A stretch of DNA of 64,000 bases from Halichondria panicea. Lineage: Eukaryota; Porifera; Demospongiae; Suberitida; Halichondriidae. The translations under genes and the position numbers were made by a program. The stretch covers positions 5,488,126-5,552,125 of the forward strand of contig NC_087391.1 of assembly GCF_963675165.1 (NCBI RefSeq). The letters run 5' to 3'. Shown here piece after piece: positions 1-64,000 of this stretch. The stretch's first letter is position 1. Each line of letters starts with the position of its first letter. Under the pieces are notes generated by a model. The model did not search any database, was not told the DNA's origin, and was given only the letters and a program-made list of their open reading frames with translations.

Positions 1-97
1 ATAAGCCTATTTTCAGATCTAACTTTGATTGTCCATGCATGTACATGTATTGTAACACTTAAGTCTTAGACTGTTTTGCTGTTTTACTTGTATGTAG

Positions 98-3000
98 TTG
101 ACAAGAACTTCAGCCTTGCCACGCCCATGCTGACCTCGGAGAGGGAAATCCCCCAGCCCTCCATGTTCAACGGGAAGCTCAAAGTGTACCAGCTCAAAGG
201 CATGAACTGGCTGGCCAACCTGTACGATCAGGGCATCAATGGCATACTGGCTGACGAGATGGGCCTGGGCAAGACTGTACAGAGCATTGCGTTCCTCTCT
301 CATCTTGCAGAGGTACGTAGTATACAAGAGTGGGTGAGGGGGGGGTTAAGTTTACTGCCCTGATCTAGGAAAAACTCACCGCCATTATTATTTTTTTAGC
401 AAGTTTAATCGTGAAATTTGTGGTGAAATTGGAATCAAGTAATGGCATTTAATGGTGACCTTGTGTGTTGATCCCACTGTGTAAGAGAGTACCTATGAAC
501 TTGTTATGACCAATTTAATGGTGAAGTTTGATTTAATGGTGGCAACTGTGTAAGAGAGTGTCTATGAACTTGTCTCCATGTGTCCTCTCATTACAGCATC
601 AGAACACGTGGGGTCCTTACCTCATTGTCTCCCCAGCCTCCACTCTACACAACTGGCAGCAGGAAGCATCGAGATTCGTGCCAAGGCTGAAGGTACATTC
701 CCAGCTAATCTTAAGGAGTTGCTGGCAAATGAATGTCAGGAACATTTGTTGATTCAATTGATGTAAATGCATGTGTGTATTTATAGTCTGCTAAGTACTG
801 TTAGTAGCTTTATTGCCATAAAGCATTGGAATAATGGCATGTGCAAGGTTCTTCAATGTACATCTAATATGGCTTGTGTTGTTTGTTTGCTTTTACCCCC
901 CCCCCCCCCCTTCAGGCCCTGCCGTATTGGGGCAGCCCCCCGGAGAGGAAGGTGATACGCAAATACTGGAACCAGAAGCTGCTGTGCAAAGAGAATGCTC
1001 CCTTCCACATTCTCATTACTAGCTACCAGCTGGTGAGCTATATATAGCACCAGGTCCATTCCAGAGGGTTGTTCCTAGCAGCTTGGTGTCTAGTGTGCCT
1101 GTGTGTATGCCCTTATTTGGATCAGTATAAGTAGTCTACATGTAAAGACACTCTAAGAGTGAACATGCAATTTCCCATGCTTTGCATGCAATTTGCAATA
1201 GTTAGCAACACAATCAATGCTTGTACAGTGTCATTCGCATTTGAATGATATACAGTAATCTGTTTTGATTGCTACTGTTGTATGGTTGCTTAACCGAGGT
1301 GTGTGTGTGTGTGTGTAGGTCGTACAGGATATGAAGTATTTTCAGAGGATTAAATGGCAGTATATGATACTGGACGAAGCTCAGGCCATCAAGAGTAGCA
1401 CAAGGTGAGCATCATGACTGTATAACATGTGCTGTGACTCTCTCATCACCATCCCAGTGTTCGCTGGAAAATTCTACTGAGCTTCAACTGTCGGAACAGA
1501 CTGCTGCTCACTGGGACACCAATACAGAACACCATGCAGGAGGTAGGATACACCCAGTCCCTATGTGTACACACGTTGTACCATCTGTCCACTACCATTA
1601 TGTAGAATCTGATGCTAAAATTTGTAGTCTGTCTAAGAGAAACTACACAACTAAGACATAATTTACTTGTACAATTGCTCTACGAATTTTAGCATCTAAG
1701 ATTTTTCTCTCACTAACTGTCATTCCAGTACTAACCCCACCCCCTGTGTAGCTGTGGGCGTTGCTCCACTTCATCATGCCCACTATGTTCGACTCACACG
1801 AAGAGTTCAATGAATGGTTTAGTAAGGACATCGAGAGTCACGCTGAGCGCAAGAGCGTGTTGGACGAGCATCAGTTGTCACGGTTACATCTCATCCTCAA
1901 GCCCTTCATGTTGCGGAGGATAAAGAAAGATGTGGAGCACGAAATGGCAGAGAAGGTGTGTGGTGTGTGGTGTGTGAGGGTGTGGTGTGTGTATGGTGTG
2001 GGTGGGTTTGTGCAAGTACTGCATTTCTTAGATACATCACTGTACATGTATACAACAATAGTCCTCTCATTCTACTGCTTGCAATTGTATAAATCATATC
2101 AATGTTAGATTGAGGTCCACTTGAGCTGTGAGTTGTCCACTCGCCAGCGTCGCCTCTACCAGGGCCTGCGTCAGAGGGTCTCCATTGAGCAGCTGCTCCA
2201 GTCCTCTGGGACCTCCTCCAGTAGAGACTCTTCCTCATCACATCTCCTCAACCTCGTCATGCAGTTCAGGAAGGTATGCCTAGCTGACTGGACTGGAGAG
2301 CTCTCTCAAAACCAGACCTTTTAGTAGCTATGTATGTGTATAGTCCTTTAGACTTGAACTAGGATCATCCAATTTATTGGTAAAATTTGCATTCAGTAGC
2401 GTTTTTAGATGATAGATTTGCTGAAGCCTTTTTTTCTTTTTCATAATTTTGGTACATGTCCTATGACTTCATTGTTCACTGTTCTCTGTAGGTGTGTAAT
2501 CATCCCGATTTGTTTGAGCGTCGTAATGTAGACTCTCCTGTCTGCCTGACCACACCCCCTTACATCATCCCCACGGCAGTACACCACCTCCTCCGATCAG
2601 GTGCCCTCAGAACAAGGTGAGTAACTACACTACTGCTGTATAACTCTATAATGAATTTTGTCTCGTGTGTTGTGTAATGTGTACTGCACATACTAACCCT
2701 AGCCTCTGTAGGTTGCTCACGGTGACACTGGGTGTGCACACAGCTGACCACATCTACCACTCCACACTGCCCCATAGTGGACACTCTAGTGGTGAGTACA
2801 GTCCCCGAGTCATTGATTACACGTACATGGGATAGTGGTAGTTAAACATCTTTCAACAGCCATTAACTTTAGTTCCGATGATCCAATTTCAAAAATTTTA
2901 TTATTTTCCGAAAGCTTAGAAAGATACCTTTCAAATGATGTGTTAAAATCCATAATTTGATTCGGACCATAATTTGTCATTTTTCGCCCTTGGACCATGG

Positions 3001-6000
3001 GCTATATATAATCCATGGTATTGGGCCGAAATTAGCAAATTCTGTAATCTCCCAAATACGAACAATGATTGTACCATTTGAAAGATCTCTTTCTAAGCTT
3101 TCAGAAAATCATAAAATCGGTGAAATTGGATCCACGGAATTCAAGTTATGGCGACTGAAAGAGTCCCTGAGCCATTATTACCTGTGTCAGCTTTTACTGT
3201 TCAAGCTATACACAAGCAATGAGTATGTTCTTTGTTAATGTACAGGATGTTGGTCATTTCTTCGTCTGATGGACCTCACTCCTCAAGATGCCTCCACCGC
3301 TATGCTGGGGCCACTTCCATCACGGTCAGTAAGACCACTCTATTATGTAAATACTTATCGTACCCCCCTCAGGCTGAAGCTAGTCCTGGCTATGGTGCAG
3401 AGTGTACACCTCCTCTATCAGCAGAAGCTCTGGGGTGCCGCTGTTTCCCAACTAAGGTACACTGTCTTGGTTATATATAGCTATTCTATCACATGACTGT
3501 TTCTACAGGTCTTCATCCAATCAGCTGCTCCTTTGGCCGTCGTTTGCTACCTCCTTTCCCTCAGTTACAGACAGCCCCACTCTCTCCTCTCTCGTTTTCA
3601 CTGCCCACACAAGTCATGCCTACGCCCACACCACACACACACTGAGGCCTCTGAGGAGGGGGGAATATGCAACTGCTGACTTGACAGAAATAAGCTCCAC
3701 CGTCAGCAATCAAGACGATAAAAACAATGCTAAAATTGAAAACGTTAAAACTGCACCTAAAAATGGACTCTCTGCCGAGACTGGCAATCAAACTAGTGTT
3801 TCCGGTGGTAAACAGGCTGATGTTGCTATGGTTACAGGTACCCCCCACAGCTCCCAGGACCCCCTACATAGGGTCGCTCATCACTGTGTGCTCACGGACA
3901 TGCCAAAATTCCTCATCTCATACATACCCCAGGTCAGGTGATCTAACCAGCTATACGGAAATTGGATACCTCTTTACTAGACTAACATTTATTAGCCATT
4001 AAGGGTGCTGGAACACCTACGCCCACGTACGCCCACACACACGTTGCTAGGGAAAGCTAACTATGAAACTACCTGCAGGGGAGACATGGATCCTTCACAG
4101 GATTATGAAGCAACACTCTACTAGTGTGCATTCCAAAAATGGAGAGGAAAGGATGATGACAACAGATTTTACACTTGATTTTCATCATATAGCTAAAAGA
4201 AGTTCCGCTTAGGAAACCAGTAGAGCTATGGACTTGATTGTTTGTTTGCAGGTGCACTACACACAGCTCTTCAACATTACGAAGAGCTTTTGTTGTAAAA
4301 TCCCTTTGTTATCTATTTATGAGAATTTTTTGTCATGACACACCCTCTAGAGAAAAATCTAGACCGTATATGGACAAAGTCAGCCCGTAACTTTGTTCAC
4401 CTTACCTAATTATAGCAGCATGCTAAATATAGACCAAGTCCTGTACGTAGATAGTCAGATCGAACACTTTTTATATCTGGCTCTAGCGTACGCGTACGCT
4501 AGAGTATAAATTAAGACGTAAGCCTGTAGACCACGCCCCAATTGCGTACGTAGAGTGCAGAATTAGCGTTGAAGATCAAGAGCCATTTGTTAGTAGCCTG
4601 AAGAGAAGAGATAGGCAACGCTGGGGCTACAGACAGCGCTGACAATTGGCTGGCTCATAGACTTCTGCCAGGGTTGGCTGCTGTTTTGATGGACTTTGAA
4701 GGTAAACTATGAACTAGCTTTGCTAGCTTGATACACAGGGCCTTGCTTTTCACTCCCTTCCCCTTCAGAGCTTCCATGAAAGCCTGTGTGTAATACCACT
4801 CTTGGACCTCAGTGTCACCAGAGTGCTGTGCTCCAGGCCAAGTTGGACCAGTCTCTTTGTCTGGGCTGCAGTAATGCTTGGCTTCCCCGGGCATCGGATT
4901 GGTGGAACCTCCGCTTTTGTGAGGTCCACACAGCTCCATCTGCTTATTAGCAGACCGAATAGGGAGGTTGGGGAGGCAGCTGATCAGTGAATGGTGTGTC
5001 GTAACTGCCTCCATCGCCAGGACATCTGGAAATGAGCTTCTGTGAGTGTGATACATAAAATAAATAATAGCACAGATTGCCAACCTTCCAGACGAGTTCC
5101 TAGCGTGTTTGTAAGTATAGGTCCTCCATCCCAAGTTTTTTGCCAGAAAGGTGACTGTCCCCTTCATCTGGACAATACATGTGCATGTACAGTGAATAAT
5201 TATGTAGTGGCACCGGGTCAGGTAGAATCCATCCATAGGAACCAACCTATTTTTGTCATCGCCCCTGTTCACAATATTTTTTTCGTACCTGACCACAGGA
5301 CCATTCTGCTAACTTGGTGGCAAGGATCTCCAGCTTCTGAAGGATGCGATGCCATTGTGTGCTGGAACATGGTGGAAGACCCAACCAGCCACTCAACCGG
5401 ACGTATCAACATGCAGGTGGCCATTGAGGAGAAAGGACAACACTGGATAGTGCCATGAACAGCTCGAATCGTGGATAGTACACGTCTAAAGCACTGAAGA
5501 GAAACGTCTCCACTCGACACAAATGAAGACAGTGTGTATTAACATTAAAAGACAATCCAACCTGCTGTGTGACTAATGCTAGTTGAGGAACTCGGACACT
5601 TGTGCTGATTGTACTGAGACTGGGGTCTATTGGCACACTTACGTTTCTCCCATCTACTACTGAAGGCACTCCTTTGCTACAAATCTGGCTCTGTATTTAT
5701 TGGATTGTGTTATTTTGTTATTGATTTATTAGTTTGTGTAGCTACCTGATTTTCTTTTGCAGCTTGTAGTTAATTTAATTGAAGACATTCTCACAAAACC
5801 ACTATGTTGTTACTTGTGGTTACTACTATACTAGCGCACGCATTGAAATTAAATACTGCGTGTGCAAGTCTCAGGATCTAAACGTTGCATTTTTGTGGTT
5901 AAATTATGTCAATTTGTTACTATGTGCGGGCACCCTTAAACTTACATCTGCATTTACGTGATGGTCAATGTCATTTTGCACTTTGTATTTCAATTTTTTT

Positions 6001-6242
6001 CCCACCCCCGCCCACAGGTTCACGCATCCCTCCCACTCATGTACTGCTCTGATCGTGGTGCCGAGTACGAGAGACTTGAGTGGGTGGGCGGAGGGCCACG
6101 CCCACTTAAACAGCTCTTCCTGTCTGGGCTGGACGGAGGTGGGTGTGGTCTGGAGCTGCTACACCCGAGACTGGCCACTGGTCTGACTGCACTTACACTG
6201 CCCAATGGATGGTCTCACATTCACATACCCAGTATGTACACA

Positions 6243-6335
<93 letters not shown>

Positions 6336-8264
6336 ACACACACACACACACCTACACACACACACACTCATACACACACACACACACCCGCCCACACAGA
6401 TAAAGAGACAATGATCTACGACAGTGGTAAGATGGTGGTACTGGACAAACTGCTCTCCCAGCTCAAACACGAGGGACACCGAGTGTTGATCTACTCCCAG
6501 ATGACACGTGTCATTGACCTGCTCGAGGAGTTCATGTCGTATCGTAGACACAAGTACATCCGATTGGACGGCTCCTCTCGGATATCAGACAGACGAGACA
6601 TGGTGGCAGACTTCCAGTCTAAGTGAGAACATTAAATACACGAACACGTATATTTGTAGCAATAATCGTGTATCCCTGTACATAGTGCATGATATAGGGC
6701 ATTATATCAATAGTTGTAGCGCCTATTATACATAGTCTTGTTTAGTGGTTGTGATGTGTGTGGTGGTTTGTTACTGGTCATATTGTGTGTTTGGTTTCAG
6801 TGAGGAAATCTTTGCCTTCATATTGAGCACGAGAGCTGGTGGACTAGGCATCAACCTCACTGCAGCTGACACTGTGAGAGCTAGTTAACACACTGCATTC
6901 AAGTATTAGTTCCTGAGAATAGATACAATCTTAAACTAGTAATGTTGTCATGCCTCCAACACTCTGTACCTCCCCTAGTGAATAAGTATCGTGTAGTACT
7001 TCAACTACTGACCACCCTCCCCCCCTCTCTCTGTCAGGTGATATTCTTTGACAGCGACTGGAACCCGACGGTGGACCAGCAGGCCATGGACAGAGCTCAT
7101 AGACTAGGGCAGACCAAACAAGTCACAGTGTATAGACTCATTGTCCGAGGGACCATAGAGGAGCGGATCCTCCAGCGGGCACACGAGAAGAGTGAGGTAG
7201 GTCTGATAGGAGGGAGTGGCCGGTGTATATTTACAGCCTTGCTGATTTTCCGAAATGGGCCTGTTTTGATAGCTATCTTTGATAATTATTGCTGGATAAT
7301 TGATACAGATCCAGAAGATGGTGATCTCAGGAGGTGACTTCAAGCCAGACGCACTCAAGGCCAAGGACATGGTCTCTCTCCTGCTACATGATGATGAAAT
7401 GGAGACAAGATGTAAGTACTGTCCAGCTAGCTTGTAGAGTAGAGTTAGGGGTGGTTATGCTGTTGAAGTAAGCCAGCTAGCTTGTAGAGTTTAAGGTATA
7501 AATTGAGGCACACAATATAATAAGCTATCTGTATGCAACCTGTAAGTACACTACTCTTTGTTCAGATTACCTATTGGTGAAATGACTATAATTATATTGC
7601 CTCTCTTGCAGTTTTGGCCAAGCAAGCTGAGAAAAAAATCACACTCGATCAGCTCCAGCAAGGCAAGAAGAACAAGAGCAAACGGAAAACAGCTCCCAAT
7701 GGGACTGAATTTGAACCCCCTCGTAAACGCACACTCCCCATATCAGCCACACCCTCTCCCCTCCTGTTTACCTCTCGTCCAGACAGTGTTCTCTCAATAG
7801 CCAGTGCTGTGGATACAGTCAACGGTGAGGACAATGTCGATGTTGTAGAGGTCAGTAATGATATGCCACGACCTGGCACTACTCCGGTACGAAGCAAGAA
7901 ACGAACAGAGAACCGAAGAGGAGTCTCTAAAGCCAAGAAGTCGAGGGCACCTCTTGGAGGACGGGGCCGTATACAGCGGACAGGAAAGAAGCCGATATCG
8001 CGAAGTGCAGCTGCCTCTGCCGGTGCTATTGCTGGAGCCATGGCTGCTAACAATGCTGCTTACGCTGCGTATGGTGGAGTTGGGTACGGGATCAGTCCTG
8101 TTCCCAGTCACTCTATAGGGGGATCCCCTGGCTCTGCCCTGGTGAGCACCCTCGGGAGCAGTACTCAATCGTCCCCTCGTACTAGTCCCGGACCCACTCC
8201 CTTTGTGGCCACCTCACTCATCTCGACCCCTCCCTCTCAGAAACACTCTAAACTGACTACTTAG
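98..8264 (+). CDS. INO80: INO80 chromatin-remodelling ATPase (5' partial)
   Basis: Catalytic subunit of the nuclear INO80 nucleosome-remodelling complex. Eighteen exons are visible: 98-312, 597-692, 916-1032, 1319-1404, 1458-1542, 1752-1955, 2109-2273, 2492-2616, 2712-2791, 3246-3324, 3373-3456, 3509-3932, 6018-6231, 6400-6622, 6801-6873, 7038-7196, 7309-7411 and 7612-8264. All have GT/AG borders and one frame runs to the TAG at 8262. The N-terminal part lies upstream of the window. Snf2 motifs seen: Walker A DEMGLGKT (253-276), DEAQ box (1373-1384), LTGTPIQN in the fifth exon, then the long INO80-type insertion between ATPase lobes (exons 2109-6231), the second lobe with [10 protein letters not shown] and DRAHRLGQ (about 7089-7112). 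The last exon is a basic, Ala/Ser-rich tail resembling vertebrate INO80. The middle of the insertion (3509-3837) is poorly conserved Ser/Thr-rich sequence. About 1060 residues are visible. INO80 rather than another Snf2 protein is supported by the insertion length and by the [11 protein letters not shown] and [10 protein letters not shown] motifs. Confidence 0.95.
2845..3175. repeat. Fold-back (MITE-like) element, copy 1, in an INO80 intron
   Basis: The two halves are imperfect reverse complements. The left arm starts with CATCTTTCAACAGCCATTAA and contains GAAAGCTTAGAAAG; the right arm contains CTTTCTAAGCTTTCAGAAAA and ends near GGCGACTGAAAGAG. The centre includes ACCATGG and CCATGG. Related full-length copies are at 34441-34770 and 45276-45585, with diverged pieces at 22555-22700, 52160-52200, 54150-54290 and 58135-58200. 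No coding capacity is seen, so it is probably non-autonomous. Confidence 0.75.
3999..5940. mobile_element. Possible degenerate TTAA-flanked DNA transposon in an INO80 intron
   Basis: The intron 3933-6017 is far longer than its neighbours. It holds a segment beginning TTAAGGGTGC (3999) and ending GCACCCTTAA (near 5930-5939), an inverted pair of 10 bp. TTAA at both ends fits the target-site duplication known for piggyBac-like elements, with TIRs of GGGTGC/GCACCC. Internal open stretches (for example 4655-5296 minus and 5042-5458 plus) overlap each other and show no recognisable transposase motif. Either a decayed element or a coincidence of a short terminal match; the assignment is tentative. 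Confidence 0.35.
4481..4504. repeat. Perfect 24-bp palindrome
   Basis: CTCTAGCGTACG followed directly by its reverse complement CGTACGCTAGAG, with no spacer. It sits inside the long INO80 intron and the putative mobile element. Function unknown. Confidence 0.85.
6239..6390. repeat. (CA)n microsatellite in an INO80 intron
   Basis: Nearly pure CA repeat filling most of the 6232-6399 intron and abutting the 3' splice site of the next exon. Open frames of poly Thr-His or Cys-Val over it are artefacts. Confidence 0.95.
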
Positions 8265-8515
8265 TTGAACTCAATCACTCATATCTATAATTATGCATCA
8301 CAATGTACAGAGTACCTGTTTTATTATTGTCTCGATCAATTATATGATGTGTTTGTGTACACGTTGGTAAATGTTTAATCAATGTCCTGATCTTGTTGAC
8401 TGTATACAGTCTAAATAGTGATTGCATGTCTGATAAAAACTGCTGTATGGAATATACATGTTAGTGTGATGATCCCATCCCAGTGGATATTATAGCTGGC
8501 TGCATGCTAGTGGTG

Positions 8516-9255
8516 ATGGCTACTGGATCTGGGGGAGATGATCTGTACAGTGTGTTGGAGGTAGCTGCTGATGCAAGTGTCTCTGATGTCAGGAGGAGCT
8601 ATCAGAGACTAGTGAAGGAGGTAGACACACACCATTGACACAATAATGAACTCTAGTACAATAGTATTTATAGATCCAACTGAAAAAATGCGTATCAATT
8701 TACTCAACATCCACATTATGAGTAGGTATACGTGAAGTCCATCTGTGATAAAGTATGATATCTCCCCACACATGCCACACATGTACACACACTCTTTTGT
8801 CCAGTGTCACCCTGACAAGCTGTCTGCTCACCTGACTGACGAGGAGAGAGACACAGCTATGGACAAGTTCCATACGCTCAGCAAGGCATACCAGGTCCTT
8901 AGTGACCAGGAGAGCAAGGCGCTCTACGATGCTAACAGTCAATGTGAGTGTGCATATATTAATAAAAGTTTAATTTTTTTTATATACCATAATAATAATA
9001 ATAATAATTTATTTGTTCCCCCGTTCTATTATTACAGCCGCACAGATCACTCAAAAATGGCCGCTATCTGATACTGTGGACCTGGACACAATGACCTTTG
9101 ACCCTGCCTCGAAGGTGTACTCCCTATCGTGCCGGTGTGGTGGATGTTACCTAATCAGTGAGAGTGATATGGAGGATGGTGTGGAGGTGTCCTGCTGTAC
9201 CAGCTGCACCCTGTGTGTGAGGGTCCTCTACCAGCTGGCCAGAGATGAGAGATAA
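8516..9255 (+). CDS. DNAJC24: DPH4 / DNAJC24, diphthamide-pathway J-protein
   Basis: Small J-domain protein of the diphthamide pathway (modification of elongation factor 2). Known orthologs bind iron or zinc and assist electron transfer to DPH1-DPH2. Three exons (8516-8620, 8805-8943, 9038-9255) give 153 residues, close to the usual 140-150. The J-domain spans roughly residues 9-80, with the HPD motif at the start of exon 2 (CHPDKL). The C-terminal CSL-type zinc-binding domain shows CRCGG, then CCTSC, the expected four-cysteine pattern. The start is the first ATG giving a J-domain helix I (DDLYSVLEV). It lies about 250 bp downstream of INO80 on the same strand. DPH3 is excluded because a J-domain is present. 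Confidence 0.92.
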
Positions 9256-9609
9256 GATTGTGGGAGCTGGAGTGTGTATGGAGTCATGGTTCAAAGTGTC
9301 CAAGGAGACAAACTCTGATTGAAGTACATTGTGCTGCCACAGTTCCAGTGGACTTGAATCTGATATCTATGTGTGTGTATGTATGTTCTCAAGAGTTCAT
9401 TAGATGTTCTGTACGTGTTTTTATTCCCTTGTGGATAAGATTTTTGTGCAGATATTCATTGCTCTTTGAAGATGACTAATGGCATGACATCAGCACAATA
9501 AACAAATCAGTATAATGGTGGTTTCCCTTCAGTGTAGAATGCTGACAGAACTAAAGTGAAGCAAAGAAGATCTTTATTTCTATGTAAGACAGAGCCCCCT
9601 CGCCCTTCA

Positions 9610-10134
9610 ATGGCCACTCCTTTGTTTTCAGACATGGGCAAGACAGATGTCCTGCTCATCTCTTCAGAGCCAGCCAGCAGCAATCCATTGGTGGTCCCTC
9701 ACAGAGCCAGCTCTGGACTAACTCATACTGAGGTGGTCAAGCTAGAGAACCAAGGAGTGGGCAAGGAGAGCCATACTGATGACTGCAGTATCATGAAGGC
9801 TAGGTATGGCCTGGATAAAGACTGCTATATGTGGGAGGTGGAGCAAGGGAGGGTATCCACAGTAGAGGTGCGGAGGAAAATAGCCGCACTCTTCAGCATC
9901 ACCAAGAACCCGTCCGGTGAGTGATCGTGATTAGTCTATAAAGACTTCTTTCCTGTTCATATACAAGTTCCTTTAGATTGTCCGTATAGTGCCCGTTGCT
10001 GAAAAATAATACAATCATGTGTATATAAATATATAGCTGTATTAAAACACAGTATTGAAAATAATGTTTGTTTGTTCATGCTTTAACTACATGTAATAAA
10101 TATAAACACATGATATAACAACATTCTTCACTGT

Positions 10135-10209
<75 letters not shown>

Positions 10210-10943
10210 CAGTCATCATCCACTACACTGGGCCAGGCAAGAAGGGGACAGGGGACTGGTGTTTCAGTGATGGCTTCATCACCTTCAGGGACCTCATGGC
10301 CCTCTACACTGCTCATAGGAGACCCTCTACTGGTCGCCCTGTTCTCTTCATTGGTACTGACTGTGCCTACTCCGGTAACTGGGCTGTAGAAGCAATGAAC
10401 TATCTGGATGACAAAAAGATAGGACCATGTGGCCATGCTGCTAAAGAGAAGGACATACAACTGTCTGTACAAGCTTCTTGCTTGTCTACAGAAGTGCCCA
10501 AACGATTAGCATTTTCCACACACAGTATACAGAATGACAAGAACACTGGATGTGTTTGCTTCCGTGACTATTATCGAAATAAGGCAATTGCCGAAAACCA
10601 GCATACAACGAAATTGAACTTTAACTCCATCATGTGTAAAAATGCCGTCGACCAGCCGTGTACAATGGCCCCAGACAGTACTTGGAAAATGTGGCGAGAA
10701 TCTGAGAGGTTATGTATAATAGCTGACGCTGATAATATTCAACCAAAATGGAATGCTGTGCTTTTTGTTGATGACGAGAAAATTATTTGCGAGTTTCTAG
10801 CAGACAACACACGCACTGATGTAACAGACCATGTCCACGTGCTCAAGTCTGGTTGGGGCAAGGAGCCACCGAATGACGTCAAGCAATGGCTGCAGTTAAA
10901 CTACAGAGTGGACTATGAACACACACCAGAGGGTACTAAATAG
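9610..10943 (+). CDS. Caspase-like fold protein, catalytic His apparently lost
   Basis: Two exons (9610-9916 and 10213-10943) give 345 residues; the intron carries a (CA)n tract next to the acceptor. The core resembles the caspase/metacaspase-like fold: a strand ending HYTG-P-G where active relatives have HYTG-H-G (10222-10240 region), then GTGDWCFSDG, then a helix, then FIGTDCAYSGNW with a candidate catalytic Cys in DCAYSG. Family resemblance is from memory of related sponge and cnidarian proteins and is moderate. In this copy the position expected to be the catalytic His reads Pro, so a pseudo-enzyme or adaptor is likely. The C-terminal about 200 residues (rich in Cys, Asp and Trp) are not recognised. 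An upstream in-frame GTG at 9556 is not preferred; ATG 9610 is. Confidence 0.6.
10138..10206. repeat. (CA)n microsatellite beside a 3' splice site
   Basis: Pure CA tract directly upstream of the ATGCAG acceptor used by the second exon of the caspase-like gene. Confidence 0.95.
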
Positions 10944-11232
10944 TGAATATAGATAGATGATCATGAGTGCTTTTTTAGTTTTTATGCTTGTGCTTTTTAT
11001 AGCCTTTGTCATTTTGCAAGGTCTTTTATAACTGTGTCTGTGTGTACAGAGATTTACATGATAGGGGGGTCAAAATTTTGCTGAGGGGGTCTATTTTTCA
11101 GTAAAATTTATTACGGGGTATCTAATTTTTCGGCGGTCCAAATTTTAAATTAATCTTGTTCAGGGGGATCTGGTTTTACGGGGGTCCAATACTTTACAAA
11201 CCACGTGGACTCTCTATAATAAACTCTACACA
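10944..11232. other. Intergenic: short imperfect GGGGGTC repeats
   Basis: No gene is seen. At 11064-11190 there are about four loosely repeated units of the form GGGGGTC(T/C)AATTTT, spaced about 25-35 bp. They may be a remnant of a dispersed repeat or lie in the 3' UTR of the upstream gene. Confidence 0.5.
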
Positions 11233-12372
11233 ATGGCTAAGCTACCATTCTCTTTATGGACAAGCCTTCAAGCTGCAAGGACAATATTGAGGTGACTTAA
11301 TAATTATGATGGCTGAACAGTTGTTGATTGTGATCCATTGATTGACAGACCATCCATTATCCGGTATGGAGTGTCGGATGTGTGGACACGTGTGGTCCCT
11401 GGTGGAGTGTGTGCGTACCACTCACAAAGATTCTACTCAAACGAGGTGTGAGCAAAAAACCGAGGCTGGTTGCATTTGACCTCCGACCTCCAGGCTGGGT
11501 GGCCCCCTTTTGTCGAACCCTAACCTAATGTATTTATCCTTAGGTTGAACAGTTGGAAGATGAAGAAATGGTTCCGGAAAGATTCTATTCCAAGATCAAC
11601 GTACAAGTGAGTGAGGACTCCACACGATTGCTTAGTGGCATATTCTGATACTCTATTCTCACTCTCTGTCCATGTAGGTGAAGGGCTCTGACTACACTGT
11701 GCTGGAGAGCTACTGCCGCTATGTCATCACAGCTGGCAAGGCTCTGGACATTGACATCGGGGGACGGTAACAAATGAATAGCAATTTATAATGGAAGCAT
11801 AATTCCAAGTAGCAACTGAATACTGCTAATGTAAAGGTAGCTCTTACTATTCCATAAAAAACACAATTTATCTCTGCAATAATGATGACGTAACTTATCT
11901 CTCTGTGCAGAGTTGCCCTGCCCACTCGTATACAGAAGTTCACTGTCCTCAAGTCACCACACATCTATAAGAAGCACCGTGTTCAGTATGAGATCCGCAC
12001 ACACGCTCGACTCATGCAGGTCAAGAGGATTACTGGCACCACGGCCGATATATTCCTGGAGTACATTCAGAGGAACTTGCCCGAGGGCGTTAATATGAGC
12101 GTGTATCAGGTGAGGGACAATAAGTGTCACATAAGAGCATAGTCTAATTGTGACTATAGATATTAAATGCATAAATTGACTGAGCGTGTTGTATTTGTAC
12201 AGATAATTTATCTCAAGGCTAGGCTATATGATACATACAGGGGTAATGTACATGCAGTGACGTTGTTCTCATTTACTATCCACAGGAGAGGTTGGATCTA
12301 CTGCCCTCTCTGCTGATAAACAAGCAAGATACAAAAGACGAGGTTACAAAGAAAACAAAAAGACATAAGTGA
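11233..12372 (+). CDS. MRPS10: Mitochondrial ribosomal protein uS10m
   Basis: Component of the mitochondrial small ribosomal subunit. Six exons (11233-11291, 11349-11445, 11544-11606, 11678-11766, 11911-12109, 12286-12372) give 197 residues, similar to other animal MRPS10. The S10 fold is clear from [11 protein letters not shown] through the tRNA/nucleotide loop region [20 protein letters not shown] to [17 protein letters not shown]. Exon 1 encodes a basic/hydrophobic presequence ([20 protein letters not shown]), consistent with mitochondrial import and supporting this start. Exons 5 and 6 are repeated at 15865-16322. The gene ends 54 bp from the stop codon of the convergent coiled-coil gene at 12426. 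Confidence 0.93.
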
Positions 12373-12425
12373 AATGTACTGTCTCTATAGACCACTAGCT
12401 ACTGTAGTCATTCGTGTTTTTGTAA

Positions 12426-14468
12426 CTAAGCTGAGTATGGCCGTGGTTTCAGCATTGACAATTTTTGCCTGATAATCACAAGAATATCTGCTATTGGTTT
12501 TTGTGTTCTTAATAAACTTTCACATTCACGAAGTTGATCGAATATGTTCTCCATGACTATCCGTTTCTTTTCAACCCTTAGTTCGTTCAATTCGATTTCC
12601 CGTTTAGCCTTCAGGCCTTTTATTTCTGCCTCTTTATCTTTCACTTGCTTAGCTAAATCATTTTCCACAATATCTCTGTTTGCTTTAAGCCATAATTCCT
12701 CTTCCTTCCTTGCTTCTTGCTCAAGCGATTGTATGTACTCCTTTAGATGTTCTTTTTCTCGCTGGTAGGTATCAGTAAGACGCTTGTGCAGGTTCATAAC
12801 AACTGAAAACTGGGCTTTATACTCGTCAACATTGCCATATTTTATTTTCTCGACTATTTTTCCGAGTAGTTCATCCAATTCATCAACAACATGCATCTCA
12901 TCGTAGACATCTTCGCTTGGTGTGCGCCGCTGCCCCACTGGCAGTCGGCGAGAAGTTTGAAGGCTTGTTTTCTTGGCAGAATTCTTAGACAATTGCGGAA
13001 TAATGGTGTACTCTGGTACTGTTTGTTGGTAGGAAGTGGAATCAAGCTCAGGTTCTACTGGGCCCTCACTACTGGCATGTCTGTTAAAAGGCACTTTATT
13101 GCTCATACTCTTTGCAAAAGTTGTATTAGTTGAGCCTAGAATAGGTTCTAATGGTGTAAATCCATAAAGTGGTTGGTCTTTAAAAACGTGACTGTTTTCC
13201 AAACTATATGAAGCATTGCCTTCAACATTGTTTTGTGTAGTCATGCTGTTTAAAACAGTTTGTGTTTGCGAGTTTATACTAATGGCAGATATTCCAATCT
13301 CTTTGAAATATGATTCTTTAGAAGAAAATAGTGGGACAATCTGATCCGCAATAGCTGGAGAAATTATAAAGTGCAGTTCTACACAACCCTCTTTTATTGA
13401 TTCAAGCTGTAACGCTGATGGTTGTAGGCCCAGCACGTCAGCAAAACTGTCTCGGATGCGCTTTGTGTCCCCTAATGTGGTTATATCCTCTGTGCACTTT
13501 AAAACTAACACTTTTGCAGCTGGACGCGATTCAGAATGAAAGAACTTAGAAGGTATCTCAAACACACTCCTCTTACAGAAATCGGTGAGTTTACAAACGT
13601 ATTTGCTTAGGTTATCACGATCTTTATCTGTTCCATATTGGTTTATTAGTATTTCAACGATTTGGTAGTTGAAGAATGATATGTAACTACGAAGAATAGT
13701 GAACACCTCTGATACACTTGTTGCTGCTTGAATTTTTTGGTAATCTTGTATGTCGAGTAGTTTTACACCAATATTATTTCTAAACGCTTCAAGGCTAAGA
13801 ACAGAATCCTTTACTTTGCATATATCCACCCTTCCATCCAGTGAGTCTCTGATTCCCACTGTGAAGTTAGAGTAAGCAACAATAATCTTCCTTGTTTCAG
13901 AATTGAGCCTTGCTTCCAAATCAATTCTTTCATGTGTACTGAGATGTGAAGTAATAAGGAATGGAAACTGTCTATTTTGTTTTTTCGGGCAGCCTTCAAC
14001 AGAAAAGTATTGATTAAGTGTACACTCGCCACAGTATGGGCATGCAAAACTATCTGTGATATTAATTGGTTTCTCATCAGCAACTGCCAGGGGTGTATGT
14101 AGTTGTTTATCGTTTGTCTCATCAACAATCGCCAGAGGTTTAAGTTCACCGTATAAAGTATCTTCAAGTATTTTCGTGAGTTTTTGTGTCCAAGGATTGT
14201 ATTGCTTAACTATCTTACAGAATCCATAGTAGACTGAAGTATCGTATTCTATTTGGGATAGCAAAGAATCTGCCACTTTTTGCGCTCTTTCCTCTTCTGG
14301 TCTCGAGCTGTTTCTAGAAAAGTTGCGAACAGATTGTGGTATGTAACCATTGGCAAAGCATTTATCGCAGATTGAACCAAGTTCTTGTTTCATATAATGA
14401 ACAATTTCTCCATAGCACTTTTTAAAAGTTGAATACTCAGGAGTGGTAGTGGAGCCTTTAGTAGCCAT
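12426..14468 (-). CDS. Death-fold-like and coiled-coil protein, paralog 1 (680 aa)
   Basis: Single-exon gene. Residues about 10-110 are helical with spacing reminiscent of CARD/death-fold domains (YSTFKKCYGEIVHYMKQEL ... ILEDTL), inferred only. Around residues 143-160 is a Cys cluster CPYCGEC...GCPKK, possibly metal-binding. Residues about 235-390 resemble a module I associate with sponge death-fold proteins (EVFTILRSYISFFNYQIVE, then ESIKEGCVELHFIISPAIAD). Residues about 460-680 contain a linker with EPELDSTSYQQ and a long charged coiled coil ending QKPIADILVIIRQKLSML. This last part is shared with the neighbour at 16376-17695, while the first about 440 residues are not. It converges on MRPS10. 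Function unknown; a signalling adaptor or immune scaffold is conceivable. Confidence 0.75.
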   Translation of the reverse strand: MATKGSTTTPEYSTFKKCYGEIVHYMKQELGSICDKCFANGYIPQSVRNFSRNSSRPEEERAQKVADSLLSQIEYDTSVYYGFCKIVKQYNPWTQKLTKILEDTLYGELKPLAIVDETNDKQLHTPLAVADEKPINITDSFACPYCGECTLNQYFSVEGCPKKQNRQFPFLITSHLSTHERIDLEARLNSETRKIIVAYSNFTVGIRDSLDGRVDICKVKDSVLSLEAFRNNIGVKLLDIQDYQKIQAATSVSEVFTILRSYISFFNYQIVEILINQYGTDKDRDNLSKYVCKLTDFCKRSVFEIPSKFFHSESRPAAKVLVLKCTEDITTLGDTKRIRDSFADVLGLQPSALQLESIKEGCVELHFIISPAIADQIVPLFSSKESYFKEIGISAISINSQTQTVLNSMTTQNNVEGNASYSLENSHVFKDQPLYGFTPLEPILGSTNTTFAKSMSNKVPFNRHASSEGPVEPELDSTSYQQTVPEYTIIPQLSKNSAKKTSLQTSRRLPVGQRRTPSEDVYDEMHVVDELDELLGKIVEKIKYGNVDEYKAQFSVVMNLHKRLTDTYQREKEHLKEYIQSLEQEARKEEELWLKANRDIVENDLAKQVKDKEAEIKGLKAKREIELNELRVEKKRIVMENIFDQLRECESLLRTQKPIADILVIIRQKLSMLKPRPYSA

Positions 14469-15607
14469 GCTGGTAACTGTTCACTTAATTGTTCTTTATA
14501 ATAGGGCGTAGCTTGTGTTGTGTGTTGTTATTATGCCTCGAGGCGTAGCCGCACGAGGGATACGGTAAAGCTGACTGTGTTGTGTGTGTCTGTGTGTCTG
14601 TTCCAGCTGTAACTGCTCAACGGTTGCAATGCGACGAAAACTAACAGCTTCTATAGGCTTCTAGCCACGTTCTCTTGGATTTTGATTCGTGGATTAGCAA
14701 ACTAAAGCTTCTTTCTCGAGTTATGGCTAGTTTGACTCACATTGAAGGCTGTTGCAGTCTCTTCAGAATCTTTCATAGCATCATCTGTCCGCACATACTT
14801 TCTATTCAACATATGAGTTAGCCGTGCACTAAAGCGCTAGCTTTTTGTTAGCTACAAGACTCAGAAAATATCTGTTAAAACAGCTAGCTAGCAGTAGCCA
14901 TTGATCTGTTTGGACACACCCTTTATTATTCCTGTGGATGTAATGCGCATGCGCGCTCATTCCCCACGTGTGAGAAACCAAGATCCAGATCCAGATCCTC
15001 CTGGCAGAATCATCTTTGTCTTGAGGGCCTGGTAAGCCACAAAACACTACCATATTACAATATAGATAACAATATGCATGTACACAGGTCTGATATTATA
15101 TACACTGAACTACAGATCCTGGAAGAATCAATTTTCTTCTTTCTTGAGGTCCTGGTAAGCCACATAATACAATAAATAACAACAATAGATGCATATAAAT
15201 AAGTCTTTTCTTCTCAGTGACTTTATATAGGTAAGCTAACTTTAATTTGAATGTGTGTGTGTGTGATATTCATGATTATATTGCATTGCCAGATTGTCAT
15301 AGCTACAGCACTGGGCTAGCTATGTGAATGTTGTTAGTGCATGCAGTAGACAGGGAACTAGCTAATTGTGTGCTGTGCCCACCCAAGGAGGTGTAGGAGG
15401 TTCCTATGAATATACAACTTGTCATCATGTCATCTTTTAAATTGGGCATAATAATTATAGATTCTGGATCAAGTCATGTGAGTTATGATTCAATGTATAC
15501 ATGTACACAATTTTAAACAACTGATTAACATAGCTGCAATACTATAAATGAGAACACAGTGACACAATAACTCAATACACAACGCTATAAAGCTACGGAG
15601 TGTGTGA
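14469..15607. other. Intergenic segment of duplication unit 1
   Basis: No supported gene. A block with GCCTCGAGGCGTAGCCGCAC at about 14534 followed by CGAGGGATACGG looks like part of a dispersed repeat. Two related short stretches containing AGATCCTGGAAGAATC-like text (about 14985-15050 and 15110-15160) repeat each other imperfectly. Much of this has no counterpart in duplication unit 2. Confidence 0.45.
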
Positions 15608-15699
15608 TCAGTTAACATCCGGTCCTGCACCGACAGCCTTCTTGATATTGAGCAACATGGTCGTTGTCCAGGCATCCAGTCGAGAGATGGAGTCATAAC
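15608..15699 (-). pseudogene. Copy of the last alpha-SNAP exon
   Basis: Nearly identical to the alpha-SNAP terminal exon at 17999-18097, including the stop codon. It lacks 7 nt at its 5' edge (TCATAACCTGC versus TCATAGTTAGTCACCTGC), so it is out of register. No other SNAP exons flank it. It marks the left part of the tandem-duplication junction. Confidence 0.88.
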
Positions 15700-15864
15700 C
15701 TGCACAGCAGGGGAGGGGAAGGGATACAACAGTACAAACACACATGATATAGCTACACCAAGTAGCTACTGAATGCTAATGCTAATGTAAAGGTAGCTGA
15801 TACTATATATTCTATATTAATGCATATCTGCAATAATGATAACATAACTTATCCCTCCTTGCAG

Positions 15865-16322
15865 AGTTGCCCTGCCCACTCATATACAGAAGTTCACTGT
15901 TCTCAAGTCACCACACATCTACAAGAAGCACCGTGTTCAGTACGAGATACGCACACACGCTCGACTCATGCAGGTCAAGAGGATCACTGGCACCACGGCC
16001 GATATATTCCTGGAGTACATTCAGAGGAGCTTGCCCGAGGGCGTTAATATGAGCGTGTATCAGGTGAGGGACAATGAGTCACATAAGAGCATAGTCTAAT
16101 TGTGACTATAGATATTAAATGCATAAATTGACTGAGCGTGTTGTATTTGTACAGATAATTTATCTCAAGGCTAGGCTATGATACATACAGGGGTAATGTA
16201 CATGCAGTGACGTTGTTCTCGTTTATTATCCACAGGAGAGGTTGGATCTACTGCCCTCTCTGCTGATAAACAAGCAAGATACAAAAGATGAGGATACAAA
16301 GAAAACAAAAAGACATAAGTGA
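15865..16322 (+). pseudogene. Copy of MRPS10 exons 5 and 6
   Basis: Exon 5 copy (15865-16063, 199 nt) and exon 6 copy (16236-16322, 87 nt) have exactly the lengths of the MRPS10 originals, with splice sites and intron retained and only a few substitutions (for example Asn to Ser and Val to Asp). Exons 1-4 are absent, so on its own this is a 3' fragment. It could be used only if spliced from the upstream MRPS10 transcript. Confidence 0.9.
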
Positions 16323-16375
16323 AATGTACTGTCTCTATGAACCACTAGCTACTGTAGTCATTCATGTTCTTGGAA

Positions 16376-17695
16376 CTAAGTTGAGTATGGCCGTTTCCTC
16401 AGCATTGACAATTTTTGCCTGATAATCACAAGAATATCTGCTATTGGTTTTTGTGTTCCTAATAAGCTTTCACATTCACGAAGTTGATCGTATGTTTCCT
16501 TTACAACTGTCTGTTTGCTTTCAACTCGTAGTTTGTCCAATTCGTATGTAGCCTTTTCTAGTTTAGCCTTTAGGCTATCTTGTTCAGCCTTCAGGCTATC
16601 TTGTTCAGCCTTCAGGCCTTCTATTTCTGCCTCTTTGTCTTTCAGTTGCTTAGCTACATCACTTTCCACAAAATCTTTGTTTGCTTTGAGCCGTAATTCT
16701 TCTTCGTCCCTAATTGCTTCTTGCTTGAGCCGTAATTCTTCTTTGTCCCTAATTGCTTCTTGCTTGAGCCGTAATTCTTCTTCGTCCCTTGCTTTTTGCT
16801 CGAGCCGTTGCATGTTTTTCTTTAGCTGCTCTATTTTATGCTGATAGAGCTTAGCAAGACGCTTGTAACTGTTTTTAACAACTGAAAAGTGCGTATCAAT
16901 ATCGGCATGATTCTCTTCCACTATCATTATTTTTCCTAGTGCTTCGTCCAATTCATCAATAACGTTAATGTCATCATAGACATCTTCGATTGGTGTGCGC
17001 CACTGCCCCTCCACTAACAGTCGACGGGAAGTTGGACAACTTGGTATTGATGTGGCAACAACTTCTAAATGCTGAGACGGTTGGGGAATAATTGTGTGCT
17101 CTGGTATACTGGCTTCTACTGGTTGTTGGTAGGAATAGGAATCGAGCTCAGGTTCTGCTGGGCTCTCATCACTGATACGTCTGTTGGAAGGTGAACCAGG
17201 AATTGTGTTAAGAAGACGTGTCGGTTGAGTTTTGCTTATAATTCTTTTCCCATATTGAAACACACCTGCCTTCGATGATACTGATGATCCTGAGCCTGGG
17301 TCACTGCGGGTGCGCGATATGGGGATCCTGGTTTGGGGTCTCTTTTTAGCTGCTCGTTTGCCTTTGTCTTGTTCAGTGCTTCTTTGTAAGCTATGCAATT
17401 CCTTTTTAACATAGTGTATTATGTTACTAGTGTCAAAGAATTGGTTGAGAGCTCCAAGTATTCCTAAAAAGTTTTCTTCACTTTCAGGCAATTTTTCTCT
17501 CAAAATTTTCTTAAGGGTTACAGCTTTGGCATTCTTGTCTGGAGTTGAAAGCAATGCTTTCTGTGCCTCTGAGAGGTAGGTTTGGAGCAGATTCACGACT
17601 TTATCTGGCTCTGCGTCGACAACACTTTTAAAATAGCTTTTATATCTTTTGTAGAGCTTGTTTAATAAAATTGTTTTACTAGCACTGGCAGCCAT
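16376..17695 (-). CDS. Coiled-coil protein with different N-terminal helical domain, paralog 2
   Basis: Single exon, 439 residues from the ATG at 17695 (MAASASK); in-frame upstream ATGs at 17731 and 17740 would add up to 15 residues. Residues about 1-110 form a Lys/Leu-rich helical region (LNKLYKRYKSYFKSVVDAEP ... LPESEENFLGILGALNQFF) of possible death-fold type, unlike paralog 1. From EPELDSYSYQQPV onward it aligns with paralog 1: VYDDINVIDELDEALGKI, the coiled coil, and the end QKPIADILVIIRQKLSML. The coiled coil has an internal 14-residue repeat (EELRLKQEAIRDEE) in about three copies. The gene follows the copied MRPS10 exons at the same spacing as paralog 1. Function unknown. Confidence 0.75.
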   Translation of the reverse strand: MAASASKTILLNKLYKRYKSYFKSVVDAEPDKVVNLLQTYLSEAQKALLSTPDKNAKAVTLKKILREKLPESEENFLGILGALNQFFDTSNIIHYVKKELHSLQRSTEQDKGKRAAKKRPQTRIPISRTRSDPGSGSSVSSKAGVFQYGKRIISKTQPTRLLNTIPGSPSNRRISDESPAEPELDSYSYQQPVEASIPEHTIIPQPSQHLEVVATSIPSCPTSRRLLVEGQWRTPIEDVYDDINVIDELDEALGKIMIVEENHADIDTHFSVVKNSYKRLAKLYQHKIEQLKKNMQRLEQKARDEEELRLKQEAIRDKEELRLKQEAIRDEEELRLKANKDFVESDVAKQLKDKEAEIEGLKAEQDSLKAEQDSLKAKLEKATYELDKLRVESKQTVVKETYDQLRECESLLGTQKPIADILVIIRQKLSMLRKRPYST

Positions 17696-17998
17696 TGTTT
17701 TATTGACATCAAGTTTACTGTTTGTATGCATATCATGCATGTGTGTCTCATGTATGTGGAAGGATGCACCTTCAATATTAGCACTATTGACAGATGTGGG
17801 AGTCCTGTGAATAGATTTGTCACTCTAAAAGAATTTGCTTGCTTGACTAATGAATAATCCATCACTGGTTCACATCATTAGTGCAGTCACAATTATTATG
17901 CACAATTAGAAACAACATGGAGCAGTACTATAAATCAGAATACAGTGACACAATAACTCAACTCAATACACAATTCTATAAAGCTACAGAGTGTGTGA

Positions 17999-20747
17999 TC
18001 AGTTAACATCCGGCCCTGCACTGACAGCCTTCTTGATATTGAGCAACATGGCCGTTGTCCAGGCATCCAGTCGAGAGATGGAGTCATAGTTAGTCACCTG
18101 CATGAGGAGGGGAGGGGAGGGGAGGTGGGGGTACCATCATGTCAGTGAACACAATAGTTATAACAACAATGTAAACAACTACTGTGTGTCATTAAACACT
18201 GAGAATGTAACTTAGCACACAGAACACTCCCAATGAGACATTTATCCACTTATAATTATAATTAACACAATGATATAGCTACATGTGCTTACAATGTCAG
18301 CAAACTTGTCTGTGTCCTCCTCCTCCACTGTAACTAGTAGGTCCTGCAGAGGAAACACTCAGTATCAACCAAGTGCCATTACATACATACACATACTGTA
18401 CTGTACTATACACACTGTAAACTCACTGAGATCAGCTTTAGTTCTCTGGAGCCCTCAAAGCCAGGGTGGAGTTGTCTGTAGCGAATGGTGGCATCCTGTG
18501 TAGTGTGTGTGGGGTGAGAGGGGTGTGTGTGAGGGAGGTGGGGAGTGGGTGTGAGGGGGTGGGTTACATAGACAAAACTACTGAAAACAATAAGGCAGCT
18601 TTCCAAGACAAGATATCAACAACATCAACAGCTGGACTATACACACACATTCCTGAGAGGCCTTCCCCACACACACACACGCCCACACACACACACACAC
18701 ACACACAATCCATTGCTTACCCTGGCATCGCCTGGACTGATGCAGAAGTTACAGAGAGAGGCTTTAAAGAAGTAGTCCTTCGCAGCATACTTGAGCAGTG
18801 TGTTAGTGAGAGAGTTGATGCCAATCTAAACAATGTGTGTGTACATACAGTCAGGTATGCCTTCATTATCTCAATGGCAGTAGACTCACTTCTTCAAACA
18901 GTTCAGCTGCCTTCTTATAGTTCTGCATGGTGGCTGACATGTGAGCCACCTTCAGTAGAGCTTTGTTTGAAGACCTGTAGCAGTAGAGAAGTGAGGTCAC
19001 AACTACCCATACAATACATACACGACTGTACATCCGTATACTAAATTTGTGGGTGGTTGATTGTTAAAACTTGATGCTATAAAAATTATTTCTGCACAAC
19101 AAGGACAACGACAACAGTACACACAGCTGCCAACGTACGAGATTGCATCCTCTCCTTTGTAGAAGTCCGAGGCCTGCTCGTAATGAGTGATAGCTTGTTC
19201 ATAGTCCTGTACCTCCGTCTCAAATATATCTGCCACTGTGTTGTGGTAACGTGCCGCCAGGCTGAACCGTCCCTGTGTGTGTGGGGGTGTATGTGTGTGT
19301 ATGGGTGCGTGTGTGTGTGTGTGGGTGGTGTGGGGTGTGTGAAGCGTGCCCCTCAGATATATTTATCAAGGCTCACCATATCAGTGTATATCTCGACTGC
19401 CTTCAGATAACACTCAGTGGCCTCTGCAATGGAAACACAACAATCACAATACCCACCCCCTCAATCACAATACCCACCCCCTCAATCACAATACCCACTT
19501 CCTCCAGTAGCTGGAGGGAACAATACTAGTTCCCAGTATAGTACATGCTGTATTAATATGATGTGTGGGAGTACACCATACTCCATTGACTGTCTGTCAC
19601 TCATGATGGCACTAATACAGGCTCTGCTCAGACATGAAGCATAGTCTCAAGAGAGGCACTTATAGACACACCCTAACATTCCACATCAGCCTACAGTCTA
19701 TTAACTATAACACTAGTCTACTCAGTGTAGACCACCCAGCCAGTGTACCTGTAGCATCGTCCTTCTTGAGCACCTGACCTGCCTCCACTAGCGTGCTGGC
19801 TGCCTCGTGCTTAACGTCCAGTTCAATATGGATCTGAGCAGCACGTCTAAACGCCTCACCAGCAGCTGTGCCAGGGAGGAGAGTAGTCAGAGCAGTGCAT
19901 GCACAATGTATGGAGTAGAGAGTGGTCACGTCAATATCAATGCTTTCTGTAGTTTTTAAAAGCCTCAAATTATTTTTCATCAAAACTGAATTTTCTACAC
20001 ACAGATACTCTCACTGACCTTTGTACCTCTTGCCGACCTTGTAGGCATTGGCTGCCCTCACGAAGAGGTCAGCTGCCTCCTCCTTCTTAACAGTGCCACT
20101 CCTACAGTGGGGACACAATGGATAGTTACAAGTACATTGAACAAACACTCCTTATACTATTACAATAAGTAACACAAGGATAGAGTGAGGATATAATTAT
20201 AAGGGAAGAAAATAAGTACGTTCACAGTGTAGCCACTCACCCAAATATACTTCCAAAGAAGCCCTGGGATGACTTGAGCTTCTTCTCTGCTTGTTCTATG
20301 AACTCTCTGGCCTTCTTGTCCTGAGGGCCATCAGGGGGCGTGGCCTTAGCTGCAGGGGGTTTCCCCTGCGACGAGGGGGTGGTCTTAGGCTTTGCTGAAG
20401 CAGCTGCAGGAGGGGACTGTTTCGGCTCTGGCTGTGTGGGTTCCGGCTGTGTTTGAGAGGGCGGGGCCTCACTCTTTGTGGGGTCATCTGGAGGGAATGA
20501 GTAATGAGATATGATCAACAAACACATAATTATTAATTCTATACGTCCAAGCGTACAAACAGTTCACAGTAGCTACACTGATGCTAGGTGGCTAACCTTG
20601 TGATGTTTGTGTGTCCTCGGGTGTGTGGGATGATTCCTGCTCAGTGGGTGTGGTCTCGGGAGGGTCGGTGGAGACTGGGATAGCTCCGGAGAACCCATTC
20701 TCTACTGATGATTCCTCCACTGGTGGTTCAGACTGGAGATCCGACAT
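17999..20747 (-). CDS. NAPA: Alpha/beta-SNAP, NSF attachment protein with N-terminal extension
   Basis: Adaptor that recruits the NSF ATPase to SNARE complexes for disassembly after membrane fusion. Eleven exons on the minus strand (20597-20747, 20241-20487, 20019-20101, 19749-19865, 19377-19423, 19139-19272, 18890-18974, 18721-18825, 18427-18495, 18293-18343, 17999-18097) give 395 residues; animal alpha-SNAP is about 295. The conserved part starts at EFIEQAEKKLKSSQGFFGSI and keeps the TPR-like helices (EAADLFVRAANAYK, IFETEVQDYEQAITHYEQA) and the end YDSISRLDAWTTAMLLNIKK. The first about 110 residues are extra: acidic, Ser/Thr/Pro-rich, then PPAAASAKPKTTPS-type sequence, encoded by exons 1-2. 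The start is the only upstream ATG in frame with exon 2. Confidence 0.93.
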
Positions 20748-21501
20748 TACAGTAGTTTAGTAATGAGGAACTATTGGGTAACCTGTGGCATGAGTGGGAG
20801 TAGGATATGGATCAGTTGCGTCGGTATGAATGGGTCCAGGTATAAGAGGTTGTGTGTAGTAAAGTGCACTGTGTGTTCATACGTCTAGATAGATGCAATC
20901 AAAGTATTCGATATCAGTATTGACAGTTTTACGGCATTACTAGCTATCACGGTATTAATATTAAAGTAAATGTATCGTATCGACATCAATAGCAGCCAGC
21001 CAGTGACAACCACACTAGAGGCTCTCTGATGGACCCCCACGTATCATGACATGTACTGTGTCTTGTGTATGGCTATGTCAACTCACTGCAGAGCTAGAGC
21101 TAGAGAGAAGGGCTTGACAGACTTGGGTAGCTTCCTTTTAAAGTGTACAATAGACCATAGATATATAGTGGTAGACACACCCCAGTTTGCTGATGAGGCA
21201 GATTAATTTACACGTGACATCAACAGTGGAGGAAGCTAAGACGACCTCTCCACTGTACTACAGCTAGCTAGCTAGCTTGACTGACTACTGGTCGGCTTTT
21301 TGTGTTCACTGGTCGCATTCTGATCTTGCACTGTATAAAGGTGTGTTACAACTCAACAAGTGCACAGCCGAATCGTACAATGTATGAATGTGTGTGCGTG
21401 TAGCGTCAACCTTTAACTACCACCCCCCCACAGTACACACACACACACCACACACACACACCACACACACACACACACGTGCATGCATGCAGGTTTGTGT
21501 G
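20748..21501. other. Divergent intergenic region between alpha-SNAP and NTPDase
   Basis: Both genes are transcribed away from here, so it should hold both promoters. No clear TATA box was found. A CA-rich stretch at 21432-21478 precedes the NTPDase start. Confidence 0.5.
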
Positions 21502-28759
<7,258 letters not shown>

Positions 28760-29109
28760 TCTGAGTGTTGTGTAAAGTGTTTTGTAATTTTTCTAATAAT
28801 TATGCACCGTATGTTGTTCTTATTACACAATGGCCTCATTTGAACAAATCTCTCTAATATAATTTGTATACACCGGCCGTGCACATGTTACAGGTGGAAG
28901 ACTTTTTGTGTGTATTATATTATACACTGTTTTAACTGTGACACTCTCAATAAGTAATTATAGGGATAATAAAGAATCATGAATTGCAGGATAAATGGTT
29001 GTGAAAAAAAAAATCTCATTTGGGAGTATGATAATATATATGTGAACGAGAGAAAGAGAATAAATGAAACAACAGTTTGGACAGGTTAAATAATAAAGTT
29101 CATGTTTTC
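28760..29109. other. Convergent 3' region between NTPDase and TDRD9 duplicate block 2
   Basis: No gene. The stretch 28880-29109 (GGATAATAAAGAATCATGAA and flanks) is repeated at 43650-43901 downstream of the functional TDRD9 stop codon. It therefore represents the TDRD9 3' flank, duplicated with the gene. Confidence 0.7.
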
Positions 29110-29344
29110 AGTTCTAGTTTGCTGAGCTCCTCCCTGCTAAGTCCAGCTGCAGGTCATCACTGAACAATCTCTCCTCACACACTCTGTGCTTCACTGTGCT
29201 TCTACAATTAGACACAAGGTAGGCTAAGATCCCAGCCAGTAGCTGTATACAGCCAGACTCACCTGTGCAGGGGATACAAGCGGTGTACAAGGGGGATTCC
29301 CCAACATGTCTAGAATACATCATCACCTAACAGTTTAGTCATGC

Positions 29345-29630
29345 GGAAGCCATACCTAAAAGTGGCTGATAAGTGTTTGTAGTGAGATCACACGGCTGCA
29401 CCGCTAGCTAAAATATTTGATCATGTGGTCTAGCCGCTAAGAAAACCACTTATCCAATGCAAACAACCACTTAGACAGCTGCACAAGTAGCTCATGTGTA
29501 ATTTGCCAGACGCTACCTCCGGGATGAAACGATTGGCTTGTGAGATTACTAACAAATAGGCTCTAGCAAATACAACCCTTTTCACCTCACTTGAAATGCA
29601 AATTTTATTAGAAAGTCAACTATAGGCTCT
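29345..29630. other. Non-coding segment downstream of exon 19 remnant
   Basis: Related to 35800-36110 and 46680-46985 (shared GTGGCTGATAAGTGTTTGTA, then CACTTATCCAATG). Intron sequence of the TDRD9 duplications; nothing else is seen. Confidence 0.6.
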
Positions 29631-29637
29631 GTACACT

Positions 29638-30050
29638 AGCTACAGTGTACACAGTGGGATCACACTATAGGCTCTGTACACTAGCTACAGTGTACACAGT
29701 GGGAACACACTATAGGCTCTGTACGCTAGCTACAGTGTGCACAGTGGGACCACACTATAGGCTCTGTACACTAGCTACAGTGTACACAGTGGGAACACAC
29801 TATAGGCTCTGTACACTAGCTACAGTGTACACAGTGGGACAACACTGTAGGCTCTGTACCGTGGCACTAGCTACAGTGTACACAGTGGGAACACACTATA
29901 GGCTCTGTACACTAGCTACAGTGTACACAGTGGGACCACACTATAGGCTCTGTACACTAGCTACAGTGTACACAGTGGGACCACACTATAGGCTCTGTAC
30001 ACTAGCTACAGTGTACACAGTGGTACCACACTACTGTAGGCTTTGTACAC
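29638..30050. repeat. 45-bp minisatellite, about 9 copies
   Basis: Unit begins CACTATAGGCTCTGTACACT and continues AGCTACAGTGTACACAGTGG plus 5 nt. Each unit contains TGTACACT-AGCTAC-AGTGTACA, an 8-bp inverted repeat. It lies in the intron directly after TDRD9 exon 18; the same repeat follows the other two copies of exon 18 with different copy numbers. Confidence 0.95.
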
Positions 30051-31166
30051 ACTTGAGGTAAACTAAGATAGCGTATTCAGCTTTTTGCCTCACCTGAATC
30101 ATGAGGTATTTGCTCATTGTGAGTTGCTTGAACCTGTCGTTTGCCTCAGCTGACCACTTGCCATCAGATGAGCTCTGAATGGTGGGTTTGACGGACGTGA
30201 GGAAACACTCGATGGCCTGCATATCGAGCTCTGTGTCACTGGAGGAGAGCTCACACAGTACACCAGTATTCACCATCTCCACGTTACCGTAGTCCACAAA
30301 TACCACATGGGCATACACCTGTGAGGGTGTGTGTGGGTGGTGTGAGGAGTGGATATATAGACATGTGAGTGTGTGGGTGTAAGGGGTGGTGTGAGGAGTG
30401 GGTATAGACATTTGAGGGTGTGGGTGGTGTGACGTTGTGAGGGTGTGGGTGGTACGTACCTCATTTGTCTCCTCGACGACCTCCATGCCAACGACCTTTG
30501 CCCGATAAAACAGCCCGTCCTCAGAGAAAGGGGCAAGACAGAACATGCCCTCCATCTTGGCTGGGGGACAAAGGAGCGGCTTCAGACTACGAGTGTTGAT
30601 ACTGTCCAGTAGCCGTCTCATGTTCGTCGTGGCAACCTGGTCGGCCAACTGGGCCCAGAAGTGGCCAGCATCAATGTACTGCAAGATAGGTCAGTATACA
30701 ACATGGCTTTAAAGTAACAAGGTCAAACAAGAACAAGAGCAATCAAATTACAATAATCAGTCAAAATAGGTTTTCTTATACACTTAATGCACATACCGAA
30801 TAATTTGCTGGTGAAAAAACTTTGTTAATTATAGACAAATCAGCAGAAAAGTTGACATTTTTCGATCGAACTATTGCGTTCTGGCAAGGATCGTGTTGTG
30901 TCATTACTTGTTGCAAAGTGATCAACGCTTGCTGAGTTCGCATATGTTTGATGCTCACAAAACATTCTAGTAATACGGTATCACAATTTTTTGCTATTAC
31001 AAACAGGGAAATCTTGTTATTGTCAAGTGTATAATTATTATACAAACACGGAATTCTTCATTTATTGTCTAGTGACGTGGATATTATACAAACACGAAAA
31101 TCTATCCGTTTCTATCACCTCTACCGTGTCATGTTATGTGTGGGTGTTTCAAGTGCAAACTAAGTC

Positions 31167-31173
31167 TATAAAA
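31167..31173 (+). promoter_or_regulatory. TATA box of secreted gene copy B
   Basis: TATAAAA 84 bp upstream of the ATG at 31257, in the conserved context AAGTC-TATAAAA-CGTGC. Confidence 0.65.
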
Positions 31174-31256
31174 CGTGCACAGCTACAGCAAACCGTATCC
31201 GACTGATTATCGTCACACGTACGACACTGTCACTATTCCCGTGGAGACTACTAACT

Positions 31257-32706
31257 ATGTCTTCTGTACTCCTAATATTTTGCTGCCTCCTTGGTCTGGG
31301 GTCAGCCTGGAACCAACCGAGCACCTGCTATGTTAGGAGCCAATCCAGTGGAACCGAGACACAGCTAACAAAGATTAGTGAATCACTCGAATATCTATCA
31401 GAGCTGAAACACATTCGTGAAACACTGGAAACTATTGCCGACAGATTGCTGGGTAAGTACGTAACAATACTCACAGTCAAAAGTGACTCAAGTGTGTATA
31501 TTGCTATCCATGCATGTAACTACAATAATCTGTCTCTTAACTGTTGCAGATGCTGAAGGAAATGCAAGTGCACCAGTGTCAACTACCAGCATGCCAACAA
31601 CAGCCACATCAACCATGGAAGCAACAACTGCCACTACCAGTGAACCAACAGCAACCACATCAACCATGGAAGCAACAACTGCCACTACCAGTGAACCAAC
31701 AGCAACCACATCAACCATCGAAGCAACAACTGCCACTACCAGTGAACCAACAGCAGCCACATCAACCATGGAAGCAACAACTGCCACTACCAGTGAACCA
31801 ACAGCAACCACATCAACCATCGAAGCAACAACTGCCACTACCAGTGAACCAACAGCAGCCACATCAACCATTGAAGCAACAACTGCCACTACCAGTGAAC
31901 CAACAGCAACCACATTAACCATGGAAGCAACAACTGCCACTACCAGTGAACCAACAGCAGCCACATCAACCATGGAAGCAACAACTGCCACTACCAGTGA
32001 ACCAACAGCAATGACCACAGACCCACCAACTGCTTCTGACACTTGCGGTGGACCAGGATGGACAAGAGTGGCCTACATTAACATGACTGACCCCAACCAA
32101 CAATGCCCTCAAGGACTTCAACTGACAGACTATTCGATAAGATCATGTGGTCGTCCACCAACGTCTAGTGTTGGTGTTTGCTCATCTGTTACGTTTCCAG
32201 TGGGTTATGTCGAATACAGGCAGGTGTGTGGGAGAGCAGTAGGTTATCGATTTGGAGTAAACTACGCATTCTTTGGATACTATTTTCAAGGTAGGAATAC
32301 TATCGATGTTCACTATGTCGATGGACTCAGTGTCACGCATGGGCAATCTCCACGCACACATATCTGGACGTTTGTCAGTGGTCTGTACAATGGAACCAAT
32401 GGTGATCATAGCCCTCAAACGCGCTGTCCTTGTGATGAGGGGAACGGTTCTCCTCCATTCGTGGGAAATGACTACTTTTGTGATAGTGTGGCCACAGATA
32501 ATACCGGTTTTCGTTTCTATCCCGACAATGCGCTGTGGGATGGTCAGTTTAGCCTCAACACATGTTACAATTACAATAATCCTCCGTGGTTTACGAAAAC
32601 TCTATCAACTCCAACTACTGATGACATTGAGCTACGAATGTGCTTCCTTAATCACAACACATTTTCTAACATGGGACTTCAGCTCTTGGAACTATACATC
32701 AGTTGA
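31257..32706 (+). CDS. Secreted mucin-like protein, copy B (8 stalk repeats)
   Basis: Exons 31257-31452 and 31550-32706, 450 residues. Signal peptide MSSVLLIFCCLLGLGSA; helical segment with LTKISESLEYLSELKHIRE; then eight 17-residue repeats of the type TSTMEATTATTSEPTAT, about half Thr/Ser and likely O-glycosylated; then the same about 225-residue Cys-rich domain as copy A. Compared with copies C and D it lacks 3 nt in exon 1 (SQSSG instead of SQCSSG), losing one Cys. It is nested in TDRD9 duplicate block 2 on the opposite strand. Probably a secreted or matrix/mucus protein; partner unknown. Confidence 0.88.
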
Positions 32707-33112
32707 AGTGATTGCGAATGAATATTTGCTGAGAACTTTTAGTTTATTAAAAAACTCTCTTAGTTTAGCTGAGTGAGAACATGAACACTACAAGTGAACA
32801 CTACCTAGTCTCGTATTGTAGCACTAGTTCGTTGCATGTTTAAGCAAGATCAAAGAAGTCACAGCGCAACTATTTTCATTTAGATCATAGTCGTATGATG
32901 TACTATTACTGCACTGGAAAATGTACAATAATAGTAAAGCAGTGCAGTAGTAGCGTATCACATCCGGACCAGTATTGCACAGGGGCTCGTTTTCGAATAA
33001 AGGCCGCGGCTAAAATGGTCAGTCCTCACTGTCCTTGTGATGAGGGGAACACTTTTGGCTCTCCCCTCCATTTGTTGGAAATGAATACTTTTGTGATAAT
33101 GTAATTACATAC
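32707..33112. other. Intron sequence between copy B and exon 16 copy
   Basis: No gene. A stretch near 33020-33100 (CACTGTCCTTGTGATGAGGGG) repeats a short part of the secreted-protein domain (CPCDEG, then VGNDYF-like) and recurs at 50650-50720. It is a vestigial fragment of the domain, so a duplication scar. Confidence 0.6.
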
Positions 33113-34440
33113 CTCAGTGATGACAATCTGCTTAATACCACTATCAGGGAGCTTCATCTCCTTCAGTGCCCTGGCTCTAATTACAGGGACGTCCTCGTTC
33201 CTCTGTGAAGAGGGGAGAGGGGACTCGTCAATATAGAAGGCAAGCTTGTTCCTCTCTTGTCGGCGTTTGAGTGCGATGAGGACAGCATCCAAGACGGGGG
33301 TGTCAGCTGATTGTGATCGGGAGTGCGAGTGAGGTCTCTCAAACTCAACAAACACTCTAACATGAGAGGAGGGGCAAAGTAATGGAGAATATATAAATAC
33401 AAGTATACTGCACTAGTTACAATAAATATGAGCAAGGGATGGAGGCTGTGGCACAGACTAAAAATCGTTCCGGTTTGCAAAACTATGTACACAAAACGTA
33501 TATATATATACAGGTGTATGCATGGATTGGTGCTATAATGGGAAATATCCAAATGTTCTTGTTGCCTTAATAAACTCACTCTGACGTCTTCTTGTGTAGT
33601 TCCTTGATGGCCTCCCTCAATAGCAGTACTCTAGCACTCCTCTGCTGGTCAATCCTCTCCTCAGAGATGTTGATGCCGAGGTGTAGGGGGAAGAGAGGAT
33701 GGGAGGAGTCGTCTGTCTCCCCTGTATCCACTCTGAGTATATCCCTCCTCCTCACTTTGTTCCAGCCTGCACTCACTCCTTGGTACGGTGTGATGGAGTC
33801 ACGAGGCTTCAGAATTAGCCTGAGAATAATTATACGCAGTACACACACATAATGTCACAGAGCTGTACACGTGCACAATGTCATGCATAGAGTAGCTAAA
33901 CAAGCAGACATCTGTTTATCTCACAAGGAGGTAGCTCTAGTATTGAAAAGGACCACTACATACATGTACAGCTGCAACACACACACACACACATGCATAA
34001 TTACCAGAGGGACTCACTCTTTAATGAGGTTCCTTGCTTTCGTCTGGACCTCCTGCAACATGGTGTCATTCAACTCTCCAATAACATCCTCGTCCCATAC
34101 AGCGAGGTTGATTACCAGACGAAGGTTGTTCACCTATGGAGTGGGCGTGTGTGTGTGTGTGTGTGTGTGGTACTAGTACATAATGGTACATACATGCAGC
34201 AGCATGGTGAAATGCACACTAGTCTCGTCCAGGCCGAAAAGGGTATATACATTAATTTGTACCATTTTGAGGTCATCCTGTGAGATGAGGGTGTCAAAGG
34301 TTAACTCCATATCGTGCTCACTGTAGATGCTCTCATCTGTGTCCACATCGAAACCCAACCCACATATGGCCCCAGTGTACTGACGCTTCAACTCATTAGC
34401 TCTGGAGAACAAAGCACGTGGAATATTACACCTGTTATAG

Positions 34441-34770
34441 TTGGAACATCTTTCAACAGCCATAAACTTAAATTCCGTTGATATAATCTAAACAATTTTA
34501 TGATTTTCTGAAAGCTTGGGAAGAGACCTTTCAAATGGTACCATCAATAGTCATATTTGTAAGATCAGAAAATTTGCTAATTTCGGCCCAATACCATGGA
34601 TTATAGCCCATGGTCCAAAGGCGAAAAATACCAAATTAGGGTCCCAAATAAATTTTGGATTGAAACACATCATTAGAAAGGTCTTTTTCTAAGCTTTCAG
34701 AAAATCATACAAATTTTGAAATTGGATCATCAGAACTAAAGTTAATGGCTGTTGAAAGATGTTCAACTAG
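34441..34770. repeat. Fold-back (MITE-like) element, copy 2
   Basis: Left arm GTTGGAACATCTTTCAACAG mirrors right arm CTGTTGAAAGATGTTCAACT; inner CTGAAAGCTTGGGAAGAGAC mirrors TCTAAGCTTTCAGAAAATCA. It lies in the exon 21/22 intron copy; the same insertion exists at 45276-45585, so it predates the duplication. Confidence 0.85.
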
Positions 34771-36125
34771 ACCTGCATGCATATACGCATGTCTTATAAT
34801 AGCTACTAGCTGGCTACTAATACGTACATGTAGTACGCTCACCTCATCTCAACACAGGGTGCAAACAAAATGGCGACCAAGTGGAGGAGTGCAGGGATGT
34901 TGGGCATGAGGGTGGTGTGCCTAGCGATGCAGGTATTGCCTGAGGGGTTTAACGCCACATAGCCTGCCACCATCAGTCTGTCACGACGGTCCTGTGGTTC
35001 ACTGTTGACCACGATACAATTGACTGAGTCTCGCTCGATGCGAGCCTGTCGGTATCCCCCGGCAATGGTCATCTGGTGGAAGGTCACCTCGTACATACTG
35101 TCAGGACCTCTCAGCTCAAACTGAAGAAGAAATTTGCTTTGCTTAGACATAAATCCACATCTAAAATAAATCTTGTAGGGATACTAAGTGCCTGAGGGAT
35201 ACTAGTCCCCAGAGGCACTTCTCCCTTGTATATCTAATTATCAACTAGTGTCTAACGTTTGTTCGTTCTGTTCACCTTTCTTTCTCTGGGGTACTTCTTG
35301 GTCCTGTCCTCCTCCACCCAGGGGATGGTCTTGGTGGTGCTGGACTCGTACCTCCCTCCTCTACCACCCACACTGGTCGAGGCCTCGGACGCCTGAGCTG
35401 CTAGAGTCTGAACGTGGGCAAACTGCACAGGGGGGCGGGGCGTTAGCATAATCATGCTGATCATAATAATTATAACTTGGAATACTTACATACAAATAAT
35501 TATCATTTGGAAGAAAATGACCAGTTACCAATATAGCTCCTACAATTAGACACAAGATAGGCTAAGATCACAGCCTAGTATGCCTATATAGCCAGACTCA
35601 CCTTCGAGGGGTAGGGCTCCTCACAGTGGACAGCATGACCTTCCTTCACAAGCACCTCGTTGATGAAGATGTCCTCCTGGCTTGTAGTATCGTACAGGTC
35701 GACACGTAGGGAATTCCCCACACGAGAGTACACCTGTGCAGGGATACAAGCGTTGTACAAGGGGATTCCCTAACATGTCTAGAGTACATCATCACCTAAT
35801 GGTTTAGTCATACGGAAGCCAAACCTAAAAAGTGGCCAATTCACCGTACAGAGTCGTCCACACATAGTGGCGCTGTAAGTGGCTGATAAGTGTTTGTAGT
35901 AAGCTGCTGTGAGATCACACACATGCACACTTAGCTGATTAGCCGCTAAGTAAACCACTTATCCAATGTAAACAACCATTTAGACTGCTGCACAAGTAGC
36001 TCATGTGTAATTTTCCAGAAGTTACCTCTATGATAAAACGACTGGCTTGCGAGACTACAAGCGGTTGATATGCAATGTAAAATGTAAACCCGTTTCACCT
36101 CACTTGATTTGTAAACTTTAAAGTC

Positions 36126-36220
36126 AACCACTAGCTACAGTGTACACAGTGGGACCACACTATAGGCTCTGTACACTAGCTACAGTGTACACAGTGGGAC
36201 CACACTGTAGGTTCTGTACA
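36126..36220. repeat. 45-bp minisatellite, about 2 copies
   Basis: Short version of the minisatellite found at 29638-30050 and 47010-47880, again directly after TDRD9 exon 18 (block 1 copy). Confidence 0.9.
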
Positions 36221-36829
36221 CACTTGAGGAAAATTAGGATAACGTATTTCAGCTTTTTGCCTCACCTGAATCATGAGATATTTGCTCATTGTGAGTTGCT
36301 TGAACCTGTCGTTTGCCTCAGCTGACCACTTGCCATCAGATGAGCTCTGAATGGTGGGTTTGACGGACGTGAGGAAACACTCGATGGCCTGCATATCGAG
36401 CTCTGTGTCACTGGAGGAGAGCTCACACAGTACACCAGTATTCACCATCTCCACGTTACCATAGTCCACAAATACCACATGGGCATACACCTGTGAGGGT
36501 ATGTGTGTGGGTGGTGTGAGGAGTGGGTATAGACATGTGAGGGTGTGTGGGTGTGAGGTTGTGAAGGTGTGGGTGGTGTGAGGTGTGGGTGGTACGTACC
36601 TCATTTGTCTCCTCGACGACCTCCATGCCAACGACCTTTGCCCGATAAAACAGCCCGTCCTCAGAGAAAGGGGAAAGACAGAACATGCCCTCCATCTTGG
36701 CTGGAGGACAAAGGAGCGGCTTCAGACTACGAGTGTTGATACTGTCCAGTAGCCATCTCATGTTCGTCGTGGCAACCTGGTCGACCAACTGGGCCCAGAA
36801 GTGGCCAGCATCAATGTACTGCAAGATAG

Positions 36830-37558
36830 GTCAGTATACAACATGGCTTTAAAGTACAATAATCATAAGGTTATTATTATTTGTTTTCTCGCACTAAATG
36901 GACATCTGACTAGTTAAAGTTTTTGCGGATTATACTTTTGCGTAGTGATCATAGCCTGTACAGATCCAAGGTAAGACAGCATAATAATGTTTATACTCAC
37001 AAAACATTCTAGTACCGTATATCTTCTAATTTATCGGACACTTCTAATTACCCCGGACACTCTTTTGGGCAATTTTCGTTGTTCTAGTACAACGGACACT
37101 CCAGTACTTCTAAATATCCGGACAATACCTTGAAAAGTTAGAGTGCTGTTAGATAGCTTTGAGTAGCTATAGTTTTAGATAGCTAGTGCAACTATTCAGT
37201 CGTAGCAAGTTGTATTAAACTTAGCTAGCTCGCATGCAGCTGCTTGCTTGTTCCGGACATTTCGCATGCTCTATAAAAATCTGTTCCAATTATACCCGGA
37301 CAATTTCCAAAATAATTATTTTTTGCTGTTCGATGATTATGGTAATGCAATATAAGAATTTCTATCATTTTTTGCCTCGTTAAGGTATTCCAAACACGGA
37401 AATCTTGATTTTAATTGTCCAGTGTATTACCTCTACCGTGTCATGTTACGTGTGGGTGTTTCAAGTGTGCTAAAACGTGCAGAGCTACAGCAAACCATAT
37501 CTGACTGATAATCACCACACATACGACACTGTCATTATTCCCGTGGAGACTACTAACC
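36830..37558. other. Upstream region of secreted gene copy C
   Basis: 37015-37320 carries repeated pieces such as CTAATTACCCCGGACACTCT, AATATCCGGACAA and TATACCCGGACAATTTCC, an A/T-rich repeat absent from the equivalent region of copies B and D. 37400-37558 is the conserved promoter-proximal block, but the TATAAAA present in A, B and D is missing (GTGCTAAAACGTGC). Confidence 0.55.
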
Positions 37559-40500
37559 ATGTCTTCTGTACTCCTAATATTTTGCTGCCTCCTTGGTCTG
37601 GGGTCAGCCTGGAACCAACCGAGCACCTGCTATGTTAGGAGCCAATGCTCCAGTGGAACCGAGACACAGCTAACAAAGATTAGTGAATCACTCGAATATC
37701 TATCAGAGCTGAAACACATTCGTGAAGCACTGGAAACTATTGCCGACAGATTGCTGGGTAAGTACGTAACAATACTCACAGTCAAAAGTGACTCAAGTGT
37801 GTATATTGCTATCCATGCATGTAACTACAATAATCTGTCTCTTAACTGTTGCAGATGATGAAGGAAATGCAAGTGCACCAGTATCAACTACCAGTGAACC
37901 AACAGCAGCCACATCAACCATGGAAGCAACAACTGCCACTACCAGTGAACCAACAGCAACCACATCAACCACGGAAGCAACAACTGCCACTACCAGTGAA
38001 CCAACAGCAGCCACATCAACCATTGAAGCAACAACTGCCACTACCAGTGAACCAACAGCAGCCACATCAGCCATGGAAGCAACAACTGCCACTACCAGTG
38101 AACCAACAGCAGCCACATCAACCACGGAAGCAACAACTGCCACTACCAGTGAACCAACAGCAGCCACATCAACCATGGAAGCAACAACTGCCACTACCAG
38201 TGAACCAACAGCAGCCACATCAACCATGGAAGCAACAACTGCCACTACCAGTGAACCAACAGCAACCACATCAACCATGGAAGCAACAACTACCACTACC
38301 AGTGAACCAACAGCAGCCACATCAACCACGGAAGCAACAACTGCCACTACCAGTGAACCAACAGCAGCCACATCAACCACGGAAGCAACAACTGCCACTA
38401 CCAGTGAACCAACAGCAACCACATCAACCATGGAAGCAACAACTGCCACTACCAGTGAACCAACAACACCCACATCAACCACGGAAGCAACAACTGCCAC
38501 TACCAGTGAACCAACAGCAGCCACATCAACCATGGAAGCAACAACTGCCACTACCAGTGAACCAACAACACCCACATCAACCATTGAAGCAACAACTACC
38601 ACTACCAGTGAACCAACAACACCCACATCAACCATGGAAGCAACAACTGCCACTACCAGTGAACCAACAGCAGCCACATCAACCATGGAAGCAACAACTG
38701 CCACTACCAGTGAACCAACAGCAACCACATCAACCATGGAAGCAACAACTACCACTACCAGTGAACCAACAACACCCACATCAACCACGGAAGCAACAAC
38801 TGCCACTACCAGTGAACCAACAGCAACCACATCAACCATGGAAGCAACAACTGCCACTACCAGTGAACCAACAGCAGCCACATCAACCATGGAAGCAACA
38901 ACTGCCACTACCAGTGAACCAACAACACCCACATCAACCACGGAAGCAACAACTACCACTACCAGTGAACCAACAGCAGCCACATCAACCATGGAAGCAA
39001 CAACTGCCACTACCAGTGAACCAACAGCAACCACATCAACCATGGAAGCAACAACTGCCACTACCAGTGAACCAACAACACCCACATCAACCATGGAAGC
39101 AACAACTGCCACTACCAGTGAACCAACAGCAGCCACATCAACCATGGAAGCAACAACTGCCACTACCAGTGAACCAACAACACCCACATCAACCATGGAA
39201 GCAACAACTGCCACTACCAGTGAACCAACAGCAGCCACATCAACCATGGAAGCAACAACTGCCACTACCAGTGAACCAACAACACCCACATCAACCACGG
39301 AAGCAACAACTACCACTACCAGTGAACCAACAGCAGCCACATCAACCATGGAAGCAACAACTGCCACTACCAGTGAACCAACAGCAACCACATCAACCAT
39401 GGAAGCAACAACTGCCACTACCAGTGAACCAACAACACCCACATCAACCATGGAAGCAACAACTGCCACTACCAGTGAACCAACAGCAGCCACATCAACC
39501 ATGGAAGCAACAACTGCCACTACCAGTGAACCAACAGCAGCCACATCAACCATGGAAGCAACAACTGCCACTACCAGTGAACCAACAACACCCACATCAA
39601 CCATGGAAGCAACAACTGCCACTACCAGTGAACCAACAACACCCACATCAACCATGGAAGCAACAACTGCCACTACCAGTGAACCAACAACACCCACATC
39701 AACCATGGAAGCAACAACTACCACTACCAGTGAACCAACAGCAGCCACATCAACCATGGAAGCAACAACTGCCACTACCAGTGAACCAACAGCAGCCACA
39801 TCAACCATGGAAGCAACAACTGCCACTACCAGTGAACCAACAACACCCACATCAACCATTGAAGCAACAACTACCACTACCAGTGAACCAACAACACCCA
39901 CATCAACCATGGAAGCAACAACTGCCACTACCAGTGAACCAACAGCAACCACATCAACCATGGAAGCAACAACTGCCACTACCAGTGAACCAACAACACC
40001 CACATCAACCATGGAAGCAACAACTGCCACTACCAGTGAACCAACAGCAGCCACATCAACCATGGAAGCAACAACTGCCACTACCAGTGAACCAACAACA
40101 CCCACATCAACCATGGAAGCAACAACTGCCACTACCAGTGAACCAACAGCAGCCACATCAACCATGGAAGCAACAACTGCCACTACCAGTGAACCAACAA
40201 CACCCACATCAACCATGGAAGCAACAACTACCACTACCAGTGAACCAACAGCAGCCACATCAACCATGGAAGCAACAACTGCCACTACCAGTGAACCAAC
40301 AACACCCACATCAACCATGGAAGCAACAACTACCACTACCAGTGAACCAACAGCAGCCACATCAACCATGGAAGCAACAACTGCCACTACCAGTGAACCA
40401 ACAACACCCACATCAACCATGGAAGCAACAACTACCACTACCAGTGAACCAACAACACCCACATCAACCATGGAAGCAACAACTGCCACTACCAGTGAAC

Positions 40501-42188
40501 CAACAGCAACCACATCAACCATGGAAGCAACAACTGCCACTACCAGTGAACCAACAGCAACCACATCAACCATGGAAGCAACAACTGCCACTACCAGTGA
40601 ACCAACAGCAACCACATCAACCATGGAAGCAACAACTGCCACTACCAGTGAACCAACAACACCCACATCAACCATGGAAGCAACAACTGCCACTACTAGT
40701 GAACCAACAGCAGCCACATCAACCATGGAAGCAACAACTGCCACTACCAGTGAACCAACAACACCCACATCAACCATGGAAGCAACAACTGCCACTACTA
40801 GTGAACCAACAGCAGCCACATCAACCATGGAAGCAACAACTGCCACTACCAGTGAACCAACAGCAGCCACATCAACCATGGAAGCAACAACTGCCACTAC
40901 CAGTGAACCAACAGCAGCCACATCAACCACGGAAGCAACAACTGCCACTACCAGTGAACCAACAGCAACCACATCAACCATGGAAGCAACAACTGCCACT
41001 ACTAGTGAACCAACAGCAACCACATCAACCATGGAAGCAACAACTGCCACTACCAGTGAACCAACAGCAACCACATCAACCATGGAAGCAACAACTGCCA
41101 CTACTAGTGAACCAACAGCAGCCACATCAACCATGGAAGCAACAACTGCCACTACCAGTGAACCAACAACACCCACATCAACCATTGAAGCAACAACTGC
41201 CACTACCAGTGAACCAACAGCAGCCACATCAACCATGGAAGCAACAACTGCCACTACTAGTGAACCAACAGCAACCACATCAACCATGGAAGCAACAACT
41301 GCCACTACCAGTGAACCAACAGCAACCACATCAACCATGGAAGCAACAACTGCCACTACCAGTGAACCAACAGCAGCCACATCAACCACGGAAGCAACAA
41401 CTGCCACTACCAGTGAACCAACAGCAGCCACATCAACCATTGAAGCAACAACTGCCACTACCAGTGAACCAACAGCAATGACCACAGACCCACCAACTGA
41501 TTCTGACACTTGCGGTGGACCAGGATGGACGAGAGTGGCCTACATTAACATGACCGACCCCAACCAACAATGCCCTCAAGGACTTCAACTGACAGACTAT
41601 TCAAGAAAATCATGTGGTCGAACACCAACGTTTGACGGTAGTGTTTGCTCATCTGTCATGTTTCCAGTGAGTGATGTCCAATACAGGCAGGTGTGTGGGA
41701 GAGCAATAGGTTATCGGTTTGGAAAACCCTTAGCATTCTTAGAATACCACATGTATGGTAGGAATATCGATGTTGCATATGTCGATGGACTCAGTGTCAC
41801 GCATGGGCAATCTCCACGCACACATATCTGGACGTTTGCCAGTGGTCTGTTCAATGGAACCAGTGGTGACATTTTCCCTAACTATCGCTGTCCTTGTGAT
41901 GAGGGAAATACATATGGTTCTCCTCCATTTGTGGGAAATGACTACTTTTGTGATAGTGTGGCCACACTTACTAACTATGGTGTAAACGGGTTTCGTTTCT
42001 ATCCCGACAATGCGCTGTGGGATGGTCAGTCGAGCCTCAACACATGTTACAATAACAATAATCCTCCGTGGTTTACGAAAACTCTATCAACTCCAACTAC
42101 TGATGACATTGAGCTACGAATGTGTTTCAATGATGACAGCACACATTCTAACATGGGACTTCAGCTCTTGGAACTATACGTCAGTTGA
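37559..42188 (+). CDS. Secreted mucin-like protein, copy C (70 stalk repeats)
   Basis: Exons 37559-37757 and 37855-42188, 1510 residues. Signal peptide MSSVLLIFCCLLGLGSA, helical segment, then 70 uninterrupted 17-residue repeats (spacing from first to last GAA of the EATT motif: 3519 nt, i.e. 69 times 51), then the Cys-rich domain (CGGPGWTRVAYINM to LQLLELYVS). Repeat variants are limited to a few positions: M/T/I before EATT, A or T in EATT(A/T)TT, and endings TAA, TAT or TTP. The stalk is about half Thr/Ser, so heavy O-glycosylation is expected. The frame is intact throughout. It lies in the exon 16/17 intron of TDRD9 duplicate block 1. It lacks the upstream TATA box of its paralogs. Confidence 0.9.
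37885..41475. repeat. Coding 51-bp minisatellite, 70 units
   Basis: Unit is ACATCAACCATGGAAGCAAC followed by AACTGCCACTACCAGTGAAC and CAACAGCAGCC, almost without indels. A higher-order period of seven units (357 bp) is visible: the rare ACGGAA...ACTACCACT variant occurs at 38941 and again at 39298, with the next three units identical in type. Confidence 0.95.
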
Positions 42189-42401
42189 AGTGATTGTGAG
42201 AAATGCTGATAACTTTTAGTTTATTAACTAGACAACTCTCAAGTTTAGCTGCATGAGTGAGAACAAAGAAATGAACACTATATATACCTAGCATTCTCGT
42301 ATTGTAGACTATAGCTATATAATTAGTTTGTTGCATGTTTGCCACAACGCAACTATTTTCATTTAGATTATAGTCGTATGATGTACTATTACTGCACTGG
42401 A

Positions 42402-42573
42402 AATTTTCATGGGGTAAAAAATTCGTTCAACTCGAGAAACAGAGGTTTTCGTGAATAAAAATTTCGTTTAGTCTCGTTGCCTGCACTGCATTCCGGTAAG
42501 CCACACCTACGTTAACATTTTGTGGAGGTCAGCTTGCCCACGAAAATAACGAATATTTTACCCCATGAAAATT
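42402..42573. mobile_element. Short MITE with 16-20 bp terminal inverted repeats
   Basis: Begins AATTTTCATGGGGTAAAA and ends TTTTACCCCATGAAAATT, exact inverse ends, with further inner matches (TTCGTT / AACGAA). Length about 170 bp. It is absent from the corresponding positions downstream of copies B and D, so it inserted after the duplications or was lost there. Confidence 0.8.
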
Positions 42574-43901
42574 ACCCGCTATAATACGGTACTTCTGTGA
42601 TAGTGTGTAATTACATACCTCAGTGATGACGATCTGCTTAGTGCCACTATCAGGGAGCTTCATCTCCTTCAGTGCCCCGGCTCTAATTACAGGGACGTCC
42701 TCGTTCCTCTGTGAAGAGGGGAGAGGGGACTTGTCAATATAGAGGGCAAGCTTGTTCCTCTCTTGTCGGCGTTTGAGTGCGATAAGGACAGCATCCAGGA
42801 CGGGGGTGTCGGCTGATTGTGATCGGGAGTGCGAGTGAGGTCTCTCAAACTCAACAAACACTCTAACATGAGAGGAGGAGGGGCAAAGTAATGGAGAATA
42901 TATAAATACAAGTATACTGCACTAGTTACAATAAATATGAGCAAGGACTGGAGGCTGTGGCATGGACAGTACATGCACGCACACAGTATATTCCGTAACA
43001 TGCATAGAACTGGAGCACTAACTGTAGAGCTATATAGCTACAATGTATTAAGTAACTATTCTCCATAATTGTGTGTAACTGTGCTCTCACTTGAAAGTCT
43101 CAAAGTGAAGTGCTTTCCCCTTGCCGCAGATGTTGAAGAGTTGGCACGAGGTAGTGCTGACAACTACAAGTGCCAGGAATTAAAGAGAGCATTGCGCATT
43201 ATCAGTTTCAAGAAGCATCTATCCACAACACACAAGCCCCACACCCACCCACCCACACACACCATCAAGCCCACCCTCTCCACACACACACACCATGACA
43301 ATTGTTTTGGGTCATGGCCGAACATGGCTTTCTCACAACTCTCCTCCTCCAGAGGCAGCCAGCTGATGAGGGTAGAACGACCCGCAGATCACCAACTGCA
43401 TGAATAAAATATTTATGTGGATAACCGATGCTTGCTGTAGACAATTAAAACTACCAATTAGTTTGTGATGGCGATCTTTTCCCCGATTCAAACTTTCTGT
43501 GGTGGGAGGAAATTAGATAATACTTTGTGTGAGCTAGCTGCCTCATTGTACTGGGTCTAAAGGTCACCTGATAGTAGTGCGTTTTGGGGGAAGAATACCG
43601 TAAATTGCCAGCCTCATTCGTAGTTCCCTCACGACCTCGCGCATAAACAAATCACTGTATATAATAGTACACATCCTGTATATATCACAGTCAGGTGGAA
43701 GACTTTCTTTGTGTTGGAGATACTATTTTAACTGTGCACTTTCAACAACATTTCACGTAATTATAAGAGATAATAAAGAATCATGAATTGAAGTATAAAT
43801 AGTTGTGAAAAACAATCTCATTTGAGAGTATGATAATATATATGTGAACGAGAGAAAGAGAATAAATGAAACAACAGTTTGGACGGGTTAAATAATAAAG
43901 T

Positions 43902-44725
43902 TCATGTTTTCAGTTCTAGTTTGCTGAGCTCCTCCCTGCTCAAGTCCAGCTGCAGGTCATCACTGAACAATCTCTCCTCACACACTCTGTGCTTCACTGT
44001 GGAGAAGTGATGCTTGAGCTCCAGGGGACACCCACACAGCACATTGCATAGGTCACATGACAGCCTCGCAGGTGTACGAGAACTAACCAATAAAACAACA
44101 AAATATCATATGACAATTAATCTAGCTAGCATGTAATTACTGTGTATAATAATGAAGTCTCTTTAATGCTGTCACTATAAATCCTCCAATATAATATGGT
44201 AGCTGCTGTTGAAGAGTAGACTAGGTACCGCATTTATTTGATTAGGGCCACACTAAAAATAGTTCCGGTTTGCAAAACTATGTACACAAAACGTAGCATG
44301 GATTGGTGCTATAATCCAAATGTCTTGTTGCCATAATAAACTCACTCTGATGTCTTCTTGTGTAGTTCCTTGATGGCCTCCCTCAATAGCAGTACTCTAG
44401 CACTCCTCTGCTGGTCAATCCTCTCCTCAGAGATGTTGATGCCAAGGTGTAGGGGGAAGAGAGGATGGGAGGAGTCGTCTGTCTCCCCTGTATCCACTCT
44501 GAGTATATCCCTCCTCCTCACCTTGTTCCAGCCTGCACTCACTCCTTGGTACGGTGTGATGGAGTCACGAGGCTTCAGAATTAGCCTGAGGATAATTATA
44601 CGCAACAGAGCTGTATACACAATGTCATGCATACATAGCTAAACAAGCAGAGATCTGAACACTTTGTTTATCTTACAAGGAGGTAGCTCTAGTATTGAAA
44701 AGGACCACTACACATGTACAGCTGC

Positions 44726-44805
<80 letters not shown>

Positions 44806-47800
44806 CATAATTACCAGCAGGGACTCACTCTTTAATGAGGTTCCTTGCTTTCGTCTGGACCTCCTGCAACATGGTGTCATTCAACTCTCCAATAACATCC
44901 TCGTCCCCTACAGCGAGGTTGATCACCAGACGAAGGTTGTTCACCTGTGGAGTGGGCGTGTGTGTGTGTGTGTGGTACCAGTAAAGGTAGTGTATACATG
45001 TAGCTGCATGGCGAAATGCATATTGCAAACTAGTTTTCGTTTCCAGGAGCTATAGTGTTATAACAGACAAAGTGGCCAAAAACAAGGCAGTACCATTTTG
45101 AGGTCATCCTGTGAGATGAGGGTGTCAAAGGTCAACTCCATATCGTGCTCACTGTAGATGCTCTCATCTGTGTCCACATCGAAACCCAACCCACAAATGG
45201 CCCCAGTGTACTGACGCTTCAACTCATCAGCTCTGGAGAACAAAGCACGTGGAATATTACACCTGTTATAGTTGGAACATCTTTCAACAGCCATAAACTT
45301 GAATTCCGTTGATATAATCTAAACAATTTTATGATTTTCTGAAAGCTTGGGAAGAGACCTTTCAAATGGTACCATCAATAGTCATATTTGTAAGATCAGA
45401 AAATTTGCTGATTTCGGCCAAATACCATGGATTATAGCCCATGGTCCAAAGGCGAAAAATACCAAATTAGGGTCCCAAATAAATTTTGGATTGAAACACA
45501 TCATATGAAAGGTCTCTTTCTAAGCTTTCAGAAAATTTTGAAATTGGATCATCAGAACAAAAGTTAATGGCTATTGAAAGATGTTCAACTAGACCTGCAT
45601 ACACGCACGGCTTATAATAGCTACTAGCTAGCTACTAATACGTACATGTAGTACGCTCACCTCATCTCCACACAGGGTGCAAACAAAATGGCGACCAAGT
45701 GGAGGAGTGCAGGGATGTTGGGCATGAGGGTGGTGTGTCTAGCGATGCAGGTATTGCCTGAGGGGTTTAACGCCACATAGCCTGCCACCATCAGTCTGTC
45801 ACGACGGTCCTGTGGTTCACTGTTGACCACGATACAATTGACTGAGTCTCGCTCGATGCGAGCCTGTCGGTATCCCCCGGCAATGGTCATCTGGTGGAAG
45901 GTCACCTCGTACATACTGTCAGGACCTCTCAGCTCAAACTGAAGAAGAAAAAACCTGTTTATAAACTTTGCTTGCTTAGACATAAACCAAAATTATAAAT
46001 CTTGTAGGGATACTAAGTGCCTGAGGGATACTAGTCCCCAGAGGCACTTCTCCCTTGTATATCTAATCATCAACTAGTGTCTAACGTTTGTTTGTTCAAT
46101 GTCCCCACCTTCCTGCCTCTGGGGTACTTCTTGGTCCTGTCCTCCTCCAGCCAGGGGATGGTCTTGGTGGTGCTGGACTCGTACCTCCCTCCTCTACCCC
46201 CCACACTGGTCGAGGCCTCGGACGCCTGAGCTGCTAGAGTCTGAACGTGGGCAAACTGCACCGGGGGGTGGGGCGTTAGCATAATCAAGGCAATCATAAT
46301 AATTATACACAATCATAACTTGGAATACCTACATGTACTAATCTGTACAATAATTATTGATCAATTTTTGGTAGCTTCTTTGAGAGACCATAAGAAAAAG
46401 ACCAGCTACCAATACAGCTTCTACAATTAGACACAAGGTAGGCTAAAATCACAGCCAGACTCACCTTCGAGGGGTAGGGCTCCTCACAGTGGACAGCATG
46501 ACCTTCTTTCACAAGCACCTCGTTGATGAAGATGTCCTCCTGGCTTGTCGTATCGTACAAGTCGACACGTAGGGAATTCCCCACATGAGAGTACACCTGT
46601 GCAGGGATACAAGCGTTGTACAAGGGGGATTCCCCAACATGTCTAGAATAAATCATCACCTAACAGTTTAGTCATACGGAAGCCATACCTAAAAAGTGGC
46701 CAATTCACCGTACAGAGTCGTCCACACATAGTGGTGCTGTAAGTGGCTGATAAGTGTTTGTAGTAAGCTACTGTGAGATCACACATGCACACTTAGCTAA
46801 AATATTTGACAAATCTAATTAGCTGCTAGTAAACCACTTATCCAATGCAAACAGTCATTTAGACAGCTGCACAAGTAGCTCATGTGTAATTTGCCAGACG
46901 TTACCTCTGGGATGAAACGACTACCTTGCGAGACTACTAGCGGTTGTAAATTAATATGCTGTAATACAACCATTTTCACTTCACTTGAAATGCAAACTTT
47001 AAAGTCAACCACTAGCTACAGTGTACACAGTGGGACCACACTATAGGCTCTGTACACTAGCTACATGTACAGTGTACACAGTGGGACCACACTATAGGCT
47101 CTGTACACTAGCTAGCTACAGTGTACACAGTGGGACCACACTATAGGCTCTGTACACTAGCTACAGTGCACACAGTGGGACCACACTATAGGCTCTGTAC
47201 ACTAGCTACAGTGCACACAGTGGGGCCACACTATAGGCTCTGTATACTAGCTACAGTGTACACAGTGGGGACCACAGTATAGGCTCTGTACACTAGCTAC
47301 AGTGTACACAGTGGGACCACACTATAGGCTCTGTACACTAGCTACAGTGTACACAGTGGGGAACACAGTATAGGCTCTGTACACTAGCTACAGTGTACAC
47401 AGTGGGGCTACACTATAGGCTCTGTACACTAGCTACAGTGTACACAGTGGGGCCACACTATAGGTTCTGTACACTAGCTACAGTGCACACAGTGAGACCA
47501 CACTATATATAGGCTGTGTACACTAGCTACAGTGCACACAGTGGGACCACACTATAGGCTCTGTACACTAGCTACAGTGTGCACAGTGGGACCACACTAT
47601 AGGCTCTGTACACTAGCTACAGTGTACACAGTGGGACCACACTATAAGCTCTGTACACTAGCTACAGTGTACACAGTGGGACCACACTATAGGCTCTGTA
47701 CACTAGCTACAGTGTACACAGTGGGACCACACTATAGGCTCTGTACACTAGCTACAGTGTGCACAGTGGGACCACACTATAGGCTCTGTACACTAGCTAC

Positions 47801-50800
47801 AGTGTACACAGTGGGACCACACTATAGGCTCTGTATACTAGCTACAGTGTGCACAGTGGGACCACACTGTAAGCTCTGTACACACTTGAGGTAAACTAGG
47901 ATAGCGTATTCAGCTTTTTGCCTCACCTGAATCATGAGGTATTTGCTCATTGTGAGTTGCTTGAACCTGTCGTTTGCCTCAGCTGACCACTTGCCATCAG
48001 ATGAGCTCTGAATGGTGGGTTTGACGGACGTGAGGAAACACTCGATGGCCTGCATATCGAGCTCTGTGTCACTGGAGGAGAGCTCACACAGTACACCAGT
48101 ATTCACCATCTCCACGTTACCGTAGTCCACAAATACCACATGGGCATACACCTGTGAGGGTGTGTGGGTGGTGTGAGGTTGTGAGAGTGTGGGTGGTGTG
48201 AGGTTGTGAGGGTGTGTACCTCATTTGTCTCCTCGACGACCTCCATGCCAACGACCTTTGCCCGATAAAACAGCCCGTCCTCAGAGAAAGGGGCAAGACA
48301 GAACATGCCCTCCATCTTGGCTGGGGGACAAAGGAGTGGCTTCAGACTACGAGTGTTGATACTGTCCAATAGCCGTCTCATGTTCGTCGTGGCAACCTGG
48401 TCAGCCAACTGGGCCCAGAAGTGGCCAGCATCAATGTACTGCAGGATAGGTCAGTATGCGCAATGTGGCTTTAATTAAAGTAACAAGGTCAAACAAGAAT
48501 ATGAGCAATAAAGTTACAATAATCATCGTAAGAGTCATTGTCTGTTTTCTTACACTTAATGAACATACCGAATAATTAATTTTGTTGGTGAAAAAACTTT
48601 GCAAATGTTAGCGGATTATATTTTGCGTAGTGATGCTCACAAAACATTCTAGTAATACAATAATTATTATAAGACTTATTTTCGCAAAAATTTCATCAAA
48701 CACGGAAATCTCAATTATAGTTGTACGGTCTATTACCTCTATCGTGTCATGTTATGTGTGGGTGTTTCAAGTGTGCTAATTAAGTCTATAAAACGTGCAG
48801 AGCTACAGCAAACCGTATCCGACTGATTATCATCACACGTACGACACTGTCACTATTCCCGTGGAGACTATACTAACTATGTCTTCTGTACTCATAATAT
48901 TTTGCTGCCTCCTTGGTCTGGGGTCAGCCTGGAACCAACCGAGCACCTGCTATGTTAGGAGCCAATGCTCCAGTGGAACTGAGACACACCTAACAAAGAT
49001 CAGTGAATCATTGGAACATATTCGTGAAGCACTGGAAACTATTGCCGACAGATTGCTGGGTAAGTACGTAACAATACTCACAGTCAAAAGTGACTCAAGT
49101 GTGTATATTGCTATCCATGCATGTAACTACAATAATCTGTCTCTTAACTGTTGCAGATGATGAAGGAAATGAAAGTGCACCAGTGTCAACTACCAGCATG
49201 CCAACAGGAGCCACATCAACCATGGAAGCAACAACTGCCACTACCAGTGAACCAACAGCAGCCACATCAACCATGGAAGCAACAACTGCCACTACCAGTG
49301 AACCAACAGCAACCACATCAACCATGGAAGCAACAACTGCCACTACCAGTGATCCAACAGCAACCACATCAACCATGGAAGCAACAACTACCACTACCAG
49401 TGAACCAACAGCAGCCACATCAACCATGGAAGCAACAACTGCCACTACCAGTGAACCAACAGCAGCCACATCAACCATGGAAGCAACAACTGCCACTACC
49501 AGTGAACCAACAGCAGCCACATCAACCATGGAAGCAAAAACTGCCACTACCAGTGAACCAACAGCAGCCACATCAACCATGGAAGCAACAACTGCCACTA
49601 CCAGTGAACCAACAGCAATGACCACAGACCCACCAACTGCTTCTGACACTTGCGGTGGACCAGGATGGACGAGAGTGGCCTACATTAACATGACCGACCC
49701 CAACCAACAATGCCCTCAAGGACTTCAACTGACAGACTATTCGATAAGATCATGTGGTCGTGCATCAACGTCTAGTGGTGGTGTTTGCTCATCTGTCATG
49801 TTTCCAGTGGATGGTGTCCAATACAGGCAGGTGTGTGGGAGAGCAATAGGTTATCGGTAGGGAACCAACTACGCATTCTTTGGATACTACCATGGAGGTA
49901 GGAATACTATCAATGTTGGATATGTCGATGGACTCAGTGTCACGCATGGGCAATCTCCACGCACACATATCTGGACATTTGCCAGTGGTCTGTTCAATGG
50001 AACCGGTAACGGTTATTCTCACCTGCGCTGTCCTTGTGATGAGGGGAACACTTATGGTTCTCCTTCTCCTCCATTTGTGGGAAATGACTACTTTTGTGAT
50101 AGTGTGGCCACACCTAATAACTGGAATGTAAACCCGAATCGTTTCTATCCCGACAATGCGCTGTGGGATGGTCAGTCCAGCCTCAACACATGTTACAATA
50201 ACAATAATCCTCCGTGGTTTACGAAAACTCTATCAACTCCAACTACTGATGACATTGAGCTACGAATGTGCTTCCATAATCCCAACATACATTCTAACAT
50301 TGGACTTCAGCTCTTGGAACTATACATCAGTTGAAGTGATTGTGAATGAATATTTGCTGAGAGCTTTTAGTTTATTAACAAACTCTCTTAGTTTAGCTGA
50401 GTGAGAACATGAACACTACAAGTGAACTCTACCTAGCATTCTCGTATTGTAGACTATAGCTATAAAAGTTTGTTGCATGTTTGAAAAAGATCAAAGAAGC
50501 CACAGCGCAACTATTTTCATTTAGATCACAGTCGTATGATGTACTATTACTGCACTGGAATTGTAAAGCAGTGCAATAATAGCGTATCACATCCGGACCA
50601 GTACTACATGCGGCTTGTTTTCGAATAAAGGCCGCGGCTAAAATGTTCAGTCCTCTCTGTCCTTGTGATGAGGGGAACACTTTTGGTTCTCCTCCATTGA
50701 CTACTTTTGTGATAGTGTGTAATTACATACCTCAGTGATGACAATCTGCTTAGTGCCACTATCAGGGAGCTTCATCTCCTTCAGTGCCCCGGCTCTAATT

Positions 50801-51429
50801 ACAGGGACGTCCTCGTTCCTCTGTGAAGAGGGGAGAGGGGACTCGTCAATGTAGAGGGCAAGCTTGTTCCTCTCTTGTCGGCGTTTGAGTGCGATGAGGA
50901 CAGCATCCAGGACGGGGGCGTCGGCTGATTGTGATCGGGAGTGCGAGTGAGGTCTCTCAAACTCAACAAACACTCTAACATGAGAGGAGGAGGGGCCAAG
51001 TAATGGAGAATATATAAATACAAGTATACTGTACTAGTTACAATAAATATGAGCAAGGGCTGGAGGCTGTGGCATGGACAGTACATGCACACACACAGTA
51101 TATTCCGTAACATGCATAGACTGTACAGTACTAACTGTAGAGCTGTAGAGCTACAATGTACGTAAGTAACTATTCTCTATTTATATGATAGTGTGTGTCT
51201 CTGTGCTCTCACTTGAAAGTCTCAAAGTGAAGTGCTTTTCCTTTGCCGCAGATGTTGAACATCTGGCAGATCTGGTCACTGTGGGTTACAGGATCACGAG
51301 GTAGTGCTGACAACTACAAGTGCCGGGAATTAAAGAGAGTATTGCATTATCAGTTTGTAAGGTCATTCCACAACACACACTAGTCATCAAGCCCCCCCCC
51401 CCCACACACACACACCATCAAGCTCCCCA

Positions 51430-51481
<52 letters not shown>

Positions 51482-54400
51482 ATGATGGTTGTCTTTGGGT
51501 CATGGCCGGACATGGCCTTCTCACAACTCTCCTCCTCTAGAGGCAGCCAGCTAAAGTATTGAGGGTAGAACGACCCGCAGATCACCAACTGCAAGCGTCA
51601 TACAATAAAGGATAATCGATGCTGCACTGTAAAGAAATAAAACTACCTTGAGAATCAATCTGTGATGGCGATCTTCCTCAAACTTTCTGTGGTGGGAGGA
51701 AATTAGATTGTACTTTGTGTGAGCTAGCGGCCTCGTTGTACTGGGTCTAAAGGTCACCTGATAGTAGTGCGTTTTGGGGGACGAATACCGCGAGTTGCCA
51801 GCCTCATTCGTAGTTCCCTCACAACCTCGTCGACCTCGCGAATGGCTCGATAACTGATCATGTTTCTCTCGCACCACCGCTCCTCATTTGAACCACGGAA
51901 GAGATGTCTCTGTTCTCTCCACGCCTATGAGGGGTACGTAAAGTCATGTGACAGTCATGTGACCTACTGTACAGAAACCACTAACGTACATTGTATGCAT
52001 TGAGAAATGCCAAACAGTCGCTGTCTGTTCCATTCGCCCAAGCTCTCTTTGACCTGGAGGAAATAGCTCTCTTATCAATATAATTTATATATAGTTTTGA
52101 CTTCATTTATTGGCTATAGCGTCTAGCGTAGCATCTTCGAACAATCTTAGTTGTAAGCTTTTAGAAATACGATTGCCAGAACTGAAGTTATGGCTGTTTA
52201 AATACATGTAGTCTATACATTTTGTTAGCAATACCCAGTAAAGCACAATAGGGCCTTGGCCTAATTACTCGTAAGGAAATCAAACCAACCCACATATCCT
52301 TATAGAGTTATATAGTTGCACATAATTACAGAACGTACTTGTAAGACTTGAGAGGGTTTGTAAACGAGCTGCTGAGGAGGGGGCGTGCTGAGAGGGCAGC
52401 TGCGATGATGATGCAGTCCTCCAGACACCCAAACACATGACCCAGGATCACCAAACGCCCCAGACGCACGTCTATAGGGAGTGTCTCCAAAATGACCCCT
52501 ACAAAGGTCAAATCTCCGTTGTAGGGGTTGTTTACCCCTTCGTATAGCACTGTCAGCGCACCCACCTATATAGAGAGAGGGAGAGTTACGATATCACATT
52601 CTAGGGATTGACCACACCTCCTTGAGATTGAGGATAGCTCTCTCAATATCGTCCAGTTTGGGTGGCTGGAGGGCAGAGCCTAGGATGGAGCGGGGTTCAC
52701 CAAAGTCCAACTTTTTGGCCTTCAAGATCACACTTTCCAGGGGACAGCGCTGGTGTGTGTGTGTGTGTGTGTGGGAGGGGGTACAGGTGTGTGTGTGTGC
52801 AGTTGAAGTGGGCGGGGCTTACTAGCATCTCAGGAGTGCTGTACTCTGGCACATGTTTGTTGTAGAAATCTCTCTTTATCAACCGATAGCATCTCCCCCT
52901 AGCCACACGACCTGCTCGGCCCTTTCGCTGAGTCAGCGATGCTTGAGAGGCCAGAACAGTCTTGAGGCACACATACTTTGTTCGCCAGTCACACGTCAGC
53001 TGCTTCACCAGACAAAAATCAATCACTGCATGGAAAAAAGAATTGCTTGCTTATCTATGGCAATCTACTCTTTATACATGTTCAATGCAGCTGCATTTAA
53101 GTATATATACCACAAGTAGGCCCACCCACCATAGCGAATATCTGGGACAGTGATGGAGCTCTCAGCAATGTTTGTAGCCAGAATTATCTGCAGATTAAAA
53201 AAACAATTCATCAGCAACGACTAATGATAGAACTTGGTAATCTATAGTAAGAATATACAACAGTGCATGAGGCTTACCTTTCTGCTTCCAGCTTCAGGCT
53301 TGAGGAAGACTCGATGTTGGTTCTCTGAGGATATGGTGGAATGGAGGGGGAGCATCGTCCAGTTGCTGGAGGGGGGAGGTTGTAATATGACAAGCCACAC
53401 CGTACACAGTAGTGTAATATGTGTGTGTGTATTCGCAGTCTTACTTTGTTCCCGAGCGTTTTGAGAGGAGATCCTGCATTTCCCGTATCTCTGGCAGTCC
53501 CGGTAGAAACACAAGCACGGTCCCTCGCACAAAATTTCCCTTACCATACCTGCACAATGGGTGTGGTCGAACAAAAATAACCCCGCCCCTTTTACCTTGG
53601 GTCATCGGAGGCGAGATCGTCAAAGCTCAGAATGAGACGAAGTGCCATGTTCATAGCCTCCTCCGTCACTCTGGGATTGTCTGGATCCATCGGTTTGCAC
53701 TGTGGGAAAGCATCATTTGGGGATTTTAGTAATGTACATAACAAAACACCTCCCACACACTCACACCACACACTCACAGTTCCCACGTGTCGGATGTCGT
53801 CCAGGAAAAACTCGAGGACAGGATGGGTCCTCCCCTCCACAGACAGTTTGGGGGCAGGGCGGGGAATACCCTCCACACGGGACGAGAAATAGTTAGCAAA
53901 CATCTGTGCCTCGATTGTGGCCGACATGAGGATCACCTGACAGAGATTGTGTAACACTTGGTACGAATGTTACGCTATGGTACTGCATTACCTTGACAAG
54001 CTTTGAGTTAGTTCTGATGAGCTTACGCACGACAAGCAGGCAAAAGTCCGTATCCTTGTCTCTCTCATGGACCTAAAGAGTGACCACACATGTGTACATA
54101 CAGTATCATACATCACGGATATTTACTTTGACAAAAATACCATGGTCTTTTTCCGAAAATGCGAAATTATGGCCGATTCCAAATTTGAGCACAACATCTC
54201 AACGGACTACTTCTTCTAAGCTTTCAGAAATCAAGTCCGTTGAGATGTTATAGCAGGCATTGAATTTGGAACATCAGAACTCTAGTTACAGAAAGGACTC
54301 TAGTACTCGCAAAAATACAGGCCTAGGCAGGCAGTACAATCTGCTTCTAAAAAGCCACTAAGGCAGACATTATTATAGCTGTGTGTACGTACACCCACGC

Positions 54401-55224
54401 TGCCTCACCTCATCCAGAATAATGTGTGTGTACTGGTTCAAGCTCTTCATGTTGATCATCTTCTGCAGCAGTACTCCGGTCGTAACAAAAGTCAGTCGTG
54501 TGTTTTCACTAATATTCCTGTCCATGCCAATCTGATAACCCACCATACCCCCCACGTCCCACCCCCTGCATTGGGACACGTATTTGGCGATACTTGTGGC
54601 AGCGATACGACGAGGTTGGGTACAAACAATGTTGCAATACTTCTGGCTTCTCACATGATGGTCCAGAATGTATTGCGCCACTTGCGTGCTTTTACCACTC
54701 CCGGTTTCGCCTTGGATCACTGTCACTGAGTTTGACTCTATCACACGGACGATCTCTTGTCGATGGTTTGCAATCGGGAGTGGAGGAGTTAAATTGACGT
54801 CAAAACTACAACTTTTGTACACGTCCGTTTCGGTGTTTTGTCGAGGGTCATAATCGTCATCGCCTGGAAAAGCGCTAGAGTTGAAAGGTCGACTGGTGGG
54901 TCCAATATCCTCGGTCCCGGTGGTGCTGGTGATGTCTGTTTCATCTTCATTATAGATCTTTGAGATTTCCTCCAATCTACGCACACGATCATAATAGCTG
55001 TCCTTTGCCTTTGCTGGAGAGCGTTTAAGAGGTTGTGGACGGTTGGCCTGTCGTTGTCTCTCCTTGGCTGCTTCGACTGCAATGGCCTCTGCTTTGAGCT
55101 TCTCTATCGCTGCTGATCGACCCACCCCGGGACCTGTCACTACGGGCATGTTCTCGGGGACCCTTGGCAAGGGATTAGAAGTACAGAACCAGCCTAAAAC
55201 ATCATCGTTGCTGAAGAGGGCCAT
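43902..55224 (-). CDS. TDRD9: TDRD9 / spindle-E, DEAH-box helicase with Tudor domain
   Basis: Germline or stem-cell piRNA-pathway helicase. Twenty-five exons (minus): 54409-55224, 53992-54072, 53778-53936, 53596-53699, 53445-53549, 53278-53365, 53130-53187, 52823-53025, 52618-52749, 52339-52565, 51990-52053, 51758-51924, 51647-51686, 51479-51588, 51213-51278, 50731-50974, 48220-48438, 47927-48151, 46465-46596, 46109-46255, 45661-45938, 45094-45232, 44829-44944, 44346-44585, 43902-44082; 1446 residues. Motif I GETGSGKST, motif Ia TQPRRIAA, DEVH-region ILDEVHERD, SATIEA, motif VI QRKGRAGR, then HA2 and OB-like exons. Tudor domain in exons 17-18 (VVFVDYGNVE). C-terminal part matches TDRD9 (RGPDSMYEV ... 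LMPNIPALLHLVAILFAP; EHDMELTFDTLISQDD). The end is a C2H2-like finger (CDLC...H...H) before the stop. Secreted gene D sits antisense in intron 16. Confidence 0.93.
44728..44802. repeat. (CA)n microsatellite in TDRD9 intron 23
   Basis: About 37 CA units. The corresponding block-1 site (33978-33992) has only about 8 units, so it expanded or contracted since duplication. Confidence 0.95.
45276..45585. repeat. Fold-back (MITE-like) element, copy 3
   Basis: Same structure and position (exon 21/22 intron) as the element at 34441-34770, with about 20 nt missing in the right arm. Confidence 0.85.
47010..47880. repeat. 45-bp minisatellite, about 19 copies
   Basis: Longest of the three arrays of the CACTATAGGCTCTGTACACT unit, in TDRD9 intron 18. 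Small variants (GTGCAC for GTACAC, GGGGAC, TATATATAGG) distinguish units. Open frames reading VGPHYRLCTLATVYT-like repeats are by-products of a 45-bp period. Confidence 0.95.
48787..48793 (+). promoter_or_regulatory. TATA box of secreted gene copy D
   Basis: TATAAAA 86 bp before the inferred ATG at 48879, same context as in copies A and B. Confidence 0.6.
48879..50334 (+). pseudogene. Secreted mucin-like gene, copy D (8 repeats), with premature TAG
   Basis: Exons 48879-49059 and 49157-50334. Signal peptide, helical segment and eight 17-residue repeats (one with SDPT, one with EAKT) are intact, and the Cys-rich domain begins normally. A TAG at 49858-49860 (GYR-stop-G, where copies A-C have GYWFG or GYRFG) interrupts it about 80 residues in. 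Downstream of the TAG the same frame is open to the normal stop at 50334 with all conserved motifs (THGQSPRTHIWTF, FYPDNALWDG, LQLLELYIS). Either a very young pseudogene, a truncated secreted stalk protein, or a sequencing error. It lies antisense in intron 16 of functional TDRD9. Confidence 0.85.
50335..50730. other. Intron sequence between copy D and TDRD9 exon 16
   Basis: No gene. CTGTCCTTGTGATGAGGGGA at about 50655 is a small scar of the secreted domain, as in block 2. Confidence 0.55.
51435..51480. repeat. (CA)n tract forming the TDRD9 exon 14 splice donor
   Basis: On the minus strand exon 14 runs into (GT)n. Frame continuity into exon 15 requires the donor to be one GT unit inside the tract (exon end 51479). 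Confidence 0.75.
54193..54249. repeat. 16-bp inverted repeat in TDRD9 intron 1
   Basis: AACATCTCAACGGACT pairs perfectly with AGTCCGTTGAGATGTT over a 25-nt loop containing CTAAGCTTTCAGAAA, the signature of the fold-back element family. Confidence 0.8.
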
Positions 55225-55506
55225 TTTTTTTCTTTGTTTAGTTGGCTTGCCACGTGGGTGCTGGAGGAAAGCCCATCCCTTTTTCTTAACCTTAGGGGAA
55301 AACCATTTTGTATTAGTTTGCTGCTAGGGGAAACCCCTAACTACTGTACCTTATCAAAGTCACATGCTATGCTTAGACCAATCACTAGGGCACACATTTT
55401 ACTATTGTCTTGTTTGTGGTAGCTTTTCATTGTATCTCATCTTGGCAAGCAGAAGCTTGTTCGCTACTATTCTCCTGTGACTTTCATGTACAGCAGTAGT
55501 ACGGCC

Positions 55507-58500
55507 ATGAGAGTGCTCCTGCTAACCCTGGGAGCCACGGCCCTCACTAGTCTGGTGGTCAGCAATGCTTACTTGAAGAAGGAGCAGTTCTATCCCACTG
55601 TAGTGTACCTGCTCAACTCTAACAGGAGTCTGTGTGTGCTCTATCTGCAGGGATTTGTGACACTGTATCTGCTGTGTAGCTTGCTCAAGAAAATGTTCTT
55701 TGGTACTCTCAGAGATGCCGAGGTGGAGGTACGTGTGTACATGTACGTTACGTTTAATAATTAAGGCAACCGGACCGCCCTCTAAATAATGTTGTGACAT
55801 TTCGCCCAATATAGCTCTATTTGTATGCAGTTTGCAGTTTGTGCACATAATAACGATACAGCAGTAGTTTATATATCTCGTCTCTGAAGTCCCTTATCTA
55901 ATGTGTAACTAGCATACGCTGCACTGGCTGGATTGTGTAATGCTTCCTGCAGCACCTGATAGAGAGCTCGTGGTTTGCAGTGCTGGAGACCTTCATTCTA
56001 CTAGCTGCCTTTCATCAGGAACTCAACATTACATTTGTGTCCATGATCTCAGTGCTGTTTGTTATGAAGAGCTTCCACTGGCTCGCAGGAGACAGGGTCG
56101 ACTATGTGAGTAGTGTGTGTGGGCGTGTGTGTAGGGTGGGGGTGGAGGAGTCTTTCTTTGACTTCTCATAACTTTTGTTGGGAATGTCCAATTCCAGAAA
56201 TGCCTCATTTACACACTAGGATACTTATGTATGATCACCTAAAATCTTATTGACCTCCTCTCCCCCCTCCCTCCAGATGGAAAGGAGCCCCCTCATTTCC
56301 TGGTTGTTCCACTTGAGGGCAGTGACCCTCCTACTGTTACTAGGGACTCTAGACTACCTGTGTATGCGTAGTGCCTGGAGGAGTATAGCAACAAAGGGAC
56401 TGTCAGTGGAGATTGTGTTTGGACTTGAGGTACACTCTCCGGTCTCTGAAATTATCATTTTTAACTGATTGTGGCTGTTCACAAAGTTTGCTAACCCCCA
56501 CCTCTCTGCAGTATGCCATCATGTTCTTAAACCTGATAAACACTCTCCTTCGTTACATCCTCCACACTATTGACCTTCAAAGTGAAGACCCTTGGGAGAA
56601 TAAAACCATCTACATGAGAATTGTTGACATTATACTAGGTTTGAAATTTTGTACTTACTATATTGTAACTTTGTTACTTTGTCTACTCTTGTGTGCAGGT
56701 TTTTTCAAGCTGATCATCTATGTCAGCTATATGAGCTTCATGCTTTATGTTTTGTTCATTCCTCTACACATTGCCAGGAGAATCTACATCACAGCCAAGT
56801 AAGTACCGCCCACACCCCACACCACACCCACACACACACACACACATACACACTGTAGGAACTTTCAGAAGAGCATCGCTGACGTGATCTCCTCACACAA
56901 AGCCATCAGAAACCTCAACACACTGTAAGTATAGTTCCCATAAGTTAGTAACCTCACATGACTCTGTATTTCTACATGTAGGTCTATATAATTATATACT
57001 GTATCGATAATCCATACCTCACCCCCCCCCCCTCCACACATAGGTACCCTGATGCCACTGCCGATGAACTGAACACAGCTAACAACGTGTGTATTATTTG
57101 TCGCGAGGAGATGGCTGATCGTTGCAAGAAGCTTCCCTGTAACCACATATTCCACATGGCTTGTCTCCGCTCCTGGTTCCAGCGACAACAGACTTGCCCC
57201 ACCTGTAGAATGGACGTACTCAGTGAGAGTGCGGTCTCCAGGATGAACCAGGCGCAGCAGAGGAGAGCCAACATTAACCAACAACAACCTCCACCACAGC
57301 CGGAGGGACAAGGTGATTTCACAATTAAAAGATGAATGTTGTATGTAGCCCTTTGAAAGGCCTATCTAAAGGGATGTGTTAGAGAGATTTTTCCAAAATG
57401 GGCCTGTTTTGATAGCTACGTCAGTGGGTGTCCTAGTTATAGTGGACAGTACTATAAAATTATGACCATGTCTGTATCTCAAGCATTACCTGTGTACACT
57501 GGTGTGTGTTGATGTGTGTGCTTTGTGTTTCTTCCTGTGTAGGAGGTCTTCCTCCCCCTAATCTTGGCTTCCCCATGATGTGGCCAGGAATGGTCCCACC
57601 TCCTCCAATGCAACAAAACCAACCACCACAGCCAGCACCAGCGGCCGCGGCTGCAGGACCTCAGCAGCAACCCAGGGAGGAGCAAGGTATGTACCACACA
57701 CCACCACACTTGTATGCTAGCTGTACTGTACTGTGTCCATGTATGCCTAGATTGTGCAGCCTTTGTAATAGCGTTTGTTTCTCTAGATGGTGGTGGTAAT
57801 GCTCCAGCCACAGAAGGTGTTGCTCCAGTGGATGGTCAGCCAGCAAACAATGGTCAGAGTGCCAATGGCCCCGAACCTGGTCAAGGGGCAAACATGCTGC
57901 CTCCATTTCCACCATTTATGGTACCTCCACCGTTTGGGCTCATGCCGCCACCGTTTGGAGCTGTGCCATCGTTTGGACCTGTACCACCATTTGGTGAGGA
58001 TATTGAATAAATGTGTTACATAAGTGCAAACTTGTGTGTAGTAAGAATACATGCATGTACACTGATTAGTCTTCGTTCTGCAGCAGTAAGTACATGTAGT
58101 GTTAGTACTGTTCATTATATTATGATGGAATTGGCTCTGTAACTAGAGTTCTGATGGTCCAAATTCAATGATTTTCTGATTTTCTGAAAGCTTGGAAGGA
58201 GCCCATTCAGATGGCATATTGATCTATATCACAACCTAACCCCCCCCCCCCTCCAGGTGGCATGCCGAGTGGTGATGTAATGGCAGGCCTAACAGACGAG
58301 CAGCTGCACTCTCTCGAGGGTATGGAGAGAGCCAATGTTGAGGCTCGTGTTCAACTATTGAGGAATGTTCAGAGACTGCTAGACTCGGCAGTGACCCAGC
58401 TCAACCAGTACTCTGCTGTTATGGCAACTCTGGGGTGAGTTGGAGCTGTCAGCTAGTCGTTCTTTGCTCAGTATATTTGCATGTGCAATCCCAAGAGACA

Positions 58501-59205
58501 AGTGTTAGTACTCTGAAGTGTGTGTGTTGCAGTCTTGGGATAGCTGTATCCAGTGTATTGTATTCTAGTACGGGCTAGTACAGTACTTCATTGTTTCTTC
58601 TCTACACTTAATGTAGTATCAATCTATTGAGTAGCTGTAATCATGTAGTTCACACTGTCTTTTCACATTGTTCATTGTGCTAACAATACCACTCTCTCTC
58701 CTATAGCCCTTCGGCTGGACCTGGTTTCCCTGGTTACCCCCCTCCCCCAGACCACACGGCGGGACCAACCCTCTACACAAGCCAAGCCACTCCCACTCAG
58801 AGTCGTCAGAAACCACCAGACACACAAACACAAACTAGCTTCACTGGAAGCTCCTCGAAACTTTCAGAGCTGAAACCTACTTTCTCATTCTCTAGTGGTA
58901 ACTTGGAATCGGACACAGAAGAAAACTCGATTCCTGATCCTGGAACGGAATCGAGACAAGGTCTCAAGAGTGTAGATAATTTGACAGAGAGTGATGTCTC
59001 TGAAGAGGTCAAGTCTAAACCGCTGGTTCCAAAACTGGAGCCATTGGAGCAAGTGGACGATTCACTTAGCCAAGAAATGGCTGATATCAGACAACGCAGA
59101 TTGCAGAGATTCAACTCAGTACCACAATCAGGTAGTGTTGTTGCCGTGGAGGACAGAGCTGGAACTAAAGATAGCGATGTGGACAATGTCACGGAGATCG
59201 ATTAG
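55507..59205 (+). CDS. SYVN1: HRD1 / synoviolin, ER-associated degradation E3 ubiquitin ligase
   Basis: ER membrane RING ligase that ubiquitinates misfolded proteins for retrotranslocation. Eleven exons (55507-55728, 55953-56105, 56277-56429, 56512-56638, 56699-56798, 56859-56924, 57044-57312, 57543-57686, 57787-57993, 58257-58434, 58707-59205) give 705 residues. Multi-spanning N-terminal part matches HRD1 (QFYPTVVYL, KSFHWLAGDRVDYMERSP, VDLQSEDPWENK). RING-H2 in exon 7: CIICREE...LPCNHIFHMACLRSWF...CPTCRMD. Then a Gln/Pro-rich region and a conserved LTDEQLHSLEGMERANVEAR helix (HAF-H-like). The last exon is Ser-rich and ends VTEID. Start at 55507 fits family length; an in-frame ATG at 55486 is possible. 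The divergent promoter is shared with TDRD9 (283 bp between start codons). Confidence 0.95.
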
Positions 59206-59362
59206 TTAGCATAATATTGTGTTGACTCTGTATTCATTACTTACTAGGGTTTAATTACACGTATTCATGCTCCCGATTTTTGTTTTGCATTAAACTGTCT
59301 GCACCTCTCATGGCTAGGCTGACTATTTACCGTGAATCATCTACCTATACCAACTTGCTGCT

Positions 59363-59411
59363 TAGTCTCATGAATCAGCAGCACCTTTGGTGCGGCTGAT
59401 TCATGAGACTA
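59363..59411. repeat. 49-nt near-perfect hairpin between SYVN1 and the selenoprotein gene
   Basis: TAGTCTCATGAATCAGC pairs with GCTGATTCATGAGACTA (17 bp), then one A/G mismatch, then GCACC/GGTGC with a TTT loop. It lies about 160 bp after the SYVN1 stop and about 110 bp before the next ATG. Possible terminator-like, small-RNA or MITE structure. Confidence 0.85.
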
Positions 59412-59521
59412 CTTGCTTGTTCTTTGCCAGAGCGGGGCCGGGGGTAAAGGAATTGGGTTGTGTGGCTTATTCTCGAGACTAATGATATAAGGGGGGGGAG
59501 TGGCACTCCAGTGTTTTTGCA

Positions 59522-60511
59522 ATGGACCCAAACTCCAAAGAAAAGAAGCTGGTTTTTGCTACCCAACAGCTCACTGCTAAACTGACCACAGTGGTGACAA
59601 GCTGTGCCAAGGAGATAGAAGAAGACGGTGCACTGCAGTTCAGCAAGAACTCTGGACGACGTGACAAGGGGATCATGAAAGCAACCCTACCCATCATGCT
59701 CGCTTATTGTGACTGGCTTATGGCTGTTGGTGTCAAAACTAGACAGCAAATGAAAGATATCTGGGAGAAATTTGTCGACAACAAGGACGTGCGGGACTGT
59801 GTGGAAGAATTGAAGCAAGCAGAAGAAGCTTTCAACTCGTTGCTGGAGGGGGTGAATGAAGTTGTGCAAAAGGACGAAGAAATTACGGTATGCATGAGCA
59901 TTTTGATTGTTTTGTATTTTACTTTTTTCCTTGTGCAGCTAAAGTCCTTAGAGACAGTTACGAGGGGAGGAGTCCTACCGACGACATTACCACTGCAGGA
60001 TCTGGATACTGGAGCTCAAATCATTACGGGAGATATTTTGAGAGATCCTTACACTCTGTTCATTTTGAACCGGAATCTTTCCTGAGGTCCATGCAACAAA
60101 CACATTCAGGCTGTTCAAGCAGCATTGGGAGATTTCGAAAAACTTGGTTGTCGAGTAGTTTTGGTATTTAGTGGATCGAGGAAAGACACATTATTGTGGG
60201 AGGAACAGAATGAACGAATCAAAATGGCCAAATTTGTAGACGCTAATTGGTTGCTGTATCGCAAACTCAATCTCCGACGGCATGTGGACATACTCACGTC
60301 ACACAATATGTGCAAATATGGAGAGCAAATGGTTGGTGGTGGCGAGTCACCTTCGAGCTCCGTACAATATCCAGATGATGACCTTTGGATCATGGGTGGA
60401 GATTTTATAGTCACACAAGACGGCCTTCTGGTGTATGCATATCATCAGCGAACCTTCTACCAAAGGCCAGCTGTAGAAGAGCTGCTCGATGCTTTGAAAG
60501 CTCACAATTAA
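59522..60511 (+). CDS. Selenoprotein, AhpC/TSA-2-like thioredoxin fold with U-G-P-C centre
   Basis: Two exons (59522-59887 and 59939-60511) give 312 residues if TGA at 60083-60085 is read as selenocysteine (residue 171). The TGA occurs as LNRNLS-U-GPCNKHI, i.e. a U-x-x-C redox motif like the CGPC of thioredoxins. Both sides are in the same frame, and the downstream part is conserved in type: KLGCRVVLVFSGSR, FVDANWLLYRKLNLRR, MGGDFIVTQDGLLVYAYH, RPAVEELLDAL, which fits peroxiredoxin-like AhpC/TSA-2 proteins (PRXL2 type). Without recoding the product would stop just before the active site. A SECIS-like stem lies at 60554-60622. The N-terminal 122 residues are helical and not recognised. Role inferred: redox or peroxide reduction. 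No upstream in-frame ATG is closer to SYVN1. Confidence 0.85.
60083..60085 (+). other. In-frame TGA, predicted Sec codon
   Basis: TGA followed by GGT CCA TGC, giving U-G-P-C. Single in-frame stop in an otherwise open 573-nt exon. Confidence 0.82.
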
Positions 60512-60553
60512 GCCAGAAACATTGAACATTGAACTATGTTCGTGTGTGTGTTT

Positions 60554-60622
60554 GTCTCATTTTTGATGTCAGTTGCTTAAATCTCCTAGGAGCTAGTTGC
60601 TGACTGAAATTGTTTATGAGAT
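60554..60622 (+). promoter_or_regulatory. SECIS-like element in the 3' UTR
   Basis: Stem order: helix I GTCTCAT (60554-60560) with ATGAGAT (60616-60622); internal loop; 5' core TGAT (60564-60567) and 3' core TGAA (60605-60608); helix II GTCAG (60568-60572) with CTGAC (60600-60604) plus weaker pairs above; AAA at 60579-60581, 11 nt after the 5' core; then a CTC/GAG mini-stem as in form II SECIS. It starts 43 nt after the stop codon. The base before TGA is T rather than the usual A or G, which is a weakness. Confidence 0.72.
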
Positions 60623-61164
60623 GTACATGTACACGTATGCAATGTTTAATATACTGGTATATACAGTGGACACTTGCAACGGAGAAATGCATGACAACAG
60701 TAAAATGACTGCATGTTCTACAAAATCTAGCGCAGATTGTATAAAGCGTGATTGGGGGAAGTTGGGTTGTCGCCTGGTTTCACTTAATGATTTGTAAGTC
60801 CATTTGAACTCACGCCTTATCTATCACATGATCTACTAAACCTAACCACTAAAGCCACACCAATTCTTCCCAAAGCTATCTAGCCATCACATAATGAATC
60901 GTTTATTAGGGCCAAACTGAATAAATATCTATGATAGCATTCTAGTATCTAAGAATGCTTGCAATAATTTGACTGATGTATGTGTATTTTATTAGGTTTG
61001 TTTTTTAGGGGGGAGGGGCAAGCCCATGCCTTGGCTACATTAGTATTAGGTGTTGTGTGATCATCAGTTTTGTAGCTCAGTATATACCTTGACCATCATG
61101 CAACAATTCATCTTCATCAATAGACAACAAAAACAAAAACAATTAAACGGACACAGAGCACAAA
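60623..61164. other. Convergent intergenic region
   Basis: Lies between the selenoprotein 3' UTR and the GPR180-like gene, which end toward each other. No gene or structured repeat is recognised. Confidence 0.5.
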
Positions 61165-62878
61165 TCAGATGACATTAGTAGCACTGGAAGTGCTGTCTGA
61201 GCTACCATAATAGAAATTCTTAAGTCCCTTGTAGTAGCCACGATCTTGTACAGTGTTCAAGTGACTATCAAACTGAAATATAAGTTTAGCCCATCGAGGG
61301 GCGAACAAAACCATGGCACCTACGTTAGCTAATAAATCAAATACCAGCAAAAATGCAGTAACTACACGATGCTTATAAAGGGGATTGATAAATGCGATTA
61401 TGAAGACCACTAAAGGAAGATAACAAAACCATATGATATACATAAACGATAAAGAGAAATAGAGCTTCAACTTCTCAGGTCGATTTTCAACGAGATAAAT
61501 CTGTCTCATTTCATAGAGAATGTAGGCCAGGAGTGCAAGTCTATAGGCAAGGTAGAGAGCCCCCGGCCAGCTCTGGAAGGTGTGGTTAGTCCAAATAGAC
61601 AGGGGAAACACTTGATTCTGAACCTGGGCCGGGGAAAAAAGAGACACAATGTGAACACCTATATGCACAAGACTGTGTAGTAGTGCGAGCAGTAGTGTAA
61701 AATTATGTTTAAAATGGCACAAAATAGCGGAAAAATGCATCACTTATAACAAATACACACAATCTTCCATACAACAATACAACACACAGTACATCTGTAT
61801 ATACACTCACAACAGCCCAAATGAAGTACACAGAGAAGAAGACCACATACGCTCCCCATACTCCAAACGTGAGTTTCTTCCAGCGTAGAGCACTGTCTGT
61901 CACCATCCAGCCCTTACCGATGAGCAATAGCACAAGAATCAGCAGCCAATCGGAAAACTGGTTGAACACCTCTCCCAAGAACAAGCACCATACCGCTCCA
62001 AACCCATCACCAGCGAACACAGCATAATGGATCAGTTCAAATATCACATGAAGGAACTCCAGCACCAGAGATGCAGTGAATATAGCTGGTAATAGATGCA
62101 TCCTTCGAAAACCTATCGCGGACGTTTTGCACCATTTCCCGCAGAGTCCAAAGTGCATTGCGAGATGTATGGAGAGCAGGGCCAGGTATACAACGGAGAA
62201 CAATAACTGCATGAGTAGTACTCCCTCCAGCTCAAGCGAAAATTGGTAGACGAATGGATTCAAGTGGGTGTTGTTTTCCGGATCTGAGTTGACAAGACTT
62301 ATATCGTACCAGAGAGTACTATTTTCCGTTTCACTCCATTTACAGCTGGATGAGTAGTTGCGATCACAAGCCAACATGAAGAGATAGTAAAATTCAGTTT
62401 TTGGAGATTCTTTTACGCGAAAAGTGAAGTCATTTCCAGGAACTACACGAATGGAGTTGGGTTGGTTACAAGATAATGGGTCTTGATTGTTGCATGGAAG
62501 CCTTCTGATGTAGTCCTTCATTCCACTGGGGCAGGTATGGTCGTCCACTGAAATACTCTCGTTGAGAACCGACTCAAACACTGCGTTGCACGACATTACG
62601 CCATGCTTAGCTACGAGACTGTCAGAAACATCCTGAGGTACAAGCACTAACAACAATCCAGATCGTATCGTGACAAAGAGATCTTCCGTTTTAACGGACC
62701 CAAATACATACAAATTTTGACCAGAAGCAACTCCAAACTTGGCTAAATAGTACAGGGGGGCATTGTTGTTCCTGTCATCTGTAGGCAAAGGAGAATGTTT
62801 TGTAACACCACTGACTCTTGTCCCAGCAGACAGCTTGCACACTAGCAGGAGGAGCAGGGCAACTGGCAAACCACCCAT
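61165..62878 (-). CDS. GPR180/TMEM145-like seven-transmembrane protein
   Basis: Two exons (61811-62878 and 61165-61623) give 508 residues. Signal peptide GGLPVALLLLLVCKLSAG; an about 200-residue extracellular domain with paired Cys (TCPSGMKDYIRRLPCNNQ, CDRNYSSSCKW) and several N-glycosylation sites; then seven hydrophobic segments (for example LEGVLLMQLLFSVVYLALLS, WLLILVLLLIGKGWM, FMYIIWFCYLPLVVFIIAF). FGVASGQNLYVFGSV, KGWMVTD and WFCYLPLVV fit the GpcrRhopsn4 family (GPR180, TMEM145). Start at 62878 is preferred because the signal peptide follows directly; an in-frame ATG at 62983 would add 35 residues. Function in relatives is poorly defined (signalling or trafficking). It is divergent from the gene at 63071. 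Confidence 0.88.
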
Positions 62879-63070
62879 GGCATGCCGGTTAGCTAGCTGT
62901 ACACTTCTAAACCTTATCTTGTGAATCTCTAGTTTGGTTTCATACCATGTGACTGTTGACGAGCCCCTCCCCCTCAAAGCCATTAGACTAAAAATCTAGC
63001 TAGCTGCAGGAAACAGAAGGATGTTTATATACTTTTGATGATCTCTAACTGTATCTAGCCGAGCTGCAAG

Positions 63071-63357
63071 ATGCGGAACAGTGCCAACAACTTCACCAGA
63101 GGTGATATCAACTTCTCCTACCAAGCCTGTGTGCCCAGCTATAACGAATCTCAAGCTCTAATGAGCAAATGCTCAATGATGGCTAACTCTAGCCAGCAAT
63201 GTGTACAATTCTGTGACTCATTCCCTGCGGTGCTGCCCTGGGTGTATCTGAGCTTCAGCTCTCTCTCTGCTCTCTGCTGTTTGGTAGTGTTCCTGAGCTA
63301 CTACCTTATCCCTAAGCTGAGGCACAGCGGGCACTCCACCAAGGTCTTTCTGTTGCG
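63071..63357 (+). CDS. First exon of a putative seven-transmembrane receptor (3' partial)
   Basis: Open from ATG 63071 to a donor at 63357 (TTGCG-gtgagt). Encodes an extracellular N-terminus with six Cys (YQACVPSYNESQ, CSMMANSSQQCVQFCDSF) and N-glycosylation sites, a first hydrophobic helix (VYLSFSSLSALCCLVVFLSY) and the basic start of a loop (YLIPKLRHSGHSTKVFLLR). The layout resembles adhesion/secretin, frizzled-like or cAMP-type receptors, but one helix is not enough to decide. The next exon is not found before the window ends. Confidence 0.6.
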
Positions 63358-64000
63358 GTGAGTTGCTTAGTGCACGTTTTGGGTAGCTAGCTATACACAA
63401 TAAAAACAAACAGTTTAAGCCTAGCTACGTGGTATTGTCAGTAGTAGGCTTTTAATTTTTGTCTAAGACTGATTGCATGGAGTCATGTGAGGTACTAGGG
63501 GTTGCATTTTGGTGACAGTGTAAACTTCTTTGTTCACAGTTGTACTCTCTTCACTCTTAATTGGCAAGTGTGCGTAAGCTACACACATTAACAGCATTGT
63601 ATCGAAACAATAATATGTGACAGGCTCTGGGAAAACCAGACTATTGGAGCAGACTAAAATATGTGTGATTAATGTACCAAATAATAGAGCAGAGCATCGC
63701 CTACACAATGATATGCTTAGTGTTCACATACCTAGTTTCATACCCGAGTCATGCACGTTGGAAACTCGAAGCCGTAAAATGTAGTATCGAGAAAAACGAC
63801 TCTCAAAGATTGCTTAATTAGGAAAAATAAGGTAATAGCGAAACTTTGGACGAAGCGTTTCGATGGAAAGAGTTGGATTTAGAGCATCAGATTTTACAGA
63901 GAGGTAGTAGAAGGACTGTAGATACTTATACATCAATAACATTTTATTTGAGATTTTATACTGTAGGCATAAATTTAGCTGTAGCTCAATACTAAATTCT
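63358..64000. other. Probable intron of the putative receptor
   Basis: A/T-rich with no convincing exon. Follows a consensus donor. Confidence 0.45.

Follow-up and report, generated by a model that had tools for sequence, protein, structure and literature searches.

A Halichondria panicea gene with a truncated annotation probably encodes a SelL-related selenoprotein with a UxxC redox motif

Results

Gene structure and current annotation

The analysis of a 64,000-nucleotide window on contig C15 of the genome of Halichondria panicea, a demosponge of the order Suberitida (131,455,214 bases in 39 contigs), reveals a two-exon gene interrupted by an in-frame TGA within a redox motif (Table 1). The ATG at 59522, the TGA at 60083-60085 and the TAA at 60509-60511 are all present, which confirms from the letters what an earlier note on this DNA had reported, namely an open reading frame from 59522 that stops at TGA 60083 while the same frame stays open to TAA 60509. 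Removal of the 51-nt intron leaves 312 codons with the TGA as codon 171 in the context S-U-G-P-C, reproducing the 312-residue recoded product and the position that the note had given; the unspliced genomic frame also reads through the intron. The motif codons are TGA GGT CCA TGC (UxxC). Between the TGA and the TAA lie 141 sense codons, an opening with a chance of about 3e-4 under the window base composition or 1e-3 under equal codon use, both values applying to one given frame in a window that has many.

The note had called the gene unannotated, which needs correction: P0108, recovered by the redox-domain profile, is the NCBI entry "uncharacterized protein LOC135349389 [Halichondria panicea]", a version truncated at 170 aa. 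Its sequence matches the spliced frame exactly from residue 1 to residue 170 and ends at the TGA, which supports the splice and locates the end of the present annotation at this codon. Another database entry, P0002, is a variant copy with 3 differences in 187 residues that breaks off at this very codon, and it argues against a sequencing error at the TGA. There is no sign of an intron that would remove the TGA, since the annotated splice lies upstream of it and two paralogues described below align through the motif. Bacterial contamination is ruled out by the GT-AG intron, the eukaryotic-type SECIS match and the 131-Mb genome.

The surroundings of the gene hold several further features. The longest array of a 51-bp repeat comprises about 70 copies within a 1466-aa open frame that has no Pfam match, its unit being Thr-rich and mucin-like by eye, and a second unit of 45 bp reaches at most 19 copies. 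Just upstream of the gene is an inverted repeat with 96% complementarity and a 3-nt loop, and the downstream neighbour, on the opposite strand, is a frame with a GPR180/TMEM145 transmembrane domain.

Table 1. Features of the gene and its surroundings, in window positions
Feature	Position	Strand	Remarks
Coding exon 1, start codon and N-terminal domain, residues 1-122	59522..59887	+	Equals residues 1-122 of annotated P0108
51-nt GT-AG intron, in frame, stop-free	59888..59938	+	Missing from annotated spliced P0108; no matching 17-residue insert in two paralogues
Coding exon 2, residues 123-312 and TAA; SelL-related / AhpC-TSA_2 redox domain	59939..60511	+	
TGA codon 171, putative selenocysteine	60083..60085	+	Same column TGA in both paralogues; SECIS downstream
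TGC, Cys174, second position of U-G-P-C	60092..60094	+	TGA in both paralogues
SECIS element, 3' UTR, UUGA core, AAA bulge, apical mini-stem	60554..60622	+	Rfam SECIS_1 31.4 bits; fold -19.6 kcal/mol
51-bp (17-codon) repeat, three arrays	37887..41477; 31594..32011; 49201..49617		
45-bp repeat, three arrays	29619..30050; 36129..36221; 47010..47883		
23-nt inverted repeat	59363..59411		
Downstream neighbour	61712..62983	-	

Domains and paralogues

The part after the TGA matches Pfam AhpC-TSA_2 (PF13911) at 30 bits, above the cut-off of 27. Across 161 residues, the protein matches the NCBIfam model NF040769, "SelL-related redox protein", at 76.3 bits (E 2.1e-21), below its curated cut-off of 120 bits, making it a significant relative and not a member by cut-off. 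NF040769 is the only NCBIfam match of the protein at E 0.001 and is also matched by all 37 members scanned; it models bacterial and archaeal proteins, whereas the gene in the window is from a sponge. Structure prediction supports a redox domain with a peroxiredoxin/PRXL2 fold, and together with the Pfam result this bears out the AhpC/TSA-2 domain that the note had proposed downstream of the TGA.

A genome search with the spliced protein returned its own two exons and two other loci, L019 on C16 (34%) and L020 on C9 (32%), each open at full length except for two TGA codons. These fall in the redox motif, HYV-TGA-CGC-CCG-TGA in L019 and HFG-TGA-TCT-CCC-TGA in L020. With TGA at both redox positions the paralogues are UxxU, as SelL in the strict sense requires, while the gene in the window is UxxC and thus not SelL in that sense. 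Both paralogues carry the N-terminal domain without the 17 intron-encoded residues.

Besides the gene, both paralogues and five N-terminal pieces of other origin carry this N-terminal domain of about 120 residues. It is not peculiar to this gene, the note having known of no such domain fused to a redoxin of this kind. The best Pfam match among these eight members has E 0.0028 (TENA_THI-4 in one member, below cut-off), Pfam cut-offs being shown for the first of the eight.

Database relatives

Protein searches yielded 2, 8 and 103 matches. In an alignment of eight N-terminal pieces (one from the gene itself, two from its paralogues or a near-copy), every piece runs to one common column, directly before the selenocysteine (Sec), and no further; P0002, which lies outside this alignment, also ends there. 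The motif is spanned by four of the 103 matches: P0003 (WPPW), P0011 (WRPW), P0010 (WPPC) and, with Cys, the distant peroxiredoxin P0109. We take the W residues of P0003, P0011 and P0010 to be TGA codons that the source rendered as Trp, and P0011 groups with L019 (support 100/98), which has TGA at both places. Four more of the 103 are further N-terminal pieces (P0002, P0004, P0107 and P0108), and the remaining 95 are pieces of 108-141 residues with empty motif columns. Introns can likewise break gene calls, and a split at the motif is therefore weak evidence by itself. The 103 matches include pieces of the three sponge genes themselves (P0019, P0015 and P0013).

The tree comprised 101 rows from 109 proteins and the three genes, with P0001, P0002, P0107, P0108, P0004-P0009 and P0019 left out. 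The redox-domain alignment misplaces P0005-P0009, leaving stray residues in the motif columns, and the N-terminal-piece alignment was used for these. The partner of the gene in the tree is P0042, with 57% over 128 columns and a support of 99/91. Both belong to a clade of 17 rows (100/100), of which P0003 and P0010 are also members. Within this poorly resolved clade, where the gene's branch is long, the UxxC of the gene is not grouped with the UxxC of P0010, and the tree tool itself cautions about the few columns and this long branch. Sequence downstream of the TGA is conserved, at 57% to the nearest relative, and the column of residue 171 holds TGA in both paralogues. In the prokaryote genome contigs and viral contigs scanned, no confirmed relative was found.

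SECIS element

About 40 nt past the TAA begins a SECIS match on which the earlier note was silent. In its predicted fold, an internal loop containing UGA and GA separates the lower helix from a second one, which is followed by unpaired AAA and a mini-stem. Within the 3' UTR, Rfam SECIS_1 gives E 1.5e-4 for 321 bases with a score below the gathering score of 35, and a whole-window Rfam search at gathering scores lists nothing; we count the element as a SECIS on place and fold together. Genome-wide, scoring of 133 among 1782 first-look candidates left SECIS_1 with three matches at E up to 10: L014 (33.6 bits), the window element and L016 (21.6 bits). The number of these three expected by chance within 1 kb downstream of this stop is 1.1e-5. 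L014 (G000:C4:7065201-7065267), the genome's best match, follows the exons of a Sec-type glutathione peroxidase with TGA in NVASKUG (by eye) and serves as a positive control; upstream of L016 no obvious selenoprotein was seen. At the same E limit, SECIS_1 also matches in 4 of 14 prokaryote control genomes, in none of them over the cut-off.

A pattern scan of the 700 nt past each stop, devised after the elements had been seen, placed the best SECIS-like hairpin at 52 nt for the gene, 52 nt for L019 and 49 nt for L020, with dinucleotide shuffles scoring as well in 7/300, 0/300 and 0/300 cases, respectively. An Rfam SECIS search of the 3' UTRs of both paralogues gave no match, and their hairpins come from the pattern scan and folding only. 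The UUGA core differs from the usual AUGA or GUGA; in the parts of Jiang et al. 2012 (PMC3473315) drawn on here, SECIS cores are given as AUGA, with GUGA described for sponges and some algae. A full-text literature search joining SECIS, UUGA and selenoprotein found no paper. The score below the gathering score, the UUGA core, the matches in control genomes, the shuffles that score as well and the paralogues without an Rfam SECIS all count against reading the gene as a selenoprotein.

Selenocysteine machinery

The genome holds a tRNA-Sec, SepSecS and a Sec-type SPS2 exon with TGA. Of the nine tRNA-Sec matches at E 0.001, four exceed the cut-off; the highest-scoring lies on C17 (73.4 bits) and has a TCA anticodon, read by eye. 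Because every one of the 14 prokaryote controls also gives matches in this search, 5 of them above the cut-off, only matches over the cut-off count. Six tRNA-Sec-like matches are clustered on C8 (L007-L010, L013; G000:C8:5704687-5706891), three of them over the Rfam cut-off; this cluster may be tRNA-Ser or copies. For SepSecS, six exon matches exceed the cut-off and one of these has a TGA inside its stretch; 3 of 14 controls also exceed the cut-off. For the SelD family two exon matches were obtained, both below the cut-off, with matches in 14/14 controls and 2/14 over the cut-off. The exon beside them encodes KGUGCKVPQEEV, with an in-frame TGA where SPS2 has Sec. The SelD scores below the cut-off, with matches in every control, and the NF040769 score below its own cut-off are further points against the selenoprotein reading.

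Discussion

Reading of the locus

At a probability of roughly 0.93, we consider this gene to be a demosponge gene for a 312-residue SelL-related selenoprotein, with Sec at UGA 171 and Cys in place of the second Sec. The selenoprotein proposed in the earlier note gains support from the well-placed SECIS match, the Sec machinery, the conservation past an in-frame TGA at a redox position and the paralogues' TGA in the same column. That the TGA is instead a true stop, leaving a 170-residue protein followed by a pseudogene remnant or a separate gene, agrees with the length of the NCBI annotation and is nonetheless very improbable: the truncation would fall inside the predicted thioredoxin-like fold, the downstream part is open for 141 codons and conserved in P0042, both paralogues share the TGA column, and a SECIS match follows.

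The family name is a closer question. Suberites belongs, like Halichondria, to the order Suberitida, and the gene could be one of the sponge "AphC-like" selenoproteins and not of the SelL branch, unless both names denote one family. The portions of Jiang et al. 2012 (PMC3473315) used here describe one SelL and three AphC-like proteins in Amphimedon, two of the latter encoded by two coding exons like the gene in the window; further AphC-like proteins are described from Oscarella and Suberites. We hold this assignment to be a serious contender at somewhat under even odds, set against an NCBIfam model named SelL-related and paralogues with the UxxU of SelL. SelU proteins have the motif UxxC, so the gene could also be a SelU/PRXL2 selenoprotein with UxxC in an AhpC-TSA_2 domain. 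Beyond the motif and the PF13911 score, this assignment could draw on a predicted fold that is the same as in human PGFS, whose family the same portions of Jiang et al. (PMC3473315) place in SelU3. We consider it improbable, as the paralogues are UxxU and have the N-terminal domain in common with the gene, and NCBIfam at E 0.001 matches nothing but the SelL-related model; the comparison with SelU is one of motif and models.

Proposed mechanism

Under the SelL-related reading, the hairpin in the 3' UTR would direct the ribosome to insert selenocysteine at UGA 171, yielding a SelL-related, peroxiredoxin-like redoxin with the additional N-terminal domain. In the structural model, Sec171 would lie just before a helix of the thioredoxin-like fold, at the position of the first Cys of CxxC. 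It would probably act as the nucleophile with Cys174 as its resolving partner, and the pair would be expected to work like SelL and SelU. Cycling between selenol/thiol and selenenylsulfide (Se-S) seems most likely, reducing peroxides or disulfides. The UxxU paralogues could form a diselenide, which is not expected in the protein from the window, with one Sec in its motif.

Implications

The catalytic half of the gene is missing from public annotation, a loss that appears, judging from the fragments of its relatives in databases, to recur across the family. Once corrected, the gene would give one animal both a SelL-related protein with a single Sec and paralogues with two, so that Se-S and Se-Se redox centres could be compared in a natural setting. 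More broadly, we give even odds to a picture in which this sponge has at least three paralogous two-domain selenoredoxins, two UxxU and one UxxC, so that diselenide and selenenylsulfide versions of one fold exist side by side. In this picture their N-terminal domain goes unrecognised by Pfam, the majority of the database relatives seen are fragments broken at the motif, as expected of Sec genes, and one of the SECIS elements functions with a UUGA core.

Comparison with known systems

The abstract of Shchedrina et al. 2007 reportedly mentions SelL-like proteins in which Cys takes the place of one Sec or of both. SelL itself, as described in the part of PMC3316567 consulted, has a single SECIS for its two Sec, which are spaced two residues apart. 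The gene in the window resembles SelL/SELENOL in its peroxiredoxin-like domain, in a putative Sec that comes first in a pair spaced by two residues, in a single 3'-UTR SECIS, in its aquatic animal host and in the two UxxU paralogues of the same genome, and differs in having Cys for the second Sec. With the sponge AphC-like proteins, known here by description only, it shares the sponge host, the thioredoxin-like fold, Sec and two coding exons (in two of three AphC-like genes), whereas their SECIS cores are GUGA. Compared with SelU/PRXL2, including human prostamide/PGF synthase (9us9), it has the extra N-terminal domain and its NCBIfam model is SelL-related. Algal AhpC_b with UxxC (PMC7539508) and prokaryotic peroxiredoxin-like selenoproteins with UxxC and UxxU (PMC2398784, PMC13188914, PMC9312934), as described, are alike in combining a peroxiredoxin-like or AhpC-TSA domain with UxxC, in algal or prokaryotic hosts. 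A search of literature excerpts for Halichondria panicea together with selenoprotein found nothing beyond work on elemental composition. Sponge SelL and AphC-like selenoproteins are already in print, and what is new here appears to be a mis-annotated H. panicea gene that carries UxxC next to its UxxU paralogues.
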